A program made the position numbers and the translations under genes. Source: Phycisphaerae bacterium (lineage in GTDB: Bacteria; Planctomycetota; Phycisphaerae; UBA1845). From it: 64,000 bases of DNA. Where the stretch lies: NCBI GenBank assembly GCA_029260115.1, contig JAJDDW010000061.1, forward strand, positions 1 to 64,000, written 5' to 3'. Shown piece by piece: positions 1 through 64,000 of this stretch (positions are counted from its first letter, which is position 1; every line of letters begins with the position of its first letter). The notes beneath the pieces are model-generated. The model did not search any database, was not told where the DNA came from, and worked only from the letters and a program-made list of their open reading frames with translations.

Positions 1-2
1 GT

Positions 3-98
3 TCTGGTGGAGGTAGTGGCGGCGGGTCCGGTGGAGGTTCAGGTGGAGGTAGCGGTGGTGGTTCGGGTGGAGGTAGTGGCGGCGGATCGGGTGGCGGC
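3..98 (+). repeat. (SGGG)8 linker-coding 12-bp tandem repeat
   Basis: Eight consecutive 12-bp units each encode Ser-Gly-Gly-Gly, with variable third positions (ggt/gga/ggc/ggg and agt/agc/tcc/tca/tcg). The variable wobble bases show the protein sequence is kept rather than a fresh DNA slippage. The array may extend left of the window. It probably forms a flexible linker before the cadherin-like domains. Confidence 0.9.
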
Positions 99-2972
99 GT
101 AGTCAATGCTACTCCGGATGCAGTGGATGATAGCATATTAACGACTGAAGACTCACCAATCACTACCGGCAATGTGTTAGCCAACGATACAGACACTGAC
201 GGGGATACGCTCTCGATCACTGGTTTCACCCAGGGGACCAACGGCGCTGTAGCTGACAACGGCGATGGTACGTTCACCTACACACCTGACGCCAACTTCA
301 ACGGTAACGATTCGTTCACCTACACCATTAGCGATGGCAATGGGGGCACGGATACCGCTACGATGAACGTAACGGTAGACGCAGCTAACGATGGACCCGA
401 TGGTATAAATGATAGCGCTTCCACCAGTGAAGATACGGCTGTAACCACGGGCAACGTATTAACCAATGACACCGATCTCGACGGTGACACATTATCCATT
501 ACCGGATTCTCGCAAGGATCAAACGGCACCGTAGCTGACAATGGCGATGGTACGTTTACTTATACACCTAACGCCAACTTCAACGGAAACGATTCGTTCA
601 CCTACACCATTAGCGATGGCAAAGGGGGAACAGATACAGCGACAATCAACGTGACAGTTGGTGCTGTAAATGATGGACCTGACGCAGTTAATGACTCCGT
701 CACCACCACCGAAGACTCACCAATCACTACCGGCAATGTGTTAGCCAACGATACAGACACTGACGGGGATACACTTTCGATCACTGGTTTCTCTCAAGGT
801 ACCAACGGCGCTGTAGCCGACAATGGCGATGGTACCTTCACTTACACGCCGGACGCTAACTTCAACGGTAACGATTCCTTCACTTACACCGTAGATGACG
901 GTAATGGCGGTACGGATACGGCGACCATTAACGTAACGGTAAATTCCGCTCCAAACGCAAACACTGTGACATGGGACGCAGAAGGTGCCACAGACGATGC
1001 ATCGGAAGCAGTGAACTGGACTGGGGATTCGTCGCCGCAGTCGGATGATACACTGATTTTCGACACTACTTCGGTAGAAAATGCGGAGCTCGATAGCAGC
1101 TTTGGCAGCACAATTGGCGGGCTTCAATTGGACACCGGCTACACCGGTACGGTCTCGTTGAGTCAAGATATCACGATTGACGGCGATTTAAGTCTCGGAG
1201 ATGGCACGCTTGATTTGAACGGGTTTCAATTGACGATCACGGGCAATATTCTTACCAACGGCGGTACGCTCGATGTCGATTCAGGTTCGATTGTCTTCTC
1301 TGGAACTGCAGATCAAACGCTCGACATGGATGGTGGCACTTTAGATGATGTAACGATCAACAAACCGGGGGGAACTGTGACGATTCTCAACTCGGTCACC
1401 ATTGATGGGGATTTCAACATCATCTCTGGTACGGTGGATGCGTCGGCTGCAACAGTTGAATTTGAAGGGCACAACACCACTATCGACGCCGGTTCTACTA
1501 CGTTCGGCGATGTAGAGATCGACACCAGCGGTACTACCACGATCACCGGTGACCTCGATGTGGATGGTGATCTAACGGTTACCAAAGCATCGACCGTCAA
1601 CGGCGGCAACATCAATGTCTCTGGCAACGTCATCACCAACGACACCAGTTGGGGTGGATCAGCAACGGTGGTCTTGGACGGTACCGGCGACCAGGCCATC
1701 AGCGGTGGCGGTGAACTCACCGACCTCACGATCAACAAGGCGTCGGGCACGGTTACACTGACCGACGATCTGATTGTCAGCGGAGACTTCAACAACATAG
1801 CTGGTGACTTCGACGTCAATGGCCAGACTGTTGAGTTTGAAGGGTACAACACCACTATCGACGCTGGTTCTACTACGTTCGGCAATGTAGAGATCGATAC
1901 CAGTGGTACTACCACCATCACCGGAGACATGTATGTCGACGGCGATCTGACGGTTACCAAAGCGTCGACCATCAATGGCGGCACAATTTATGTAACGGGA
2001 AATGTGACGAACGTTGACAATTCGTACGGGGGTACAGCTACGATAGTGCAGGGGCCCTTCGTAAACCAACCTAATGCGGTCAACAATTATCCCGTCGCCT
2101 CAAGTGGCAGTTTCTCGACTACGAAAGACAACACCATCACCACCGACGATGTGCTTGCCAATGATGCCGATGACGATGGTGGACTAGTATTAAAAACACC
2201 GAGCGAAGAAGCCTCTTCATTGACAGAGACATCGCCTACCGGAGATAACACCTCACCGACAACTGATACAGGCGCAACGCTGGATGGGCCAACGAGTGAG
2301 ATGAATCCGACGCAGGACACGGCCACCGCCGCGAATTTCGTGACAGGTGAGCCTACGTCTTTCGGAAATACAGGTTATGGTGCTACTCAAACGAGTGGTG
2401 ACACAGCTCCGGATATTGAATGGACTACGGATGACCTAGACGCGATAGGCATAATAGAGGGCGCGTCGGATAGCGATAGTGATAGTGAAGACGGTAAGGA
2501 TGTGGAATATGCACCTTCGCAGCAGGAGAGATTGGACGAAGCAACAACTGACGTTCCGCTAGTTGATGCGAAAACTAGTCAAATGGAAGCGGAATTTGAA
2601 ACGCTCGAAACGATTGAGTTGCCAGCGATTCGAACTTCATCTTTCGATACTTCAACCGCAAGCATGGCATCAATCATGACTTCGGCTACCTTCGACCAAG
2701 CGTTTGAGGCTACGGATGATGTTGAATTATCAGGAAAGGTTGTTCGTAATACTGAACCGCTTGAAATAGCCCCGGAGACTGACACGCAGGATGAAAATTC
2801 GTCGACCGAAGTATCCTCGTTCCACGAGCATGGCGCAGCAACTCAACTTGGGGAAGAAATCGAAGCAGACGGAAGTGAAGCTGCGCAGGAAATTGGCTTG
2901 TTTGCCCAGATGTGGGGTGCGCTACGGGGGTTGGGACAGAGAGACAAAAAAACAGATGATAAACGTAAGTAA
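3..2972 (+). CDS. Secreted giant repeat protein, 5' end outside window
   Basis: The frame is open from the first bases, so this is the C-terminal 989 residues of a longer protein. In order it shows eight SGGG units, three cadherin-like/VCBS-type repeats of exactly 94 residues rich in DxDxDG calcium-type motifs, a Gly/Thr/Asp-rich beta-solenoid-like region with a 125-residue internal duplication, a fourth broken cadherin-like unit, then about 270 acidic Ser/Thr-rich residues. It ends in GLFAQMWGALRGLG followed by a basic tail. No LPXTG, PEP-CTERM or transmembrane anchor is visible. Such proteins are usually exported surface or matrix adhesins; adhesion is inferred. The next gene repeats the C-terminal motif and the operon beyond encodes adaptor and protease proteins that could handle its export. 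A GTG at 123 lies inside the frame and is unlikely to be the start. Confidence 0.85.
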   Translation, partial: SGGGSGGGSGGGSGGGSGGGSGGGSGGGSGGGVVNATPDAVDDSILTTEDSPITTGNVLANDTDTDGDTLSITGFTQGTNGAVADNGDGTFTYTPDANFNGNDSFTYTISDGNGGTDTATMNVTVDAANDGPDGINDSASTSEDTAVTTGNVLTNDTDLDGDTLSITGFSQGSNGTVADNGDGTFTYTPNANFNGNDSFTYTISDGKGGTDTATINVTVGAVNDGPDAVNDSVTTTEDSPITTGNVLANDTDTDGDTLSITGFSQGTNGAVADNGDGTFTYTPDANFNGNDSFTYTVDDGNGGTDTATINVTVNSAPNANTVTWDAEGATDDASEAVNWTGDSSPQSDDTLIFDTTSVENAELDSSFGSTIGGLQLDTGYTGTVSLSQDITIDGDLSLGDGTLDLNGFQLTITGNILTNGGTLDVDSGSIVFSGTADQTLDMDGGTLDDVTINKPGGTVTILNSVTIDGDFNIISGTVDASAATVEFEGHNTTIDAGSTTFGDVEIDTSGTTTITGDLDVDGDLTVTKASTVNGGNINVSGNVITNDTSWGGSATVVLDGTGDQAISGGGELTDLTINKASGTVTLTDDLIVSGDFNNIAGDFDVNGQTVEFEGYNTTIDAGSTTFGNVEIDTSGTTTITGDMYVDGDLTVTKASTINGGTIYVTGNVTNVDNSYGGTATIVQGPFVNQPNAVNNYPVASSGSFSTTKDNTITTDDVLANDADDDGGLVLKTPSEEASSLTETSPTGDNTSPTTDTGATLDGPTSEMNPTQDTATAANFVTGEPTSFGNTGYGATQTSGDTAPDIEWTTDDLDAIGIIEGASDSDSDSEDGKDVEYAPSQQERLDEATTDVPLVDAKTSQMEAEFETLETIELPAIRTSSFDTSTASMASIMTSATFDQAFEATDDVELSGKVVRNTEPLEIAPETDTQDENSSTEVSSFHEHGAATQLGEEIEADGSEAAQEIGLFAQMWGALRGLGQRDKKTDDKRK
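123..968 (+). repeat. Three 282-bp cadherin-like (VCBS-type) repeats
   Basis: Units start at about 123, 405 and 687 with an exact period of 282 bp (94 codons). Each carries the order TEDS/ TGNVL.ND.D.DGDTLSITGF / VADNGDGTFTYTP / NGNDSFTYT. Long stretches are nearly identical between units 1 and 3 at DNA level, which suggests recent duplication or gene conversion. A degenerate fourth unit occurs near 2070-2190. Confidence 0.9.
1455..2050 (+). repeat. 375-bp internal duplication in solenoid-like region
   Basis: The segment starting at 1455 (gttgaatttgaagggcacaa) recurs at 1830 with few changes, a period of 375 bp or 125 residues. Both units encode VEFEG.NTTIDAGSTTFG followed by VEIDTSGTTTITGD. 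The pattern of short beta strands with Gly/Thr/Asp turns resembles an autotransporter-like beta-solenoid; the fold is inferred. Confidence 0.8.
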
Positions 2973-3027
2973 GTAGTGAGATCGCTACGTTACGCATTAG
3001 AATGCTGAGGGTAGCCGAGTTGGTCGT

Positions 3028-3291
3028 GTGGGACTGTCTGAAGAAATCGCCAGGACGGATACCACAGACCACGTTGACGCGCAGCAAGACGACGATGTGC
3101 GTACGCCAGATGAACAGCAACACGAGCAGGAATTGATCGAAAACATTCAAGAAAAAGTAGTCGATTCGCCGGTCGGCGTGTTCGGAATGATGTGGGGCTT
3201 TTTGCGCAGCCTTGGATATCAAGGCCCGAAAGAGCAGAAGCAGCAATCCCAGGCAGATCATGATAAACCTGTCGACTTATTCAAGAAATAG
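3028..3291 (+). CDS. Small acidic protein sharing the repeat protein's C-terminal motif
   Basis: This 87-residue protein starts with GTG at 3028; a stop lies just upstream in frame at 2998. The first 45 residues are acidic and Gln-rich. Residues 50-63 read GVFGMMWGFLRSLG, matching the tail of the preceding repeat protein at ten of fourteen positions (pattern GxFxxMWGxLRxLG), followed by a similar Lys/Gln/Asp-rich end. It has no signal peptide or membrane span. It may be a detached C-terminal sorting module, a competitor or partner in export of the repeat protein, or the remnant of a second repeat gene. I do not recognise a named family. Confidence 0.7.
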   Translation: MGLSEEIARTDTTDHVDAQQDDDVRTPDEQQHEQELIENIQEKVVDSPVGVFGMMWGFLRSLGYQGPKEQKQQSQADHDKPVDLFKK

Positions 3292-3652
3292 AGCGACGCG
3301 ATATATATTGAAAAACAGGTGAATCGCTAAATGGCTAGCGGAAACGCTGGCCATTTCTCTAAGTGTCAGACCCTGCGACAAAAATTTCTTTCTCGCAACA
3401 ATACCGTCCAATCAAGCCCGATAATCATGTTCCGAATATCATAAGATTAAGCAGCTTCATTGAATGTTATTACCGCCCTTAGCGTCATCACCTTACTCAT
3501 CCCAGAGGTTGGCCTTTGCTGGCTAGGCCGATAAGCATACGATCGAATCACACGCCTAAGATTACCCGATTCCAGTGCCGACAAATACGAGGAGTTCCAC
3601 TACGACGCGCCATGGGGATGGGACAAACGAGGCATGATATTCGCGGGTAGAT
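3292..3652. other. Intergenic gap, one hairpin
   Basis: This 361-base gap separates the small protein from the adaptor operon. It holds the hairpin at 3329-3356. I see no RNA gene or other reading frame in the rest. Confidence 0.6.
3329..3356 (+). terminator. GAAA-capped hairpin, likely terminator
   Basis: AAATGGC-T-AGCG pairs with CGCT-G-GCCATTT around a GAAA tetraloop, giving about 12 base pairs. It lies 38 bases after the small gene's stop. The T-run after it is weak (TTTCTCT), so it may be an RNA-stabilising hairpin rather than an intrinsic terminator. Confidence 0.55.
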
Positions 3653-4564
3653 ATGATCATTAATACCAAGCAGAACATCTTGCGCGGCTACAGATCATGG
3701 TCGCTAAGCATCTACACCCTCATCCTGGCAATTGGCCTGAGTCCGTCGTCATTGGTAGCTCAAGAACCAGCTTCTTCCAACTCATCGAGGAGCATGTCGC
3801 TAGTCGGCATGACCGCGCCGATGCGCGAATCCATCCTAGGCCCCACGCAGCGCGGCAGCTTGCAGTCGGTCGCTGTCAGCGAGGGCGATCTGGTCAAACA
3901 GGGAGACCTGTTATTCTCGCTCGATGACCACGTCCAACAAGCCCGCACTGCCATAGCTAAAGCGTTGTCCGACTCAACACTAGATATTGATCGCGCTAAG
4001 GCCCGATGGGATCAAACGCAAGCGGACTATCAACGCCTCCAACAATTACGAGGCCAGGACCAAACGTCTTCTAAAGAATACAACGATTCAGCCACTAGAA
4101 ATGAGATGGCTCGATTGGATTATGAGATAACCAAGTTCGAACACGAGCAAGCCAAGCTTGCCTACGAACGTGAGCAAGCGATGGCTGCAACGTACATCGT
4201 GCGTGCGCCTTATGATGGCTATATCGCTCAACAACTTATGGATTCCGGCGCTTCGCTGGAAGAAAACGACGAGGTACTGAAGCTGGTCCAGCTCAATCCA
4301 CTTCGCGTCACGCTCGACTGCCCGCTGTCGATTGCGAAATTGGTCGCAGCCGGTGATCAAACCATTATTACCCCATCAGATGCCCATTGGCCTAGCAAGG
4401 TTGGCGTCGTGAATTTTGTTAGCCGTGTGGTCGATGCTGCGAGTCAAACCATACGTGTCCAAATTCAAGTTGATAATACTGAAGATGCCTGGCCCGCCGG
4501 ACTGAAAGTAGCCGTCACGCTGAAGCACACGCCACAAATTGTGAGCCAGGTAACGCCTCGATAG
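3653..4564 (+). CDS. HlyD/RND-type periplasmic adaptor (membrane fusion protein)
   Basis: This 303-residue exported protein begins with a signal peptide (hydrophobic run about residues 19-36, ending SSLVAQ). The two halves of a lipoyl/barrel-sandwich domain are visible at about residues 65-90 (SVAVSEGDLVKQGDLLFSLD) and 181-215 (VRAPYDGYIAQ). They flank a long alpha-helical coiled-coil hairpin rich in Gln, Lys and Arg. A beta-barrel segment follows. Such adaptors bridge an inner-membrane transporter to an outer-membrane channel. No ABC or RND pump gene is adjacent; instead the next genes are PilZ, GAF-adaptor and M50-adaptor proteins, so it probably works with those. It is first in a tight four-gene operon with intergenic gaps of 53, 31 and 6 bases. 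Confidence 0.85.
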   Translation: MIINTKQNILRGYRSWSLSIYTLILAIGLSPSSLVAQEPASSNSSRSMSLVGMTAPMRESILGPTQRGSLQSVAVSEGDLVKQGDLLFSLDDHVQQARTAIAKALSDSTLDIDRAKARWDQTQADYQRLQQLRGQDQTSSKEYNDSATRNEMARLDYEITKFEHEQAKLAYEREQAMAATYIVRAPYDGYIAQQLMDSGASLEENDEVLKLVQLNPLRVTLDCPLSIAKLVAAGDQTIITPSDAHWPSKVGVVNFVSRVVDAASQTIRVQIQVDNTEDAWPAGLKVAVTLKHTPQIVSQVTPR

Positions 4565-4617
4565 TCGGTGCCGATCCGGATGACGCCCAAGGAAACTGTG
4601 TCTGTAGGATGTGAACC

Positions 4618-5049
4618 ATGTTTGATGATACGAATCAGTCATCCGAATTACTAAACAACGACGAAGCCTTCGAATTGCTTCAGGACTTAGGTAGCAATAC
4701 CTCTGAGGATATTCGCCGTCAGCGTGCCCATTTTCGTCTCACCGTAAAAGTAGCCGTCACGCTTCGTCCTGGTAATGCTAGCGAAATGCTAACGATGAAA
4801 GTGAAAGGCGTCACGGGGGACCTTTCGCAGGGTGGTTGCAGCGCGTTATTTCCCATACCGATAACCGTCGGCGACATTTTCCGCATCGAGTTTGATAAGA
4901 ACACTATAGACTTGCCCATGGCTTTTGCCCGTTGCGTGCGGTGTCGTTTGATCCGAGAGGATGCTTACGAAGCTGGATTTTCATTCTTCAAGCCCTTGTG
5001 CTTGCCGGAAACATTAGCAGAGCAACCTGCTTCGACGTTACTAGGCTAA
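4618..5049 (+). CDS. PilZ-domain protein, putative c-di-GMP receptor
   Basis: The 143-residue protein carries both c-di-GMP-binding signatures of PilZ domains: RxxxR at R36-R40 (RAHFR) and D/NxSxxG at D68-G73 (DLSQGG). The rest is the expected beta-barrel of about 100 residues. It has no other output domain, so it probably acts through protein contact. Its place between two adaptor genes suggests that c-di-GMP controls the export or anchoring machinery encoded here, as c-di-GMP controls large adhesins elsewhere; that link is inference. An AGGA ribosome site precedes the ATG. Confidence 0.88.
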   Translation: MFDDTNQSSELLNNDEAFELLQDLGSNTSEDIRRQRAHFRLTVKVAVTLRPGNASEMLTMKVKGVTGDLSQGGCSALFPIPITVGDIFRIEFDKNTIDLPMAFARCVRCRLIREDAYEAGFSFFKPLCLPETLAEQPASTLLG

Positions 5050-5080
5050 GGCGAAAGACCTGGACCGGGATATAGCAGTC

Positions 5081-6985
5081 ATGGCGGACGCCCATACATT
5101 TTCGAACCAATCACCTAACGCGGCTCCCACCTACGCGAAAAACCAAGACGTTTATGTGGAGTTAGCCGCGTTAGCGCGTAAGGGTGTTTCACAAGCCCAA
5201 TTTTTGAGAGATGCCTTGAAGTTAATCGCTACGCATTTTTCTAGTCCATATACAGCTATGCATGTGAGGTACTCCTCCGAGATTGTGCAGCACGATTGGC
5301 ACACCGGGCCAACCGATCCTAAATTCTGGAAACCCAGTGTCCAACAATACCTAACAGATTGCCTGGCGGAGCCAAGACCGCAGGCTAGACTGCTGAAGTC
5401 TAAGGGTGGCAATACCAAAGTAGCTTTATTAGCCACACCGATTTTCGATCCTTCCGGACCTGCCATTGGCGCCGTAGCCCTCGTGCTCGCGCCGATCGAT
5501 CAAGCAGAATTACCAGCGCGATTAGCCACGCTTGAAGCACTGACCCGATTCATCTCAGTCACGGTGGAATTTCTCGGCGCAGCCCACGAACGCAACAGCC
5601 TCACCTCGGCCAATCGCACCACAGGCACAACCAGTGCGGACCGCGTCCTGGCTCAAGCGTCGAAATATCGATCCACTGAAGAATTAGCCTTTGCCCTAAC
5701 CAACGAAATATGCAACAAATTGGGCGCAGAACAAGTCGCGTTGGGTATGGTCAAGAATCATAGCGTTCGCGTGATATCCATTTCCGGGATGGACGAAATA
5801 AAACACCAAAGCCCCGGCGTGTCAGCGATGCGGGCTGCGATGGAAGAGTGCCACGACGCTTCAACCATGATCATTTACCAATCCGGCGCGGACTGGGTAG
5901 AAAAACAAGAAGACAGCAGCATACATCGGTTACACAAACAATGGCACGTCGCCGCTGGCGGTGATGCCGTCGCCTCTATCCCGCTCGTAGCCGGTGACAA
6001 AACCGTCGCAGTCGTCAGTATCAGACGACGCCCCTCAGACCCATTTAAGCCAGGACAGTTAGACGAAGTGCGCACACGTATCGAACCATTTGGCGGCTCA
6101 TTAATCATGACCCAACGCGCGGGTCGATCGTTGCCTCGACACGCAAGCGATTATGTCCAAGAATCTATTCGCGCCATACGTCAGCCTGGTCGCGTGGGGG
6201 CACAAATCTTGGCTCTTCTCGCTCTACTAAGCTCGGTCACCTTTTTCTTCGGCTCCATGAACTACGAGCTGCGCGTACCCGCAGTACTCACGCCAGCGAC
6301 ACTCAGACACGTTGCGGCCCCTTTCCAGTCTGTGTTGATGTCGGCTTTAGCTTTGGAGGGGAAGCGTGTCCAAAAAGGCGATATTCTTTGTGAACTCGAC
6401 CATCGTGAACTCGACCAGCAGCAATCAGAACTGCTGGCTGAGCTAGTCGTCATTGAACATCGAATTGATCGAGCACTGGCAGACAGCGTTCCGGTAGAAA
6501 GCCAACTTGCACAAGCGGAGAAAAAACTCGTCCTAACTAAGCTCGACATTATAGAAAACCGTATACGGCAAGCAGTCATACACGCACCTATTTCAGGCAT
6601 GATCGTCAACGGCGATTTACGTAAAAAAATCGGCGGTGTGATCGCCCAAGGTGAGGGCCTGTTCGCTATCGCACCACTCGATGCATGGACCTTAGAGTTA
6701 CAAGTTCCCGAGCAAGCAGCCGCAGAATTGGTTACCCAACAAGCCGGCATATTCTCAACCTTTGCAAGCCCGGAAAGCGCACATACGTTCCAAATACATA
6801 ACATCTTCGGCGAAACGCAGCAACGGTCTAATCGTAACGTGGTCGTCGCCGAAGCGACTATCGAAGCCAAAGGAGATTGGGTGCGACCAGGCATGGAAGG
6901 TGTGGCTCGTGTGCACGTCGGGACACGTCGCATCTGGTGGATTTCGCTCCATCGCATTATGGATTACTTCCGTCTCTACTATTGA
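5081..6985 (+). CDS. GAF-domain/HlyD-like adaptor fusion, membrane-anchored
   Basis: This 634-residue protein combines a sensory and an adaptor half. Two GAF-like domains occupy roughly residues 20-165 and 195-350. One membrane span follows at about 377-394. A barrel-sandwich/lipoyl domain begins at about 405 (LRHVAAPFQSVLMSALALEG) with a short coiled-coil insert and a second lipoyl half near 500-540 (IHAPISGMIVNGDLRKKIGG). The GAF part would be cytoplasmic and the adaptor part periplasmic. The gene ends six bases before the M50-adaptor gene, so the two are co-translated. Fusion of GAF sensors to an adaptor is unusual and suggests that export responds to a cytoplasmic ligand. No GAF ligand residues can be assigned. 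Confidence 0.82.
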   Translation: MADAHTFSNQSPNAAPTYAKNQDVYVELAALARKGVSQAQFLRDALKLIATHFSSPYTAMHVRYSSEIVQHDWHTGPTDPKFWKPSVQQYLTDCLAEPRPQARLLKSKGGNTKVALLATPIFDPSGPAIGAVALVLAPIDQAELPARLATLEALTRFISVTVEFLGAAHERNSLTSANRTTGTTSADRVLAQASKYRSTEELAFALTNEICNKLGAEQVALGMVKNHSVRVISISGMDEIKHQSPGVSAMRAAMEECHDASTMIIYQSGADWVEKQEDSSIHRLHKQWHVAAGGDAVASIPLVAGDKTVAVVSIRRRPSDPFKPGQLDEVRTRIEPFGGSLIMTQRAGRSLPRHASDYVQESIRAIRQPGRVGAQILALLALLSSVTFFFGSMNYELRVPAVLTPATLRHVAAPFQSVLMSALALEGKRVQKGDILCELDHRELDQQQSELLAELVVIEHRIDRALADSVPVESQLAQAEKKLVLTKLDIIENRIRQAVIHAPISGMIVNGDLRKKIGGVIAQGEGLFAIAPLDAWTLELQVPEQAAAELVTQQAGIFSTFASPESAHTFQIHNIFGETQQRSNRNVVVAEATIEAKGDWVRPGMEGVARVHVGTRRIWWISLHRIMDYFRLYY

Positions 6986-6991
6986 TTCGCC

Positions 6992-9133
6992 ATGGCTACA
7001 CAACCAGATAAAAAAACAGCGAGCATGGCCTCACAACTTGCCAAGGTACACGTGAACGTGCGCGAAGACCTGGAGGTCACGCGACACCTTTTTCGCGGCA
7101 GCCCGTCTTACATCGTGCGCGATCCGGTCACTTTCCAAACGCAACGGCTAGACCCACCTGATTACACTGTATTTATAGCCATCAACCAGGGCATGCCGTT
7201 GGGCGAAATTTTTCAGCGATTGGCTTCTCAAAAGAAAGTGCGCGAAGCGGATGAAGAGCATTTTTATAAATTCATCCTTTCGTTACACCAGATCGGCTTT
7301 CTTCATCTACCCATTAATGACGACAAAAGGCTTTATCGTAGGCTCATTGAAAAGCAAAAAGCCAAGCGTAAACAAAGGCTGCTCGGTATCTTGTTCTTGA
7401 GAATTCCACTTTGGAATCCAGACGCATTCCTAACCCGAAATATCCGCTGGGTAGCACCGCTATTTAGTCGAACGGCTTTTGCGCTTTGGTTAGTCTTAGT
7501 CATGGCTGCCGGTTATACCGTCTTCATGCGATGGGGAGACCTCACCGAACCACTAAGCGGGCTCCTAGCCGCCCAAAACTTAGCCGGCATGTGGATTACA
7601 CTTATCGTCCTAAAAGTAATTCACGAATTCGGACATGCCTTCGCCTGTAAACGGTTCGGGGGATACGTCCCCGACATGGGCGCGTACATGATTATGTTCA
7701 CACCCTGCGCATACGTAGACGCCACATCCTCATGGGGTTTCACGCGCAAGAGCCATCGAATCATCGTCTGCCTCGCTGGTATGTATGTGGAAACGATATG
7801 CGCCGCCATCGCAGTTTTCGTATGGTCCATGACCGGGCCATCCACTGTTCACAACGTGGCTTATAACATTATATTCCTGGCCAGTGTGGTCACGATGCTG
7901 TTCAACATCAATCCCCTCATGCGCTACGATGGCTACTATATCTTCAGCGACATCACCGAGATTCCAAATCTGCGATCACGCGCTAGTCAATACTTGATAT
8001 CGACGTTGAAGCAGTCTTTACTGAGAATCCCCATAAAAGAAGCCAATATGCCGCGCCGCCTGCGTTTTACATTACTTACATTCGGCATCGCTTCTACGTT
8101 GTATCGCACGACACTAATGATAGCTATCGCCGCGATACTCGCCTCGAAATTATTCTTTGTGGGTATTGGACTAGCAGCGATTTATTTGATGTCCACCATA
8201 GTCAAAATGGTTCGCAGTTTAACGCAGTACTTATGGCACGGTGAAGAAACCGCCCATGTTCGCCGACGGGCAATCGCCATCGGTGTCGTCGTACTACTCA
8301 TTGGGCCTAGCATGATTTGCCTGGTTCCCTCGCCTAACCGCGTCCATGCAACCGGCGTGTTAACCACACAGAATGAATCGGTCATAAGAACTGAAATAGC
8401 TGGATTCATAGAACACGTAGCGATAAAGCCAGGAGATAAAATTGAAGTCGGCGCGCCCGTAGCCACCATGCGCAATGACATGTTGCAAGAATCAGTCGCC
8501 CGTGCGAATGCAAATCTTGCTGCTGCTGAAATACGTCGCGACGCTTTCCTACAGGACCAACCCAATAAATCTATGCAGGAAAAAGCCAAAGCTGCAGCAC
8601 TACAACGCGCATTACAAAAGGCCAAGCTCGAGCTTGGTCGCCTACATGTGCAAAGCTATGCAGCAGGAACGGTCATATCCGGCATGAATCCGGAGCATCA
8701 AGGCCAGTTCATTGAAATCGGCACACCAATCGCGACAGTCGCCAGCGGGGAATGGCGCATACGCGCCTTACTAACAGATGAAGAAATCGCTAACGCCAAG
8801 CCAGCCGTGGGCGACACTATCCAATTCCGCTCATACGCCAAGCCCGGAGAAACGCACGAAGGTTTTATCGTGAGCATTGATGCCGTAGGTTCGCACCATG
8901 TGGAATTGCCTGCACTCACGCAACTGGCAGGCGGACACATCGCGGTCAACCCGGCGACCTTTGAATCCAATAAACCCTATTTTGAAATAGCCATCGAATT
9001 GCCAAGTACACAGCGCCAGTACTTTAGACACGGTACGACGGGCGCCATCATCATGGATGGCCCCCCGCTTCCCATCGGTACACGGGTGGCCCGCAAAGTG
9101 ATCCGGTTCTTACAACATCTCATGCATGATTGA
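6992..9133 (+). CDS. M50 (site-2-type) metallopeptidase fused to HlyD-like adaptor
   Basis: This 713-residue polytopic membrane protein has an N-terminal PqqD-like domain at about residues 25-105. Membrane spans start at about 150. The M50 zinc motif HExxH is at H211-H215 (HEFGH), and the third ligand is in NINPLMRYDG with Asp at 313. After more membrane spans a periplasmic barrel-sandwich domain starts near residue 450 (VLTTQNESVIRTEIAGF), with a coiled coil and second lipoyl half near 550. The architecture matches proteins annotated as 'putative peptide zinc metalloprotease', relatives of YydH. The PqqD-like and peptidase parts imply that it binds and cuts a peptide or leader at the membrane. 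The candidate substrate is the upstream repeat protein or the small protein; this is inferred. Confidence 0.85.
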   Translation: MATQPDKKTASMASQLAKVHVNVREDLEVTRHLFRGSPSYIVRDPVTFQTQRLDPPDYTVFIAINQGMPLGEIFQRLASQKKVREADEEHFYKFILSLHQIGFLHLPINDDKRLYRRLIEKQKAKRKQRLLGILFLRIPLWNPDAFLTRNIRWVAPLFSRTAFALWLVLVMAAGYTVFMRWGDLTEPLSGLLAAQNLAGMWITLIVLKVIHEFGHAFACKRFGGYVPDMGAYMIMFTPCAYVDATSSWGFTRKSHRIIVCLAGMYVETICAAIAVFVWSMTGPSTVHNVAYNIIFLASVVTMLFNINPLMRYDGYYIFSDITEIPNLRSRASQYLISTLKQSLLRIPIKEANMPRRLRFTLLTFGIASTLYRTTLMIAIAAILASKLFFVGIGLAAIYLMSTIVKMVRSLTQYLWHGEETAHVRRRAIAIGVVVLLIGPSMICLVPSPNRVHATGVLTTQNESVIRTEIAGFIEHVAIKPGDKIEVGAPVATMRNDMLQESVARANANLAAAEIRRDAFLQDQPNKSMQEKAKAAALQRALQKAKLELGRLHVQSYAAGTVISGMNPEHQGQFIEIGTPIATVASGEWRIRALLTDEEIANAKPAVGDTIQFRSYAKPGETHEGFIVSIDAVGSHHVELPALTQLAGGHIAVNPATFESNKPYFEIAIELPSTQRQYFRHGTTGAIIMDGPPLPIGTRVARKVIRFLQHLMHD

Positions 9134-9398
9134 TGCGACGGTGATTTTCGAACCAGCTAGTAGCGCCCATTAATCCAACGCATAGCCCCGGTTCCACTCC
9201 AGGAATTGGATGCCGTAACCACCTCTTTGGACAACTTGTTACACGAAACTTGGTACCATTTGCACCTCTAGTTCGTCCGCACACTTGCGACCAGACAACT
9301 TTGTAGCGTACCATGTCAATCGGGGCCGCGAACTTGCCCACTCAGGATTTATGGCATCGTCACGACAGTATTTTTTGGATAACCAGTAAGGAAAAACC

Positions 9399-12300
9399 AT
9401 GCTACGATTAATTGCGATCCCATCATTACTATTTTTGGCAACACCTGGCTGCGCGGCGGCAGATAATAGGCTAACCCCCGTCACCGAATTCGCCAAGCTT
9501 TCACCGGACACCGTGACGAAAATGAATCGTGTCGTTGACGAAAACATGGCAGGAAACGTATCGCTCCCTCGTTTTCCGTCTATAAGTCCAGACGGTAATG
9601 ACATTGTCTTTTCATGGCGCGGCGACCTATGGAAAGTGAATATTTCAGGGGGCAACGCCAATCGGTTGACGAGCCACGCCGCAGAGGAATCAAGATCGGC
9701 GTGGAGTCGGGATGGCCAGCGCATAGCATTTGCATCCGATCGAAACGGATTTACTAACATATACCAAATGCAAGCCGATGGGTCTGACATCCGCCTCGTT
9801 ACAGATACAGATCGCGCGTGTAGGCTAAGTTCGTTTGGGATCGACAGAGCGGGGAACGAGATTATCGCCTTTTCGTCGTCGCGTGAGGGCGACCTGTTCC
9901 GCTCGCCAAGACCATATAGGGTAAGCGTATCTGGGGGATCGATAGATCGTTTACACGACGCTTTTGGATCGGAACCAGCTATTCATCCCGACGGCAACCT
10001 GATCGCATTCACGCGCGGCGGCGCTCGTACATCCCGCCGACATTACAAGGGAACTGCGTCCCGTGATCTTTGGATGTTCAATCGGAGTGACGACTCCTTC
10101 AAACGCCTCACCGAGTATCCTGGCAACGACATATCAGCTAAGTGGGCTGGCGATGAAAGCGTACTTTTCCTTTCCGACCGCGAGCTCGATTGCGTCAATC
10201 TTTATCGTATGGACACGCGCACCGGTGAACACAGCGTGAAACGTTTAACAAATTTCAGCAGGCATGACATTCAACACTTCGATGTCTCGTCGGATGGCCA
10301 AACTGCCGTCATGCACGTGTGGAATAGACTCTATTCGCTCGCACTCAATCAACCTGGCGTCAGGGAGTCGCCGATCAACATTAACGCGGGAGAAGATGAA
10401 AAGGATCGCTTTACGCTGCTACCTATAAGCGACAAATGTGAAGAGGTCGCATTGAGTCCGGATGGGAAAACGATGGCCTATGTAGCGTACGGAGAAATAT
10501 ATATCCGCAACATCGAGGAAGAAAGCACTACGCAGCGTGTTACGACGACGCATGCCCGCGAAAGCAAAATTGCGTGGTCGCCCAACGGCTTGAAACTCTA
10601 TTTCAACAACGATTCCGACGGTACAGACTCGATTTACGAAGCTACGGTTATACTGACGCGATCAGAAGTGAAAAAAGATTTCGAAAAGACGATCAACCCT
10701 CCCAAAGAAAAAGCTGAGGAAGATCTAGAAGAAAATACCGCTGATTCGCCTAAAGAAGACACGAAAGACATAGTTGACAGTGAGGCCGAGGACAATGCTA
10801 CAACTGACGAATCCACTGAAGTCAGTGACGACGGCGATGACAAGAAAGACAAAAAGAAGAGAAAGAAAAAAGTAGAATTACCTAAAGATTTACAAGCTGA
10901 TCGATGGCAAGACGCCATCCGATTCAAGGTCACACCTCTCATACAAACAGCGCATAACGATCGCGGGGCAAGCCCTTCGCCAGATGGAAAGTCGCTCGCT
11001 TTTCGTCGAGGTCGTGGCGATCTCATGATTTTCGACCTTGAAAGCGCGGAAACGAAAACGATTTCACAAGGTTGGGATACGGGGTTAGAATGGCGATGGA
11101 GTCCTGATAGTCGGCACATCGCTTACGCTAAGTCGGACCTCAATTTCAACTCAGATATCTGGATTGTACCAGCGGACGGAAGTGAAGTAGCGGTCAATGT
11201 CACCAAGCACCCCGACGACGACGGAAGTCCCCGGTGGTCTGCAGATGGCAAAATCTTGGCCTTTACTTCGCAGCGGGTTAATGACGAGTCCGACATCTGG
11301 ATGGTGTACCTCGATGCGGCACTAGAGGCCTATACTCCCAAGGAATTAACGAAATACTACAAAGATGCGGCGGACGCGGCTAAGAAGCGTAAACCACTGA
11401 AAATCGAAAACCCCAACAAGGAAGACGACGAAGAAGGTTCTGATGCAGACACATCGAAAGAGGTAGACAACGCTAACGATGACGATAAGGATGGCGACAC
11501 CGACGACGATGAAAAAGTAGAGGAACCCGTCAAGCTCGCATTGGATGATGCATACCTACGACTGCATCGCGTGACTGAACTCTCTGGTAACGAATTCGAT
11601 CTAGAGTTAACACCCGGGGGGGATCGTTTCGTTTTTTCAGCGACCATCGGCGAGCGAGGGCTATTTTCAGTCAAATGGGACGGGAAAGATCGGAAACGAC
11701 TCGGTGGAACAATCTCCGTTCAGCACATCAGTTTGACTGGCGATAAAGTCATCGTCATTTCAAAAGGTCACGGCGGAACGGTCCCACCAACTGGAGACGA
11801 ACTAGAAATGGTCAACATTTCTGATAACATGCTGATCGATCTGGAAAAACAATCCAGCCAGAAGTTTCTAGAGGCTGCACGTATTCTTGGCGAAATGTTT
11901 TACCATCCGACCATGAAGGGTCTCGATTGGAAAGCGCTTACTAAAGAGTATCACAAACTTGCCAAGCAAACGCGCACCGCTAGCGAATTTAACGATGTCG
12001 CTAATCGATTTATCGGCGAGCTAAACGGTTCGCATCTAGGCATCTTTGCACGCGACGAAACGTCTGATCTGCAACGTCCACAAGGGCGATTGGGAACCGT
12101 TCATAAACGGGTTGCCGACGGCTTCGAAATTACTGAAGTCATCGAACACTCACCAGCTCAGACAGGCACAATGGCGCTCAAAGTAGGCGACGTCATCACA
12201 GCAATCGACTCAACGCCGTTCGCAGCCACTGACACCATCGATTCTCGACTTGCGGGCCGTATTAACGAAGAGGTTTTGTTGACAATCCATCGGCAACTCG

Positions 12301-12995
12301 GCGATGGGGAACCACAATCGCTCGACCTTTTCATTACGCCCATTAGTTGGGGACAACAACGACAACTCAAATATCGCGCATTGCGAAGACGTCGCGCCGA
12401 ACTCGTGAGCCAATGGACGAATGGCCGGATCGGTTATATCCATATTCAGGCGATGGGGCAGGCGGCTTTAGACGTTTTTGAGCGAGACCTGTTCGCCGCA
12501 GCGGACGGTAAGGACGGACTCATCATTGATGTTCGTGATAACGGCGGCGGCTGGACAACCGATCGGCTACTGGCGTCAATCATGGTGCGACCACATGCAT
12601 ACACGATTCCGCGTGGCGCAGATCCAAGCAAAGTCGGTCATTACCCCCATGGGCGACTTTTTATTCAGCGCTATTCACTCCCTATCAACATGATGTGTAA
12701 TGAAAATAGTTACTCGAATGCAGAAATCATCTCACACGCATTCAAAACGCTGAAACGCGGCACGCTGGTTGGCAAAGAAACGTTCGGAGCAGTAATAAGT
12801 ACTGGAGGGACTACCCTGATTGATGGCACATTTGTGAGACTACCGTTCCGAGGCTGGTTTCTTATGGATGGCACCGACATGGAAGAAAGAGGCGCAGTTC
12901 CGGACATTATCGTCGAGCAAACCCCCAATGCCGAAGCTAACAATCAAGACGATCAACTTCGAGCTGCCGTGGATGATCTGTTGAAGCGGTTGTAG
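9399..12995 (+). CDS. Tricorn protease homologue (S41 family)
   Basis: This 1198-residue exported protein matches Tricorn architecture. An N-terminal hydrophobic signal ends near CAAAD. Two beta-propeller regions made of PD40/TolB-like blades (SPDGxxIAF) span about 50-715, interrupted by long Asp/Glu/Lys inserts at about 425-500 and 660-715. A helical domain, a PDZ domain (about 905-985) and the C-terminal S41 core follow. The catalytic set is visible: His879 in NGSHLG, Ser1106 in SYSNAE, and Glu in the EExGxxPD segment near 1163. Tricorn enzymes trim peptides released by other proteases; the signal suggests periplasmic action. AAGGA lies seven bases before the ATG. The acidic inserts lie between blades and do not hit the active site. 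Confidence 0.93.
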   Translation: MLRLIAIPSLLFLATPGCAAADNRLTPVTEFAKLSPDTVTKMNRVVDENMAGNVSLPRFPSISPDGNDIVFSWRGDLWKVNISGGNANRLTSHAAEESRSAWSRDGQRIAFASDRNGFTNIYQMQADGSDIRLVTDTDRACRLSSFGIDRAGNEIIAFSSSREGDLFRSPRPYRVSVSGGSIDRLHDAFGSEPAIHPDGNLIAFTRGGARTSRRHYKGTASRDLWMFNRSDDSFKRLTEYPGNDISAKWAGDESVLFLSDRELDCVNLYRMDTRTGEHSVKRLTNFSRHDIQHFDVSSDGQTAVMHVWNRLYSLALNQPGVRESPININAGEDEKDRFTLLPISDKCEEVALSPDGKTMAYVAYGEIYIRNIEEESTTQRVTTTHARESKIAWSPNGLKLYFNNDSDGTDSIYEATVILTRSEVKKDFEKTINPPKEKAEEDLEENTADSPKEDTKDIVDSEAEDNATTDESTEVSDDGDDKKDKKKRKKKVELPKDLQADRWQDAIRFKVTPLIQTAHNDRGASPSPDGKSLAFRRGRGDLMIFDLESAETKTISQGWDTGLEWRWSPDSRHIAYAKSDLNFNSDIWIVPADGSEVAVNVTKHPDDDGSPRWSADGKILAFTSQRVNDESDIWMVYLDAALEAYTPKELTKYYKDAADAAKKRKPLKIENPNKEDDEEGSDADTSKEVDNANDDDKDGDTDDDEKVEEPVKLALDDAYLRLHRVTELSGNEFDLELTPGGDRFVFSATIGERGLFSVKWDGKDRKRLGGTISVQHISLTGDKVIVISKGHGGTVPPTGDELEMVNISDNMLIDLEKQSSQKFLEAARILGEMFYHPTMKGLDWKALTKEYHKLAKQTRTASEFNDVANRFIGELNGSHLGIFARDETSDLQRPQGRLGTVHKRVADGFEITEVIEHSPAQTGTMALKVGDVITAIDSTPFAATDTIDSRLAGRINEEVLLTIHRQLGDGEPQSLDLFITPISWGQQRQLKYRALRRRRAELVSQWTNGRIGYIHIQAMGQAALDVFERDLFAAADGKDGLIIDVRDNGGGWTTDRLLASIMVRPHAYTIPRGADPSKVGHYPHGRLFIQRYSLPINMMCNENSYSNAEIISHAFKTLKRGTLVGKETFGAVISTGGTTLIDGTFVRLPFRGWFLMDGTDMEERGAVPDIIVEQTPNAEANNQDDQLRAAVDDLLKRL

Positions 12996-13012
12996 AAATT
13001 GTCTCAATAAAA

Positions 13013-13045
13013 ACGAGCCGTCATCACATGTCGATGACGGCTCGT
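13013..13045 (-). terminator. Intrinsic terminator, minus strand
   Basis: A perfect 13-bp stem (ACGAGCCGTCATC / GATGACGGCTCGT) encloses a 7-base loop. On the minus strand it is followed by TTTTTATT, so it terminates transcription from the S41 peptidase gene at 13199-14566. On the plus strand it lies 17 bases after the Tricorn stop and may act weakly there too. Confidence 0.85.
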
Positions 13046-13071
13046 GATTCGCTCATTGCATGACAGTCGAC

Positions 13072-13146
13072 TATCGTGAGCATTGATACCGTAGGTTCGC
13101 ACCATGTAGAATTGCCCGCACTCACGCAACTGGCAGGCGGACACAT
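13072..13146 (+). pseudogene. 75-bp fragment of an M50-adaptor gene
   Basis: This stretch matches 8866-8940 inside the M50-adaptor gene at 72 of 75 positions, in the same orientation. It would encode VSIDTVGSHHVELPALTQLA. Two of the three differences are silent, so it may derive from a diverged paralogue that was once coding rather than from direct copying. It lies between the terminator at 13013-13045 and the end of the S41 gene, with no start, no stop and no further homology. Confidence 0.75.
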
Positions 13147-13198
13147 GGTGAGATGCGGCTCAATGTCTATACACTGAAATAAGTAGGACAAATCCCTG

Positions 13199-14566
13199 CT
13201 AAGAATCGGTGGTCTTATCCTGACTCTCTTTTGTAGAGTCGCGCGCATCGAGAATATCGCGGGCGAGCTTTCTCGCAGTCTCAAGCGCTTTATCCGCCGC
13301 AACGCTCACATGCGGAATTACGCCAACGCCTTCCCAATTCTTACCCGTAATCGGATTCACCGCGCGACCGAAGGGTAAACTCATTTCCACATACTTATTA
13401 ACTGTAACCATCTCAACAGGATGCGCACCACCGCCAGTCGTCTCACCAACCAACTGAGCGCGTTTGAGATGCTTCATATCATAAGAAAATTCCTCCGCCG
13501 CAGAAAAGGTGTACTTGCTCGTTAGAATATAGACGGGACGTTTCTCACCATAATGCGGACCTGGCACATCCGTTCTCGACCATGACTCACTGAGACCCGT
13601 TAGTCGATGATCATATCGATTCATCAGCGTTCGCTCATTGTACAAATACCCTGCCAAGAAATTAATCATTCCAGGTGAACCGCCACCGTTTTCTCGAAGA
13701 TCGAAAATAAGCGCATCTGTGTTAGCCAAAAACGTCATCGCAGCTGTTGCCGTTGACTCAGCTTCTGACACATCTGCGAAACCATTAAGCTTAATATAAC
13801 CTATGTTTCCAGGCAAAACGCTAATTTTTTCAAAACCATAATTCGCCGAGGCCATACCCCCCGGCCCATGATTTTGCATCTCACTCCCTGCGGGTCTGGG
13901 CGCACGAGGCCGGACACGTAGATGTTTATCATGACAAATTTCTTGAAGATCGTTAGTCAAACGTCGCGTAAAAGCATATACCGATTCCACATCGTCATAC
14001 TGGCCAGTAGCTAAGTTCTTACGAATTGTGTCTCCAAGTTTTTTACCCATATCGGCAAACACATAACCACGAATCAATTCATCCGCAATACGATCAACAA
14101 TGAGTTTTCGTTTGTCCCCGTCAACAGTCTTAGCCCCGATTCCTTCAATCTCCGGATCAATCGGACCTTGAATCATAACTCCAATCAGGCCATGAGGCGG
14201 TGACTCTTCCAAGTCAAATTCGAACCGCAACCAATGTTCCAGCTTTCGCCCCTCAACTAACAAGGCTATTTCAAGATCATTCGTATCAGTGATGCTTTTA
14301 ATACGAAGTCTTCCCCACCTCTCGAACAAGTCATGGTATTGCTTGACTCGTGCGTCGATAGACCGATCTTTCAACGCGGAGACGGCGCGGTGGGTAGACT
14401 CAAATGCCCGCATCGTGTCATCATTACCAGAATTGAACGCCGTGATGAATGCCTCAGCTAATCGGCCTGCAGTCGTATCCGGCACTATTGGCGGCTCAGC
14501 GCATAGTCGCGGTGTCGGCAGAAGAAGAGTCAGGGCGGTCAAAGCTAATAACATAACGCGGTTCAT
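13199..14566 (-). CDS. Exported S41-family peptidase (IRBP/CtpA-like)
   Basis: The 455-residue product has a Sec signal peptide (MNRVMLLALTALTLLLP...LCAEPP). An N-terminal domain of about 250 residues carries a DUF3471-like or NTF2-like segment and a helical bundle. The S41 core follows: LIFDLRENGGGSPG is the oxyanion-strand motif and the nucleophile is Ser355 in TFSAAEEF. No PDZ domain is evident, which fits the retinoid-binding-protein-like subgroup. It probably degrades peptides or tails in the periplasm. It faces the Tricorn gene tail to tail; the two are related only through the S41 fold. A strong terminator lies beyond its end. Confidence 0.88.
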   Translation of the reverse strand: MNRVMLLALTALTLLLPTPRLCAEPPIVPDTTAGRLAEAFITAFNSGNDDTMRAFESTHRAVSALKDRSIDARVKQYHDLFERWGRLRIKSITDTNDLEIALLVEGRKLEHWLRFEFDLEESPPHGLIGVMIQGPIDPEIEGIGAKTVDGDKRKLIVDRIADELIRGYVFADMGKKLGDTIRKNLATGQYDDVESVYAFTRRLTNDLQEICHDKHLRVRPRAPRPAGSEMQNHGPGGMASANYGFEKISVLPGNIGYIKLNGFADVSEAESTATAAMTFLANTDALIFDLRENGGGSPGMINFLAGYLYNERTLMNRYDHRLTGLSESWSRTDVPGPHYGEKRPVYILTSKYTFSAAEEFSYDMKHLKRAQLVGETTGGGAHPVEMVTVNKYVEMSLPFGRAVNPITGKNWEGVGVIPHVSVAADKALETARKLARDILDARDSTKESQDKTTDS

Positions 14567-14795
14567 AAGGTTCCTTTCAAGCTATATAAAAATAGACCCG
14601 CCGTAGTGTTGAATTCTCAGTTGGCTCACACATACTCGGTATCCCAGAGACAATAATCTGAGTCGAGCTTGAGCTAGCATTCGCTACGGGTATTTTATTA
14701 TAAGAGTAGACGAGGAAACGATCGGCGACCTGTCAATTTTTTATCTGCAACAGATTTACGAGACAAATAAGCACTAACACCGCTATAACACGAAG

Positions 14796-15818
14796 CTAGC
14801 GCGAAGGGTCTAACCCCTTGCGCCAGTTTTCAAGCGTCGCCACGGCGGCCCCGCGATCAATGGCCTCCTCCGACCGGGCTATGCCCTCTTGAAGATTTTC
14901 AGCTACCCCAGCTACCACCAGCGCCGCCCCGCTATTGAGAAGCGTATGATCCCGAGGCCCGCCCCGCCCGCCAGACAACACATCGAGCACCACTCGCGCA
15001 GAGGCCTGCGGCGATGTCACGCACAGTTCGTCCAACCCGCATCGCGCTAGGCCAAACATCTCAGGTGAAATTTCAAAGGCATTAAGCTGCCCATCTTTTA
15101 ATTCAATAATTTTCGAAGATGTAGTCGCAGTCAAATCACATAGTCCATCACCACCGTGAACCATCCACACATGTACAGCGCCAAGTTCCCGCAAGACCAA
15201 CGCCATTTTTTCCATCAACGATTCATGCGGAACGCCAAGCAGTTGTCGCTTAGCACCAGCCGGGTTTGTCAAAGGCCCCATTAAATTAAAAATAGTGCGC
15301 GTCGGTATGGTCGCTCGAACCGGTACCGCGTTTTTCATGGCTGGGTGAAGCAGGCGGGCGTTGAGATAGCCGATGTCAAACTCGCGCAGGCTCCGTTCAA
15401 CCGATGCCGCCGGCGCGTCAATATTAACGCCCAATTCCCGCAATACTTCGCTACTACCACTCACCCGTGTCGTAGATTGATTACCATGCTTAGCCACGAC
15501 CGCACCCGCCGAGGCCGCCACGACCGCAGCCGTCGTAGAGACATTAAACGTACTAACCCCATCGCCGCCCGTACCGCACGTATCGATGCAATCAGCCTCA
15601 CATGCAACCCGCGTCACCCGCGCACGCATAGACTCCGCCGCCCCAACCAGCTCCTCAACACACTCACCTTTCTTCCGCAAGGAAATAACAAGTTCGACAA
15701 TTTGCGTTACTGGAAGCTGACCATCCATAATCTGATCGAACGCATATCGAGCCTCTTCCCGCGAAAGATTCTCACCCCCCACGACCTGCCGTGTTATGTC
15801 TTCAAACCGCTGATCCAT
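14796..15818 (-). CDS. trpD: Anthranilate phosphoribosyltransferase
   Basis: At 340 residues this is the normal length of TrpD, which joins anthranilate to phosphoribosyl pyrophosphate in tryptophan synthesis. The glycine-rich PRPP-binding loop (CGTGGDG) and the KHGNQS motif are present near residues 82-115. The N-terminal helical domain and the DD/GG segments near the C terminus are intact. No other trp gene lies in the window, so the pathway genes are dispersed. Start is the ATG that gives the standard N terminus (MDQRFEDITRQVVGG). Confidence 0.95.
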   Translation of the reverse strand: MDQRFEDITRQVVGGENLSREEARYAFDQIMDGQLPVTQIVELVISLRKKGECVEELVGAAESMRARVTRVACEADCIDTCGTGGDGVSTFNVSTTAAVVAASAGAVVAKHGNQSTTRVSGSSEVLRELGVNIDAPAASVERSLREFDIGYLNARLLHPAMKNAVPVRATIPTRTIFNLMGPLTNPAGAKRQLLGVPHESLMEKMALVLRELGAVHVWMVHGGDGLCDLTATTSSKIIELKDGQLNAFEISPEMFGLARCGLDELCVTSPQASARVVLDVLSGGRGGPRDHTLLNSGAALVVAGVAENLQEGIARSEEAIDRGAAVATLENWRKGLDPSR

Positions 15819-16030
15819 AACCTACTTTTCCTGTTGGTCTTCATAATTAATACTGAGCCAGAAAACACAAACAAGCTCCGAATGCATGGGTAAGCGATTC
15901 AGCTCAAGGCCATCCATTGAATTCAATTCATCTCGCAGCTAACATTCATGCATCGTAATCGTAAAACGCGATCGAGGCATCCGTAGCTCGGATAGCTACC
16001 CAGCGTAATAAGCGTCAAGCAGTTGCACCC

Positions 16031-17497
16031 ATGATCGAACGAACCCACGAAACCATCGTCGCAATCTCCTCCCCGCCCGGACACAGCCCAGTAGGTATCG
16101 TTCGTCTCAGCGGCCCACAAGCGATTAACATCGTCGACCAGCTGGTCCAGCCAAGCCACACCCCCCCCTTAGCCGAAGCGTCTGGCTCACGCCGCATCGA
16201 CGTCGAGCTTCTCCTTGATGATGACTTACGACTCCCAGCTACGCTATTTATCTTCCGCCAGCCACACAGTTATACCAGACAAGACATGGTCGAAATCTAC
16301 GCCCCAGGCTCTCCACCCTTACTCGACATGATCGCCAGCCAAACGATATCGTTGGGCGCTCGCCACGCCGAGCCTGGCGAATTCACCGCCCGCGCTTTTC
16401 TTAACGGCGCAAAAACACTCGAAGAAAGCGAAGCCGTAGCTGGCATCATTCGCGCTGAAAGCGACGTGCAGCTCCGAGCCGCCCGAAGACTTGCCGACGG
16501 AAGCGCGACAAAGCAGGTTCTCGCCGTTCGTGAGCAACTCGCGGAACTGCTCGCGCTAATCGAGGCCGACATAGATTTCGCGGAAGAACCTATCGACTTC
16601 ATCACGCCTGAGCAATTGCAAACCGGCCTGCGCAACGCCCGAGTCGAACTCGACAGACAAATGCAAGACGCCCAATCCGTCGAACAATTCGATAATCTCC
16701 CACGAATCCTCCTGTTCGGTTCACCCAACGTCGGCAAGAGTTCGCTGATGAATCATCTAAGCGGTATCAGCCGTTCCATATGTGCCGCCGTGGCAGGAAC
16801 CACGCGCGACATCTTAGCTGCACCGATAAAATTAGGCCGTTGCGAGGCCATCTTACTAGACTCAGCCGGGATCGATCAATCCATCGACAGCATAGCCGCC
16901 GCTGCCAAAGAGATGACCCTATCTCAGGCCGAGCGCGTAGATGTCATATGTCTAGTCGTCGACGTAACTCAGCCCATTGACCCGCATGTGATTGACTTGG
17001 TAAAACAGCTAGACTTTGGAATCCTAGTAGTCGCAGCTAACAAGTGCGATCTTTGGCCCAGCGAAACATCACCTCATCTCACCATCCAAAAAGAGCTTCA
17101 GCGCTTGGGGCTAACGGTGTCAGTTAACATGCCACACGCGACCGACCGTAATTCAGAATCCGCCGCAGTCTCCATATGCCCCATCAGCGCAGCCACGGGC
17201 CAAGGTATGATCTCATTGCAATCTGCATTGTTAGACGCACTATCCGGCTCAACCACGACAACCCTAAGCCAAGCCATCTTACTGAGCGAGCGTCAGCGAG
17301 ATGGCCTCCGCCTAACCGCAGATTCTATCGCCCGCGCCATCACCCTCTGCCAGTCAGCTAATGAAACCACCGACTGCGCGGACTTATTAGCCTTCGAGCT
17401 ACGCGAAGCCCTAGAACACCTGGGCACCGTAACCGGCGACATCACCACCGAAGACCTACTAAGCCAAATATTCGCCAAATTTTGTATCGGAAAATGA
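16031..17497 (+). CDS. mnmE: tRNA modification GTPase MnmE
   Basis: The 488-residue protein has the full MnmE layout: an N-terminal tetrahydrofolate-binding domain (HSPVGIVRLSGP), the helical domain, a G domain inserted in it with the P-loop GSPNVGKSSLMN, DSAGI and NKCD motifs, and the C-terminal CxGK signature (FCIGK). With MnmG it adds carboxymethylaminomethyl groups to the wobble uridine of tRNAs. mnmG is not in the window. A second wobble-uridine enzyme, MnmA, lies at 53.5 kb. Confidence 0.96.
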   Translation: MIERTHETIVAISSPPGHSPVGIVRLSGPQAINIVDQLVQPSHTPPLAEASGSRRIDVELLLDDDLRLPATLFIFRQPHSYTRQDMVEIYAPGSPPLLDMIASQTISLGARHAEPGEFTARAFLNGAKTLEESEAVAGIIRAESDVQLRAARRLADGSATKQVLAVREQLAELLALIEADIDFAEEPIDFITPEQLQTGLRNARVELDRQMQDAQSVEQFDNLPRILLFGSPNVGKSSLMNHLSGISRSICAAVAGTTRDILAAPIKLGRCEAILLDSAGIDQSIDSIAAAAKEMTLSQAERVDVICLVVDVTQPIDPHVIDLVKQLDFGILVVAANKCDLWPSETSPHLTIQKELQRLGLTVSVNMPHATDRNSESAAVSICPISAATGQGMISLQSALLDALSGSTTTTLSQAILLSERQRDGLRLTADSIARAITLCQSANETTDCADLLAFELREALEHLGTVTGDITTEDLLSQIFAKFCIGK

Positions 17498-17574
17498 CAA
17501 TCACCAGAAATGGTTGATTGAACTACAAGTTCGTAGCGGCATAACTACATACTGCGTAAATACTTACAGCTTTC

Positions 17575-17739
17575 ATGCTAAAAGTTGATATCTTAGCATG
17601 AAATTAGCAAATGGTTATCGGACTATAATGCCGCCAACTTCAACCCCAAAAAAAACCGGCCAGCGTCTCTTATTGAGCACGCCGGCCGGTTGGGGATTCT
17701 AATCGATTGGTTATCTCGACTTTACGCTCGCGGATGAGC
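17575..17739. repeat. Left direct-repeat copy flanking fic (with xer gene-end remnant)
   Basis: About 165 bp here match 19184-19350. The shared part runs from the 25-bp palindrome through a GC-rich hairpin to acgctcgcggatgagc, the last codons and stop region of the recombinase gene at 19334. This left copy therefore carries a duplicated gene end with no gene attached. The two copies differ by point changes and small indels, so the duplication is not brand new. Confidence 0.85.
17654..17691 (-). terminator. Terminator after fic (repeat copy 1)
   Basis: AACCGGCC-A-GCGT pairs with ACGC-C-GGCCGGTT. On the minus strand the stem is followed by eight T, an excellent intrinsic terminator about 70 bases past the fic stop. 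It is a copy of the hairpin at 19265-19303. Confidence 0.88.
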
Positions 17740-17762
17740 CATCATAACATTCGTAACGATTC

Positions 17763-19088
17763 TTACTCTCTAAGCTTGTAAGCTAAATCTGGTTCGGGTC
17801 TATAAAACCAAATCCTGCCGATCTTCTTTTTGCTCAACAGCGATCGTTCAACAAGATTATTCATATCCGTCCTAGCCGTTTGATGAACCACGCTATGGCT
17901 GTTCCCGTGCGAGTCAATGGTATACTCATGGTTTGGATTCCGGAGCGCATGGCTGACAAGTGCTCGTTGTCGATGATTCAACGCGCTCATTCCTTGCAGT
18001 TCGTCTAACGACTCTTTCAATTCTTGAGTTTTGCGTTCGACGTAATCATGCACTTGATCTATGGCACGAATCAATACATCAAGATGGTAAAGAATGAAAT
18101 AAGTTAAATCGTTGTCATCAGTCTCAGTGTACAAAAAAGCACGACCGTATTTAGCTGGCGCCTTTCGAATAATCTCAGATATAGACACATATTCAAACAA
18201 CCAGAATTCGTGGTGAAGCATGGACCAATAAAACAATGCTCTTGCGGTCCGTCCATTTCCATCTTTGAATGGATGGTCATATGCGAGCCAAAAGTGCAGA
18301 ATGATCGAGCGTATCACAGGATGCATATAATAATCGGGTGTGTCGCAATTTGCGAAATCACACATGGCCTGCATCCGGTCTTCAAGTTGTCCCGCTGATG
18401 GCGGAACATGAAAAACCTCTCCGTAATTCGGATCTCCAATATCTATTTGTTCATCTTCTCTGCGGAACCGCCCGACAGCAGACGGGTCATCCATCGTGCC
18501 TTCCGTAACCAGGTGATGAATTTTCAAAATTAAATCGAGTGTAATTTTCTCATGCCTGATTTTCGCAATGTATTGCATTGTATGGTAATTATTGAGAATC
18601 ATTTGCTCATGCACATCACGCGGCTTACGTTTCATCCGAATCATTTCTTGCGCAACATCACGGGTGACTGCAGCGCCTTCTAGTTGGCTTGATGTAATAG
18701 CTTCGTCTATCAATGACTGTACTAGATAACGGTCTTTCGAATGGCGATTTTTATTCGGGTCCGGCCATGCACTAGATCGTTGATCGATAATGTGTAACTG
18801 CTCCGCTATCGGGTCTGGCAATACAAACGAAAAAGGCTCACCCCCATCATCAACCAATGAAACAGAATTACGGCCAGATTGCCTGTTGAATTTCGTAACT
18901 AGCCACCATTGCCTGTGCGTAAGGCCTTCTGGTGATGAACGATGTAATACATCGTCCCAGTGCAAATAACCATCTGGCCGATGCTTACTTATCATCTCAA
19001 ATATAAATGTCCTCTGGTCGGAGTTACCCATTTCCCGGAGTTCTTCCCAAAGTTCCGACATTGGTGGCGGTTTCTTGGGTTTTTTCAT
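17763..19088 (-). CDS. Fic-domain AMP transferase, class II with inhibitory helix
   Basis: The 441-residue protein carries the full Fic motif HPFKDGNGRTAR with catalytic His272. The inhibitory helix motif [ST]xxxE[GN] is at Ser133-Gly138 (SSQLEG), placing it N-terminal to the Fic core as in class II enzymes, where Glu137 would block ATP. A winged-helix-like C terminus (about 370-441) may bind DNA. Fic enzymes transfer AMP from ATP to Ser/Thr/Tyr hydroxyls; the target is unknown. No antitoxin gene is adjacent, which fits self-inhibition. The gene sits between copies of the recombinase gene's end and terminator and next to palindromes, which indicates insertion as a cassette. Confidence 0.9.
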   Translation of the reverse strand: MKKPKKPPPMSELWEELREMGNSDQRTFIFEMISKHRPDGYLHWDDVLHRSSPEGLTHRQWWLVTKFNRQSGRNSVSLVDDGGEPFSFVLPDPIAEQLHIIDQRSSAWPDPNKNRHSKDRYLVQSLIDEAITSSQLEGAAVTRDVAQEMIRMKRKPRDVHEQMILNNYHTMQYIAKIRHEKITLDLILKIHHLVTEGTMDDPSAVGRFRREDEQIDIGDPNYGEVFHVPPSAGQLEDRMQAMCDFANCDTPDYYMHPVIRSIILHFWLAYDHPFKDGNGRTARALFYWSMLHHEFWLFEYVSISEIIRKAPAKYGRAFLYTETDDNDLTYFILYHLDVLIRAIDQVHDYVERKTQELKESLDELQGMSALNHRQRALVSHALRNPNHEYTIDSHGNSHSVVHQTARTDMNNLVERSLLSKKKIGRIWFYRPEPDLAYKLRE

Positions 19089-19125
19089 GCGTCAACCATC
19101 TGCAAACAAAGGACTTACATGCTCA

Positions 19126-19160
19126 TGCTAATTTCATGCTAAGATATCAACTTTTAGCAT
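19126..19160. repeat. Inverted copy of the palindromic element, upstream of fic
   Basis: These 35 bases are the exact reverse complement of 17575-17609, so the fic gene is bracketed by a 35-bp inverted pair. The element lies 38 bases upstream of the fic ATG and could also be an operator for fic. Confidence 0.85.
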
Positions 19161-19183
19161 ATAGCAGTATCATCGGAGTGTCT

Positions 19184-19350
19184 ATGCTAAAAGTTGATAT
19201 CTTAGCATAAAATTAGTAAATGGTTATCGGACTAAATCGGGTAAGATATCAATCCCCAAAACAAAACCGGCCAGCGTCTCTTGATGAGCACACTGGCCGG
19301 GTTGGACTTTTTGGATTGTTAGGCTATCTCGACTTACGCTCGCGGATGAG
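19184..19350. repeat. Right direct-repeat copy at the xer gene end
   Basis: This is the likely ancestral copy: palindrome (19184-19208), spacer, terminator (19265-19303) and the true 3' end of the recombinase gene. Its counterpart is 17575-17739. The palindrome here and the one at 19136-19160 form a converging pair with a 23-base spacer. Confidence 0.85.
19265..19303 (-). terminator. Terminator after xer gene (repeat copy 2)
   Basis: AACCGGCCAGCGT pairs with the facing CACTGGCCGGGTT with small mismatches. On the minus strand it is followed by TTTTGTTTTG. It lies about 30 bases past the recombinase stop. Confidence 0.8.
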
Positions 19351-20341
19351 CATCGTCGTAGGCGGCCTTGAGTCTAGGCGTTGTCAGGTGGGTGTAAACC
19401 TGAGTCGTGGAAATCGACTGGTGCCCCAACAGTTCCTGAACGCTTCGCAGGTCGGCTCCGTTATTGAGCATATGCGTCGCGAAGCTGTGCCTTAGTGTGT
19501 GCGGGCTGATCGTTGGATCCAAGCCGCACTCCGCCAAATACTTATCAAGCTTACGACGTACACTTCGTGTGCTCAGGCGTTGGCCATGCTTGTTCACGAA
19601 CAGAGCCTCTTGGTCGAAGCGAGCGGAACGAGCATCAGCGCGACGCAGCTCAAGGTATCGCTGGATAGAAGCAATAGCCGTTGGCCCGATGGGCGCGGTT
19701 CGCTGCTTCTTGCCTTTGCCGCGGACACGAATAGTCCGATTGACCATTTCTATGTCCGCAAAGTTTAAGTCTACCAGTTCGCTGACGCGAACACCGGTCG
19801 AGAACATCACTTCGAGCATCGCACGGTCGCGCGCTCCGAGTAGTGTGTTGCAGTCCGGCGTAGCTAATAGCTTGTTGATCGCATCGAGATCGAGAAACTT
19901 CGGCAGGCGCTTGTCCTGCTTCGGTGTCTTGATCGTAGCCAGCGGGTTCGTTTGCACGTGACCGCGTCGCATACAAAACTTATAAAAGCTTCGTAGCGTG
20001 GCTAGCTTTCGAGCGATGGTAGACTTGGAATAGTTCTGCGTCCCTAGGAAAGCTAGGAACGACCTGACCTGTTCCGTGTCAACCTCGCTAAGCTTAGCTT
20101 GTACCGCAGGTTCGACAGCCACAGCAGCAACCATGGCACCAGGAGGCACTGGGCCTGACGATGCTGTTGCGCTGCGGTTAGGACCTAAGCTGAAGTTTGC
20201 GCTAGCACCGGCAGGACCGCCACTCAAAAATGCACAGAACTGCGATAGGTCCGCCGCGTAACACTTCGCCGTGTGAGGCGAAAAGTGACGCTCGAACTTG
20301 AGGTAGTTCAGGAACTCGTTAATAAAAGAATTCTCACCCAT
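19334..20341 (-). CDS. Tyrosine recombinase, XerC/XerD-like
   Basis: The 335-residue protein has an N-terminal SAM-like core-binding domain and a catalytic domain with all key residues: Arg in STGVRVSEL, HTLRHSFATHM (HxxR), the HQSISTTQVYTH segment with the second His and the nucleophile Tyr. Between residues 38 and 78 it has an Ala/Gly/Pro/Ser-rich insert, which makes it longer than the roughly 300-residue Xer norm. The sequence is close to XerC/XerD, which resolve chromosome dimers at dif, but a cassette-specific role is possible because its 3' end and terminator are duplicated around fic. No dif site could be identified. Confidence 0.88.
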   Translation of the reverse strand: MGENSFINEFLNYLKFERHFSPHTAKCYAADLSQFCAFLSGGPAGASANFSLGPNRSATASSGPVPPGAMVAAVAVEPAVQAKLSEVDTEQVRSFLAFLGTQNYSKSTIARKLATLRSFYKFCMRRGHVQTNPLATIKTPKQDKRLPKFLDLDAINKLLATPDCNTLLGARDRAMLEVMFSTGVRVSELVDLNFADIEMVNRTIRVRGKGKKQRTAPIGPTAIASIQRYLELRRADARSARFDQEALFVNKHGQRLSTRSVRRKLDKYLAECGLDPTISPHTLRHSFATHMLNNGADLRSVQELLGHQSISTTQVYTHLTTPRLKAAYDDAHPRA

Positions 20342-20437
20342 GATCGATCTACACGTCGGCGAATGTGACCGCGTAAACTATAGCCATTGTCCCCTGGCTA
20401 TGATTGCGCAACCGCAAGAACCCTTGTCCACATCTTA

Positions 20438-20644
20438 CTAAGTGGCGACCTGATCGAGTTCCGTCTCGAGTCTTCGGCCCATCTGATAACTCAGGACAGC
20501 CGCATCAAACCAGTCAAATTCGTTCGACTGATTCGCCGCCATCGATGCAAAAGAATCGATGACTTCCGCTTCCTGCCCAGGTTGATATCGGAAAACAAAC
20601 CGCTCATCTCCCTTTACCAAAGAAAGTTGCCTAATGACGCTCAT
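20438..20644 (-). CDS. Small conserved-looking protein of unknown function
   Basis: I start at the ATG at 20644, giving 68 residues (MSVIRQLSLVKGDERFVFRY...), because AAGGA lies six bases upstream; a longer frame opens at 20695 without such support. The sequence is globular, acidic and has a paired aromatic motif NEFDWFDAAVLSYQMG. It starts 11 bases after the stop of the lipoprotein gene, so the two are probably co-transcribed. I do not recognise a family. Confidence 0.7.
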   Translation of the reverse strand: MSVIRQLSLVKGDERFVFRYQPGQEAEVIDSFASMAANQSNEFDWFDAAVLSYQMGRRLETELDQVAT

Positions 20645-20655
20645 AGCATCCTTAC

Positions 20656-21399
20656 CTAGTCGCGAACTCCGTCCGCGAGATCGGCATTTCGCCAACCAGT
20701 TAACAGATCACGAATCGTGGCATAACAGCAATAGCGAACGTACGCTTGCTGACTTACAACATACTTTTTCCAGCCATACGGGCTGTCGTCAGCATCACGC
20801 TGCGCGGCGAAACGCTGAATATCCCTCACAATGGCATCGTGCGAGGCATCAAACACCCGTTGGGTTTGTGCAAGAACTCGCTTTGATGCGCCCCGCCTCG
20901 AATCCTCTGTCGCACTTGCGCTACGCGACAAAGCAATGGGATCTAATCCACCGCCTTGACCGGGTCTTTTCCCGAATAGTTGAGCAGTGATCCCAATACT
21001 TGGCGGATCGTACGGATCATATTCCGTGACCGAAAAAACTAAAATCGCATTGGCACCGAGTAAATTCGCAAGCTCTAGTGCCTGACTGGGCGATTCGACA
21101 CCGCTCAATCCCCTGGCTGATAGCATCGTCAACACACGGCTTACGGGTATCACGGAAATGCCCGTGCCGTAACTCAGTTCACTAGCCATCAGGTCGGCAA
21201 ATCGATTACTATCGAAGTCTGCCGAGCCGCTCAGGTTAATCGCCGGTGCTACGGCAATTGTCATTGGCCCCAACGCTTGGTTGGAAATGACAAGCCTTTC
21301 TGCATGGTGTTGTCTGTGACAGCCGCTATTCGCTGGCCAAGTCAAGGCCACTATTGTGGCACACCATAATAAACACCGACTCAATTCTCTTTTCGTCAT
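20656..21399 (-). CDS. Lipoprotein of unknown function
   Basis: Starting at the internal ATG at 21399 gives 247 residues with a lipoprotein signal (MTKRELSRCLLWCATIVALT...NSGC); the upstream extension to 21483 lacks signal features. The mature part opens with TIAVAPAINLSGSADFDSNR and continues with alternating alpha/beta segments, reminiscent of the CsgG/GNA1162/LpoB-type lipoproteins that read out a nucleotide-like fold. That resemblance is weak and by pattern only. It precedes the small gene at 20438-20644 and follows the TolB-like lipoprotein gene, suggesting a shared envelope role. Confidence 0.72.
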   Translation of the reverse strand: MTKRELSRCLLWCATIVALTWPANSGCHRQHHAERLVISNQALGPMTIAVAPAINLSGSADFDSNRFADLMASELSYGTGISVIPVSRVLTMLSARGLSGVESPSQALELANLLGANAILVFSVTEYDPYDPPSIGITAQLFGKRPGQGGGLDPIALSRSASATEDSRRGASKRVLAQTQRVFDASHDAIVRDIQRFAAQRDADDSPYGWKKYVVSQQAYVRYCCYATIRDLLTGWRNADLADGVRD

Positions 21400-21557
21400 C
21401 CTTGACTTTCTCGTGTGCGACTCGGCCAATCCCGGTGTCGCAAGCGCCTGCCACTGCGCACGCACGATGAGAATCCAATACAAAGTATTTATCGTCAGAT
21501 TCCCGGGCGCGCTTTTGACTTAATAATATAGTTTTTCGCCTCCGCGAAAACGTTTCC

Positions 21558-22775
21558 TTATAGTCCGTCCGGTAACATAATTGGCTGACTATTTACCGGT
21601 TGCGAATCGCCAGACATAGCTGGCTGCGCGTCTTTACGACCGTCTGCCGGGTCATCAATAATCGTCGCAGCCAATGTGCCCGTCTGAGCTTGAACAGACC
21701 AAATATTGTCAAATCCACTGCGACTCGTGCTGAAAAACAATCGACCGTCCATCGCAAACGCCGGACCGTAGTTAGCTGTAAAGCCGTCCGTAACACGAAC
21801 CTTGCCTCGGCCGCTCGCTTCCATCATCCAGATGTCAGAAACTTTACTGTCAGTCGGCTCACCATTTTCATCCACCGCAGCGATACTCGTGAACGCGATA
21901 TATCGACCGTCCTTACTCCAACCAGGCAGGGTATAAGCATGCGTCGCGGATGCGGCGACTTCCGTTGGAAACCGTGGTTCACCATCTACTAACGTCATAG
22001 TCCAGACGCTAAACATACGACTGCCGCGTTCGCGTGCCCGTTGATATAAAATCGTTTCGCCTTGCGGTGCCCATTCTGGGAACAATCCATAGCCCACAAA
22101 TTTTCGACGACCAGCCGCCTCTGCATCAGACAACCAAAGCTCCCACTGTCCACCTTGGGCAGGCCGGCTCGAATATACCAAGCGCCGGCCATCTGGCGAC
22201 CAAGAGGGATGAATTTCGTCAGAGGGTGTATTCGTAATTTGCACCGGTTGACCGCCGGAAATGTCCATCACCCATATGTCCCAGTTGCCGCTACGATCGC
22301 TAGCAAATGCCACCCGACGATCATTAGGACTAAATTCAGGATGAACGTCAGAGGAAGGGTCACTGGTTAGTTGAGTCACGGCCAGACCGTCTACCGATTT
22401 GATGTAAATATCAGGGTTGTTGTTGTGACGCGTAGACGAAAAAGCCATGCGCCGTCCTGTTGAATCGAATGTCACGTCGGCGTCACCGCCTACTTCCGTA
22501 AAGGAATGCTGACGCAATGATACAACCGTTCGTGTGAAGTAAGCGTTTGGCGCCGCGCCATCAAAATCGCCGAACATCGTAATCTTGTCAGCTCGGGCAG
22601 CCGTAAGAATCGGATGCTCCTTTGGCGCAGGCGGTGTTTGTATTTGCGCGGCTGGTTCAACGGTTTGTTCCGCACCGAACGTTTCATGCATCAAAGAACA
22701 ACCACTGATGATGAGAACGGCGCACAAGCCAACAACAACACAGCAGCGCAGCTTGCTATCAATAAATAATTTCAT
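21558..22775 (-). CDS. TolB-like PD40 beta-propeller lipoprotein
   Basis: The 405-residue protein has a lipoprotein signal with lipobox ISGC at Cys26. At least five PD40 blades follow (SPNDRRVAFASDRSGNWDIW, SPDGRRLVYSS, SKDGRYIAFTS and others), spanning about residues 95-385. TolB-like propellers bind envelope partners; in the Tol-Pal system TolB binds Pal, but no tolA/Q/R or pal gene is near, so this is probably one of the many stand-alone propellers. The C-terminal 20 residues are Ser/Gln-rich. It lies 74 bases upstream of the downstream lipoprotein's longest frame. Confidence 0.85.
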   Translation of the reverse strand: MKLFIDSKLRCCVVVGLCAVLIISGCSLMHETFGAEQTVEPAAQIQTPPAPKEHPILTAARADKITMFGDFDGAAPNAYFTRTVVSLRQHSFTEVGGDADVTFDSTGRRMAFSSTRHNNNPDIYIKSVDGLAVTQLTSDPSSDVHPEFSPNDRRVAFASDRSGNWDIWVMDISGGQPVQITNTPSDEIHPSWSPDGRRLVYSSRPAQGGQWELWLSDAEAAGRRKFVGYGLFPEWAPQGETILYQRARERGSRMFSVWTMTLVDGEPRFPTEVAASATHAYTLPGWSKDGRYIAFTSIAAVDENGEPTDSKVSDIWMMEASGRGKVRVTDGFTANYGPAFAMDGRLFFSTSRSGFDNIWSVQAQTGTLAATIIDDPADGRKDAQPAMSGDSQPVNSQPIMLPDGL

Positions 22776-23521
22776 GTCTCACCCATCGATACAATTAACC
22801 GGCCGCGCTGAATGGGCGTTTCGCAACCAACCCAATTCACGCATAAGCAATCGGCAACACTCACATTGAGGCGCGCTCTTATGCAGCCTATCGGCTTGTT
22901 AAAGCCACAAACCAAGTTCTCAGCATGCGTTGATTTTGCCTATCGACACCGCAGGCCGGTCATTGTCCGATAACATATGTATCGACGTTCCATAGCCCTC
23001 AACTTCACGGGGGAAACACTTAACTCACAACCTCGATAGGCCTCCTACATATCGGATTTACTCTCCGATCTCAAACCCCAAAACGCTTTCGAGCAAGATC
23101 CCAGCAGCGCTAAAAGCCAACAAAACATGCACATATCAGCCTTTTTTATTGCATTATTTCGCCGCATAACGAAGTTAACGCCGATCCTTATCTTAAGCGT
23201 CCCAATACACCAAACGCTGTGACGAGATGGCCGCTGTCACATTTCACAGAATATAGACCGAGATAATCAGCCGTAACCTATAGCCAATAAACAACTTAAA
23301 GATATTTTTCACACGAAGCTCGCCAGAAGCCAAATGCACTGCTAGACTCTGGCACAAGCTGGCGATCAGGGTGTGCGTCAACAATAATCCTGAGCTGGCG
23401 GTGGGTTTGAGAAGGAAGGGAAAGAAGCGCCACCTACTCACATCTACTTTAAATTTCTGCGCGACTTGTTTGCGCCAACAACCTGCATAGACGGTAATGC
23501 GGCTAATCGGAGGGTTCGGGC
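22776..23521. other. Long divergent intergenic region, no gene seen
   Basis: This 746-base gap lies between divergent genes and must hold both promoters. Reading both strands I find no convincing coding frame, tRNA or strong hairpin. A GGAGGG ribosome site precedes the ATG at 23522. An untranslated RNA cannot be excluded. Confidence 0.5.
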
Positions 23522-24367
23522 ATGGCCAATACAGAGTGCGCAACTTCGTACGAATGTATTGCTATTGATCTCAATACGCAGCACGATTTCTGTCGTCCAG
23601 ACGGAACCTGTCCCGTGACGAACGCACGGGAGGTATACCCCCTATTGCAACGTATCGTTAGCTGGTTGCGTCTGCACGAAATCCCCATGGTTTCCTCAAT
23701 TGACTCGCGCCGCGCTCACGAAATTCACGAACTCGGCCGTACGCGATATTGCGTAGACGGCAGCAAAGGGCAACAAAAGGTTGACTTTACGTTGATGCCC
23801 CTGCGTCAAATTATAGAAATCGACAACACCTTAGCCGTCCCCCCAAATTTGCTACATCAATACCAGCAGCTCATTTTCCGCAAACGAACAGACGACTTGC
23901 TCTGCAATGCTAAGGCCGACCGCTTTTTGACGCAGGTTAACGCCGACAAAGTATATATTTTTGGCAACACCATCGAACGTTCAGTGAAAGTGCTTGCCCT
24001 GGGTTTATTAGCTCGAGATAAAAAAGTATCTATCGTCACGGATGCCTGCGGCTGCTGGAGCAAAGACGCAGCCCATTGGGCACTAAGGCAAATCGTGACT
24101 AAGGGTGGCGAACTCACAACAGTTGACGATTTGACTGCAATGACACCGACACAAAAATATCACCGTAACGGAAAATCGATCATAAAAAACGGCGAGAGCA
24201 AGCGAAACGGCACCAACAATCATCTCGGCGCGAATTTGGTCACAAAAGGCAATCCCCTGAGCAAAAGTCACGAGGAACCAAATAAGTCTGATCCAGAGGT
24301 TACCAGACATGCCCCAGGGCATCCCGGCGAAACTAGTGATTCCAGAGCAAACTCTGACCTATTGTAG
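23522..24367 (+). CDS. Isochorismatase-fold protein lacking the catalytic cysteine
   Basis: Residues 10-200 of this 281-residue protein fit the isochorismatase/nicotinamidase fold: the first-strand Asp16 (IAIDLNTQHDF), the central region, and the nucleophile loop followed by VSIVTDACGCW. At the position of the nucleophile (usually GxxTDxCV) the sequence reads GNTIERSVK, so Ser154 replaces Cys. The last 80 residues are an Asn/Lys/Ser-rich low-complexity tail. Either it uses Ser, is a non-catalytic binder, or has a new reaction. It may be co-directional with the ferredoxin gene downstream, but a 200-base gap separates them. Confidence 0.82.
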   Translation: MANTECATSYECIAIDLNTQHDFCRPDGTCPVTNAREVYPLLQRIVSWLRLHEIPMVSSIDSRRAHEIHELGRTRYCVDGSKGQQKVDFTLMPLRQIIEIDNTLAVPPNLLHQYQQLIFRKRTDDLLCNAKADRFLTQVNADKVYIFGNTIERSVKVLALGLLARDKKVSIVTDACGCWSKDAAHWALRQIVTKGGELTTVDDLTAMTPTQKYHRNGKSIIKNGESKRNGTNNHLGANLVTKGNPLSKSHEEPNKSDPEVTRHAPGHPGETSDSRANSDLL

Positions 24368-24568
24368 CATCCAAGTGTCTTTTCCTACCAGATTATTTGA
24401 TGCATGCGTGCTATGGTTGGATTTAGAATTGTCTCATCCGCCGACGTAGAGATTATTGCCGCCCCCCCTCTAACCGATTACAATCCGAGAGCTGGAGTAC
24501 GAAGGCCGGGCGTATTGCCAGTGGCCGCGAGAGTTCCTAATCGCAGCGTAGGAGAGTACACAATAGCC

Positions 24569-24847
24569 ATGGCCAAGAAGAAAAAGCTACCTAAACAATT
24601 AGCCATCCTGGACGAGGATATGTGTACAGGATGCGATGCCTGCGTGAGCGTCTGCCCGGTGGACTGCATCGATAAGATTGCCGACCCCGCGCACCCAGCT
24701 TACGCCATGGGTATTTGCACTATCGACCTACCGGTCTGCATCGGCTGCAAACTCTGCGCCCAGGTATGCCCGTGGCACGTTATTACGATGGTTCCTACCG
24801 ATCAAGTCATCATGGAACCCAAGTACGCCGAAATGTTAGGGGTCTAA
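24569..24847 (+). CDS. 2[4Fe-4S] ferredoxin
   Basis: Starting at the ATG at 24569 gives 92 residues: a Lys-rich start (MAKKKKLPKQ) and two clusters, CTGCDACVSVCP and CIGCKLCAQVCP, each CxxCxxCxxxCP. The frame is open further upstream to 24404 but that part has no ferredoxin features and no good ribosome site. It will shuttle electrons at low potential; the partner oxidoreductase is not in the window. The insert of about 20 residues between the clusters is a little long for a clostridial-type ferredoxin. Confidence 0.92.
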   Translation: MAKKKKLPKQLAILDEDMCTGCDACVSVCPVDCIDKIADPAHPAYAMGICTIDLPVCIGCKLCAQVCPWHVITMVPTDQVIMEPKYAEMLGV

Positions 24848-24863
24848 GCAAGGCCCACACGCA

Positions 24864-26000
24864 TCATTGATTTGACGGCTTCAGTAGCGCCTCGACCAAT
24901 TCCACAAGCTTATCACTTTTCGGGTCACGCATACGAATAATGCCTTTTTGATCCAGCAAATACCACGTAGGCAATTGGCGCACGTTGTACATCAAGCCAA
25001 CCGGATTCTCGCCATCTATAATATCCCAGGTGTGAATACCGGGCGCTTTCATACGCTTCACTAGCCTCTTGGCCATGTCACCACTCTCGTCCAGCGAAAC
25101 CGAAAGGATCACGAATGGCTTATCGCTTAACGCCTGCTGCACTTTTTCCAGATGAGGAAACTCAGCCACACAGTTCGGACACCACGTAGCCCAGAAATCA
25201 ACCAGCACCACTTTCCCGTGTAGCGACGATAGTGACAGAGGCTTGCCATCGAAGGTCTTGGTAGCAAAATCCGGCGCGGGCATCCCTACTTGCAAATGTT
25301 CCACTTCAAAGAGTAGCCCCTTCGCCTGCGCCGCGAGCTGGTCGGCTAGGTCCGGGTCAACCCCCCCTTTACCATCAGTCAGTTTTTTCTGCGCGGATGC
25401 TGTTTTCAAAACTTCACGAAGCCAGGGCTTCGCTTGGCTAGCTTGCTCCGTACCAACTAGGGATAAGCTTGCATAAAAATTAGCGGAAAATTTTGTTTGC
25501 TCGCGCGTGGTTCGCTTAGCTAAATCCCGTAGCGCCTTCGCCCAATCTTGAGGGGAGCCTGCAAATCCATGAAAATTTTCGAACTGTTCGAGTACTAAAT
25601 CCAATGCGGGGTCGTTGGTATAATGCTCGACAAGATACGTGAATCGATGAAAAATCATTTGGGGCGAGAGGTCCACAGACCACAACAACGTATTGGCAGC
25701 CATATAGCCGCCATCCGGCTTATCGGCATACTGCTTAGCTAGCGCATCCATTTTTTTCAGAATCACAGGCCGTCCGTCATGCGGCAGCTTCGCACCTTTT
25801 TTTAACTGCCCATCTCGCCCCAACGACTCTTGAAACGCGTCATAAAAATCGGCGACGGCCTCTTCCATATCATATTCTAACTGCACAAACTCCGCTTTAG
25901 GGCTAGGGCCGGCGAAAACCGACCGCGGCTCGACGAAGCTTGCTGCAATAATCAAGCTCAAACCAATAAGTTTCACATAATTCGTAAGCCAAGATTGCAT
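24864..26000 (-). CDS. Exported TlpA/ResA-like thioredoxin with N-terminal extension
   Basis: The 378-residue protein begins with a signal peptide ending near SVFAG. An uncharacterised helical domain spans about residues 35-235. The thioredoxin fold follows at about 240-375 with the WATWCPNC active site, Cys274 and Cys277, and a cis-Pro in RQLPTWYLLD. TlpA/ResA-type proteins reduce disulfides in the periplasm. It lies next to a deiodinase-like selenoprotein of the same fold superfamily, 130 bases downstream of that gene's end and on the same strand, so the two may share a transcript and redox role. Confidence 0.88.
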   Translation of the reverse strand: MQSWLTNYVKLIGLSLIIAASFVEPRSVFAGPSPKAEFVQLEYDMEEAVADFYDAFQESLGRDGQLKKGAKLPHDGRPVILKKMDALAKQYADKPDGGYMAANTLLWSVDLSPQMIFHRFTYLVEHYTNDPALDLVLEQFENFHGFAGSPQDWAKALRDLAKRTTREQTKFSANFYASLSLVGTEQASQAKPWLREVLKTASAQKKLTDGKGGVDPDLADQLAAQAKGLLFEVEHLQVGMPAPDFATKTFDGKPLSLSSLHGKVVLVDFWATWCPNCVAEFPHLEKVQQALSDKPFVILSVSLDESGDMAKRLVKRMKAPGIHTWDIIDGENPVGLMYNVRQLPTWYLLDQKGIIRMRDPKSDKLVELVEALLKPSNQ

Positions 26001-26130
26001 AACGTTCTTTCAAGTTTTGATGTTACTAAACACTTACCATCAGTGCCGCACGACGCTAGCCTGCGCGGGTATGACGGAGTAGCTGCCCCGGCCCCGATGC
26101 GGTCCTGGACCGGGGTTGCATTCGTCACGT

Positions 26131-26793
26131 CTACCCCTTCGGCGCTATCACATTCGGAAAATTCTTTGCTAACCATTCAGAGGCTTGCTCAACCGAAGGC
26201 TTAAAACCCCACGGACCTCGATCGCCACTCACGACAATCTTCCCAGATTTATCCACTACAAAAAGTCGGTCAGGCCAACCCGAGTAATTCGCATCAACCG
26301 AATCTTTAATATCATCAATCACGCACGGAATATCAATCTTGAGCTTGGTCAAACACTTTTTCGCATTCCCCGATCGCTCATCCCAAGTCTTAGGCGTATT
26401 GATCGTCTCGCCAGGGACTTCCATAGGCCAATCGCTATCCGCCGCATGCGCTTCCTTAATATAAACCACCAAGAACTCAGCGTACTGGCCATACGCTTTG
26501 TACATCTCGTTTAAGGTGCCAACCTGGCGCCGAAAAGGAGGTCATGTATAGCTGCCGAAAATCAATACCACCGGTTTTTCACCCTTGAAGGTGGCCAATT
26601 CCGTTTCACGCTTCCCGTCGAGGGATTTGAGCTTGAAGTTCGGCGCATCATCGCCAACCTTGGGGGCTTTGTCCGGCCCACGCCTCCCTTTGCCACGCAT
26701 CTTACCCGCAGGCTGCGCCTCTACCGCAGCCACGCCCAACATCATCACCACGGCCAACGCCATGATTGCACAACATAATTGTCTACACTTCAT
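26131..26793 (-). CDS. Selenoprotein: iodothyronine deiodinase-like, TGA = Sec at residue 84
   Basis: Two frames that look separate are one gene read through an in-frame TGA at 26542-26544. The joined 220-residue protein has a signal peptide (VVMMLGVAAVEAQ), a thioredoxin-like domain with LIFGSYT-U-PPFRRQV, and VVYIKEAHAADSDWPM, which parallels the deiodinase motifs (GS.TUPPF and YIEEAH.SDGW). A SECIS-type hairpin follows the TGA, and selB and selA are the next genes. Bacterial members are exported thioredoxin-fold oxidoreductases; thyroid hormone is not their substrate. Reported as two truncated proteins it would be wrong: the first half stops exactly at the redox residue and the second has no start of its own. 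Confidence 0.9.
26515..26544 (-). promoter_or_regulatory. Bacterial SECIS element with Sec TGA
   Basis: On the minus strand the TGA (26544-26542) is followed after ten bases by GGCGCC-AGGTT-GGCACC (26531-26515). This forms a short stem with a GG-containing apical loop. The E. coli fdhF SECIS has GGUUGC-AGGUCU-GCACC eleven bases after its UGA, so geometry and loop agree closely. SelB recruits selenocysteyl-tRNA at such hairpins. Confidence 0.85.
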
Positions 26794-26891
26794 GAGTAAC
26801 TCCCGTTAATCAACCAGCCTACTCTTAGCTTAACCACATTAGCCCACAGCCCACTTGCCAGCAGCGCCAACCATTCCATAATCTATTACAT

Positions 26892-28841
26892 ATGATCGAT
26901 GATGCCATGCAAAGTAATGTAAAGAACACCACCCAACATTTCATATTAGGGACAGCCGGGCATATTGACCACGGCAAAACGTCGCTTGTCAAAGCCCTTA
27001 CAGGAATCGACGCGGACCGGCTGCCTGAGGAAAAACGCCGTGGAATGACCATTGAGCTAGGTTTCGCGGAACTCAGCATCGGCGATGTTCAGTTTGGCGT
27101 GGTAGATGTTCCCGGCCACGAGCGCTTCATCAAAACCATGGTCGCTGGGGCAACGGGGATCGATGTCGCACTATTGGTAGTCGCGGCTGACGACTCTGTC
27201 ATGCCCCAAACCCGCGAGCATGTGGAAATCCTACACCTCCTCGGCATAAAACAGTGCGTCATAGCCGTGACAAAAATCGATACCGTCGATCCAGACATGG
27301 TAGACATGGTCATCGACGAAATAAACGAATTGCTCGATGGATCACCAATCGCAGATTCGCCCATCTGCCCGGTGTCGTCGATCACTGGCGACGGTATCGA
27401 CGCCCTTCGACAAACCCTCGTACAAGTTGCGCGTCGATCTCATCAAGAAAATCATCCTAGCCCATTTCGCATGTGCATGGACCGCGTTTTTACAGTGCCA
27501 GGTCGCGGCACTGTCGTCACCGGATCGATCATACGTGGACAGGTGTCCGCTGGCGACGAGCTTGAAGTTTGGCCTGGTGGAAACACCTGTCGCGTGCGTA
27601 GCCTGCAAGCCCATGGCTCATCTTGCGAAGCGCTGGCACGTGGACGTCGGGCAGCTATCAATCTGAGCGGAATCGACAAAGACGCACTACAACGGGGTAG
27701 CGAATTAGCCACGCCGGGATATCTAGAGCCTATCCACGTAGCCGATGTGAAGCTGACCTATTTATCGTCCAATCCAAAATCATTAAAATCAACCCAGACC
27801 GTGCGTATGGGTATGGGCACGGCCGAGTTCCCGGTACGAGTCGTACTGTTTGAAGACAAACAACTTTCACCAGGCGAGGCCTGCTTTGCACAACTTCGCA
27901 GCGGACAACCTTTCGTCGCTGCCCATGGACAGCGGTTTATTCTGCGCGATGAATCCGCTATCCGCACGATCGGTGGCGGCATCATCTTGCGCATGTCAGC
28001 CCGACGACGACGCACATCCGTTGAAGACACCATCTCGGCACTAACCGCCCTGGAAACCGGCCAAGACGCCGACCGCATCGCGGAGGTATTACGCGAATAC
28101 CGCTTCACAAGACCGACGGACTTGCACGTGTGCGCTAGAACAGGTGTTGCGCTTTCACAAATCAATGATAGCTATGAACAACTACAAGCCGATGACCGCT
28201 TGTTGCCCATTCCTGGGACCAAAGTGCAGGCGACACCTGGCGCGATTGATGATCTGTGCAAACGATTATCGCGCTGGCTAACGCGATATCACCAGCGACA
28301 CGCAGACGAGCCAGGTCGAGCAACAGACGCGGTCATCGGATGGCTAGGACGGTTGAGTAGTCCGTCCTTGGCCAAGCCGTTGTACGATCTCTTCGTCAAA
28401 CACAAGGCAATAAAACCCTTTGGGCGATTTACCTGCCTGCCCGAGTTTGCCCCCTCGCTATCCAAAGCCGATGAGCAGCATCTCATGGACATGATTGACG
28501 AGATGCAACGAGGCGGTTTTCAGCCTCCGGCCCTGGATGCCCTCGCTATCGCCAAGAAGGTAGATCGGAAGCGGGTCGAGAAATTAGCAACGCTAGCCGT
28601 GGCTATGGGCAATCTCATGAAGGTCGAAGCCAAAATGTATCTTCACGCTGATAGCGAGCAAAAGTTGCGAGAGACGGTTAGCCAGTTGATTCATACCCAT
28701 GAATCGGTCACGATTGCCCAAGTGCGCGAGGCATTAGACTCTAGCCGGAAGTTTGTCGTACCCTTTATGGAGTATCTCGACCGCGTCGGATTCACCAAGA
28801 GACAAGGCGATGGCCGAATGCTAGTGGATTTGGGCGATTAA
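26892..28841 (+). CDS. selB: Selenocysteine-specific elongation factor SelB
   Basis: This 649-residue GTPase has the EF-Tu-like core: [14 protein letters not shown] (G1), [10 protein letters not shown] (G2), DVPGHERFI (G3) and VTKIDT (G4). Domains II and III follow, then C-terminal winged helices (about 380-649) that bind the SECIS hairpin. It delivers selenocysteyl-tRNA to the ribosome at UGA. It starts 98 bases from the divergent deiodinase-like selenoprotein gene, which it serves. ATG codons at 26892 and 26907 are both possible starts. selA follows in the same direction after a 181-base gap containing an inverted repeat. Confidence 0.95.
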
Positions 28842-28859
28842 ATTCGAAAGGGTGCCACC

Positions 28860-28984
28860 GAGCCGCAGGCTTCAGCCTGCGCGGAAGAGAGAAGGCCGAG
28901 CGGCATAGGCGAGCTACGCCTTGCCAGTGGAACATGCAGCCGCGAATAGATACTGACGTCCGCGCGGACTGAATCCCGCGGCTC
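28860..28984. repeat. Imperfect long inverted repeat between selB and selA
   Basis: Arms 28860-28885 and 28959-28984 (26 bases each) match in inverted orientation at 22 of 26 positions and enclose 73 bases. The left arm is itself a hairpin (CGCAGGC-TTCA-GCCTGCG). It resembles a dispersed palindromic element rather than a terminator, as no T-run follows. No tRNA fold fits. Confidence 0.7.
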
Positions 28985-29022
28985 TAAATGAAGGTAGTCA
29001 TGCGAATGTATTGGAAGCTCTA

Positions 29023-30483
29023 ATGAATGCTGCGACGAAAAAAATGCTGCGAGCGCTACCTTCCGTAGCCTCCCTTCTCGAACACGAAGAGGTAGTCGAT
29101 TGGTTGTCCGGCTCACCTCGGGCGTATGTCGTTTCCTCCCTACAAGCAGCCATCGACGATGCCCGTGAAGCGATTCTTGCGGGCGATGACGAAATTTCAA
29201 TCGACTCCGACGATCTCGTAGCCGAGGCCGAAGCCTACTTGCTTGAACGGTCCACACCGAATTTACGCGGAGTTATTAACGCCACCGGTATCGTCCTTCA
29301 TACAGGCCTAGGCCGAGCGCCGCTTTGCGAAGCTGCGGTCGAAGCACTAGCTGAGAGCATTGGAGGCTATTGCAATCTTGAATATGACCTGGAAACCGGG
29401 CAACGCGGCAAGCGTCAGGTCCATGTCGCTGAACACTTAGCCGAGATTACCGGCGCAGAAGCAGCCACCGTCGTAAACAACAACGCCGCAGCGACCCTTC
29501 TCATCCTTCAAACCCTCGCCCACGGAAAAGAGGTCGTTGTCTCACGTGGGCAACTGGTCGAAATCGGCGGAAGTTTTCGCCTACCAGACATTATACGAGC
29601 CGCCGGCGTTACGTTAAAGGAAGTAGGCACCACCAACCGAACCCGCGTCAGCGACTATCAAGAAGCCATCTGCAGTGACACCGCAGCCCTGGTACGCGTA
29701 CATACCAGCAATTTTCGTATCGAAGGCTTCTGCGAAAGTGCGAGCATCGAAGAAATGGTCGAGCTAGCTCATCGATTTGAGTTACCAGTGGTAGATGATT
29801 TGGGTAGCGGCGCACTTTTTGACCTGAAACCTTTAGGTTTGCCCGACGAGCCTCATGTGCAAGCATCGCTGGATGCCGGCGCGGACCTGGTATGTTTTTC
29901 GGGCGACAAACTTCTCGGCGGGCCTCAATGCGGCATAATCGTTGGCAGGCAAGATTTAATCGATCTAATCGAAGCCAATCCGCTCATGCGAACTTATCGC
30001 GTAGGCAAGCTGACGCTGCTCGCCTTGGAAGCTACCCTGCGATGTTATGCCGACCGTGACCAAGCCCCTGACTTAATCCCAGCTTTGACCATGCTCACCG
30101 CCACGACTGGCGCCTTAGCCCATCGGGCGGAAACACTGGCCGAGCTACTATCGCAGGCGTTCCCAGGCGAGCATTTTTTCGTAGGATCGGACGTAGCTTT
30201 CGCCGGCGGTGGGGCTTTGCCCGCGCGCGAGCTGACCACCGTCATCGTGCAATGGCGACCAGCCGGGGCACGGGCGAGCGAAATTGCAGCAGCGTTGCGG
30301 GAGGCGGATATCCCAGTAATCGCCAGAATCCGCGATGAGGCCATCTGCTTCGATCTCCGCACGATTCGCGATGACGACTTAGAAGGCCTAGTCGACGCCG
30401 TAGCCTCCGTCATCCTGGATGATGATGACGAAGACGAAGAAGAGGATGAGGATCCCAACGACGTGTCTCTGCCGGTCCTATAA
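29023..30483 (+). CDS. selA: L-seryl-tRNA(Sec) selenium transferase SelA
   Basis: I start at the ATG at 29023 (GGAAG seven bases upstream); a TTG at 29011 opens a slightly longer frame. The 486-residue PLP enzyme converts seryl-tRNA(Sec) to selenocysteyl-tRNA(Sec) using selenophosphate. The N-terminal helical domain, the INATGIVLHTGLGRAPL signature and the PLP-lysine motif SGDKLLGGPQ with Lys296 are present. Lys296 falls where E. coli SelA has Lys295. The C terminus carries an unusual run of Asp and Glu (about 15 residues). selD and selC are not in the window, so the Sec machinery is completed elsewhere. Confidence 0.95.
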   Translation: MNAATKKMLRALPSVASLLEHEEVVDWLSGSPRAYVVSSLQAAIDDAREAILAGDDEISIDSDDLVAEAEAYLLERSTPNLRGVINATGIVLHTGLGRAPLCEAAVEALAESIGGYCNLEYDLETGQRGKRQVHVAEHLAEITGAEAATVVNNNAAATLLILQTLAHGKEVVVSRGQLVEIGGSFRLPDIIRAAGVTLKEVGTTNRTRVSDYQEAICSDTAALVRVHTSNFRIEGFCESASIEEMVELAHRFELPVVDDLGSGALFDLKPLGLPDEPHVQASLDAGADLVCFSGDKLLGGPQCGIIVGRQDLIDLIEANPLMRTYRVGKLTLLALEATLRCYADRDQAPDLIPALTMLTATTGALAHRAETLAELLSQAFPGEHFFVGSDVAFAGGGALPARELTTVIVQWRPAGARASEIAAALREADIPVIARIRDEAICFDLRTIRDDDLEGLVDAVASVILDDDDEDEEEDEDPNDVSLPVL

Positions 30484-30548
30484 GGCGCCAGATATCAGAT
30501 TTTGGTGATAGGCCCCTATTAACCCCAAAAAAGCATCTCACAGCCCCC

Positions 30549-30577
30549 TTGGCATCTTCGAAATTCGGAGGTATAAT
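30549..30577 (+). promoter_or_regulatory. Sigma70-type promoter
   Basis: TTGGCA (30549-30554) and TATAAT (30572-30577) are spaced by exactly 17 bases. Transcription would start near 30584, 53 bases before the small basic gene at 30637. Confidence 0.8.
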
Positions 30578-30636
30578 CTGCCCTTTTCGTAGGCCGTAGC
30601 CACGATGGGACATTGTTTACCGGGAATTAAACACTT

Positions 30637-30825
30637 ATGCCAAGACCTAAAAAAGCCTTACGCCGGGTGAGAATGAGCGCCATCGCAGCTTGGAAAAAAG
30701 GCGAAAAAAAAGAAGCCTACGCCCTTTGGGAAAAAGCTGCCAAAGGCCGGAAAGAACATTTCAACAAGAAGCGTGCCAGCAAAGCTCCGTCCGCTAATAG
30801 CGAGCCTGTAGCCGCCGAAGCTTAG
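30637..30825 (+). CDS. Small basic protein of unknown function
   Basis: This 62-residue protein (MPRPKKALRRVRMSAIAAWK...) is strongly basic in its first 50 residues and ends in a short Ala/Glu tail. The helical pattern AWKKGEKKEAYALWEKAAKG looks like a single TPR-like or nucleic-acid-binding helix pair. It has its own strong promoter at 30549-30577, which supports it as a real gene. Ribosomal or nucleoid association is plausible from charge alone; I do not recognise a family. Confidence 0.7.
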   Translation: MPRPKKALRRVRMSAIAAWKKGEKKEAYALWEKAAKGRKEHFNKKRASKAPSANSEPVAAEA

Positions 30826-30881
30826 ACCCTCTCGGAATTGAGAAATATGTAGAAATTGCTGGCTTTTAAGCACTTCTTTGC

Positions 30882-30910
30882 TTGAACTTAGGGTATTCAT
30901 CGAGTACAAT
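30882..30910 (+). promoter_or_regulatory. Sigma70-type promoter
   Basis: TTGAAC (30882-30887) and TACAAT (30905-30910) are 17 bases apart. It would give a leader of about 60 bases for the gene at 30978, which has AGGAG six bases before its ATG. Confidence 0.8.
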
Positions 30911-30977
30911 TAGGCTGTCCGAGGTCGAGCACCACGTAAGTGTGGCGGACAATGTCGAGATGTTTTAGGAGCAGGGA

Positions 30978-31601
30978 ATGTTGAAGCGTTCAATACAACT
31001 TTTCATATATGCGGTGTTTGTATGTTTTTCGGCTAACAGTGCGCGAGCTAATCTAGCTTTCGACTTGATGGGAGCGCCCACTCCATCCGGCAGTTGGTAT
31101 CAAGGGTTCCACCTCACAACACAAACTAACTTCAACAACCTTGGCTTGATACTCACACCGCTAGCTGGTGATGACGGCACGTCGGGATTCAAGCCGCCCG
31201 CTTGGGACTTTGCGGTCGCTCCGCTCGGCTCAGCTTCGACCACGTACAACGAATCACTTGGTCTAGGCAGTTGGTTAACGGTGGCATCAGGCGCGTCAAC
31301 AGACGACCTCTATTGGCGATCCCATTTTCTAGGAAATATGGCTACCCAAGATTTCGTGCTAACAGCTTTCACGTTCGACAATCACCTGACACCTGATTCC
31401 GTCCAAGTCGCAGCCGCACATTGGGATGGCTCGGTTTGGGATTTCTACACTCCGCCCGCAGTCACTTGGGATGAATTCGTTACCAACGGCGGTACCGATA
31501 TTGGTTCTGTGGTCGTCCCAGTACCGCCCGCTGCGTTATTAGGCCTAATCGGCTTATTGATCTGCGTTCCGCTGGCTCGTAAATTTTCCGTCCATCACTG
31601 A
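30978..31601 (+). CDS. Exported protein with PEP-CTERM-like C-terminal anchor
   Basis: The 207-residue protein has a signal peptide (YAVFVCFSANSARA) and a C-terminal tail VPVPPAALLGLIGLLICVPL followed by ARK. This matches the layout of PEP-CTERM/exosortase signals (VP-x-P, membrane helix, basic end), although the usual VPEP reads VPVP. The middle is a Trp/Gly-rich beta domain with no recognised family. If an exosortase is present in the genome the protein would be sorted to the cell surface. It has its own promoter and stands alone. Confidence 0.78.
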   Translation: MLKRSIQLFIYAVFVCFSANSARANLAFDLMGAPTPSGSWYQGFHLTTQTNFNNLGLILTPLAGDDGTSGFKPPAWDFAVAPLGSASTTYNESLGLGSWLTVASGASTDDLYWRSHFLGNMATQDFVLTAFTFDNHLTPDSVQVAAAHWDGSVWDFYTPPAVTWDEFVTNGGTDIGSVVVPVPPAALLGLIGLLICVPLARKFSVHH

Positions 31602-31965
31602 TCGTACAGTTAAGCGACCAAACGAGCGACATTAGATCAGCGCCGATGTTTTTTCGCGCATCATTCCAGAATCTCGACAATGCGGAAAAGAACAATCTAA
31701 AGCCTAAAATTTACCTTACACCACGTAAGCTGAACATCAAATTGCATTAAATCTTGACGCACACTTTTATTGAGTGAGGACGAGAAGCAAACAGAGCACG
31801 TGGCGCATGCCAGGTGACAACATTCGTAGCTCTCGAACCTCGTAAGGCTTGTGCGCAGGCTTGTGCCGTGCGGCTCTGATGGCGTCCAATCGTTCGTGAT
31901 ACGAAGTGTACGTGAGCGTTGATGCAATTCGTTGTGAAGCCCACGGCTCGGATTCAGAATGAGAT
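31602..31965. other. Intergenic gap between convergent genes, nothing seen
   Basis: These 364 bases separate the PEP-CTERM-like gene from the end of purH. No frame with coding character, RNA gene or strong terminator stem is apparent on either strand. Confidence 0.5.
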
Positions 31966-33645
31966 TTAATGCTTGAAATGCCGCATGCCCGTGACGAGCA
32001 TCGATACGTTGCGCTCGTCGCAGAAGCTGAAGGTATCGCTATCGCGTTTTGATCCGCCGGGCTGGATGATAGATGTCACGCCCGCATCAGCGAGGATGCC
32101 AGGCCCATCCGCGAAAGGAAAGAAGGCGTCGGAGGCTGCGACGGACCCGCTAAGTTTGTCACCATGGCCATTTTCCTTGGCAAGCCACGTAGCGATGCGA
32201 CAGCTCATCACGCGAGACATCTGCCCCGCCCCGTTGCCGATAAGCATACCGCCGCTACATATCGTAATCGCGTTGCTTTTGGTGTGTTTGCAGGTTAACC
32301 AAGCCAGGCGCAAATCAGCTAGCTCCTGCTCAGTCGGCTCACGCTTCGTAGCCGTCGTCCACGCATCTTCATTGAGGCCTACCGTATCACGAAGCTGCAG
32401 CAGCGCGCCGCCAGCAATTTTCTTTAGGTCCAGCTCGCCGGCCTGCGGCGAATCATCATAGCTTCCCGGTTGAAGTAGCCGCACGTTAGCACCCCACTTC
32501 TTTCGGTCACGAACGATGGCCACCGCTTCGTCTGAAAATGCGGGAGCGGACCACACCTCAACGAAGAACCCGCCCGCCCCAGCCGCCTTGCCCCAGCGAT
32601 CATAGGTTTCCATCACCGCGGTCGCGAAATCGGCCTCGACCCTAAAATTACAGGCTAGAATCCCTCCCATCGCGGCGTTAGGATCTCCCAAATACGCCTT
32701 GCGATAAGCCTGCACCGGATCATTATCCACACAACAGCCACAAGCGTTGGTATGTTTTACAAACACGCACACGGACTTACCCGCAAAGCCACGATGCAAA
32801 TCTTCGCACAAGTCTACGGCAGCGCTAGCGTCAACGTAATTATTGAAAGACATCGCTTTGGCACTATCAAAACCTTCATCGCCAACTGTCAGATCAATAC
32901 TTCTCGTATCGTCAACATGTTGTAATAAATGGGCGGCCTGATGAGGATTTTCACCGTAACGAAGCGGCTTGCCTTCGATGGGTTTCAAGTTTGGCAGGGT
33001 GAGCAAATTCGTAGAATCAGACATCGCGCCGACATTACCTGGTGCTTGCAATTGGGCATGAAACCAATCCGCCACCATCCGGTCATAGCCCGCCGTTTGT
33101 TGAAAGACCGCCAACGCGCCAATTCTGCGTAGCGACTGGATAGCTTCCTCTCCCTCACGCAGTGCAGCTATGGTTTCGTCGTACCGAGAGGCTTCGCTAA
33201 CGACCAGAACATGCTTATGGTTTTTCGCCGCAGCCCGCAGCATGCTAGGCCCGCCAATATCAATCATCTCAATCGCCTGATCAAACGTGCAACCTGGCTG
33301 GGCGATGGTTTGGGAGAACGGATATAGATTGACCACTACCATATCAATCGGCTCGATGCCTTGCACCTTCATCTGTCTCATGTGGTCGGGATTACTGCGA
33401 TCGGCTAATAGGCCCGCGTGAACTCTGGGATGCAGCGTCTTGACCCGGCCATCCATCATTTCTGGAAAGCCGGTCATCTCTTCAACCAGTGTCACAGGGA
33501 TGGCGTTTTCTTTGAGCAGCACAGCCGTACCGCCGGTGGAAATGATGTCGATCTGAAATTCTTCAACCAACGACTTCGCAAAGGCAACTACGCCGGTCTT
33601 ATCAAACACGCTAATCAGCGCACGTCGAATAGGTAATTGGCTCAT
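31966..33645 (-). CDS. purH: Bifunctional AICAR formyltransferase/IMP cyclohydrolase
   Basis: I start at the ATG at 33645 (MSQLPIRRALISVFDKTG); a TTG four codons earlier also opens the frame. The 559-residue enzyme catalyses the last two steps of IMP synthesis. The N-terminal MGS-like cyclohydrolase domain has STGGTAVLL and GRVKTLHPRVHAG. The transformylase domain has YGENPHQAA, KHTNACGC and CKHTKSNAI. The C terminus ends near GMRHFKH as usual. At about 559 residues it is somewhat longer than E. coli PurH (529), owing to small inserts around the 400s. No other purine gene is in the window. Confidence 0.95.
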   Translation of the reverse strand: MSQLPIRRALISVFDKTGVVAFAKSLVEEFQIDIISTGGTAVLLKENAIPVTLVEEMTGFPEMMDGRVKTLHPRVHAGLLADRSNPDHMRQMKVQGIEPIDMVVVNLYPFSQTIAQPGCTFDQAIEMIDIGGPSMLRAAAKNHKHVLVVSEASRYDETIAALREGEEAIQSLRRIGALAVFQQTAGYDRMVADWFHAQLQAPGNVGAMSDSTNLLTLPNLKPIEGKPLRYGENPHQAAHLLQHVDDTRSIDLTVGDEGFDSAKAMSFNNYVDASAAVDLCEDLHRGFAGKSVCVFVKHTNACGCCVDNDPVQAYRKAYLGDPNAAMGGILACNFRVEADFATAVMETYDRWGKAAGAGGFFVEVWSAPAFSDEAVAIVRDRKKWGANVRLLQPGSYDDSPQAGELDLKKIAGGALLQLRDTVGLNEDAWTTATKREPTEQELADLRLAWLTCKHTKSNAITICSGGMLIGNGAGQMSRVMSCRIATWLAKENGHGDKLSGSVAASDAFFPFADGPGILADAGVTSIIQPGGSKRDSDTFSFCDERNVSMLVTGMRHFKH

Positions 33646-33861
33646 GGGTATCCACAACTATAGTATGTCCGTTTTTCGCCTAGTTTTTACGCGTAACTAT
33701 GCGCCAGGTATTTGACTACGGAAAGGCTATTCGGGCAACGGTGTGTTTTCTTAAGGGCTAGCGCAGGCGATATTTTTATATCACGGTCAAAACCCAGTTT
33801 TTCCCGCAAGATTGTGGTCACAATGCGATACACAACAACGCAGGATGCTCAAGCGAAATCT

Positions 33862-35130
33862 CTAATTGGCGTCGAATTCGCTACGCAGCGGGTCATTCTT
33901 GCCAGCATCGCTGGTAACGCTAACCGGGAAGGGGTCGTCACTACCGTCGCTCTTTTTCAAAGGAGGCAGCGTCAATCTCTCTTTTATGTCCGCAACCGCT
34001 CCTCTACGAAGAAAAGAAACGCCGCTAGGACGAGCACACAGCATTTGGCCATGCTGACCGACCAAGTACACCGCGTCGTTTCGGGCATTAACCGTGGCGT
34101 GATGGGCACCGCTCAACGAAACGCGACCATTCGCTTGCCCCGTCTCATGATTGATACACATTAACGAAGGGCCATTGGCGAAAACGTAGACCATCCGCTG
34201 ATCCTGAGCCGCGAAGCTCAAGCCGTTTGGATATTGCCATACCTCTTTACCACTATCGCGATCGATAGCCGCAATACCGAAGCCCTGGCAATATTGGTAG
34301 ACCATCTTATCAACCACAACAGGCGCGTCTCGAAGTGGGCTTGGCATACGATGACGCCATAACAGTCGTCCGTTGTCCGTGTCGATTTTATACAGAGACC
34401 GATCCAAACTTGCCGCGTACACGCCAGTTTCATCAACCGCTGGCGCAGCGACCACCGCTTGACCAATGCGATACGACCAATTCAATATTTTGTCATATGT
34501 CGTGCAGGAAAAAACATAGCCACTCTGCGACGCAAATAACAGACTATCGCCTCCGAGAAACTGCGGGGCCGCTGTCACAGGCCCTCCCGCCCGAACTTCC
34601 CATCGCTTCATTGGTGCAACACCGCGTTGCGGCTTCCAGGCTAACGAATAGAACAAACTGTCCGCACTACCGAGGAACAATTCGTTATTGACACCAATAG
34701 CTGTACTACCTGGCGGGAAGGCCGGACGGAATGAATTAATGTGTTCACCGGAATAACGATCCATGATGTAGAGTTTGGTAGTCGTCGTAACAATTACTGG
34801 ACCTGCCCCATCAGCCGTCCAGGCATGAGACGGTGCGTAGATGGTGTAATTTTTCTCGGTGATCTTATCCGCCCACCGGATCAAACCGGCCTCAGCGACC
34901 AAGGCGAAAATCGTGCCATTTTTCGTCGTAACATAAAGCGCTTCGTCTACCAAGAACGACTGCACAACGGAATCATCCGCAGCCAGTGGCAACTGCGCTC
35001 GCCAATAAGTCGATAGGCCAATGTCTCGAAGGGAGGCATCTTCCACCATCTGCCCATGGACCGCAGCCGGTGCCATTGCCAGAAAAATGAAGGTTAGCAG
35101 TGATAATGTGCGAATGACCTTTTCAGGCAT
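33862..35130 (-). CDS. Exported PQQ-like beta-propeller protein (BamB-type fold)
   Basis: The 422-residue protein has a signal peptide (LLTFIFLAMAPAAVHGQ). PQQ-type blades follow, with motifs such as IFALVAEAGLIRWADK, LYKIDTDNGRLLWRHRMP and IAAIDRDSGKEVWQYPNG. The fold is that of BamB and alcohol-dehydrogenase propellers, but the residues that bind PQQ are not recognisable, so a binding or scaffold role is more likely than catalysis. The C-terminal 50 residues are charged and probably flexible. It stands alone between pgi and purH on the same strand. Confidence 0.85.
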   Translation of the reverse strand: MPEKVIRTLSLLTFIFLAMAPAAVHGQMVEDASLRDIGLSTYWRAQLPLAADDSVVQSFLVDEALYVTTKNGTIFALVAEAGLIRWADKITEKNYTIYAPSHAWTADGAGPVIVTTTTKLYIMDRYSGEHINSFRPAFPPGSTAIGVNNELFLGSADSLFYSLAWKPQRGVAPMKRWEVRAGGPVTAAPQFLGGDSLLFASQSGYVFSCTTYDKILNWSYRIGQAVVAAPAVDETGVYAASLDRSLYKIDTDNGRLLWRHRMPSPLRDAPVVVDKMVYQYCQGFGIAAIDRDSGKEVWQYPNGLSFAAQDQRMVYVFANGPSLMCINHETGQANGRVSLSGAHHATVNARNDAVYLVGQHGQMLCARPSGVSFLRRGAVADIKERLTLPPLKKSDGSDDPFPVSVTSDAGKNDPLRSEFDAN

Positions 35131-35353
35131 ATCGATAAACTCCGTAGACTATCAGCGCGATTCTGTTATCGCGAAGTTTCTAATGCGCGATGCTAACGCG
35201 CCGTAACATCTAATTAACACTGGGTGTCATAGATCCAGCGAGACAACCCCTTGCCCCCCCATTCATCCGAATGAAAACCCCATCGGATACATTATTTGAA
35301 AGTAACGGGCGCCTTCCGTCAAGCAGAACCCCTCCTCGACAGGGCCTCAGAGC

Positions 35354-36952
35354 CTATGAGGCCTGAAATTGGACTAAAACTGGCTCGTCTGCGGGCTGGA
35401 TAGAGACGCAGTGATCCGGATTAGCCGCTGCATGACGCAATATGTGGTATAGCTTTTCCACCGCATCGGGCTGACCCAGCGCCTCTGCCAGCTCCGGCGA
35501 GGTCAAAGCCTTGTCCGAATTCGCGCGCAAATGCTGCAAGGCCAAACCCTGAAGTGTAATGGCTTCACCGGCGGCCTGCTTGCCATGTTCCACGCCTGGC
35601 TGATGGTAAGCGTTTACATTGATGAGTTCCGCATATAGGCCAACCGCTCGCTCGAAAAGCGCGATCAGACCGCCAAGCGATCGAGCGTCGAGATGATCCA
35701 GTGTAATTGTGAGCGAATCTCGGCCATTGCTGTAAAGCGAATTTCGCGTGCCATGAAGAAACGCATCTAAATAATCCCCGGCTGTAACATCTGGCGACAC
35801 CATCATCGAAGCCTCGGATCGGTGCTGCAGCACTTCAACAAACGTCACGAAAAAGTCGTTCGGGCCTTCGTGAAGCTGCTGCACAAACGCATGCTGGTCC
35901 GTGCTCCCTTTGTTGCCATATACCGTCAGCCCCTGATGAACCTGCTGGCCATCTCGATCCATCGATTTGCCGACCGACTCCATCACTAACTGTTGCAGAT
36001 ATTTTCCCAACAGCGCAAGCCGGTCACAGTACGGCAGCACAACCATATTTCGCTCGGCGCTACCCTCTCGGCTACAGTGCCACATCGCTGCTAATAACGC
36101 AGCCGGATTTTCCAACAAGGTCGATCCTCGGGTAAGCGTATCGCAATTTTGTGCACCATAAAGCAAAGCCTCAATATCCACACCCTGCAGCGCAGCGGGG
36201 AGCAGTCCGGCCGCCGATAGCACGGAAGTCCGACCACCCACCCAATCCCACATTGGAAATGTGCGAAGCCATTGATCCTGTGTAGCTTGTTTGTCGAGTT
36301 GACTATCCTTACACGTAATAGCCACCGCGTGCTCGGCGAAAGATAAACCAGCCAGTTCATACGCCTGCTTCACTTCGAGCATGGCGTTGCGGGTTTCAGC
36401 CGTTCCACCGGATTTTGACACGACCACCGTTAGGGTCTGGTCTAACATATCAGACAATTCATCCAAAATGCGATCAATACCATCCGGGTCGGTATTGTCG
36501 ATAAACCGCACGATCATTGGATCATCAACCTTGCTCAGCGCGTCGCAAACGAATTGCGGGCCAAGCGCCGAACCACCGATCCCAATAACTAACACGACAT
36601 AAAAACCATCTGCCTTCTTTGGCTTTATTGCCCCGTCGTGAATGTCTGTCGCAAAGGTTTTTATGTTTTCGACGGTATGCTCAATGTCCTGGCGAATCAC
36701 ATCGTCCGGGGCGAGCGATGGCTGGCGCAGCCAATAATGTCCCACCATGCGATCTTCGTCGACGTTGGCCCGTGTCCCACCTTCGAGCAACGCCATGGAC
36801 GTAAACGCCTCCGCGAACGGCACCTTCATCCGACCAAGAAACGCCTCGTCGAAGCGCATTCGGCTTACGTCGAGCGAAAGCCTGATATGCTCCGCACGCA
36901 GGATATACTGGTTGTAACGATCCCAAAGTTGAGCTGTGTCTAATGTTTCCAT
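35354..36952 (-). CDS. pgi: Glucose-6-phosphate isomerase
   Basis: I start at the ATG at 36952 because GGGGAG lies seven bases before it; an ATG five codons upstream is also possible. The 532-residue enzyme interconverts glucose 6-phosphate and fructose 6-phosphate. The two SIS subdomains are visible, with GIGGSALGPQFVCDAL, VVSKSGGTAETRNAML, the GGRTSVLSAAGLLPAAL signature and KGSTDQHAFVQQL. The C-terminal helix region ends normally. It is close to the longer bacterial PGI type rather than the short Bacillus form. Confidence 0.94.
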   Translation of the reverse strand: METLDTAQLWDRYNQYILRAEHIRLSLDVSRMRFDEAFLGRMKVPFAEAFTSMALLEGGTRANVDEDRMVGHYWLRQPSLAPDDVIRQDIEHTVENIKTFATDIHDGAIKPKKADGFYVVLVIGIGGSALGPQFVCDALSKVDDPMIVRFIDNTDPDGIDRILDELSDMLDQTLTVVVSKSGGTAETRNAMLEVKQAYELAGLSFAEHAVAITCKDSQLDKQATQDQWLRTFPMWDWVGGRTSVLSAAGLLPAALQGVDIEALLYGAQNCDTLTRGSTLLENPAALLAAMWHCSREGSAERNMVVLPYCDRLALLGKYLQQLVMESVGKSMDRDGQQVHQGLTVYGNKGSTDQHAFVQQLHEGPNDFFVTFVEVLQHRSEASMMVSPDVTAGDYLDAFLHGTRNSLYSNGRDSLTITLDHLDARSLGGLIALFERAVGLYAELINVNAYHQPGVEHGKQAAGEAITLQGLALQHLRANSDKALTSPELAEALGQPDAVEKLYHILRHAAANPDHCVSIQPADEPVLVQFQAS

Positions 36953-37057
36953 ACTACTACTCCCCATCCTTAATCTTATTTCACTAGAACTTGAGCACCC
37001 TTCATGAATCTAGCCGCATGATGCTGTTCGAATGAAGGCTGTCAAACTTCCTGGCTA

Positions 37058-38992
37058 TCATACATGGTCCTTGGCCTCATCCGATTCAATCGGCGCCAAC
37101 GACTGGACTGCGGCATAAATTTTCTGTGTCGCTATACGGATTTGATCTCGACTAGCTTTGCTTCCGCCAAACTCGGATAAATCCACGGCCTTGCCCATCT
37201 GTACCCGCGCCCGGTGTCTCATAATAAAGCCTAACATCATACTATCGTAGTAGGTCACACCGCTAATATACGCCGGAATGACCGTAGCCCCGGTCTTCAA
37301 TGCTAGCATCGCGACACCATCTTTGGGTTCCCCTTTTTCCCAGGGAGGCACGATTCCCCCTTCGATAAAGATGCCGACCACTTTTCCCTCTCGCAAAAAC
37401 CGCATGGCCTGTTTCGTCGCGCCGGTGTCCTGGCCATCGCGCTTCACTAGAATGCATTCTACCTTTTTGGCGAACCACCGGATGAACGGTTTTTCTGCAT
37501 GTTCTTTTGCAAACATATAAGAAATCAATCGATACGTGGCAGCAGTGTGTAGCAAAAATGGATCTACGGACGAGGTATGATTCGCCGTAACAATCACTCC
37601 CCCCGTGCGTGGCAAGGTTGCCGGACCAATCCGCTGCATGCGCCACCAGAACCGCGAGATGAACTGGGCCAGGTGACAAAACACCAGCACAATCGCGTCG
37701 TCCATACAGTTTCGTTTTAGTCGCACAAAGAAGGTAAGCAAACCAGCCGCAAACGTAATGATCGAAACCACCAACAAAATTTCGCCTACCCAGCGATCCA
37801 CACGAAAAGATGTCGGCAGCCCCAGCGCCCCAGTAGCCAATAGTAGCGCACCAACAGTACAAACATCGGTGACGCCAAAAATTCGGCCTCGGTATCGATT
37901 CGCCACCGTCCGCTGCAACATTGAATTAAACGTAGCCATGATCGACACGGCAAACAGGCCTGCGGCGACTACCCCGCAAGCACCAATCGTGGCTAAGGTG
38001 CTTGCCTGCCAGCCCCAGCGCGACAAAATAACCGAAGACGCCAATACTGCGATGCTCGCCGATATTCCAAACAGGCTCCAGGTAATAATAATGCCGTTAT
38101 GCAGCGCATTTCCGATTACTGACACGAGAATGGCACCCAATATAAAACCGAAACCAAGCAGGGCGCGGTAATTGCTGATGTCTTGATACGTGCCCCCGTA
38201 CACATCGCGAACAATCGCGGGCAGCACGCTATTGACCAGCGGCCCGCAAAACCAAACCAGGGCCGCGACGCCCAAGAATTCGATCACATGACGATGCGAC
38301 CGGGCATAACGAAAGCCCGCTCGAAGATCAGCCAAGACGCTTGTTTTATTTTCCTCATGTTCCAGCGTTTGCGTGCGCGGGACAACGATGAACATCAACA
38401 ACACGGCGCTGACAATAAAAGTCGCGGCGTCCACCCGAAAAGCGATCGTCGGCTCATGGTTATCAGCCAAGTAGCCACCGATCTGCGCCGCAGCCATGGT
38501 CGCGATAATACCCAACCCGCTGATCATACCATTCGCACGGGCTAAGTCTGTTGGATGTACAATGGTCGACAACAAAGCCGAGCGAGCGGGCGAAAAAATC
38601 GCAGCGAACACACCGACCAAGCTCAACGGTAAAAACACCCCCCACGCCCCCCAGTCTTGGGTCCATGCGATCAGCACACCAAACATAGCCAGGATGATGC
38701 AGCGCATGAGATCGGCGCTGACCATCAACGCCCGGCGCGGCAGCCTATCTGCCAATACCCCCGATGCGGTACTGAGCAAGAAGAAGGGGAGGAAAAAGAC
38801 AAACGTCATCCGCGCATTCAAGGCTGTAATATCCACCTGAACATCGAGCGCATGCTGCGTTTTGAGAATAGCCATCTCTGACAGATGGTCTCCCAGAGCA
38901 CTTACCGCGTAGGCGCACCACAGGAGTATGAAGTTACGATTTCGCAACAAACTCCTGCCAGGCTTCAATTGGGATTCAGCGTCAGCGGTCAA
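37058..38992 (-). CDS. MFS transporter fused to 1-acylglycerol-3-phosphate acyltransferase
   Basis: Residues 1-405 of this 644-residue protein are a 12-span MFS transporter with the LADRLPRRALMV loop. Residues 430-635 are a PlsC-type acyltransferase with the catalytic HTSSVD (HxxxxD) and the FIEGG motif. The pairing resembles LplT with Aas in lysophospholipid uptake and re-acylation, here in one chain but without an acyl-ACP synthetase domain. Function as a lysophospholipid flippase/acyltransferase is inferred. The frame opens with TTG at 38992, ten bases after GGGAAGG; no ATG fits nearby. It faces the immunophilin operon. Confidence 0.85.
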   Translation of the reverse strand: MTADAESQLKPGRSLLRNRNFILLWCAYAVSALGDHLSEMAILKTQHALDVQVDITALNARMTFVFFLPFFLLSTASGVLADRLPRRALMVSADLMRCIILAMFGVLIAWTQDWGAWGVFLPLSLVGVFAAIFSPARSALLSTIVHPTDLARANGMISGLGIIATMAAAQIGGYLADNHEPTIAFRVDAATFIVSAVLLMFIVVPRTQTLEHEENKTSVLADLRAGFRYARSHRHVIEFLGVAALVWFCGPLVNSVLPAIVRDVYGGTYQDISNYRALLGFGFILGAILVSVIGNALHNGIIITWSLFGISASIAVLASSVILSRWGWQASTLATIGACGVVAAGLFAVSIMATFNSMLQRTVANRYRGRIFGVTDVCTVGALLLATGALGLPTSFRVDRWVGEILLVVSIITFAAGLLTFFVRLKRNCMDDAIVLVFCHLAQFISRFWWRMQRIGPATLPRTGGVIVTANHTSSVDPFLLHTAATYRLISYMFAKEHAEKPFIRWFAKKVECILVKRDGQDTGATKQAMRFLREGKVVGIFIEGGIVPPWEKGEPKDGVAMLALKTGATVIPAYISGVTYYDSMMLGFIMRHRARVQMGKAVDLSEFGGSKASRDQIRIATQKIYAAVQSLAPIESDEAKDHV

Positions 38993-39245
38993 AACGGGGC
39001 AACCTTCCCGGAAAGCGTCTTACAGCGGATAGCCGAAGGCATCACCGCTACAAAAACCACCCTTATCGTACCCCGCAAAATTCTGATTGGACAGCGAAAC
39101 TTCGCCAATTGCCACCGCCTAGGTTCCTATATCTATTCCCTTGTGATAAGTTTGCATACTATAGATAAATATGGACAATACCGCCCCTTGTATGGGCATA
39201 AGGATCATGGACGTAAGATTGAACCAAATAGGGGAACGATAGATT

Positions 39246-40085
39246 ATGATTATGACGAATATATTGCGAACCGGCGTCATCGCGTTCGCGGCCACCCTGG
39301 TTGTAAGTACGATGGTGCCAACACAGGCTAACGCAGAAGACCCCAAGCAAGCCTCGATCGATGGCCTTAAAGAAGTTGTTACACCTTCTGGTCTAAAGTA
39401 TTGGGACATCAAGGTCGGAGACGGCAATACGCCACCCAGCGCTGCGACCAAAGTTAAAGTTCATTATTCCGGCTGGTTACAGGACGGCACGTTATTTGAT
39501 AGCTCCGTGCAGCGAGGTCAACCAGCGACATTTGGTCTCAACCAAGTCATTAAGGGATGGACCGAGGGCGTTGGCTCCATGAAAGTCGGCGGTAAGCGCC
39601 GCCTCGAAATCCCCTATCAGTTAGCGTATGGTGAAAGTGGCCGACCTCCGAAAATTCCGGCGAAGGCTACCTTGATTTTTGAAGTAGAATTATTGGATGT
39701 GATCATGCCCCCAAAACCCGTTGAACAAACGTCCGTGGAAGGCATTAAGCCGGTTACCACAGAATCAGGTCTAAAATACTGGGACATCAAAGCTGGCGAA
39801 GGAGAATCACCAGTTAGCGCGGAAACAAGAGTAACCGTACATTATACTGGTTGGCTAACAGACGGCACGATGTTTGATAGCTCGGTCCAACGAGGTCAGC
39901 CTGCGACGTTTGGGCTGAACCAAGTTATCGCGGGATGGACCGAAGGCGTTGGTTCCATGAATGTCGGCGGCAAACGTCGCCTGGAAATCCCCTTCGATCT
40001 TGCTTATGGTGAAGCTGGCCGACCGCCTACAATCCCTGCGAAGGCAACGTTGATTTTCGAGGTTGAGCTAATTGCCCTACCGTAG
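39246..40085 (+). CDS. Exported double-FKBP peptidyl-prolyl isomerase
   Basis: The 279-residue protein has a signal peptide ending at ANAED and two tandem FKBP domains (about 45-158 and 165-279). They share long near-identical stretches ([20 protein letters not shown] in one, [10 protein letters not shown] in the other; [36 protein letters not shown]), so one domain arose by internal duplication. Key FKBP active-site residues (Tyr of VHYSGW, Asp of FDSS, Trp of GWTEG, Tyr of LAYGE) are present in both. It accelerates prolyl bonds in periplasmic proteins. It is first in a four-gene immunophilin operon. Confidence 0.93.
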
Positions 40086-40136
40086 AGTAACACGATTACG
40101 ATTAAGGCTATTAAGAATTTTTAAGGAATAAATTAG

Positions 40137-40733
40137 ATGCGCGCAATCACAACATTATTAGCTATGACATTGATTTCGAATTCGGCATTGGCTGAGGGTA
40201 AAACGAACCCAAAAGTTACGCTGGAAACTACGCTCGGTAATATCGTACTGGAATTAGACGCGGTTAAAGCGCCGATTAGCACGGCAAATTTTCTTCAGTA
40301 TGCCAAAGAAGGATTTTATAACGGTACAATATTCCACCGCGTCATGCCCGGCTTTATGATCCAGGGCGGCGGCATGGACAAAGACCTGAACAAGAAGACA
40401 GCAGGCATGCATTCGCCGATCAAAAACGAGTGGGAAAATGGTCTAAAAAATGTCATCGGCACTATATCCATGGCCCGTACCAGCGCCCCAGATTCTGCCA
40501 CATCGCAGTTTTTCATTAACGTCGTCGATAACGCTAGCCTAGACGTCCCTCGCGGCGGCGCAGCTTATGCTGTGTTCGGCAAAGTGGTTGAAGGTATGGA
40601 CGTAGTCGAAAAAATTCGTAATACCCCCACGGAAAATAATCCAAAGTATCCTGGCGGCAAGGTCGTCCCTGTTACGCCGGTCATCATTAAATCGGCTATC
40701 GTAAAAGATGAGATGCCGGCGAAAGGCAAGTAA
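40137..40733 (+). CDS. Exported cyclophilin-type peptidyl-prolyl isomerase
   Basis: The 198-residue protein has a signal peptide (LLAMTLISNSALAEG) and one cyclophilin domain. The motifs TLGNIVLELDAVKAP, FHRVMPGFMIQGG, ARTSAPDSATSQFFINV and AYAVFGKVVEGMDVV are intact, including the catalytic Arg of FHRV and the FFIN strand. It matches E. coli PpiA in size. Spacing of 51 bases from the FKBP gene and 27 bases to the next gene supports one transcript. Confidence 0.93.
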   Translation: MRAITTLLAMTLISNSALAEGKTNPKVTLETTLGNIVLELDAVKAPISTANFLQYAKEGFYNGTIFHRVMPGFMIQGGGMDKDLNKKTAGMHSPIKNEWENGLKNVIGTISMARTSAPDSATSQFFINVVDNASLDVPRGGAAYAVFGKVVEGMDVVEKIRNTPTENNPKYPGGKVVPVTPVIIKSAIVKDEMPAKGK

Positions 40734-40760
40734 ATCGACCTTAATACGGAATAATATACC

Positions 40761-41297
40761 ATGACAGATAACGCACAATCAAGCACGGGCCTTTCGGCTA
40801 TTATCGCTACGGATAAAGGCGAGATTCACGTGGAGCTGTTCCCTGATGAAGCGCCGGCTACGGTGGCGAATTTCGCAAACTTAGCCCAGCGCGGATACTA
40901 CAACGGCCTAAACTTCCACCGGGTCATCGCCGATTTTATGATCCAAGGCGGCGACCCCACAGGCACAGGTTCCGGCGGTCCTGGGTACCAATTCCAGGAT
41001 GAGTTTCACCCCTCGCGTCGCCACAATTCGCCCGGTGTGCTCTCCATGGCCAATGCTGGTCCGGGCACGAATGGCAGTCAGTTTTTCGTCACGCACATAG
41101 CCACCGATTGGCTCGACGATAAGCACACCGTGTTCGGTAAAGTGACCGAAGGACAATCAGTTGTCGACGCGGTGTCAGATGGTGATCGTATGAATACCGT
41201 TACCATCTCGGGGGATACAACTTCACTGTTCGATGCGCAAAAAAAGCAACTCGGCGAGTGGGATAGTATTCTCGATAATAAGTTTCCAAAAAAATAG
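40761..41297 (+). CDS. Cytoplasmic cyclophilin-type peptidyl-prolyl isomerase
   Basis: This 178-residue cyclophilin has no signal peptide, so it is the cytoplasmic member of the set. [38 protein letters not shown] and [15 protein letters not shown] are standard, close to the bacterial PpiB/eukaryote-like PPIL type. Catalytic Arg, Phe, Trp and His are present. It sits inside an operon whose other products are exported, which is unusual. Confidence 0.93.
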
Positions 41298-41317
41298 TCC
41301 TTGTAGGATCGATTCTC

Positions 41318-42457
41318 ATGTACCGTTCAAATTGGACATGCTCGGCATGTTTAACATGCTCAAAATGGGCAATAGTGGCACTTCTCGTAGTGGCCTGCCA
41401 GACTTCTTCCGCCAAAGCCCAAGCGGATAAGTCACCTGCCGACGGATTACACCCGCGCGTGCGCATGACCACTACCTTGGGCGATATGACTGTAGAATTG
41501 GACGCGACGACAGCGCCCGAATCAGTCATCAACTTGATGGACTACGTGAGTAAGCGATACTACGACGGGCTGGTATTTCATCGCGTGCTAGAAGGTAAAC
41601 TGATTCAGGGTGGAAAGTTTACACCTGACATGAAGCCACGCGAAAACGGCCTACGACCGGGCATTAATCTTGAGTGGACAGAAGATATGCGGCACCGACG
41701 AGGCACCGTAGCGATGTTCCACAAATTTAATGTTCCCAACTCCACGCAAGCGGAATTTTTTATCAACACCCGCAACAACCAGTCGTTGTCAGATTCCCGA
41801 GACTTCGGGGGATACACCGTCATCGGTCGAATTGTGGACGGGATGGACGTAGCTGACAAAATCTCTGAGGCGTCACTTAGCACTCACCCAAACTTCGCGA
41901 AAGGTCGATTAGCGACGGTTCCAGTCTCGCCCATCATTATCAAAACAATGAGGCTTGAAGGCGACTACGATCGCGAAGCTGCCCAAGGTGTAGTAAAAGC
42001 CCTCCAGGCCGAGACCGAACGATTACGGCAAGCGGCGATAGATGCGAATCAACAAGCATTCGACGATGCCATCGCACGGCTCGAAAAACGAGCTGGGACA
42101 AAATTCACCGCTACAGAGTCTGGGTTACAATACGCTATGATCCGGGAAGGGACGGGCGCTTACCCTCTTCTAGGTGATACAATCATGTATCACTATCAAG
42201 TCACGGGTCTCGATGGCCGTGACATCGAAAGCACCTATCGAGGGGAAAAAGCACCTCACAAAAAACTATCCAATCTCGTCCAAGGATTGGAAGAAGGCGT
42301 CGCCATGATGCGCGAAGGTGGAAAATGGATGTTCATCATGCCTCCTCAGTTAGCCTTTGGAGATCGTGGCGTTCCTGACAGAATTGCGCCAGGAGAAACA
42401 GTCGTATTCGAATTCGAGCTATTTGAAATCCTCCCGCCAGAGGACATAGATCAGTAA
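41318..42457 (+). CDS. Cyclophilin-FKBP fusion, lipoprotein
   Basis: The 379-residue protein joins two unrelated prolyl isomerase folds. An N-terminal lipoprotein signal (IVALLVVACQ, lipobox Cys28) is followed by a cyclophilin domain at about 45-215 (FHRVLEGKLIQGGKF, STQAEFFINT) and a charged helical linker. An FKBP domain follows at about 255-375 (YHYQVTGLDG, VQGLEEGVAMM, FGDRGVPDRIAPGETVVFEF). The cyclophilin has the catalytic Arg but a changed surrounding loop (AMFHKFN), and the FKBP lacks FDSS (ESTYRG), so one or both activities may be reduced. Such dual immunophilins are known in a few protists and spirochaetes. It ends the immunophilin operon. Confidence 0.9.
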   Translation: MYRSNWTCSACLTCSKWAIVALLVVACQTSSAKAQADKSPADGLHPRVRMTTTLGDMTVELDATTAPESVINLMDYVSKRYYDGLVFHRVLEGKLIQGGKFTPDMKPRENGLRPGINLEWTEDMRHRRGTVAMFHKFNVPNSTQAEFFINTRNNQSLSDSRDFGGYTVIGRIVDGMDVADKISEASLSTHPNFAKGRLATVPVSPIIIKTMRLEGDYDREAAQGVVKALQAETERLRQAAIDANQQAFDDAIARLEKRAGTKFTATESGLQYAMIREGTGAYPLLGDTIMYHYQVTGLDGRDIESTYRGEKAPHKKLSNLVQGLEEGVAMMREGGKWMFIMPPQLAFGDRGVPDRIAPGETVVFEFELFEILPPEDIDQ

Positions 42458-42505
42458 CCCGATGCCCACTAGATCACCCAGGCCGCTTTGGCATAGAGCT
42501 ACCAT

Positions 42506-42943
42506 ATGATTCAACATGCGGAAAATATGGATGCCTCAGACGAGCCTACTTCCGCGACCGCTGTCCCCACGACGCAGCCTAGCGATACCGTGCGTATCGT
42601 ACGCAAGTTCACCTTTGAGGCGGCCCACCGATTACCCCATGCGGGTGAAGGTCACAAATGCGCAAGACTTCATGGCCATAGTTTTCAGGTGGAGCTTGTT
42701 TGTGCGGGAAAAATTGATCCGAAGAAAGGCTGGCTAATCGACTTCGCCCAGATCAAACATCTTTTCTCACCCCTATACGACAGTCTGGACCACAACTACC
42801 TCAACGACATTGAGGGCTTGGAAAATCCCACCTCGGAAAACTTAGCCCGCTGGATTTGGACCCAACTAAAGCCATCGCTTCCCATTCTAGATCAGATCAA
42901 CATAGCCGAGACGTGTAACGCCCGCTGCGAATATCGCGGCTAA
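42506..42943 (+). CDS. queD: 6-carboxy-tetrahydropterin synthase (queuosine pathway)
   Basis: The 145-residue protein carries the PTPS/QueD zinc histidines in FEAAHRL and HGHSF, the catalytic Cys in KCARLHGH and the Glu in [10 protein letters not shown] flexible 30-residue N terminus rich in Thr and Pro precedes the fold. QueD converts dihydroneopterin triphosphate to 6-carboxytetrahydropterin for 7-deazaguanine synthesis. It begins 48 bases after the immunophilin operon and may be read through from it. queC, queE and queF are not in the window. BH4-type 6-pyruvoyl synthases are less likely, given the CxxxHxH arrangement. Confidence 0.88.
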
Positions 42944-42973
42944 GGCTTCAGCGCAACATTCGTTCGCGACGCT

Positions 42974-43471
42974 TCATTTACCACCAAGCCCTTGCAATAG
43001 CTCAGCCGTAAGCTCGACAGCCTCTTTCGGTGAATCAGCATAATGCAACAGGCCCCGCCGTTGGTATTTGTCGTAAGATTCCCCCATATCAAATTGCAAG
43101 AGAATGACGTTTCTTTTGGCGCTCAGTGCAAAATTAACTTCTGTACGCGTGCCCAATTGCCCCGGACAGGCGATGACCACATCGCTAGACAGGACGTTGA
43201 TCACGTTCCGAGCTTCGCCCATCCCCGTCATGATTACTATGTCCAAATCCTCAGACGCCTTAGCCGAGGACTTGTCCGGCAGCACTCCGATAACCATACC
43301 GCCGGCTTGCTTTGCGCCCTTAGATGAAGCAGCCATGACGCCACTACTACGCCCACCATTGAGCAAAATCCATCCTCGCTCGGCGATACGTTGCCCCAAT
43401 TCAAAGGCCATCGCCGTCACGGACGGGGTGGCTGATGATCCACCCATCACCCCAATAACAGGCTTACGCAT
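42974..43471 (-). CDS. Rossmann-fold TIGR00725/LOG-like protein
   Basis: The 165-residue protein has GVMGGSS near the start, LLNGGRSSGVMAASSKGAKQ in the middle and a PGQLGTRTEVNFAL segment at about 115. This matches the short LOG-like/DprA-like nucleotide-binding family (TIGR00725), not the full PGGxGTxxE motif of cytokinin-activating LOG enzymes, where Glu is kept but PGGxGT reads PGQLGT. Function is unknown. It lies alone between queD and the receiver gene, convergent with queD. Confidence 0.8.
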   Translation of the reverse strand: MRKPVIGVMGGSSATPSVTAMAFELGQRIAERGWILLNGGRSSGVMAASSKGAKQAGGMVIGVLPDKSSAKASEDLDIVIMTGMGEARNVINVLSSDVVIACPGQLGTRTEVNFALSAKRNVILLQFDMGESYDKYQRRGLLHYADSPKEAVELTAELLQGLGGK

Positions 43472-43714
43472 ATGACGGTTCCCTCCTATCTAATGGTTTT
43501 ATTGCGAATCGGTGTCGAATACAGATTTCATTGTACAAGTGGATGACGAATCACGCTCGTGGAATATGGAAAATACCGGACGTATCCCCGGCCACTCCAA
43601 ACATAGGGAAATCATTGGTCCATCGTGGCTGCGTATTCTACACTAGGGCTGGAGGAGCTAGGCACGTCAAGGCATAAGCCCTACGTGCCCGGATTAATAT
43701 CAAGGGGAGAGGCA

Positions 43715-44146
43715 ATGAGCGCGAAGGAATATCGCGTGGTGGTAGCCGATGCTGACGACGCGCATCGCATCCATCTTAGCGATCAATTAGAAGATGCAGG
43801 CTACCGGGTTGATGCTTTTTCTCTCGGCGAGGACGCTATCTGGCATGGCGAACTCACGCGCTGCCATGCCCTAATTCTCGATATGAACATCGCGGACATC
43901 GACGCCTTCGAAGTGTGCGCTAACGTGCGACGCTGCTGGCAGAACCTGGACGCGATGATCGTCATGATGATCGACGCCAAAGATAAACTAACCCGCAACT
44001 ACATCGAAAAGATGGCTGATTACGCTGGCGCCGATTTCTTCTGCACCAAACCCTGCGATCATCGTGTGCTCGTCGCCTTGTTGGACGAGCTTGATGTAAC
44101 CAACGGGGCCGCAGGTAGTGCATCGTCACTGGCTGAGTCAGCTTAG
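43715..44146 (+). CDS. Stand-alone response regulator receiver protein
   Basis: The ATG at 43715 is preceded by AAGGGGAGAGG and gives 143 residues; the frame is open further upstream but without features. The receiver fold is complete: acidic pocket near Asp12-Asp15, phospho-acceptor Asp56 (LILDMNIAD) and Lys112 (FFCTKPCDH). There is no output domain and no kinase nearby. A single-domain regulator would act by protein contact. The Ala/Ser-rich C-terminal 20 residues are probably disordered. Confidence 0.87.
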   Translation: MSAKEYRVVVADADDAHRIHLSDQLEDAGYRVDAFSLGEDAIWHGELTRCHALILDMNIADIDAFEVCANVRRCWQNLDAMIVMMIDAKDKLTRNYIEKMADYAGADFFCTKPCDHRVLVALLDELDVTNGAAGSASSLAESA

Positions 44147-44380
44147 AGATTGCAAAATACATATATACATTCACTGGCCCGAACTACAATTCTTGGGCGA
44201 ACCAGTCCAACATCCAAGGGCTAGCCATAAAAAGAAAAGCCCCCTGGCGGGTCTTCGTCTTCGTCCAATTACTTGGCCAACCGTGGAAATGGAAATAGAT
44301 TCCACGCTGCTAGAAGTCCTCGACTGAAGCGGGCGGTATGAATTAGGGTGTGCGTCCTTTTGTAAACAAGGCCGCCATTT

Positions 44381-45262
44381 TTAACGACTTTCCAACAGCA
44401 TATTCTGGACGTCAGCAAATCGGTCAATATTGACTAGGACGTCAGCTGCACGGTATTGATCATTCCACCATTCTTGTCGTTTAGCCTTTTTATACATCGC
44501 GCTTTTACTTCTAACTTTCTCGTTCATAGGATCACTGTCAGTTAGCCGCATGTATTCAGCAAACTCTCGATCTATTTTGATAAGATCAAATTCAATGGCC
44601 TTGTTCAGCTGTTCGTCAAAGACAACTGGCAGAAAATCCTTGATCGGATCAAGGAGTTGTGTCGCCGACCAGTCGAGTGATTGCCTCAATGCCTGGCGAC
44701 GCTCAGGTGAACTGTCATGCTTAACTCGCAAATGCCATTCTTTTCGAGACATGACATCAGCAAGAGTGCGATCATAAACAGTATCAATATTTTGGCCTTT
44801 GACTACGACTTCTTCCATAGCAGCGAGCACTGTAGTGACGAAGGCTTTATGCCTATCAGGCATACTTTCTATATCCACTGGCTCACCTTCTTGCTCACGG
44901 TCATTCAGCCATCGATTCCAGCGTGTTTCAACTTCCTTGTCGGTTGGAGAAATATTGAATCTTGTGATCTGTTGCTGTCGGATTGTCAGCCGAATAGACC
45001 TAAGTAAGTTTTCTTTTTCTATTTTCAATCTGTCCGCCATAATCGCACGCATATCTGACTCAGATTGTGGCTCACGCCCATGTGACCGCATAAAACGTGC
45101 AACGAGTTCCTTCTCGTCGACATTAATTGTGGAGTAGCTGATTGATGAACCGTTGACTGTCGCAACTGTCATGTCTCCAGGCAGCGGCGCGGCTAGAGAC
45201 CAACGTATACTTAGGGTGAAAGCTCCTATGCAACATAGTAATAGTGTTGTTCTTAAACGCAT
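44381..45262 (-). CDS. Exported SurA-N-like protein, paralogue B
   Basis: The 293-residue protein has a signal peptide (LLLCCIGAFTLSIRWSLAAP). The opening of the mature part, TVATVNGSSISYSTINVDEK, is typical of SurA/PpiD-like N-terminal chaperone domains, which begin with a 'VNGxxI' strand and then helices. No parvulin domain follows. It shares with the upstream gene's product the motifs W.HLR.KHDSSPERR, REFAEYM and a KR.EWWNDQY ending. It begins 11 bases after that gene and closes the operon headed by the Cys-heptad protein. A chaperone role is inferred from the fold pattern only. Confidence 0.75.
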   Translation of the reverse strand: MRLRTTLLLCCIGAFTLSIRWSLAAPLPGDMTVATVNGSSISYSTINVDEKELVARFMRSHGREPQSESDMRAIMADRLKIEKENLLRSIRLTIRQQQITRFNISPTDKEVETRWNRWLNDREQEGEPVDIESMPDRHKAFVTTVLAAMEEVVVKGQNIDTVYDRTLADVMSRKEWHLRVKHDSSPERRQALRQSLDWSATQLLDPIKDFLPVVFDEQLNKAIEFDLIKIDREFAEYMRLTDSDPMNEKVRSKSAMYKKAKRQEWWNDQYRAADVLVNIDRFADVQNMLLESR

Positions 45263-45273
45263 CAGTGGACGGA

Positions 45274-46146
45274 TTACTTTTTATTAAGATTCCTGGCTTC
45301 ATCAAGTCTTGGCACAAAAACATTAACGGTACAGCTATCGTATTTCTTGGACCACCATTCAGCTCGTTTTATGGTAGTATATAATCTTGGTTTTTCCCGA
45401 ACACGCGGATCTCTAGGATTAGTCTTTATAAGCCCAATATATTCTGCATATTCATTGTCCACCTGACATATAAGCGTATCGACGGCAGCATCTAGTTTCT
45501 CGCGCATTAAAATCGATCGAACAAATTTGAGGTAATCAATGTCGCCGAAGACTCGCTCGACATATGCCTTACGAAGTATCGTCCGACGCTCTTTTGACGA
45601 ATCATATTTCAAATGATTAGTCCATTGTGATTTGGGAATTCTACCTTCCAGCATTGTGTCGAAGACCGTTTCCGAATCTTCACCATTTTCGAAAACTGCA
45701 TCCAATGCGTAAACAAGGAGTCTTTCGGTCTCGCGACCTCTCTCCATTTTGACTTGACGCTCGGCAGGGTCGCCAGCCATTTCAGTGAACCTGGATTGAG
45801 TCTCCTCTTCTGTCACTACGATCCCAAGCTCGTTTATCAATTGATCTCTGACTCGCCCAATCATGGCTGATCGAAGCCGTTTTATTTCAGAGCTAGTACG
45901 ATTTTCCTCCATCTCTGCAAAATCTTGCTTCGTTTCAGGGTCATGCCCATGCTCCTGTATAAATCGAAGTCTTACTGCTTTTGTTTTGACTTTTATAATG
46001 CCATATGTAATTGCGTGACCGTCGATTGACGCAACTGGTGTAGCGTCATCTGGCGAGCTCGCGTGTCCCACACTCTCCGCAACAGTGCCTATTACGAATA
46101 ACGATATAGTCAATATTGAAACTAAAAGTATCCCTGTGTTTCTCAT
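45274..46146 (-). CDS. Exported SurA-N-like protein, paralogue A
   Basis: I start at the ATG at 46146: GGAGA lies eight bases upstream, and this ATG is two bases past the stop of the Cys-heptad gene; an ATG at 46164 inside that gene is less likely. The 290-residue protein has a signal peptide (VSILTISLFVIGTVAES), then PVASIDGHAITYGIIKVKTK, the SurA-N-like opening. It is a paralogue of the next gene: WTNHLKYDSSKERRTILRKA, DNEYAEYIGL and KRAEWWSKKYDS align with counterparts there. No isomerase domain is present. Tight coupling to the Cys-heptad gene suggests that it assists that protein's folding or export. Confidence 0.75.
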   Translation of the reverse strand: MRNTGILLVSILTISLFVIGTVAESVGHASSPDDATPVASIDGHAITYGIIKVKTKAVRLRFIQEHGHDPETKQDFAEMEENRTSSEIKRLRSAMIGRVRDQLINELGIVVTEEETQSRFTEMAGDPAERQVKMERGRETERLLVYALDAVFENGEDSETVFDTMLEGRIPKSQWTNHLKYDSSKERRTILRKAYVERVFGDIDYLKFVRSILMREKLDAAVDTLICQVDNEYAEYIGLIKTNPRDPRVREKPRLYTTIKRAEWWSKKYDSCTVNVFVPRLDEARNLNKK

Positions 46147-46148
46147 TT

Positions 46149-49100
46149 TCAATTCTCCGTACATTCTACGATTGGATCCGAGTTAGGCTCAAGCTCTAAA
46201 TCGATTTCCTTGTTACCAATAGCCGGGTTGGAAAATGCAAGAATCGATCCCTCTGAACCCAGTATAAATAAAGTATCGATATCACTCAACACCGTAATGC
46301 TCTGTCCAGGAGCAAAAAAAGCGTCAACTGTCCTTCTAGCACTTCTGTAATGTGGCCCTTGCGGGGGAAGAGTGTTCATAGTATCTAACGTCATGGAACC
46401 TTCAAGGAAATCCGCACCGTTCACGTTGTATCTTTGGATCTCAATCCATCCAATAATCTCTGAAGGTAATATCGGTTCTACCGGCGTACTGATAGATGAC
46501 ACAACTGTACCAACATGGATTGTCTTACTGCCCGGAGTGGTCAGCAAGTCATAGCAAATAAACGAAAACGTTGCAAAAGTTGTATGAGTCACTGCTAATG
46601 GCACTGTACCATCGCTTGTTGTCAACACAAACGGCGCTTGTTCACTCTCAACATTACCCTGAGGAGCTACTGCGTGCGTTAGAGTCGTGATGACTTCTAA
46701 ATCGCACTCTGCCGCTCCTATACTTCCAACCAATCGTATCGAATTATCTCCAGTGATAATATCTGATTGGTCGAACATGAAATTAAAATCGGTAGGCAAA
46801 AAAGTACTCGTTAGTGAAGTTCCTGGTGCTGTGAAGGTGGCTGACTCAAGCAGAATATCATGCGGATCTAAATGGTAATTAACCTGTGCTGCGTGAGGAT
46901 CGGTCGCATCAACTTTGACCGGTTGCACAGAGAATACCGTCACTTTCACGTTATCCTCGCAAGGCCCACCGTCGCCAGCGAACTCGGCTTTGAACGTCAC
47001 ATCTTTGGCTGCGGCGCTGGTGAAAAAACCTTCCACGTAAAGTGTCTTGGGGAGTTCTATTGTCGGCACGGTCCATGTGTGCGGCAGCGAGAAGGGAATG
47101 CTGCGATCCGAGTTTTCATAAAGCTTTACCAACGCACCACCAGCCAAGGCGTCCAGTGTGACCGTACCTGTTAGGTTAGGCTTGATTGACACGGTCAGCG
47201 ATTTAAGATCGTTCTCGCCAGCCGTAGCCCCAGTTTCATCTTTATCAGGCACGCCGTTGTCGTTGTCATCATCGTCGTTGAAGCAAATAAACCCACCTAC
47301 AGTCGTCTCATCGATATCGTCAACACCTTCAAACGTCAAATTCACGCACTCATCAATTGTGACAGTGCCTTCGTATGAGCACGACGGGCCACCGACAAAG
47401 AACAATCCAGTCACATCTACTGTAACCGGAACTGGGCCAGTAGGGGCCGCATCGGACCCGATGGTTCCATTAACCATTACAGTGCCACTGGGACAGTCGA
47501 TTGGACCGCCGCCGGAAATGGATATATCCGGCGAACTCTCGGAAACATTCCAGATTAAGCTGTCTCCGCAAAGCGTCGAAGCCGGTGAGCAAGATTTCAA
47601 TGTTACATCCATGGTTATGGATCCACCCGGACAACCCGTCACGTTGGATAAACCCACATCGCACAAGCGCGGCTCACAAACAGTACTCAAGCAGTAACCA
47701 TTACCATCATCGCATTCCGCACAATCGGGCATTGGCGGGAATACGCAAACCGGAAGGATATTGCACGCATCTGGATCGCATCCGTTATATGTACACGGAT
47801 CGCCATCGTCGCATACTGGCGTGTGTGTACATGAGTAAATCGTACACAATGGAGGATCTTCACAAATAGCCGCATCATTCGTACAAGGGTTACCATCGCC
47901 ACAACAGAGACCGTTGGCAGTCACCGCATTAGAACAACAGCCCGTTGCCGAGCATTCGTCACACCCGTCGCAGCAAACTTCGCCGCCGCCAGGTAGCGGA
48001 CAAATTTTCCCCTCACAACATAACGTTCCGTCATTGTAACAGGTTCCCCAACAACACGTCGCCCCGCAACATGTTTGCGAAGGAGCTGGGCCACAACAAG
48101 GTGTTGGCGCTACAGTGGGGCAGCAATTACCTTCGCAACATAGCTGGTTTGCCGCGCATTTATTCGTGAAGCTGCAAGCGCCAGATACGCACGTATCGGC
48201 AGTACAGTCGTCAAGATCATCACAGATCAGGCACAGGCACGGATCACCGCAAATAGGATCGCAGGGGTCAGCGCCACAACACGGATCAGGATTCCCGCAA
48301 CAGGGGTTGTCAGTATTGCAACATGGATCTGGATCACCGCAGCAGGGATCATTGACATTGCAACAGGGGTCTGGGCTATTACAACAAGGATTGCTGGGGC
48401 CGCAGCATCGGTCAGGATTCCCGCAGCAGGGGTTGTCAGCATTGCAACAAGGATCTGGAGCACCGCAGCAGGGATCACTGACATTACAACATGAATCGGG
48501 GCTATTACAACACGGATCGTTGCCACTACAGCATCGGTCAGAAGATCCACAACAGGGATCAGAGGAACCACAACATGGATCTGTACTGTTACAGCAGGGA
48601 CATCCTCCGCCCCCGCAAGCAGCCTGCGAGGCTAGTAGGATACCCTTCAGCGCCGACGGGAGAGACTTCATGGACGCCTCGTAGGCGGCGCTCTTGGCGG
48701 CCCTACACGTCTCGGGGTCAGGTAGTTTTCTAGAATCGTCGAAGTCCGCAGGATCATATCCCATGATTTCCAGGGCTAGGGCGTAGGTGGCTGGTTGCCA
48801 AGTTGTCGGGCCTTCCGGCTGATTAGCCGCGTTACTTTCACGATCAACCATCGAGAGTTCTGAAATCATATCACTGGAATCGACGCCAAGATCGCGCTCG
48901 AGATTGACGAGTGCATCGTTTACATCGCTAGGCGATTGGATTAACCGGCTATAGAGAAACATCTGCTGCGAAGAGAAATCGTTCCACCACGCTAGCGACC
49001 CAAGGCTCTCGCCCGACAAACCCTTGGGCGGATCAGCCTTAGAGAGGGCGAAGATACCGTCGAGAGACTCCGCCCGAACATGGGCCAATACATCGCCATT

Positions 49101-49175
49101 CGATACGCGGGAAGATGATTCGGAACTGGCTAAGCTGCTACCTGTAGGTGAAAGATTCGTATCGCATCCGATCAT
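46149..49175 (-). CDS. Giant cysteine-heptad surface protein, probable lipoprotein
   Basis: The 1008-residue frame starts at an ATG giving MIGCDTN, but codons upstream continue a perfect lipoprotein signal (YASLILACAGALAMIGC), so the true start is probably a non-ATG codon (ATT at 49241 or CTG at 49253). Domains: an N-terminal helical region to about 190; 16 heptads of [DN]PCCxxx (about 192-303); a Cys-rich region to about 500 with CDDLDDCTADTC and CDDGDPCTYNGC units, like the repeats of slime-mould and myxobacterial surface proteins; then beta-rich Ig-like domains to the end. About a tenth of residues 190-500 are paired Cys, implying many disulfides or metal sites. Two exported SurA-N-like genes follow directly. 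Confidence 0.8.
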   Translation of the reverse strand: MIGCDTNLSPTGSSLASSESSSRVSNGDVLAHVRAESLDGIFALSKADPPKGLSGESLGSLAWWNDFSSQQMFLYSRLIQSPSDVNDALVNLERDLGVDSSDMISELSMVDRESNAANQPEGPTTWQPATYALALEIMGYDPADFDDSRKLPDPETCRAAKSAAYEASMKSLPSALKGILLASQAACGGGGCPCCNSTDPCCGSSDPCCGSSDRCCSGNDPCCNSPDSCCNVSDPCCGAPDPCCNADNPCCGNPDRCCGPSNPCCNSPDPCCNVNDPCCGDPDPCCNTDNPCCGNPDPCCGADPCDPICGDPCLCLICDDLDDCTADTCVSGACSFTNKCAANQLCCEGNCCPTVAPTPCCGPAPSQTCCGATCCWGTCYNDGTLCCEGKICPLPGGGEVCCDGCDECSATGCCSNAVTANGLCCGDGNPCTNDAAICEDPPLCTIYSCTHTPVCDDGDPCTYNGCDPDACNILPVCVFPPMPDCAECDDGNGYCLSTVCEPRLCDVGLSNVTGCPGGSITMDVTLKSCSPASTLCGDSLIWNVSESSPDISISGGGPIDCPSGTVMVNGTIGSDAAPTGPVPVTVDVTGLFFVGGPSCSYEGTVTIDECVNLTFEGVDDIDETTVGGFICFNDDDDNDNGVPDKDETGATAGENDLKSLTVSIKPNLTGTVTLDALAGGALVKLYENSDRSIPFSLPHTWTVPTIELPKTLYVEGFFTSAAAKDVTFKAEFAGDGGPCEDNVKVTVFSVQPVKVDATDPHAAQVNYHLDPHDILLESATFTAPGTSLTSTFLPTDFNFMFDQSDIITGDNSIRLVGSIGAAECDLEVITTLTHAVAPQGNVESEQAPFVLTTSDGTVPLAVTHTTFATFSFICYDLLTTPGSKTIHVGTVVSSISTPVEPILPSEIIGWIEIQRYNVNGADFLEGSMTLDTMNTLPPQGPHYRSARRTVDAFFAPGQSITVLSDIDTLFILGSEGSILAFSNPAIGNKEIDLELEPNSDPIVECTEN
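48267..48602 (-). repeat. 16 x 21-bp CC-heptad array with 126-bp super-repeat
   Basis: Sixteen consecutive 21-bp units encode seven residues each, pattern [DNC][PRS]CC[GNS]xx. Units 4-9 (48539-48414) and 10-15 (48413-48288) repeat as a six-unit block: DRCC, xPCCNSP, DxCCNVx, DPCCGxP, DPCCNxD, NPCCGNP. So the array grew by duplication of a 42-residue block, not unit by unit. It is coding and not a CRISPR. Confidence 0.92.
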
Positions 49176-49630
49176 GGCTAATGCCCCGGCACACGCGAGG
49201 ATTAGGCTCGCATAGCTGCGCCATCGATCAAAACTGGCAATCGCACGACACAGGTTGCCTATATAATTATAGCCTGGAGGAATGGGGGGGGGGTAGGAGG
49301 TTTATCACGCGCAGACCCGGCTTCGATGCGACGTTGGCTATGTTACGATCCATCAACCTCTCCTCTCCCGAATAGAATCGGGACTTTGCGAACAGCGTTA
49401 CCGAATTGCGCGATCAGGGCGAAGCATGACGAGTCAGTCGGAAGAATACCAACAGCTCAACACATTTCGGAGACATAGGCCCCGCTCGCTTGCTTGCTAC
49501 GGACGATACTAACACAATGCCTGATAAGAAGTCAACGAAAATCTTTCGTAATCATCTAAATTCTCGTGTGAGGTGAAGGATTATTGATTTGATAGGCAAA
49601 TCTGGGGCCATCGCGTCTAATCAGTCCGAG
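49176..49630. other. Intergenic region with G10/C10 tract and candidate promoter
   Basis: This 455-base gap separates the Cys-heptad gene from the EEP gene on the same strand. Its first 80 bases hold the probable unannotated N terminus of the Cys-heptad protein and the promoter below. Beyond that I see only a short hairpin near 49366-49384 and no gene. Confidence 0.5.
49266..49294 (-). promoter_or_regulatory. Candidate promoter with homopolymeric C10 tract
   Basis: On the minus strand TATAAT (49271-49266) precedes the Cys-heptad gene. Ten C residues (49293-49284) occupy the upstream half of the spacer and the -35 position. No good -35 hexamer is present, so spacing or an activator may matter. 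Homopolymer tracts in this place can change length and switch expression. Confidence 0.4.
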
Positions 49631-50716
49631 TCAACGACTCGCAGCCAACCTCATATCCACAATCAATGGCCGATGGTCTGAGCCTGCGCCGAAGCCTATG
49701 TGAGTAGCGGTGGGCGTGAACTCTTGAGTAACGTAAACATGGTCGATCCGAAAACCGGGCAGCCAATTGATCGAAGAGGCCTTTGGCCAAGTAGTGCCGC
49801 GTCCTTGTCCCACGGCGTCGTGGGCGTCGGTCAAACCTAACTCTAACATAGACTCATGCATTTTCGATAGGCCGGTGTAATTGAAATCACCGGCTACGAT
49901 GACTGGTATGGTTTCATTAACAACGCGATCGCACAACACACTCAGTTGCTTTCTCATTTTCCGCAATCGACTTGGAATAGGGCGAAACAAATGCACGTTG
50001 TACAAAGCCACTTCTTGGCCCCGCACATCAATCGTGACGCGTACTGCAGGCAGTCCCTTTCTAAGATGGCCTGCGTATTTTTCGGGCTTACCCAGAATAG
50101 GAAATTTTGACAAGATAGCCGAGCTATACGAGCCGCGCAGATCACCAATATATGAATAGGCATACTGCGACATCAGCTTAATTGGTAGATCACTTTGCAA
50201 GACGGGTGAACATTCCTGAATCACCACTACGTCAGGATCATAGCGGGAGATCTCGGCTATACTGTCTTTAGAGTTCGCGTTGTGCCAGTAGGCATTATAT
50301 GTCATCACCCGCAAATTCGAGGCAGGGATCACGGACGGTATCGGCTGCATGACTACGAGAGCGCTTGGCAATAGCGTGACCATAAGCAGCGGCATCGCCC
50401 ATAACGCCAAGCGAAATTGCCTCAGCCCCATAGCCAACGCGACGACTACGAGACTCATAAGTCCCAGGTGGAATATCGCGGTGCGACACACAAACGCCGC
50501 GTACCATAAACTCACATAAACTCGATCGTTTCGTATCACATCAGCAGGCCCAAGCGCGGCGCAAAAGATTGCTATGTAAGTTAATAAAATGAAACTTACG
50601 TTAGCCAGTCGCACGCATCGTACCAACGTCATCGAATCGCTGGGGCAAGCTGGCTCGATAAATTTCCATTGGCCTCGGCGAGGCATCTCTTTTACGATGG
50701 GAGTTGATCTTTCCAT
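49631..50716 (-). CDS. Membrane-anchored endonuclease/exonuclease/phosphatase (EEP) family protein
   Basis: The 361-residue protein has three hydrophobic spans in its first 125 residues, then an EEP domain. Motifs are MTYNAYWHNA, VVVIQEC (metal-binding Glu), VAGDFNYTG, and the final GSDHRPLIVDM with catalytic Asp-His. This layout (spans plus periplasmic EEP domain) is common in proteins annotated as endonucleases or sphingomyelinase-like phosphodiesterases; substrate is unknown. Its ATG overlaps the last 25 bases of mutS, so the two are translationally coupled, though a DNA-repair link is doubtful because the domain would face outward. Confidence 0.85.
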   Translation of the reverse strand: MERSTPIVKEMPRRGQWKFIEPACPSDSMTLVRCVRLANVSFILLTYIAIFCAALGPADVIRNDRVYVSLWYAAFVCRTAIFHLGLMSLVVVALAMGLRQFRLALWAMPLLMVTLLPSALVVMQPIPSVIPASNLRVMTYNAYWHNANSKDSIAEISRYDPDVVVIQECSPVLQSDLPIKLMSQYAYSYIGDLRGSYSSAILSKFPILGKPEKYAGHLRKGLPAVRVTIDVRGQEVALYNVHLFRPIPSRLRKMRKQLSVLCDRVVNETIPVIVAGDFNYTGLSKMHESMLELGLTDAHDAVGQGRGTTWPKASSINWLPGFRIDHVYVTQEFTPTATHIGFGAGSDHRPLIVDMRLAASR

Positions 50717-53355
50717 GTCTGCAATAGCTGCAACGCTTGAAGCGGTGTAAGTTGATTGGGGTCGGTTGATCGCAGTCGCTCCAACAGTTGTTCGCCATGA
50801 TCGCGAAACAGGGCTAATTGTCCGTCGTCTTTTGTCTTCTTACGCGAAAGCTGCGGAGACTTAGCCTCTCGCTCGAACCCACGCTGCAATTCGTCCAGCA
50901 CTTCCAAGCTTCTCGCGATGACCGGCTTGGGTATCCCAGCTAGCTTGGCTACGTGAACGCCGTAACTCTTACTCGCGCCGCCTTCCACGATTCTATGCAA
51001 AAAAGCGATCCCATCGCTCTTCGTCGCACCGTCACTATATTCACGCACCGCGACGTTATAGTTGCGGACGCCTTTGAGAATATCGGCTAATTCTGTAAGC
51101 TCATGGTAATGAGTCGCGACCAGCGTCCGACAGCAAATATCACTACTGAGATGCTCGGTAATCGCCCAGGCTAGCGACAGTCCGTCAAAGGTAGACGTCC
51201 CTCGGCCTAGCTCGTCCAACACCACCAACGAGCGTTCGGTGGCATGGTTAAGAATGGTCGCGGCCTCAGACATTTCTACCATGAAGGTAGATTGACCGCG
51301 CATGATTTCATCGGACGCGCCCACCCGCGCAAAAATTCGATCGGTCGGCATGAAGGTCATAGCCGACGCCGGGACGTATGAACCTATTTGCGCGAGCAAC
51401 GTCAACAGCGCCACCTGACGAATGTACGTACTTTTACCAGCCATGTTCGGGCCGGTGATGACGAACACCATCGACTCTGGATATGCCATCGCGCAATCAT
51501 TGGGCACGAAGCTACTGCCCAACATATGGTCCAACACCGGATGCCTACCGTCGTGAATATCAAGCACGCAATCAGCCGTCATAGCTGGTCGTGTATAACG
51601 CCGCGTAGCGGCTAGCTCCGCAAGACCGGCAAGGCAGTCCAACTCGCCAATAGCATTCGCCACCCGCATCAAGTCCGGTAGCTGCTTGGCTACTTCACCG
51701 CGCAACTGCTCGAATAAATTTCTCTCAAGATCAATTGCTCGATCTGCGGCTGTCAGCACTTCGGTTTCATGTTTTTTAAGCGCCTCAGTGATATAACGTT
51801 CAGCATTTTTGATCGTTTGTTTACGCACATATTCCGGCGGTACCAGATCGCGCGAGCTATTGGTGACTTCGAGGTAATAGCCAAACACGCGGTTGAATCC
51901 GACTTTGAGGTGAGCAATTTTCGTGCGCTCGCTTTCGCTTTTCTGATATTCAGCCAACCATGCTTGACCATCGGCTCGGATGTTGCGCAAGCGGTCCAAC
52001 TCCGTATCGAAACCATCAGCGATGTACCCTCCCTCGTTGGTTGTCGCGGGGACTTCTTCGCGTAGGGCACTTTTTAATTGATCCGCGAGAACGCCTAGCC
52101 CATCTAAATCCGTGTGAATATCTTCCAGAATTTCGATTCGCGAATCAGTGACAGGCTGTTGCAAGGATGGCAGCGCGGTTAGCGCGTTCGCTAGTCCCAA
52201 CAAATCACGGGGATGCGCCCTCGCCAAGGCAACACGGCTAGCGATGCGTTCAACATCCGCTAGACGGCTAAGTCGTTCGCGGGCTTGTTGCCGCTCCGCA
52301 CTATGCTCGACAAGATAACCGATACCATCCTGTCGCCGCAAAATCTGGGCTGTATCGATCAAAGGCCTACGCAGCCAATGTCTCAGCTTGCGAGCGCCGA
52401 TCGGATGAACAGTCTGGTCGATCGCAAACAACAGCGTCCCTTCACGCGAGCCACTTCTCAGTGTCCGATCAATTTCCAGCGATCGCCATGTACTATGATC
52501 GATCTGCAGATAATCTTCGCAGGCGCGACGCGTCACCTTGGTGATATGCACCAGCGACGTCTTCTGCGTTTCTTGTAAATATTGAATCAGTGCACCAGCC
52601 GCACATAGCGACGGCGTCATCGTCTCGAAACCAAAACCGGCTAGCGTAGCTACATCAAAATGTTCGTGAAGGGATTGCTTGGCTTGATAATCAGCAAATT
52701 CAAAATCAGGTCGCCGCGTCGTCATCGCGCCGCATAAACTATGAAGATCCTCGGCGATGGTTTTTACATCCGCGCGACCATCCACAATCAGAAGTTCAGC
52801 CGGGTGCGCTCGCACGAGTTCATCCAGCAGCGTCGTGTGATCCAAATCAATAACTTCAAAACGACCACTGGCCAATTCTACTAGCGCTAGACCCACATCT
52901 TTTTTAGTCACGCAAATCGCAGCTAGCAAATTATCGTCCCGGTCACTTAGTAAATTATCATCCGTCAACGTCCCGGCTGTCACGACCCGCACGATGTCGC
53001 GTTTCACCACGCCCTTCGCCTCAGAGACTTTTTCCATCTGCTCGGAAATTGCGACCTTATATCCCGCTGCGACAAGTTTTGAGAGATAGCCATCGAGTGC
53101 GTGATAGGGAATGCCTGCTAGCGGGACAGGATTGTCTTTTGATCGAGACGTAAGCGTAATGCCCAACACCTTCGAGCATAACACGGCATCTTCGTAGAAA
53201 GTTTCGTAGAAGTCGCCCATGCGAAAAAACAGGATCGCCTCACCGATTCGCTTTTTCTGCTCGACATATTGGCGCATCGCTGGCGTGAGCTTTTGTGGGT
53301 CCATACTAGCCGCTTTAGCTGTGATTCCAGATGAGATGGCTGCGAGCGTCGTCAT
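50692..53355 (-). CDS. mutS: DNA mismatch repair protein MutS
   Basis: The 887-residue ATPase has all MutS domains. The mismatch-binding Phe motif reads FFRMGDFYETFYEDA (Phe-x-Glu: FYE) and the connector, lever and clamp domains follow. Walker A is GPNMAGKSTYIRQ and Walker B is LVVLDELGRGTSTFDG. The C-terminal helix region is present. Start: ATG at 53355, or ATG at residue 18 just before DPQKLTPAM, which would match typical MutS openings. mutL is not in the window. Downstream the EEP gene overlaps its end. Confidence 0.96.
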   Translation of the reverse strand: MTTLAAISSGITAKAASMDPQKLTPAMRQYVEQKKRIGEAILFFRMGDFYETFYEDAVLCSKVLGITLTSRSKDNPVPLAGIPYHALDGYLSKLVAAGYKVAISEQMEKVSEAKGVVKRDIVRVVTAGTLTDDNLLSDRDDNLLAAICVTKKDVGLALVELASGRFEVIDLDHTTLLDELVRAHPAELLIVDGRADVKTIAEDLHSLCGAMTTRRPDFEFADYQAKQSLHEHFDVATLAGFGFETMTPSLCAAGALIQYLQETQKTSLVHITKVTRRACEDYLQIDHSTWRSLEIDRTLRSGSREGTLLFAIDQTVHPIGARKLRHWLRRPLIDTAQILRRQDGIGYLVEHSAERQQARERLSRLADVERIASRVALARAHPRDLLGLANALTALPSLQQPVTDSRIEILEDIHTDLDGLGVLADQLKSALREEVPATTNEGGYIADGFDTELDRLRNIRADGQAWLAEYQKSESERTKIAHLKVGFNRVFGYYLEVTNSSRDLVPPEYVRKQTIKNAERYITEALKKHETEVLTAADRAIDLERNLFEQLRGEVAKQLPDLMRVANAIGELDCLAGLAELAATRRYTRPAMTADCVLDIHDGRHPVLDHMLGSSFVPNDCAMAYPESMVFVITGPNMAGKSTYIRQVALLTLLAQIGSYVPASAMTFMPTDRIFARVGASDEIMRGQSTFMVEMSEAATILNHATERSLVVLDELGRGTSTFDGLSLAWAITEHLSSDICCRTLVATHYHELTELADILKGVRNYNVAVREYSDGATKSDGIAFLHRIVEGGASKSYGVHVAKLAGIPKPVIARSLEVLDELQRGFEREAKSPQLSRKKTKDDGQLALFRDHGEQLLERLRSTDPNQLTPLQALQLLQTWKDQLPS

Positions 53356-53480
53356 CGTGACAATAACCTCATGATTGTGTGGAAAAACACCAGCATCGTT
53401 CCTCCATATTATAATGCTGCCACCAGTGTACCATCAGGCCCCATTTCCCGCGACCAAAAAGGGCTATCTCACACCACTTT

Positions 53481-53509
53481 TTGTGATCTCGCGCGATGCC
53501 CGCTACAAT
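53481..53509 (+). promoter_or_regulatory. Sigma70-type promoter for mnmA
   Basis: TTGTGA (53481-53486) and TACAAT (53504-53509) are 17 bases apart. The start point would fall near 53516, two bases before the mnmA ATG, so the mRNA is leaderless or nearly so. Confidence 0.75.
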
Positions 53510-53517
53510 TATTCGCT

Positions 53518-54639
53518 ATGAGCGAGAAAAAAGGAAAAGTAGTCGTAGCCATGAGTGGCGGGGTCGATTCCAGCGTCGCAGCCTTTCTGCTGGTTGAGCA
53601 AGGGTACGAGGTCATTGGACTGTTCATGCGACACGGAGTCAAAGAAGAAGCGCCTGCCCAGACCTGCGACACCAGCTTGGAAATCGCGCCGCGGTCTCAC
53701 CAAGGCTGCTGTAGCGCTCTAGACGCCGGTGACGCTCGATTCGTGGCTGGCATGTTAGACATCCCCTTCTATTCGCTCAACTTTGAACACGACTTCGATG
53801 AGCTGATCGATTACTTCTCTGACGAATACGCCAAGGGCCGAACCCCTAATCCTTGCATCGTGTGTAACGACAAACTCAAGTTTGGCCGAATTGTGGAATA
53901 CGCTGATGCCGTCGGTGCGGATTACATCGCCACCGGGCACTACGCCCAAGTTGGCACGCGCGACGGCAAGTCAGCGCTTATGCGCGGCGTCGATGACGGT
54001 AAAGACCAATCCTACGTTCTGTTTGGCCTGACGCGCGACGTGTTGGACCGCGTACTTTTTCCTATAGGCCAATATACCAAACCACAAATTCGTGAGTTAG
54101 CGGCTAAGTTCAACTTGCCCAATCGCGACAAGCCCGACTCGGTGGAAATATGTTTCGTGCCAGATCGTGATTACGCTCGCATCGTCAAAGAGCGTAGGCC
54201 CGACGCCTTCACCCCGGGCGATGTCGTAGACGACGAAGGAAACGTTATGGGCCAGCATAACGGTATAGGCCATTACACCGTGGGCCAGCGTCGAGGCCTG
54301 GGCATTGCCGCGGCCAATCCTATTTACATTAATCAGATCAACGTCGGCGAGAATACGATAACCGTTGGTGAAGCGGATTCTTTGCTAAATACGGGTCTCG
54401 TCGCAGAGCGGGTCAGTTTTCTAATCGATCATCCAGGCCCATCGTTTCGGGCTGAGGTGAAAATTCGCTATTTACATCGAGCCGCTCCTGCTACAGTGCA
54501 AACCAATAGCCAAGGTGAAGTTGAAGTCCTTTTCGATGAAGCCCAGCGAGCGATTACTCCCGGGCAGGCCTGCGTATTTTATGATGGTGATGTGGTCATC
54601 GGCGGCGGCTGGATTGAGCGAGCGCTGCGCAAAAAATAA
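53518..54639 (+). CDS. mnmA: tRNA-specific 2-thiouridylase MnmA
   Basis: I start at the ATG at 53518 (MSEKKGKVVVAMSGGVDSSV); a frame open back to 53371 adds 49 residues unlike any MnmA and overlaps the promoter. The 373-residue enzyme has the PP-loop SGGVDSS, the catalytic Cys pair in NPCIVCNDKLKFG and EICFVPDRDY, and DQSYVLFGL. It thiolates the wobble uridine of Glu, Gln and Lys tRNAs. With MnmE at 16 kb this covers the two arms of wobble-uridine modification. It converges with dnaA 80 bases downstream. Confidence 0.95.
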   Translation: MSEKKGKVVVAMSGGVDSSVAAFLLVEQGYEVIGLFMRHGVKEEAPAQTCDTSLEIAPRSHQGCCSALDAGDARFVAGMLDIPFYSLNFEHDFDELIDYFSDEYAKGRTPNPCIVCNDKLKFGRIVEYADAVGADYIATGHYAQVGTRDGKSALMRGVDDGKDQSYVLFGLTRDVLDRVLFPIGQYTKPQIRELAAKFNLPNRDKPDSVEICFVPDRDYARIVKERRPDAFTPGDVVDDEGNVMGQHNGIGHYTVGQRRGLGIAAANPIYINQINVGENTITVGEADSLLNTGLVAERVSFLIDHPGPSFRAEVKIRYLHRAAPATVQTNSQGEVEVLFDEAQRAITPGQACVFYDGDVVIGGGWIERALRKK

Positions 54640-54721
54640 AGCGCCCCAACCGACGTAGCCAATCCTTGACTCGCCGGGTAGGACGCTTTTTGTGTCTCAC
54701 TTCCTTGTGGGACAAGCGGCG

Positions 54722-56173
54722 CTATGCAGCGCCGGCAATAGACAGTTCCGGGTCAGCGGGAACCAATCCCAATTGTTCTTCTAATTCTTCGACCAACACA
54801 TTAAGGTCTTGCTCTCGTTGCCCAGCCGGGGTCATCCATCGGGCCGGTTCACTGGCTTTGAGGATTTTTCCGATACGCCGACAAGCAAGAATAACGGTCG
54901 AATGATTTTTATTGCCCATGTACCGCCCAATTTCTGGGAAGCTCATGCCCGTATGCTTGCGGGCTAGGTACATGGCGATGCCTCGGGCTAACGCGATGGT
55001 GCGAGATTTTCGCGACGTGTGCAAATCCGCTGGCGTTAAGCCAAAGAAGATAGCCACGACCGTTTCAATATCCGATAGCACCACAACCGGCGCCGTCTGA
55101 CGAACCAAGTCACGCATAGCCCGCTCAGCTAACGAAACGGTAATCGGCTGACCAGTCACCTGGGCCTGGGCGACGACTTTTAGCAAAGCCCCTTCCAGCT
55201 CGCGGATGTTGGCTCGGAAATTTTCTGCGATGTGCATGATGACCGCTTCGCCTATATCGACCTGCAACAAGGAAGCGCGACGACGAAGCACTTCCGCGCG
55301 CACCGCGACATCAGGAGAATCGACGCGGACCACCATGCCCGAGAGGAAACGACTCACCAGCGACTCAGAAAAGTGGCCGATCATTTTCGGATGCGCGTCC
55401 GAAGCTAAGACGATCTGCTTACCAGCTGCATCAATCGACTTAAAGGTGTTGAGAAATTCTTCTTGCGTACCGCGCTTGTTAGCAAAGAAGTGGACATCGT
55501 CGATAATCAACACATCCAGCTTGCGATACTGCTCGCGAAAGGCCCCTTCCTCACGGGCACGCACGGAGAATACAAAATCATTAGTGAATTCTTCGCCGGA
55601 TACATACTTCCAGGTCAACTGCGGGGCATGTTCGCGGATGTGATTGCAAATGCCCTGTAGCAAATGCGTCTTACCCAGCCCGCACCCGCCGTGAATAAAC
55701 AATGGGTTGTACGTCTTACCCGGAGCCTCCGCGACCGCGACCGCCGCAGCGTGGGCCATGCGATTGGATGCCCCAACCACAAAGGAAGACAACTGACCTT
55801 TCAAACGAGGCGTAGCCATCGACTGTCCAACCTGTCGTGGTTGCCGCGCTAGGCGATCTGGATTGTGGGTTACAAAATCCAATTGGCGATCGGGCTGCTT
55901 CTTGCGTAGGTCTTTCGCTAGCAAGGGATCAATTGCGAAGCTCAAGGTGTATTGATTGCCCGTCACCTCCTCAATCGCTTCTAAAATAGTGTCAGAAAAA
56001 TGTCGTTCGATCCAATCACTGATAAAGTGATTGGGAGCGTTCACACGGCAGTATTGGTCCGTGAACAAAAACCTGGTAGCGTTCTTAAACCAAACATTGA
56101 ATCGCTGTGATCCAATCTTGTCGGCTATCCGTGCTTCCACTTGCGTAACGGCGTCAGTAGCGCAAACAGTCAC
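54722..56173 (-). CDS. dnaA: Chromosomal replication initiator DnaA
   Basis: The 483-residue initiator starts with GTG at 56173 behind AAAGGAGGT, an ideal ribosome site. Domain I (about 1-80) is followed by a Gln/Pro/Arg linker, the AAA+ domain III with Walker A GGCGLGKTHLLQG and Walker B LIIDDVHFFA, and the DNA-binding domain IV with RSRTIALARGIAMYLARK-like sequence and GNKNHSTVILACRRI. A C-terminal tail of about 35 residues extends past the usual end. dnaN and recF do not follow, so the classical dnaA operon is broken, as is frequent in Planctomycetota. Confidence 0.96.
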   Translation of the reverse strand: MTVCATDAVTQVEARIADKIGSQRFNVWFKNATRFLFTDQYCRVNAPNHFISDWIERHFSDTILEAIEEVTGNQYTLSFAIDPLLAKDLRKKQPDRQLDFVTHNPDRLARQPRQVGQSMATPRLKGQLSSFVVGASNRMAHAAAVAVAEAPGKTYNPLFIHGGCGLGKTHLLQGICNHIREHAPQLTWKYVSGEEFTNDFVFSVRAREEGAFREQYRKLDVLIIDDVHFFANKRGTQEEFLNTFKSIDAAGKQIVLASDAHPKMIGHFSESLVSRFLSGMVVRVDSPDVAVRAEVLRRRASLLQVDIGEAVIMHIAENFRANIRELEGALLKVVAQAQVTGQPITVSLAERAMRDLVRQTAPVVVLSDIETVVAIFFGLTPADLHTSRKSRTIALARGIAMYLARKHTGMSFPEIGRYMGNKNHSTVILACRRIGKILKASEPARWMTPAGQREQDLNVLVEELEEQLGLVPADPELSIAGAA

Positions 56174-56556
56174 CGCGACCTCCTTTAAAAAAAGAATAGG
56201 GTAAAATAGAAACTAAAAATATAATTCTACGAAACTAACAAAACGTGCAAGACAAATTTAGTTTACAGTACTATGACTGAGCCATAATGAAGCCGAGTCG
56301 CACTGGCGAACCAAGCTATGCCCTTGCGTATGATGCCCTTGCATCCAACAAGAATCAATTTACCAGTACCGGTTGGCAGAGTCAACACTTTTTTTCAGTC
56401 ATATCCGCCCGTGCGTGCCATCAAGTTATCAATCATAAGGACTTAGCGATCAAAAAAAAACTTTGCCCACGGACCAATCCACATCGGCCCCGCACCTTTG
56501 TGGATAACAAACCGAGGATTGGTTTTATTCGGTAAAACCTTGAGTATTTTCGACGC
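56174..56556. other. dnaA upstream region, one perfect DnaA box
   Basis: This 383-base gap is AT-rich next to dnaA (runs of A and TATAATT) and contains the box at 56499-56507. I find no second consensus box, so an oriC is not shown. The rest has no gene. Confidence 0.5.
56499..56507 (-). promoter_or_regulatory. Consensus DnaA box
   Basis: TGTGGATAA on the plus strand is the exact complement of the consensus TTATCCACA. It lies 326 bases upstream of the dnaA start and 50 bases before the GNAT gene's end, so it may serve autoregulation or titration. Confidence 0.6.
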
Positions 56557-57492
56557 CTAGGTAGCTATCCACGCTTGGCGTTGTAAGGCGTGTTCAAAAT
56601 TCCATCGATCATACATGCGGCGGGCCGGATGGTTCCTTTCATCAACCGCCAGTGTCACCAACTTGTCACCGCTATCTCTCGATGTGTCGATTACGCGACA
56701 GAGCAAGGCATCAGACACCCCCAGGCCTCGGGCATGCTTAGCCACGCCAATATAGACGATTTCGACGGCGGGCTGAAATTCTATCTTGTTTACCAAAACC
56801 ACGCCCGCTGGCCCCTCGGCAGTTAGGGTAACCCACCAGCGAGACGGAGAGAAAATGCCTGTCCCCCGATGATCCGCTAGCACCTCCTCGGTGGGTCGCA
56901 GGCCGTTAAGTTCTGCACAGTCAAGGGTTTCTGAATACGAGGCCTGGAGCGCTTGGCAAAATAGCGCCGCCTGACCTTCACTATACGAGACCCAGGTCAA
57001 CTGGTTTGACTGCAGCTGAAACTGTGGCGGATGCGAAACGTCACGTGTGAGATAGATCAAGTCGGTAAGATGGGCAAACTTGCTTTGACGCAGAATGGCA
57101 ATCTCGTAGGACGAATTTGGGTCAACCAAAACCTCCAATAGTCCGACCGACTTAGCACTGGCCATTTCTACCAGGCTATTTAGGCACGCTGCAGCCGCCT
57201 CTGGTCGACCGGCTCCGCACTGGTCATCGACCCCAAAAAACACCAACCCCGCTCCGCCTGGGGATTTGATTACCACGGCCGAGGAGGCCAAATGGGGGCC
57301 AATATGGTAGGTGCATAGATAAAAATCCGAGCCGGGCCGGCGCTGACGCCTGGTGAGCAAGTCCGCGACCTTAGGCCCTGGCTTCCCGTGCGAGCGCCAA
57401 ACGTCGCCCAGTGCAATGTGCAGCCCCTGCATGTAATCAGGGTGGTTTTCACCCAATAGGCTGGCTGAATTGCTTCGCGAGATTGGGTTCAT
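56557..57492 (-). CDS. GNAT-family N-acetyltransferase
   Basis: The 311-residue protein has a GNAT domain in its C-terminal half, with EIVYIGVAKHARGLGVSDAL (acetyl-CoA loop RGxGxxxAL variant) and a final NHPARRMYDRWNFE segment. The N-terminal half may be a second degenerate GNAT fold, as in two-domain acetyltransferases such as mycothiol synthase; substrate unknown. ATG at 57492. It follows groEL on the same strand beyond a strong terminator, so it is separately transcribed, and it precedes dnaA. Confidence 0.83.
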   Translation of the reverse strand: MNPISRSNSASLLGENHPDYMQGLHIALGDVWRSHGKPGPKVADLLTRRQRRPGSDFYLCTYHIGPHLASSAVVIKSPGGAGLVFFGVDDQCGAGRPEAAAACLNSLVEMASAKSVGLLEVLVDPNSSYEIAILRQSKFAHLTDLIYLTRDVSHPPQFQLQSNQLTWVSYSEGQAALFCQALQASYSETLDCAELNGLRPTEEVLADHRGTGIFSPSRWWVTLTAEGPAGVVLVNKIEFQPAVEIVYIGVAKHARGLGVSDALLCRVIDTSRDSGDKLVTLAVDERNHPARRMYDRWNFEHALQRQAWIAT

Positions 57493-57833
57493 CGTTCCAA
57501 ATGCCCGGGCAACAGGCGGATTCTACCGGTCCGTGGCCAGGAGAATTCTACCGCCGACTGATGGCGACTCCAACTACTGCGTCGCTCCGTACTATTCTCG
57601 CTAGGCTCACACGGCCACGCCGAAGCTTGAATGGACAGATTAGGCCCGTGACGCAGGAACGACTATTACACCCAGGAATCAAGACGCTGCAGCTACGACC
57701 ATACGTTCATATATAAAAAATGCCCCGCCAGTTTCCTGACGGGGCGTTTTATATGTTTATCCAGCTGGTCGAAGCTGAAGCTTCCGTTAGCTGGAGTTTG
57801 TCTCAATCGGTTTGTAACCGAAGCGAGCGACTC
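57493..57833. other. Intergenic gap with groEL terminator
   Basis: The 341 bases between the GNAT gene and groEL contain the terminator at 57722-57745 and must hold the GNAT promoter; nothing else is evident. Confidence 0.5.
57722..57745 (-). terminator. Intrinsic terminator after groEL
   Basis: GCCCCGCCAG pairs with CTGACGGGGC around TTTC. On the minus strand it is followed by ATTTTTTATA, so it ends the groESL transcript. On the plus strand GTTTTAT also follows, which makes it bidirectional. Confidence 0.92.
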
Positions 57834-59516
57834 TTACATCATGCCGCCCATGCCACCCATACCGCCCATGCCACCCAGGCCTGGAGGCATGCCGCCGCCT
57901 GGCATACCGCCAGCGCCTTTGTCGTCCTTGCTAGGAATTTCGCCGATAATGCAGTCGGTCGTTAATAGGATAGATGCCACTGACGCGGCATTTTGTAAAG
58001 CTACGCGCTCGACCTTGGCTGGTACCAACACACCCATTTTGATTAGGTTGCCGTACTCGTTAGTCAATGCGTTGAAGCCGAAGTTGTTTTCTTTGCTCTC
58101 GATAATTTTCTGCAACACGATTGCGCCGTCCAGACCGCCATTTTCTGCAATCTGTTTGAGTGGTGCAGAGATAGCACGACGGATGATGTCTACGCCAGTC
58201 TTCTGATCGCCGCGAACTTTCTTGGCGACCGCATCGAGCACGTTGTTAGCCGCTCGTACAATAGCGACGCCGCCACCTGGAAGTACGCCTTCTTCGACGG
58301 CTGCGCGACATGCGTGCAGGGCGTCTTCGACCAATGCTTTCTTCTCTTTCATTTCGACTTCGGTTGCAGCGCCGACGTTAATCTGCGCGACACCGCCGGA
58401 AAGCTTAGCCAAACGCTCGTTTAGTTTTTCGCAGTCGTAATCGCTGCTGGTGTTTTCGATTTCGTTACGAATGGCCTCAATGCGACCTTTAATGTCAGAG
58501 GTCTTGCCCGCACCTTCGACAATGGTAGTGGCATCTTTATCGATGCGAATTTTCTTAGCCGAGCCAAGATCGGCCAGCGTGACGCCTTCCATCGTTCGAC
58601 CTAAGTCTTCGAAGATAGCGGTGCCGCCAGTGAGGACTGCGATGTCTTCGAGCATAGCCTTGCGACGATCGCCAAAGCCTGGGGCTTTAACCGCACAAAT
58701 TTGCAGGGTGCCACGAAGCTTGTTGACGACCAACGTTGCGAGGGCTTCACCTTCGAGGTCTTCGGCGATAATGAGTAGCGGTCGGCCTGACTGCGAAACT
58801 TTTTCTAGGATCGGGATCATGTCCTTCACCGACGAGATTTTCTTCTCGTGGATGAGTACATATGGCTTCTCCAATTCGCAAGAAAGATTTTCGAATTTAT
58901 TGATAAAGTGAGGCGAGAGGTAACCTTTGTCGAACTGCATTCCCTCGACAAGCTCAACGGTGGTCTCGATAGTCTTGCCTTCTTCGACGGTAATCACACC
59001 GTCTTTGCCGACCTTTTCCATAGCCTTGGCAATCTGCTTGCCGATTTCGGCATTTTGATTAGCCGCACATGTGCCTACCTGAGCGATTTGGTCGGTCCCC
59101 TTTACCGGCACGCTCATGTTTGCGAGTTCGGCGACGATAGCCGTTACAGCCGCATCAATACCGCGCTTGAGTTCCATTGGGCCTGCGCCAGCGGCGATGT
59201 TTTTTAAGCCTTCATCGTAAATGGCTTCGGCGTATACGGTTGCGGTAGTCGTGCCATCACCCGCGACGCTGGACGTCTTGGAGGCCACTTCTTTGACCAT
59301 CTGCGCGCCCATATTTTCGTATGTGTTTTCTAGCTCGATTTCCTTGGCGACACTGACACCGTCCTTCGTGACGGTTGGTGAGCCGAAGGATTTTTCGATA
59401 ACCACGTTTCGGCCACAAGGACCAAGGGTGGATTTAACCGCTTTGGCCAATTTTTTCACGCCGCGGCGTATGGCCTCACGGGCCTCCATATCGTATGCAA
59501 TCTGCTTAGCTGCCAT
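57834..59516 (-). CDS. groEL: Chaperonin GroEL
   Basis: I start at the ATG at 59516 ([20 protein letters not shown]), with CAGGAG eight bases upstream; the frame extends 21 codons further without chaperonin character. The 560-residue subunit has the apical, intermediate and ATPase regions (GDGTTTATV, the nucleotide loop) and ends in a typical Gly-Gly-Met tail. It forms the double-ring folding machine with GroES. The order groES-groEL is kept, with 101 bases between the genes and a strong terminator after groEL. Confidence 0.97.
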
Positions 59517-59617
59517 GCGGGCAATCTCCTGTATGAAATTAAGGCTTGTCGCCTCAGATGTTTTTTGACTAACGAGCACGGGTTACAACCCTGCGCCCTG
59601 AACCGTTAAGTAAAGTC

Positions 59618-59914
59618 TTAATTCACGACGCCGAGGATGTCCGACTCGTCCATAATCATGTACTCGCTACCATCAACTTTGATTTCGGTACCGGCATAAC
59701 TGGTGAAGAGTACTTCGTCGTTTTTCTTAACCTGCATTTCACTCCGCGATCCGTCGTCGAGCAGCCGGCCATTGCCGACAGCTAGGATGATTCCGCGTTT
59801 TGGCTTTTCCTTGGCGCTATCCGGAAGAACGATGCCGCCGGCCGTCGTCTGATCCGCTTCGACGCGCTGGACGATGACTTTGTCGCCTAGTGGTTTGATG
59901 TTTAACTTTGCCAT
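59618..59914 (-). CDS. groES: Co-chaperonin GroES
   Basis: The 98-residue protein has the GroES core: KPLGDKVIVQRVEADQTTAG (N-terminal strand and start of mobile loop), GIVLPDSAKEKPKRG and the C-terminal SDILGVVN-like end. It caps the GroEL ring. It is the first gene of the pair. A perfect inverted repeat lies just upstream in the position where a CIRCE would be expected. Confidence 0.97.
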   Translation of the reverse strand: MAKLNIKPLGDKVIVQRVEADQTTAGGIVLPDSAKEKPKRGIILAVGNGRLLDDGSRSEMQVKKNDEVLFTSYAGTEIKVDGSEYMIMDESDILGVVN

Positions 59915-59948
59915 AATTTGCCTGTCTCCTTTTGTGTCACACTTGCAG

Positions 59949-59970
59949 GCAAAGCTGTTGACAGCTTTGC
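59949..59970. promoter_or_regulatory. Perfect 9-bp inverted repeat upstream of groES
   Basis: GCAAAGCTG-TTGA-CAGCTTTGC lies 34 bases before the groES start and 12 bases past the end of the upstream gene. It is not the CIRCE sequence (TTAGCACTC-N9-GAGTGCTAA), and no T-run follows, so a terminator is unlikely. It could be the site of a different heat-shock regulator. Confidence 0.5.
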
Positions 59971-59982
59971 TCAGAATATTCT

Positions 59983-60396
59983 TTATCCAGAACCCGGGGT
60001 AATTAATCGATGTAAAACGAGCGTCATTTCGTCCACCGAAGCGGCGTGCGTAACGACACTCATAGCGTTAAGTAAAAAAGCGCTTTGCAACATGGCCTTG
60101 GTCGCTTCCGTCGTGACCAGACAACAAGGCAAAACGGCGTCTATGGAGCGGATGATACGCAGCAACGACAACGGGTCGATGGACTCATCATCGGCGACGA
60201 GCAGCGCGGCAGCTAATCCACCTTGCTCCACACGGCGAATGGTGTCCGGAGCCGAGTACGCTGGACATACGTCCAGAGAACCAGGGTTCAAAACCGCCTC
60301 AAGCGCGCCGAACCACTGTGGCCGAATCGCGCTACGCCGCTGAGCGAGCAATAGCTCGCGACGCTCATTGATAGCAAATTTAGGATTAATCGTCAC
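59983..60396 (-). CDS. Degenerate receiver-like protein upstream of groESL
   Basis: The 137-residue protein has the alternating beta-alpha pattern of a receiver domain in its last 90 residues (AALLVADDESIDPLSLLRII, LPCCLVTTEAT, AMSVVTHAASVDEM). No Asp sits at the end of a clear third strand and no conserved Lys is placed, so phosphorylation is doubtful. The first 45 residues are basic. It precedes groES by 68 bases on the same strand and could sense state or regulate by contact; a family name is not certain. Confidence 0.65.
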   Translation of the reverse strand: MTINPKFAINERRELLLAQRRSAIRPQWFGALEAVLNPGSLDVCPAYSAPDTIRRVEQGGLAAALLVADDESIDPLSLLRIIRSIDAVLPCCLVTTEATKAMLQSAFLLNAMSVVTHAASVDEMTLVLHRLITPGSG

Positions 60397-60660
60397 AACA
60401 ATATCCGAGTCTATACAATCTCCACAAGCTACAATTGCATGTAAGATGCCATATAATCACCGATTTTCAGCCGCTACCGTCCTCATCTATAAACCCTTCC
60501 AATAAAAGGAGTTATATTTACTTATGTCGACAAAATTGAGGCAAATTGCTGCTGGGATTACGCCGGCAAGGCTGACAAAACAGGTGTGAGGGGAATAGGG
60601 GTCTGCCAGATTGGCAGCATAGCGGGGCTGGCTGTGGCTTTGAAGGCGTCGCCAGTTTGC

Positions 60661-62436
60661 TTATGAGGGCTTCGGTAGGACGCGGAGCACGTCGCGTTGT
60701 TCTACCACCCCAATGACACGCTTGCTACCCTCTAACTCAACGACGGGAAGTAGGCTGGTGTTCTCGCGATGAAAAACGTCGAACAACTCGGAAATCAGCA
60801 TATCCGCTGGCACAACCGTCGTAGCCGCGTCCGCTAGGTCGATTGCGGTAATCAGATGTCGCACGGCGGGGTCGTAGATGACGTGACGTACGTCAGCGAA
60901 ATGGATGACGCCGGCAAAAGTTCCGTCGGCGTGAACCACGGGGAAATGGGCATAAATGGACATCTCGATAAAATGTAACACATCATCGAACGCATCACTG
61001 TCTTGAATGAATTGCACGTTCGAGCGCATGATGTGTTTCACTTGCCACTGCGACACTACCTCAGTCGAAGTTGCGCGCGGCTTGATTCCCATCGCCCGGC
61101 CCAGCGCCTGCAGGGTCAGACGCACGACAGAATCATTATGGTCACCTTCGTTAGCACGAGACAGCAAGGTAATCGCTTTTACCTCGCCGCCGCGAACGAC
61201 ACATCGCTTGACCATGAACGGGCCGAGCATCTCCGAAACGACCACACTCCCTAGAATCACGGTCGAAAATTGCTTAGCCAAGGGACTTTGCCAATAATGT
61301 TCGACAAACGCCGCCAGACCAATAACGACAGCCGCTTGACACAACAGTGCCGGGCCAAGCGTATACGCAGCACCCGCGGGAGCGCCCGCCCAACGAATGC
61401 CCAAGTAAGCGCCGAGGCTCTTGCCGATGGTTCGACATAACCAAAATGTCGTACCAAACAGGCCCATATGGGCTAGGTCCTGCATGTGCAAGTTAAAACC
61501 AGCCATGGCAAAAAATCCGACCATAATTGGCGTAGCGGCCGTCCAAAGCGCGGCTTGTAACTTTTGCGAGTCGATCGCGACATTGGTAAATACCACACCC
61601 GTAATTAGCGCAGCTAGCTGTTTGTTATAACAATAATGAACGCGTACCAGCACCCATTCTTCAGCCGCACTGAGTAAAATAAAACACGCGAAAAATATCA
61701 ACAGCGTATCAACGACCGAAAATTTGGAGTGGGCTATACTCAAGACAGTGCCAATGATAACGCCCAACGCAAGACTACCTAGTATCATAGCGCCAATGCC
61801 GAGCAACGGATGAGCGGACATGGTCTGCGTCGTTGTGATCAGGCCAGCGGATACCATGACGATAAAACAAGTGTGAAAGCCAATAATACACACTACGTTA
61901 TTGACGCCCGTGACGCCTAAGATGGTGTTCGTGATCGAGCCTTTCGCTTCGTATTCTTGCAATACAAAAAGCGTAGCGGCGGGAGCGGTGGCTACGGCGG
62001 CAATGGCTAGTAACGCGGCCAGGACGATATAATCCTGCCCTGCTTGGGGGAACGTAATTTTCCCAACAAAAAAGCACGCGACAAATACCAGCGTAACCGT
62101 CAAGCAAATCTCCATCAGGCTAATGCGCCAAACACGAGCGCTGGATTCGTGCAACTGTCTTTTTTCGCACACGCTGCCAATGGAAAAGAGTATGACCCCC
62201 AATGACAGATCGCGAATCGCTTGTAAAGGCTCGACAGATGCTGTGCTTTGTACCCCTGGGAACGCATCAATTATTTGCCGCAAAATTACACCGGCAAAAA
62301 GATAACCTACCACGCGCGGAACGTGAAAACGGCGAGCGATGGTGCCGCCAAATATGGCAGCCAACAGCATAAGCCCAAACAACAGCGCGGGGCTAGCTGA
62401 GGATGCCAGGATCATTGATGGTGGCGTTTCGTACAT
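60661..62436 (-). CDS. Cation/proton antiporter with C-terminal CBS domains
   Basis: The 591-residue protein has about 12 membrane spans (1-400) of the CPA2/KefB-NapA type, with FHVPRVVGYLFAGVIL in the first spans. A CBS pair follows at about 460-590 (VKHIMRSNVQFIQDSDAFDD, DMLISELFDVFHRENTSLLP). CBS pairs bind adenosyl ligands and gate transport. There is no RCK/TrkA-N domain. It probably exchanges Na+ or K+ for H+; ion selectivity cannot be read from the sequence. Confidence 0.87.
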   Translation of the reverse strand: MYETPPSMILASSASPALLFGLMLLAAIFGGTIARRFHVPRVVGYLFAGVILRQIIDAFPGVQSTASVEPLQAIRDLSLGVILFSIGSVCEKRQLHESSARVWRISLMEICLTVTLVFVACFFVGKITFPQAGQDYIVLAALLAIAAVATAPAATLFVLQEYEAKGSITNTILGVTGVNNVVCIIGFHTCFIVMVSAGLITTTQTMSAHPLLGIGAMILGSLALGVIIGTVLSIAHSKFSVVDTLLIFFACFILLSAAEEWVLVRVHYCYNKQLAALITGVVFTNVAIDSQKLQAALWTAATPIMVGFFAMAGFNLHMQDLAHMGLFGTTFWLCRTIGKSLGAYLGIRWAGAPAGAAYTLGPALLCQAAVVIGLAAFVEHYWQSPLAKQFSTVILGSVVVSEMLGPFMVKRCVVRGGEVKAITLLSRANEGDHNDSVVRLTLQALGRAMGIKPRATSTEVVSQWQVKHIMRSNVQFIQDSDAFDDVLHFIEMSIYAHFPVVHADGTFAGVIHFADVRHVIYDPAVRHLITAIDLADAATTVVPADMLISELFDVFHRENTSLLPVVELEGSKRVIGVVEQRDVLRVLPKPS

Positions 62437-62606
62437 CCGTTGACTCGCAACCTAAGTCTCGTATCGATGCACGATCCGCGAACGTGCAATGGCCTCGTGC
62501 GCGTATTTGAAGTGCAAGACATGATTATAGCAAGCGACGAAGTGAGGGTCGCATGCTGGCGGGTGTATGACAGGATTGGCCGATGGGTAGCATGGGCACA
62601 TGCATC

Positions 62607-63884
62607 TTATTCTGGCTGCCCGTTAACCGCTTTTTCAATAACGAGTCGGAGTCTTAACACGCGACGGGCATCGGCTGCGATAACGTGAATCTTGACCTCC
62701 TCATGGGAACATTGATCGCCCACTTTAGGAATTCGCCCCAGCGTACTGAAGACGAATCCACCAATGGTTTCGTAGTCCTCATCGCCTGGCAGATTTACAT
62801 CAAGTTCGTCGTTGAGTTCGTGAATGCGTAGCCGGGCATCTACTTCTACGGTGGTCTCATCGATACGTTGAATTTCCGCCGGGGTATCGGTTTCGTATTC
62901 GTCTACGATTTCGCCGACCAATTCTTCGAGAATATCTTCAATCGTTACTAGCCCAGCCGTACCGCCGTATTCATCGAGTACAATGGCGATATGGACCTTT
63001 TTCGCTTGGAATTCCCGTAACAATTCGCGTACCGATTTTGATTCTGGAATAAACATCGCTTCACGCATCATGCTTGTGATGTCGAATAGCTGACCAATTG
63101 GCTGCCGAAGCAAGTCTTTCACATACAGAACGCCGAGAATGGTATCGATGGTGTCGTCGTAAACAGGAATACGGGAATGCCCTTCGGTACTAACGATTTT
63201 AATCACGCTATCTCGATCACCTTCTTTTGGTAGCGCGATGATATCCGTGCGTGGCATCATAATCGCATCGACTGTCATATCACCCATCTCAATGACAGAC
63301 TCGATCATTTCCTTTTCTTCTTCGTCCACGGCACCGAGCTTCTCTCCCTCGCTCACGACGTTGAGAATTTCCTGCTCTAATTCGTCGGCGTAAAACTGCG
63401 CGTCACGTATCGGCACACCACACAGTCGTCGGACCAAAGGATCAAAACGCTCCAATAACCAAACCAGTGGACGTACTAGCCAAAGAAAAATAATCAGCCA
63501 AGTCCAGGAGCGGGCAATAAACGACTCGCCAGCGTACTTCGACCACGCTTGCGGAATGGCAATGCCAAATACTAGGAGGACGCTCCACACGACACCTCCT
63601 GCGATGAATAAGGGCGAAGTCGATGACATACTTCCGGGAATACTTAGATGCCAAAATGAAACAACAAATAAGAGCAACACAGCCAGTGATCGTAGTACAG
63701 AAGTGGCTAATATAAAACGCGGACGCAATACGACAAATTTGTCTAACGCGTCGAGTCTGCCAGTGGCTTCGAACTGCTCAGCAAGGCGTACGCGCGAAGG
63801 GGCACGCAACACCGCTTTAAGTGTAGAAGAAAAAAGAAGCGTGGCTGTCGCAGCAACGCCGATCAAAAATTCCCAACGTATCAC
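62607..63884 (-). CDS. CorC/CNNM-family protein (HlyC/CorC type)
   Basis: The 425-residue protein begins with GTG at 63884. Hydrophobic spans in residues 1-150 form a DUF21-type membrane domain. A cytoplasmic CBS pair follows at about 215-330 (MMPRTDIIALP, VHIAIVLDEYGGTAGLVTIE, the hallmark of this family), then a CorC_HlyC transporter-associated domain (350-420). Relatives export Mg2+ or resist Co2+; the link to hemolysis in the name is historical. It precedes the antiporter on the same strand after 170 bases, and both are CBS-regulated ion proteins. Confidence 0.9.
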   Translation of the reverse strand: MIRWEFLIGVAATATLLFSSTLKAVLRAPSRVRLAEQFEATGRLDALDKFVVLRPRFILATSVLRSLAVLLLFVVSFWHLSIPGSMSSTSPLFIAGGVVWSVLLVFGIAIPQAWSKYAGESFIARSWTWLIIFLWLVRPLVWLLERFDPLVRRLCGVPIRDAQFYADELEQEILNVVSEGEKLGAVDEEEKEMIESVIEMGDMTVDAIMMPRTDIIALPKEGDRDSVIKIVSTEGHSRIPVYDDTIDTILGVLYVKDLLRQPIGQLFDITSMMREAMFIPESKSVRELLREFQAKKVHIAIVLDEYGGTAGLVTIEDILEELVGEIVDEYETDTPAEIQRIDETTVEVDARLRIHELNDELDVNLPGDEDYETIGGFVFSTLGRIPKVGDQCSHEEVKIHVIAADARRVLRLRLVIEKAVNGQPE

Positions 63885-64000
63885 AGAGGGCTATCCGTGC
63901 AGAACACTCACATCACCGGCGTATCGCTACTCAGTCTGCTTGGTAGCGACACTTGAACATCCTACGATTCATAAAATCCATGACCCATCACATGATAGGA

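Follow-up and report, generated by a model that had tools for sequence, protein, structure and literature searches.

Overall organization of the locus

The window, a stretch of 64,000 nucleotides from a contig of a Phycisphaerae bacterium, contains a 220-codon gene on the minus strand (26131-26793). Its sole in-frame TGA is at codon 84 (26542-26544), in the motif GSYT-U-PPF. In the open reading frame list the gene appears as two short entries, 26542..26793 (−) and 26131..26505 (−), of 83 and 124 amino acids. The two share a frame and are separated only by the TGA, in the redox site, in agreement with the preliminary description, which had also anticipated that an automatic caller would report two short frames, as ORF calling does here. 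When the TGA is read as selenocysteine (Sec, U), the product has 220 residues, with U84 within FGSYT-U-PPF. Residues 1 to approximately 26 resemble a cleavable signal peptide, as judged by eye, and the protein is most likely exported. For the earlier label of an exported enzyme, this N-terminal segment is what was found, and export itself is a prediction from it.

The gene is divergent from selB, encoding the Sec-specific elongation factor (26892-28841, +), with 98 nt between the two starts. This is followed by selA, encoding L-seryl-tRNA(Sec) selenium transferase (29011-30483, +). The matches to TIGR00475 (selB) and TIGR00474 (selA) are both above cut-off, and the reported adjacency of these genes therefore stands. 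On the other side, 130 nt downstream of the selenoprotein gene and on the same strand, is a gene for a TlpA/ResA-type thioredoxin (24864..26000, −), with a WCPNC motif and an N-terminal domain of ~235 residues, which is the likely reductant. A scan for terminators, with counts near chance, gave no terminator-like site in the interval separating the two genes.

Conservation of the in-frame TGA codon

Two homologues from the same genus, L044 (84% identical) and L045 (77%), have TGA at the identical codon. Compared with L044, dN/dS is ~0.08 upstream and 0.05 downstream of the TGA (0.079/1.49 downstream). Compared with L045, dN is 0.144 and dS 0.83 downstream (ratio ~0.17), and dN is 0.055 upstream, with dS saturated. 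These values indicate that purifying selection acts on both sides of the TGA in the same-genus homologues.

The family was found in 118 of 392 genomes of the phylum. A tally was made by hand from printed lists for 116 of these, and related genomes among them are not independent. A TGA copy is present in 96 of the 116, and the other 20 have uninterrupted matches only; TGA copies thus occur in about a quarter of the sampled phylum genomes. Homologues with another stop at this site, named beforehand as grounds for refutation, were looked for, and neither TAA nor TAG occurs among the matches listed in this survey. SelA is present in 89 of the 96 genomes with a TGA copy and in 11 of the 20 with uninterrupted matches only (P=1.3e-4). 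The association of SelA with TGA copies against the rest of the whole sample gives a Fisher P of 5e-14.

In an alignment of 113 bacterial copies (L110 was left out, as it did not fit the motif search), the redox column contains TGA in 101 and TGC in 12. The Cys homologues, proposed earlier as a check, thus fall in the same column as the Sec copies. Taken together, these comparisons indicate that the frame across the TGA is not a chance occurrence.

A SECIS hairpin downstream of the TGA

The first 45 nt that follow the TGA can be aligned across the genes without gaps, and a seven-pair hairpin is located at nucleotides 13-29 of this region, with a loop that is mostly GGU, GGC, GUC or GUU. Across 86 genes, 76.4% of the cells are paired, compared to 57.9 ± 1.4 in shuffles, and 106 cells are changed on both sides, compared to 44.5; every slid register gives lower values. 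The shuffles in this covariation analysis ignore relatedness, whereas the slid registers keep it. As the protein is conserved in the hairpin region, synonymous codons were also shuffled within each gene. The TGA genes have a mean of 5.16 of 7 pairs (3.73 in the synonymous shuffles), and 56% of them have at least six (9% in the shuffles). In comparison, the 12 Cys genes have 2.83 pairs, against 2.71 when shuffled, and none (0%) has six or more. In the TGA genes, the 45-nt stretch following the TGA has a low folding energy (mean z of −0.94), which neither the Cys genes nor regions further downstream show. In about 44% of the TGA genes, five pairs or fewer form at the nt 13-29 register, and these genes may use a shifted hairpin.

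In the window, the apical hairpin GGCGCCA-GGU-UGGCACC is at 26515..26531 (−), 17 nt after the UGA, and an outer stem reaches to about 26506-26540. This copy has six of the seven pairs, one C-A mismatch and the loop GGU, and it is within the published limits for bacterial SECIS elements (bSECIS) (PMC13188914). The folding energy after this TGA, taken alone, is not unusual (z=0.15), the support for the hairpin being comparative, and a scan of the window at the Rfam gathering cut-offs gave no match. Because the hairpin covaries across the 86 genes and is missing from the Cys homologues, we identify it from these comparisons as a bacterial SECIS. It is located inside the coding region, unlike the SECIS of the vertebrate deiodinases Dio1-3.

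A true stop codon, in a pseudogene or through a sequencing error that splits an ordinary Cys enzyme, would also give the two short ORFs obtained by automatic calling. This explanation is contradicted by the two congeners, which have TGA at the same codon and show purifying selection past it, by the TGA copies in most of the tallied genomes and the lack of TAA or TAG among the matches listed, and by the covarying hairpin. It was rejected on these grounds, and we give it almost no weight. The comparisons thus indicate that the apparent two pieces are one intact selenium-containing protein.

Selenocysteine machinery of the genome

The preliminary description would have been undermined by a genome lacking selC or selD, and both genes are present, so that the genome has all of selA, selB, selC and selD. 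The selC gene is on contig C24 (61.3 bits, cut-off 47), is also called as tRNA-SeC by ARAGORN, and has the anticodon UCA. The selD gene is on contig C31 (L011, G000:C31:33832-34755) and has one in-frame TGA, at SCAG-U-AGKL; SelD is therefore a selenoprotein candidate in its own right. The Sec machinery, the codon conservation, the phylum survey and the TGA/TGC column together support the assignment of UGA84 as Sec, with recoding by SelA, SelB, SelC and SelD through the bSECIS.

Decoding of the UGA as Trp or Cys, through a changed code or generic read-through, would equally leave the frame open across this codon. Set against this are the tRNA-Sec(UCA), SelA, SelB and Sec-type SelD in the genome, the specificity of the hairpin for TGA genes, and the use of TGC at this position by homologues. 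The chance that it applies here is negligible.

The genome has a second deiodinase-like selenoprotein gene (G000:C63:33591-34091; L010, L154), with TGA at the same site and a fully paired hairpin (TTCGCCA-GGT-TGGCGAA). Its product has a C-terminal TPR-like extension, and the gene is located upstream of one for a large exported protein of ~820 residues, an order shared by the two genomes of the same genus (L151, L152). Three more AhpC-TSA matches (G000 C12:47175, C110:3648 and C114:4601) have one in-frame TGA each, and the genome is therefore likely to encode further redox selenoproteins.

Family assignment and structural homologs

With the TGA read as U, residues 44-211 match PF00837 (T4_deiodinase) in a single alignment across the TGA (E=4.3e-30; 105.2 bits, gathering score 27), so that both halves fit the same family, as had been proposed. 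T4_deiodinase is by far the best Pfam family; AhpC-TSA and Redoxin are also above cut-off, with weaker matches. The NCBIfam model NF038285 ('deiodinase family protein') matches residues 42-204 with an E value of 1.3e-54. However, the score is 186 against a cut-off of 250, and the protein covers only the last part (174-339) of this 347-residue model.

The nearest PDB entries by sequence are mouse Dio3 (4tr3, 1.4e-18) and Dio2 (9h48, 7.5e-18). An AlphaFold2 model has a mean pLDDT of 85.4, and its best Foldseek matches are again Dio2 and Dio3, followed by ResA-type thioredoxins and peroxiredoxins, including AhpE. The protein shares the thioredoxin fold with TlpA/ResA thioredoxins. In contrast to these, it has no CxxC motif, a single Sec is followed by P-P-F, and there is a deiodinase-type insertion after E114 and H116.

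The reading as a deiodinase-like selenoprotein is backed by selC and selD, the covarying bSECIS, the Cys homologues and the codon conservation. On this comparative evidence, the 26131-26793 region almost certainly encodes a selenoprotein of the deiodinase-like (PF00837) family.

In other planctomycetes, N-terminal EF-hands are fused to deiodinase-like domains, both with Sec (L015, L031, L040) and with Cys (L028, L036), suggesting calcium-linked forms.

Comparison of the active site with animal deiodinases

The 101 Sec copies were mapped on Dio3 numbering, with the roles of the Dio3 residues taken from published work (PMC11592359, PMC9141512). The protein is similar to Dio1-3 in the thioredoxin fold, the T-U-P-P-F site and the residues of the proposed proton relay. 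The positions of Dio3 Ser167, Thr169, Tyr197, Glu200 and His202 are invariant in all 101 copies, including the window protein, and an acid (Asp or Glu) is found at the position of Glu259 in 98. The equivalents of this network in the window protein are S81, T83, Y111, E114, H116 and the acid at 175.

There are differences from Dio1-3 outside the relay. At the position of the proximal Cys168, nearly all the Sec copies have Tyr or Phe (Tyr82 in the window protein), and only two of 101 have Cys. Dio1 and Dio3 use the proximal Cys in re-reduction, and Dio2 is also without it. As this position is Tyr or Phe in the bacterial proteins, their re-reduction must differ from that of Dio1 and Dio3. The position of His219 is Pro in 67 copies (Pro134 in the window protein) and His in 28, that of Phe258 is Pro in 100, and that of Arg275 is Arg in 45 (45%). 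Moreover, Dio1-3 are membrane-anchored, whereas this protein appears by eye to be secreted. With the relay invariant and the gate, the clamp and the proximal Cys not, the chemical core has been kept, and the parts linked to iodothyronine recognition and glutathione-type re-reduction mostly have not.

At least one other Cys residue is present in the core of all the Sec copies but one. C147 is the commonest, in 62 of the 101, and C157 is found in 31. In a profile comparison with the thiol peroxidase Tpx of E. coli, the alignment stops before C147.

Among the 12 Cys copies, S81 is replaced by Asn in nine and the acid at 175 by Ser or Ala in ten (copies concerned: L028, L032, L036, L079, L082, L097, L101, L112, L123). 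In at least one clade, loss of Sec thus appears to be accompanied by substitutions at two positions of the active site.

Genomic neighborhood and the TlpA pairing

The arrangement of the selenoprotein gene, the tlpA gene and divergent selB-selA is kept in L044, L045 and L058, and the TlpA pairing is found only in these and the window's own genome, four related genomes of one family. In two more members of this family (L143, L153), the selenoprotein gene is divergent to selB with no recognized TlpA, in a view limited by contig ends. At 12 other loci, the neighbors show no shared partner. The TlpA linkage is thus clade-specific, as judged from gene order. The gene next to tlpA had been described as half of a defined redox pair; the adjacency of a TlpA-type gene holds, kept in four genomes, and the pairing of the proteins is our inference from it.

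The selA/selB genes are also found within about 6 kb of the selenoprotein gene in the Verrucomicrobia L048, L050 and L051, and also in L066 and L107. As the orientations differ, this linkage to Sec machinery genes seems to have more than one origin.

Downstream of selA, two other genes are conserved. One encodes a small basic protein of 62 residues (30637-30825, +), kept in L044 and L058, and the other an exported protein whose tail looks PEP-CTERM-like by eye (30978-31601, +), kept in L044.

Proposed mechanism

We propose that the gene product is a secreted, thioredoxin-fold selenoenzyme of the PF00837 family, in which UGA84 is recoded to Sec by SelA, SelB, SelC and SelD through the hairpin. 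After export, the selenolate of Sec84 would attack a small oxidized or halogenated substrate, with a proton supplied by the deiodinase-type network described above. The selenenyl intermediate would then react with a distal resolving Cys, either C147 or C157, to give a selenenyl-sulfide, and TlpA, fed by a DsbD/CcdA-type membrane protein, would re-reduce the enzyme. A DsbD_TM protein is encoded in the genome and could feed TlpA.

Most likely, the protein is exported and serves as a reductase that uses Sec for deiodinase-type chemistry on a non-thyroid substrate, with re-reduction by TlpA. The combination of selenoprotein, deiodinase-like family and reductase-type function is held with high confidence. 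The complete mechanism with TlpA as the reductant has about an even chance of being correct, and the choice of C147 as the resolving Cys is tentative. The substrate is expected to be a molecule other than thyroid hormone.

The enzyme could instead be an exported Sec-dependent peroxidase or thiol-disulfide reductase, its likeness to deiodinases reflecting ancestry, with no carbon-halogen chemistry. The AhpC-TSA and Redoxin matches above cut-off, the proximity of the fold to ResA, AhpE and other peroxiredoxins, the TlpA neighbor, and the lack of conservation at the iodothyronine gate and clamp positions would fit such an activity, but the invariance of the relay in 101 Sec copies and the clear preference for T4_deiodinase would not. 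We consider it a serious candidate, somewhat short of an even chance. Less probable is a natural reductive dehalogenase of iodinated or brominated phenolics, a bacterial counterpart of the animal deiodinases. This would account for the invariant Ser, Thr, Tyr, Glu and His of the proposed relay, the acid at the Glu259 position, the Sec nucleophile, and Dio2 and Dio3 as the closest structures. However, the positions of His219, Phe258 and Arg275 have mostly changed, and no halogen-metabolism gene was recognized beside the selenoprotein gene among the neighbors, which were surveyed in part. The most specific form of this proposal, an exported Sec-dependent dehalogenase of halogenated phenolics, fed by TlpA/CcdA and standing at the bacterial origin of the chemistry of thyroid deiodinases, is improbable. 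A substrate class outside both dehalogenation and peroxide or disulfide reduction is unlikely, to about the same degree as the general dehalogenase.

Relation to known bacterial deiodinase-like selenoproteins

The family is already known, and the protein described here is a further member. In 2005, Zhang et al. described deiodinase-like selenoproteins with a bacterial SECIS in Sargasso Sea data, with four Sec and six Cys sequences (PMC1088965), and the 2008 report on the GOS data has 22 Sec and 21 Cys sequences and gives no motif (PMC2398784). Reviews of 2022 and 2026 name the family without a function (PMC9312934, PMC13188914), and no activity is reported for any bacterial member in the literature cited on the family. 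Both reviews give the motif as UxxC, a feature that the original description did not require. UxxC is found in none of the 113 aligned copies, all of which have [U/C]-[PG]-P-[FY] (U-P-P-F in the window copy). The present protein has in common with the known members the PF00837 domain, a redox site that holds either Sec or Cys, and a bacterial SECIS; it differs in the divergent orientation of its gene to selBA and in the pairing with TlpA.

The present analysis adds the abundance of the family in a phylum sample, the common covarying bSECIS, a comparison of active-site residues and the linkage to selA/selB. Ordinary annotation would split genes of this type. According to the residue survey, the bacterial proteins retain the proposed proton relay of the deiodinase active site but have neither the proximal Cys nor the Phe gate, and the second His and the Arg clamp are for the most part missing as well. 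For a bacterial family that has been without an assigned function since 2005 in the literature cited, this contig brings together the enzyme, a candidate reductant and the selA/selB genes as a complete, testable unit.
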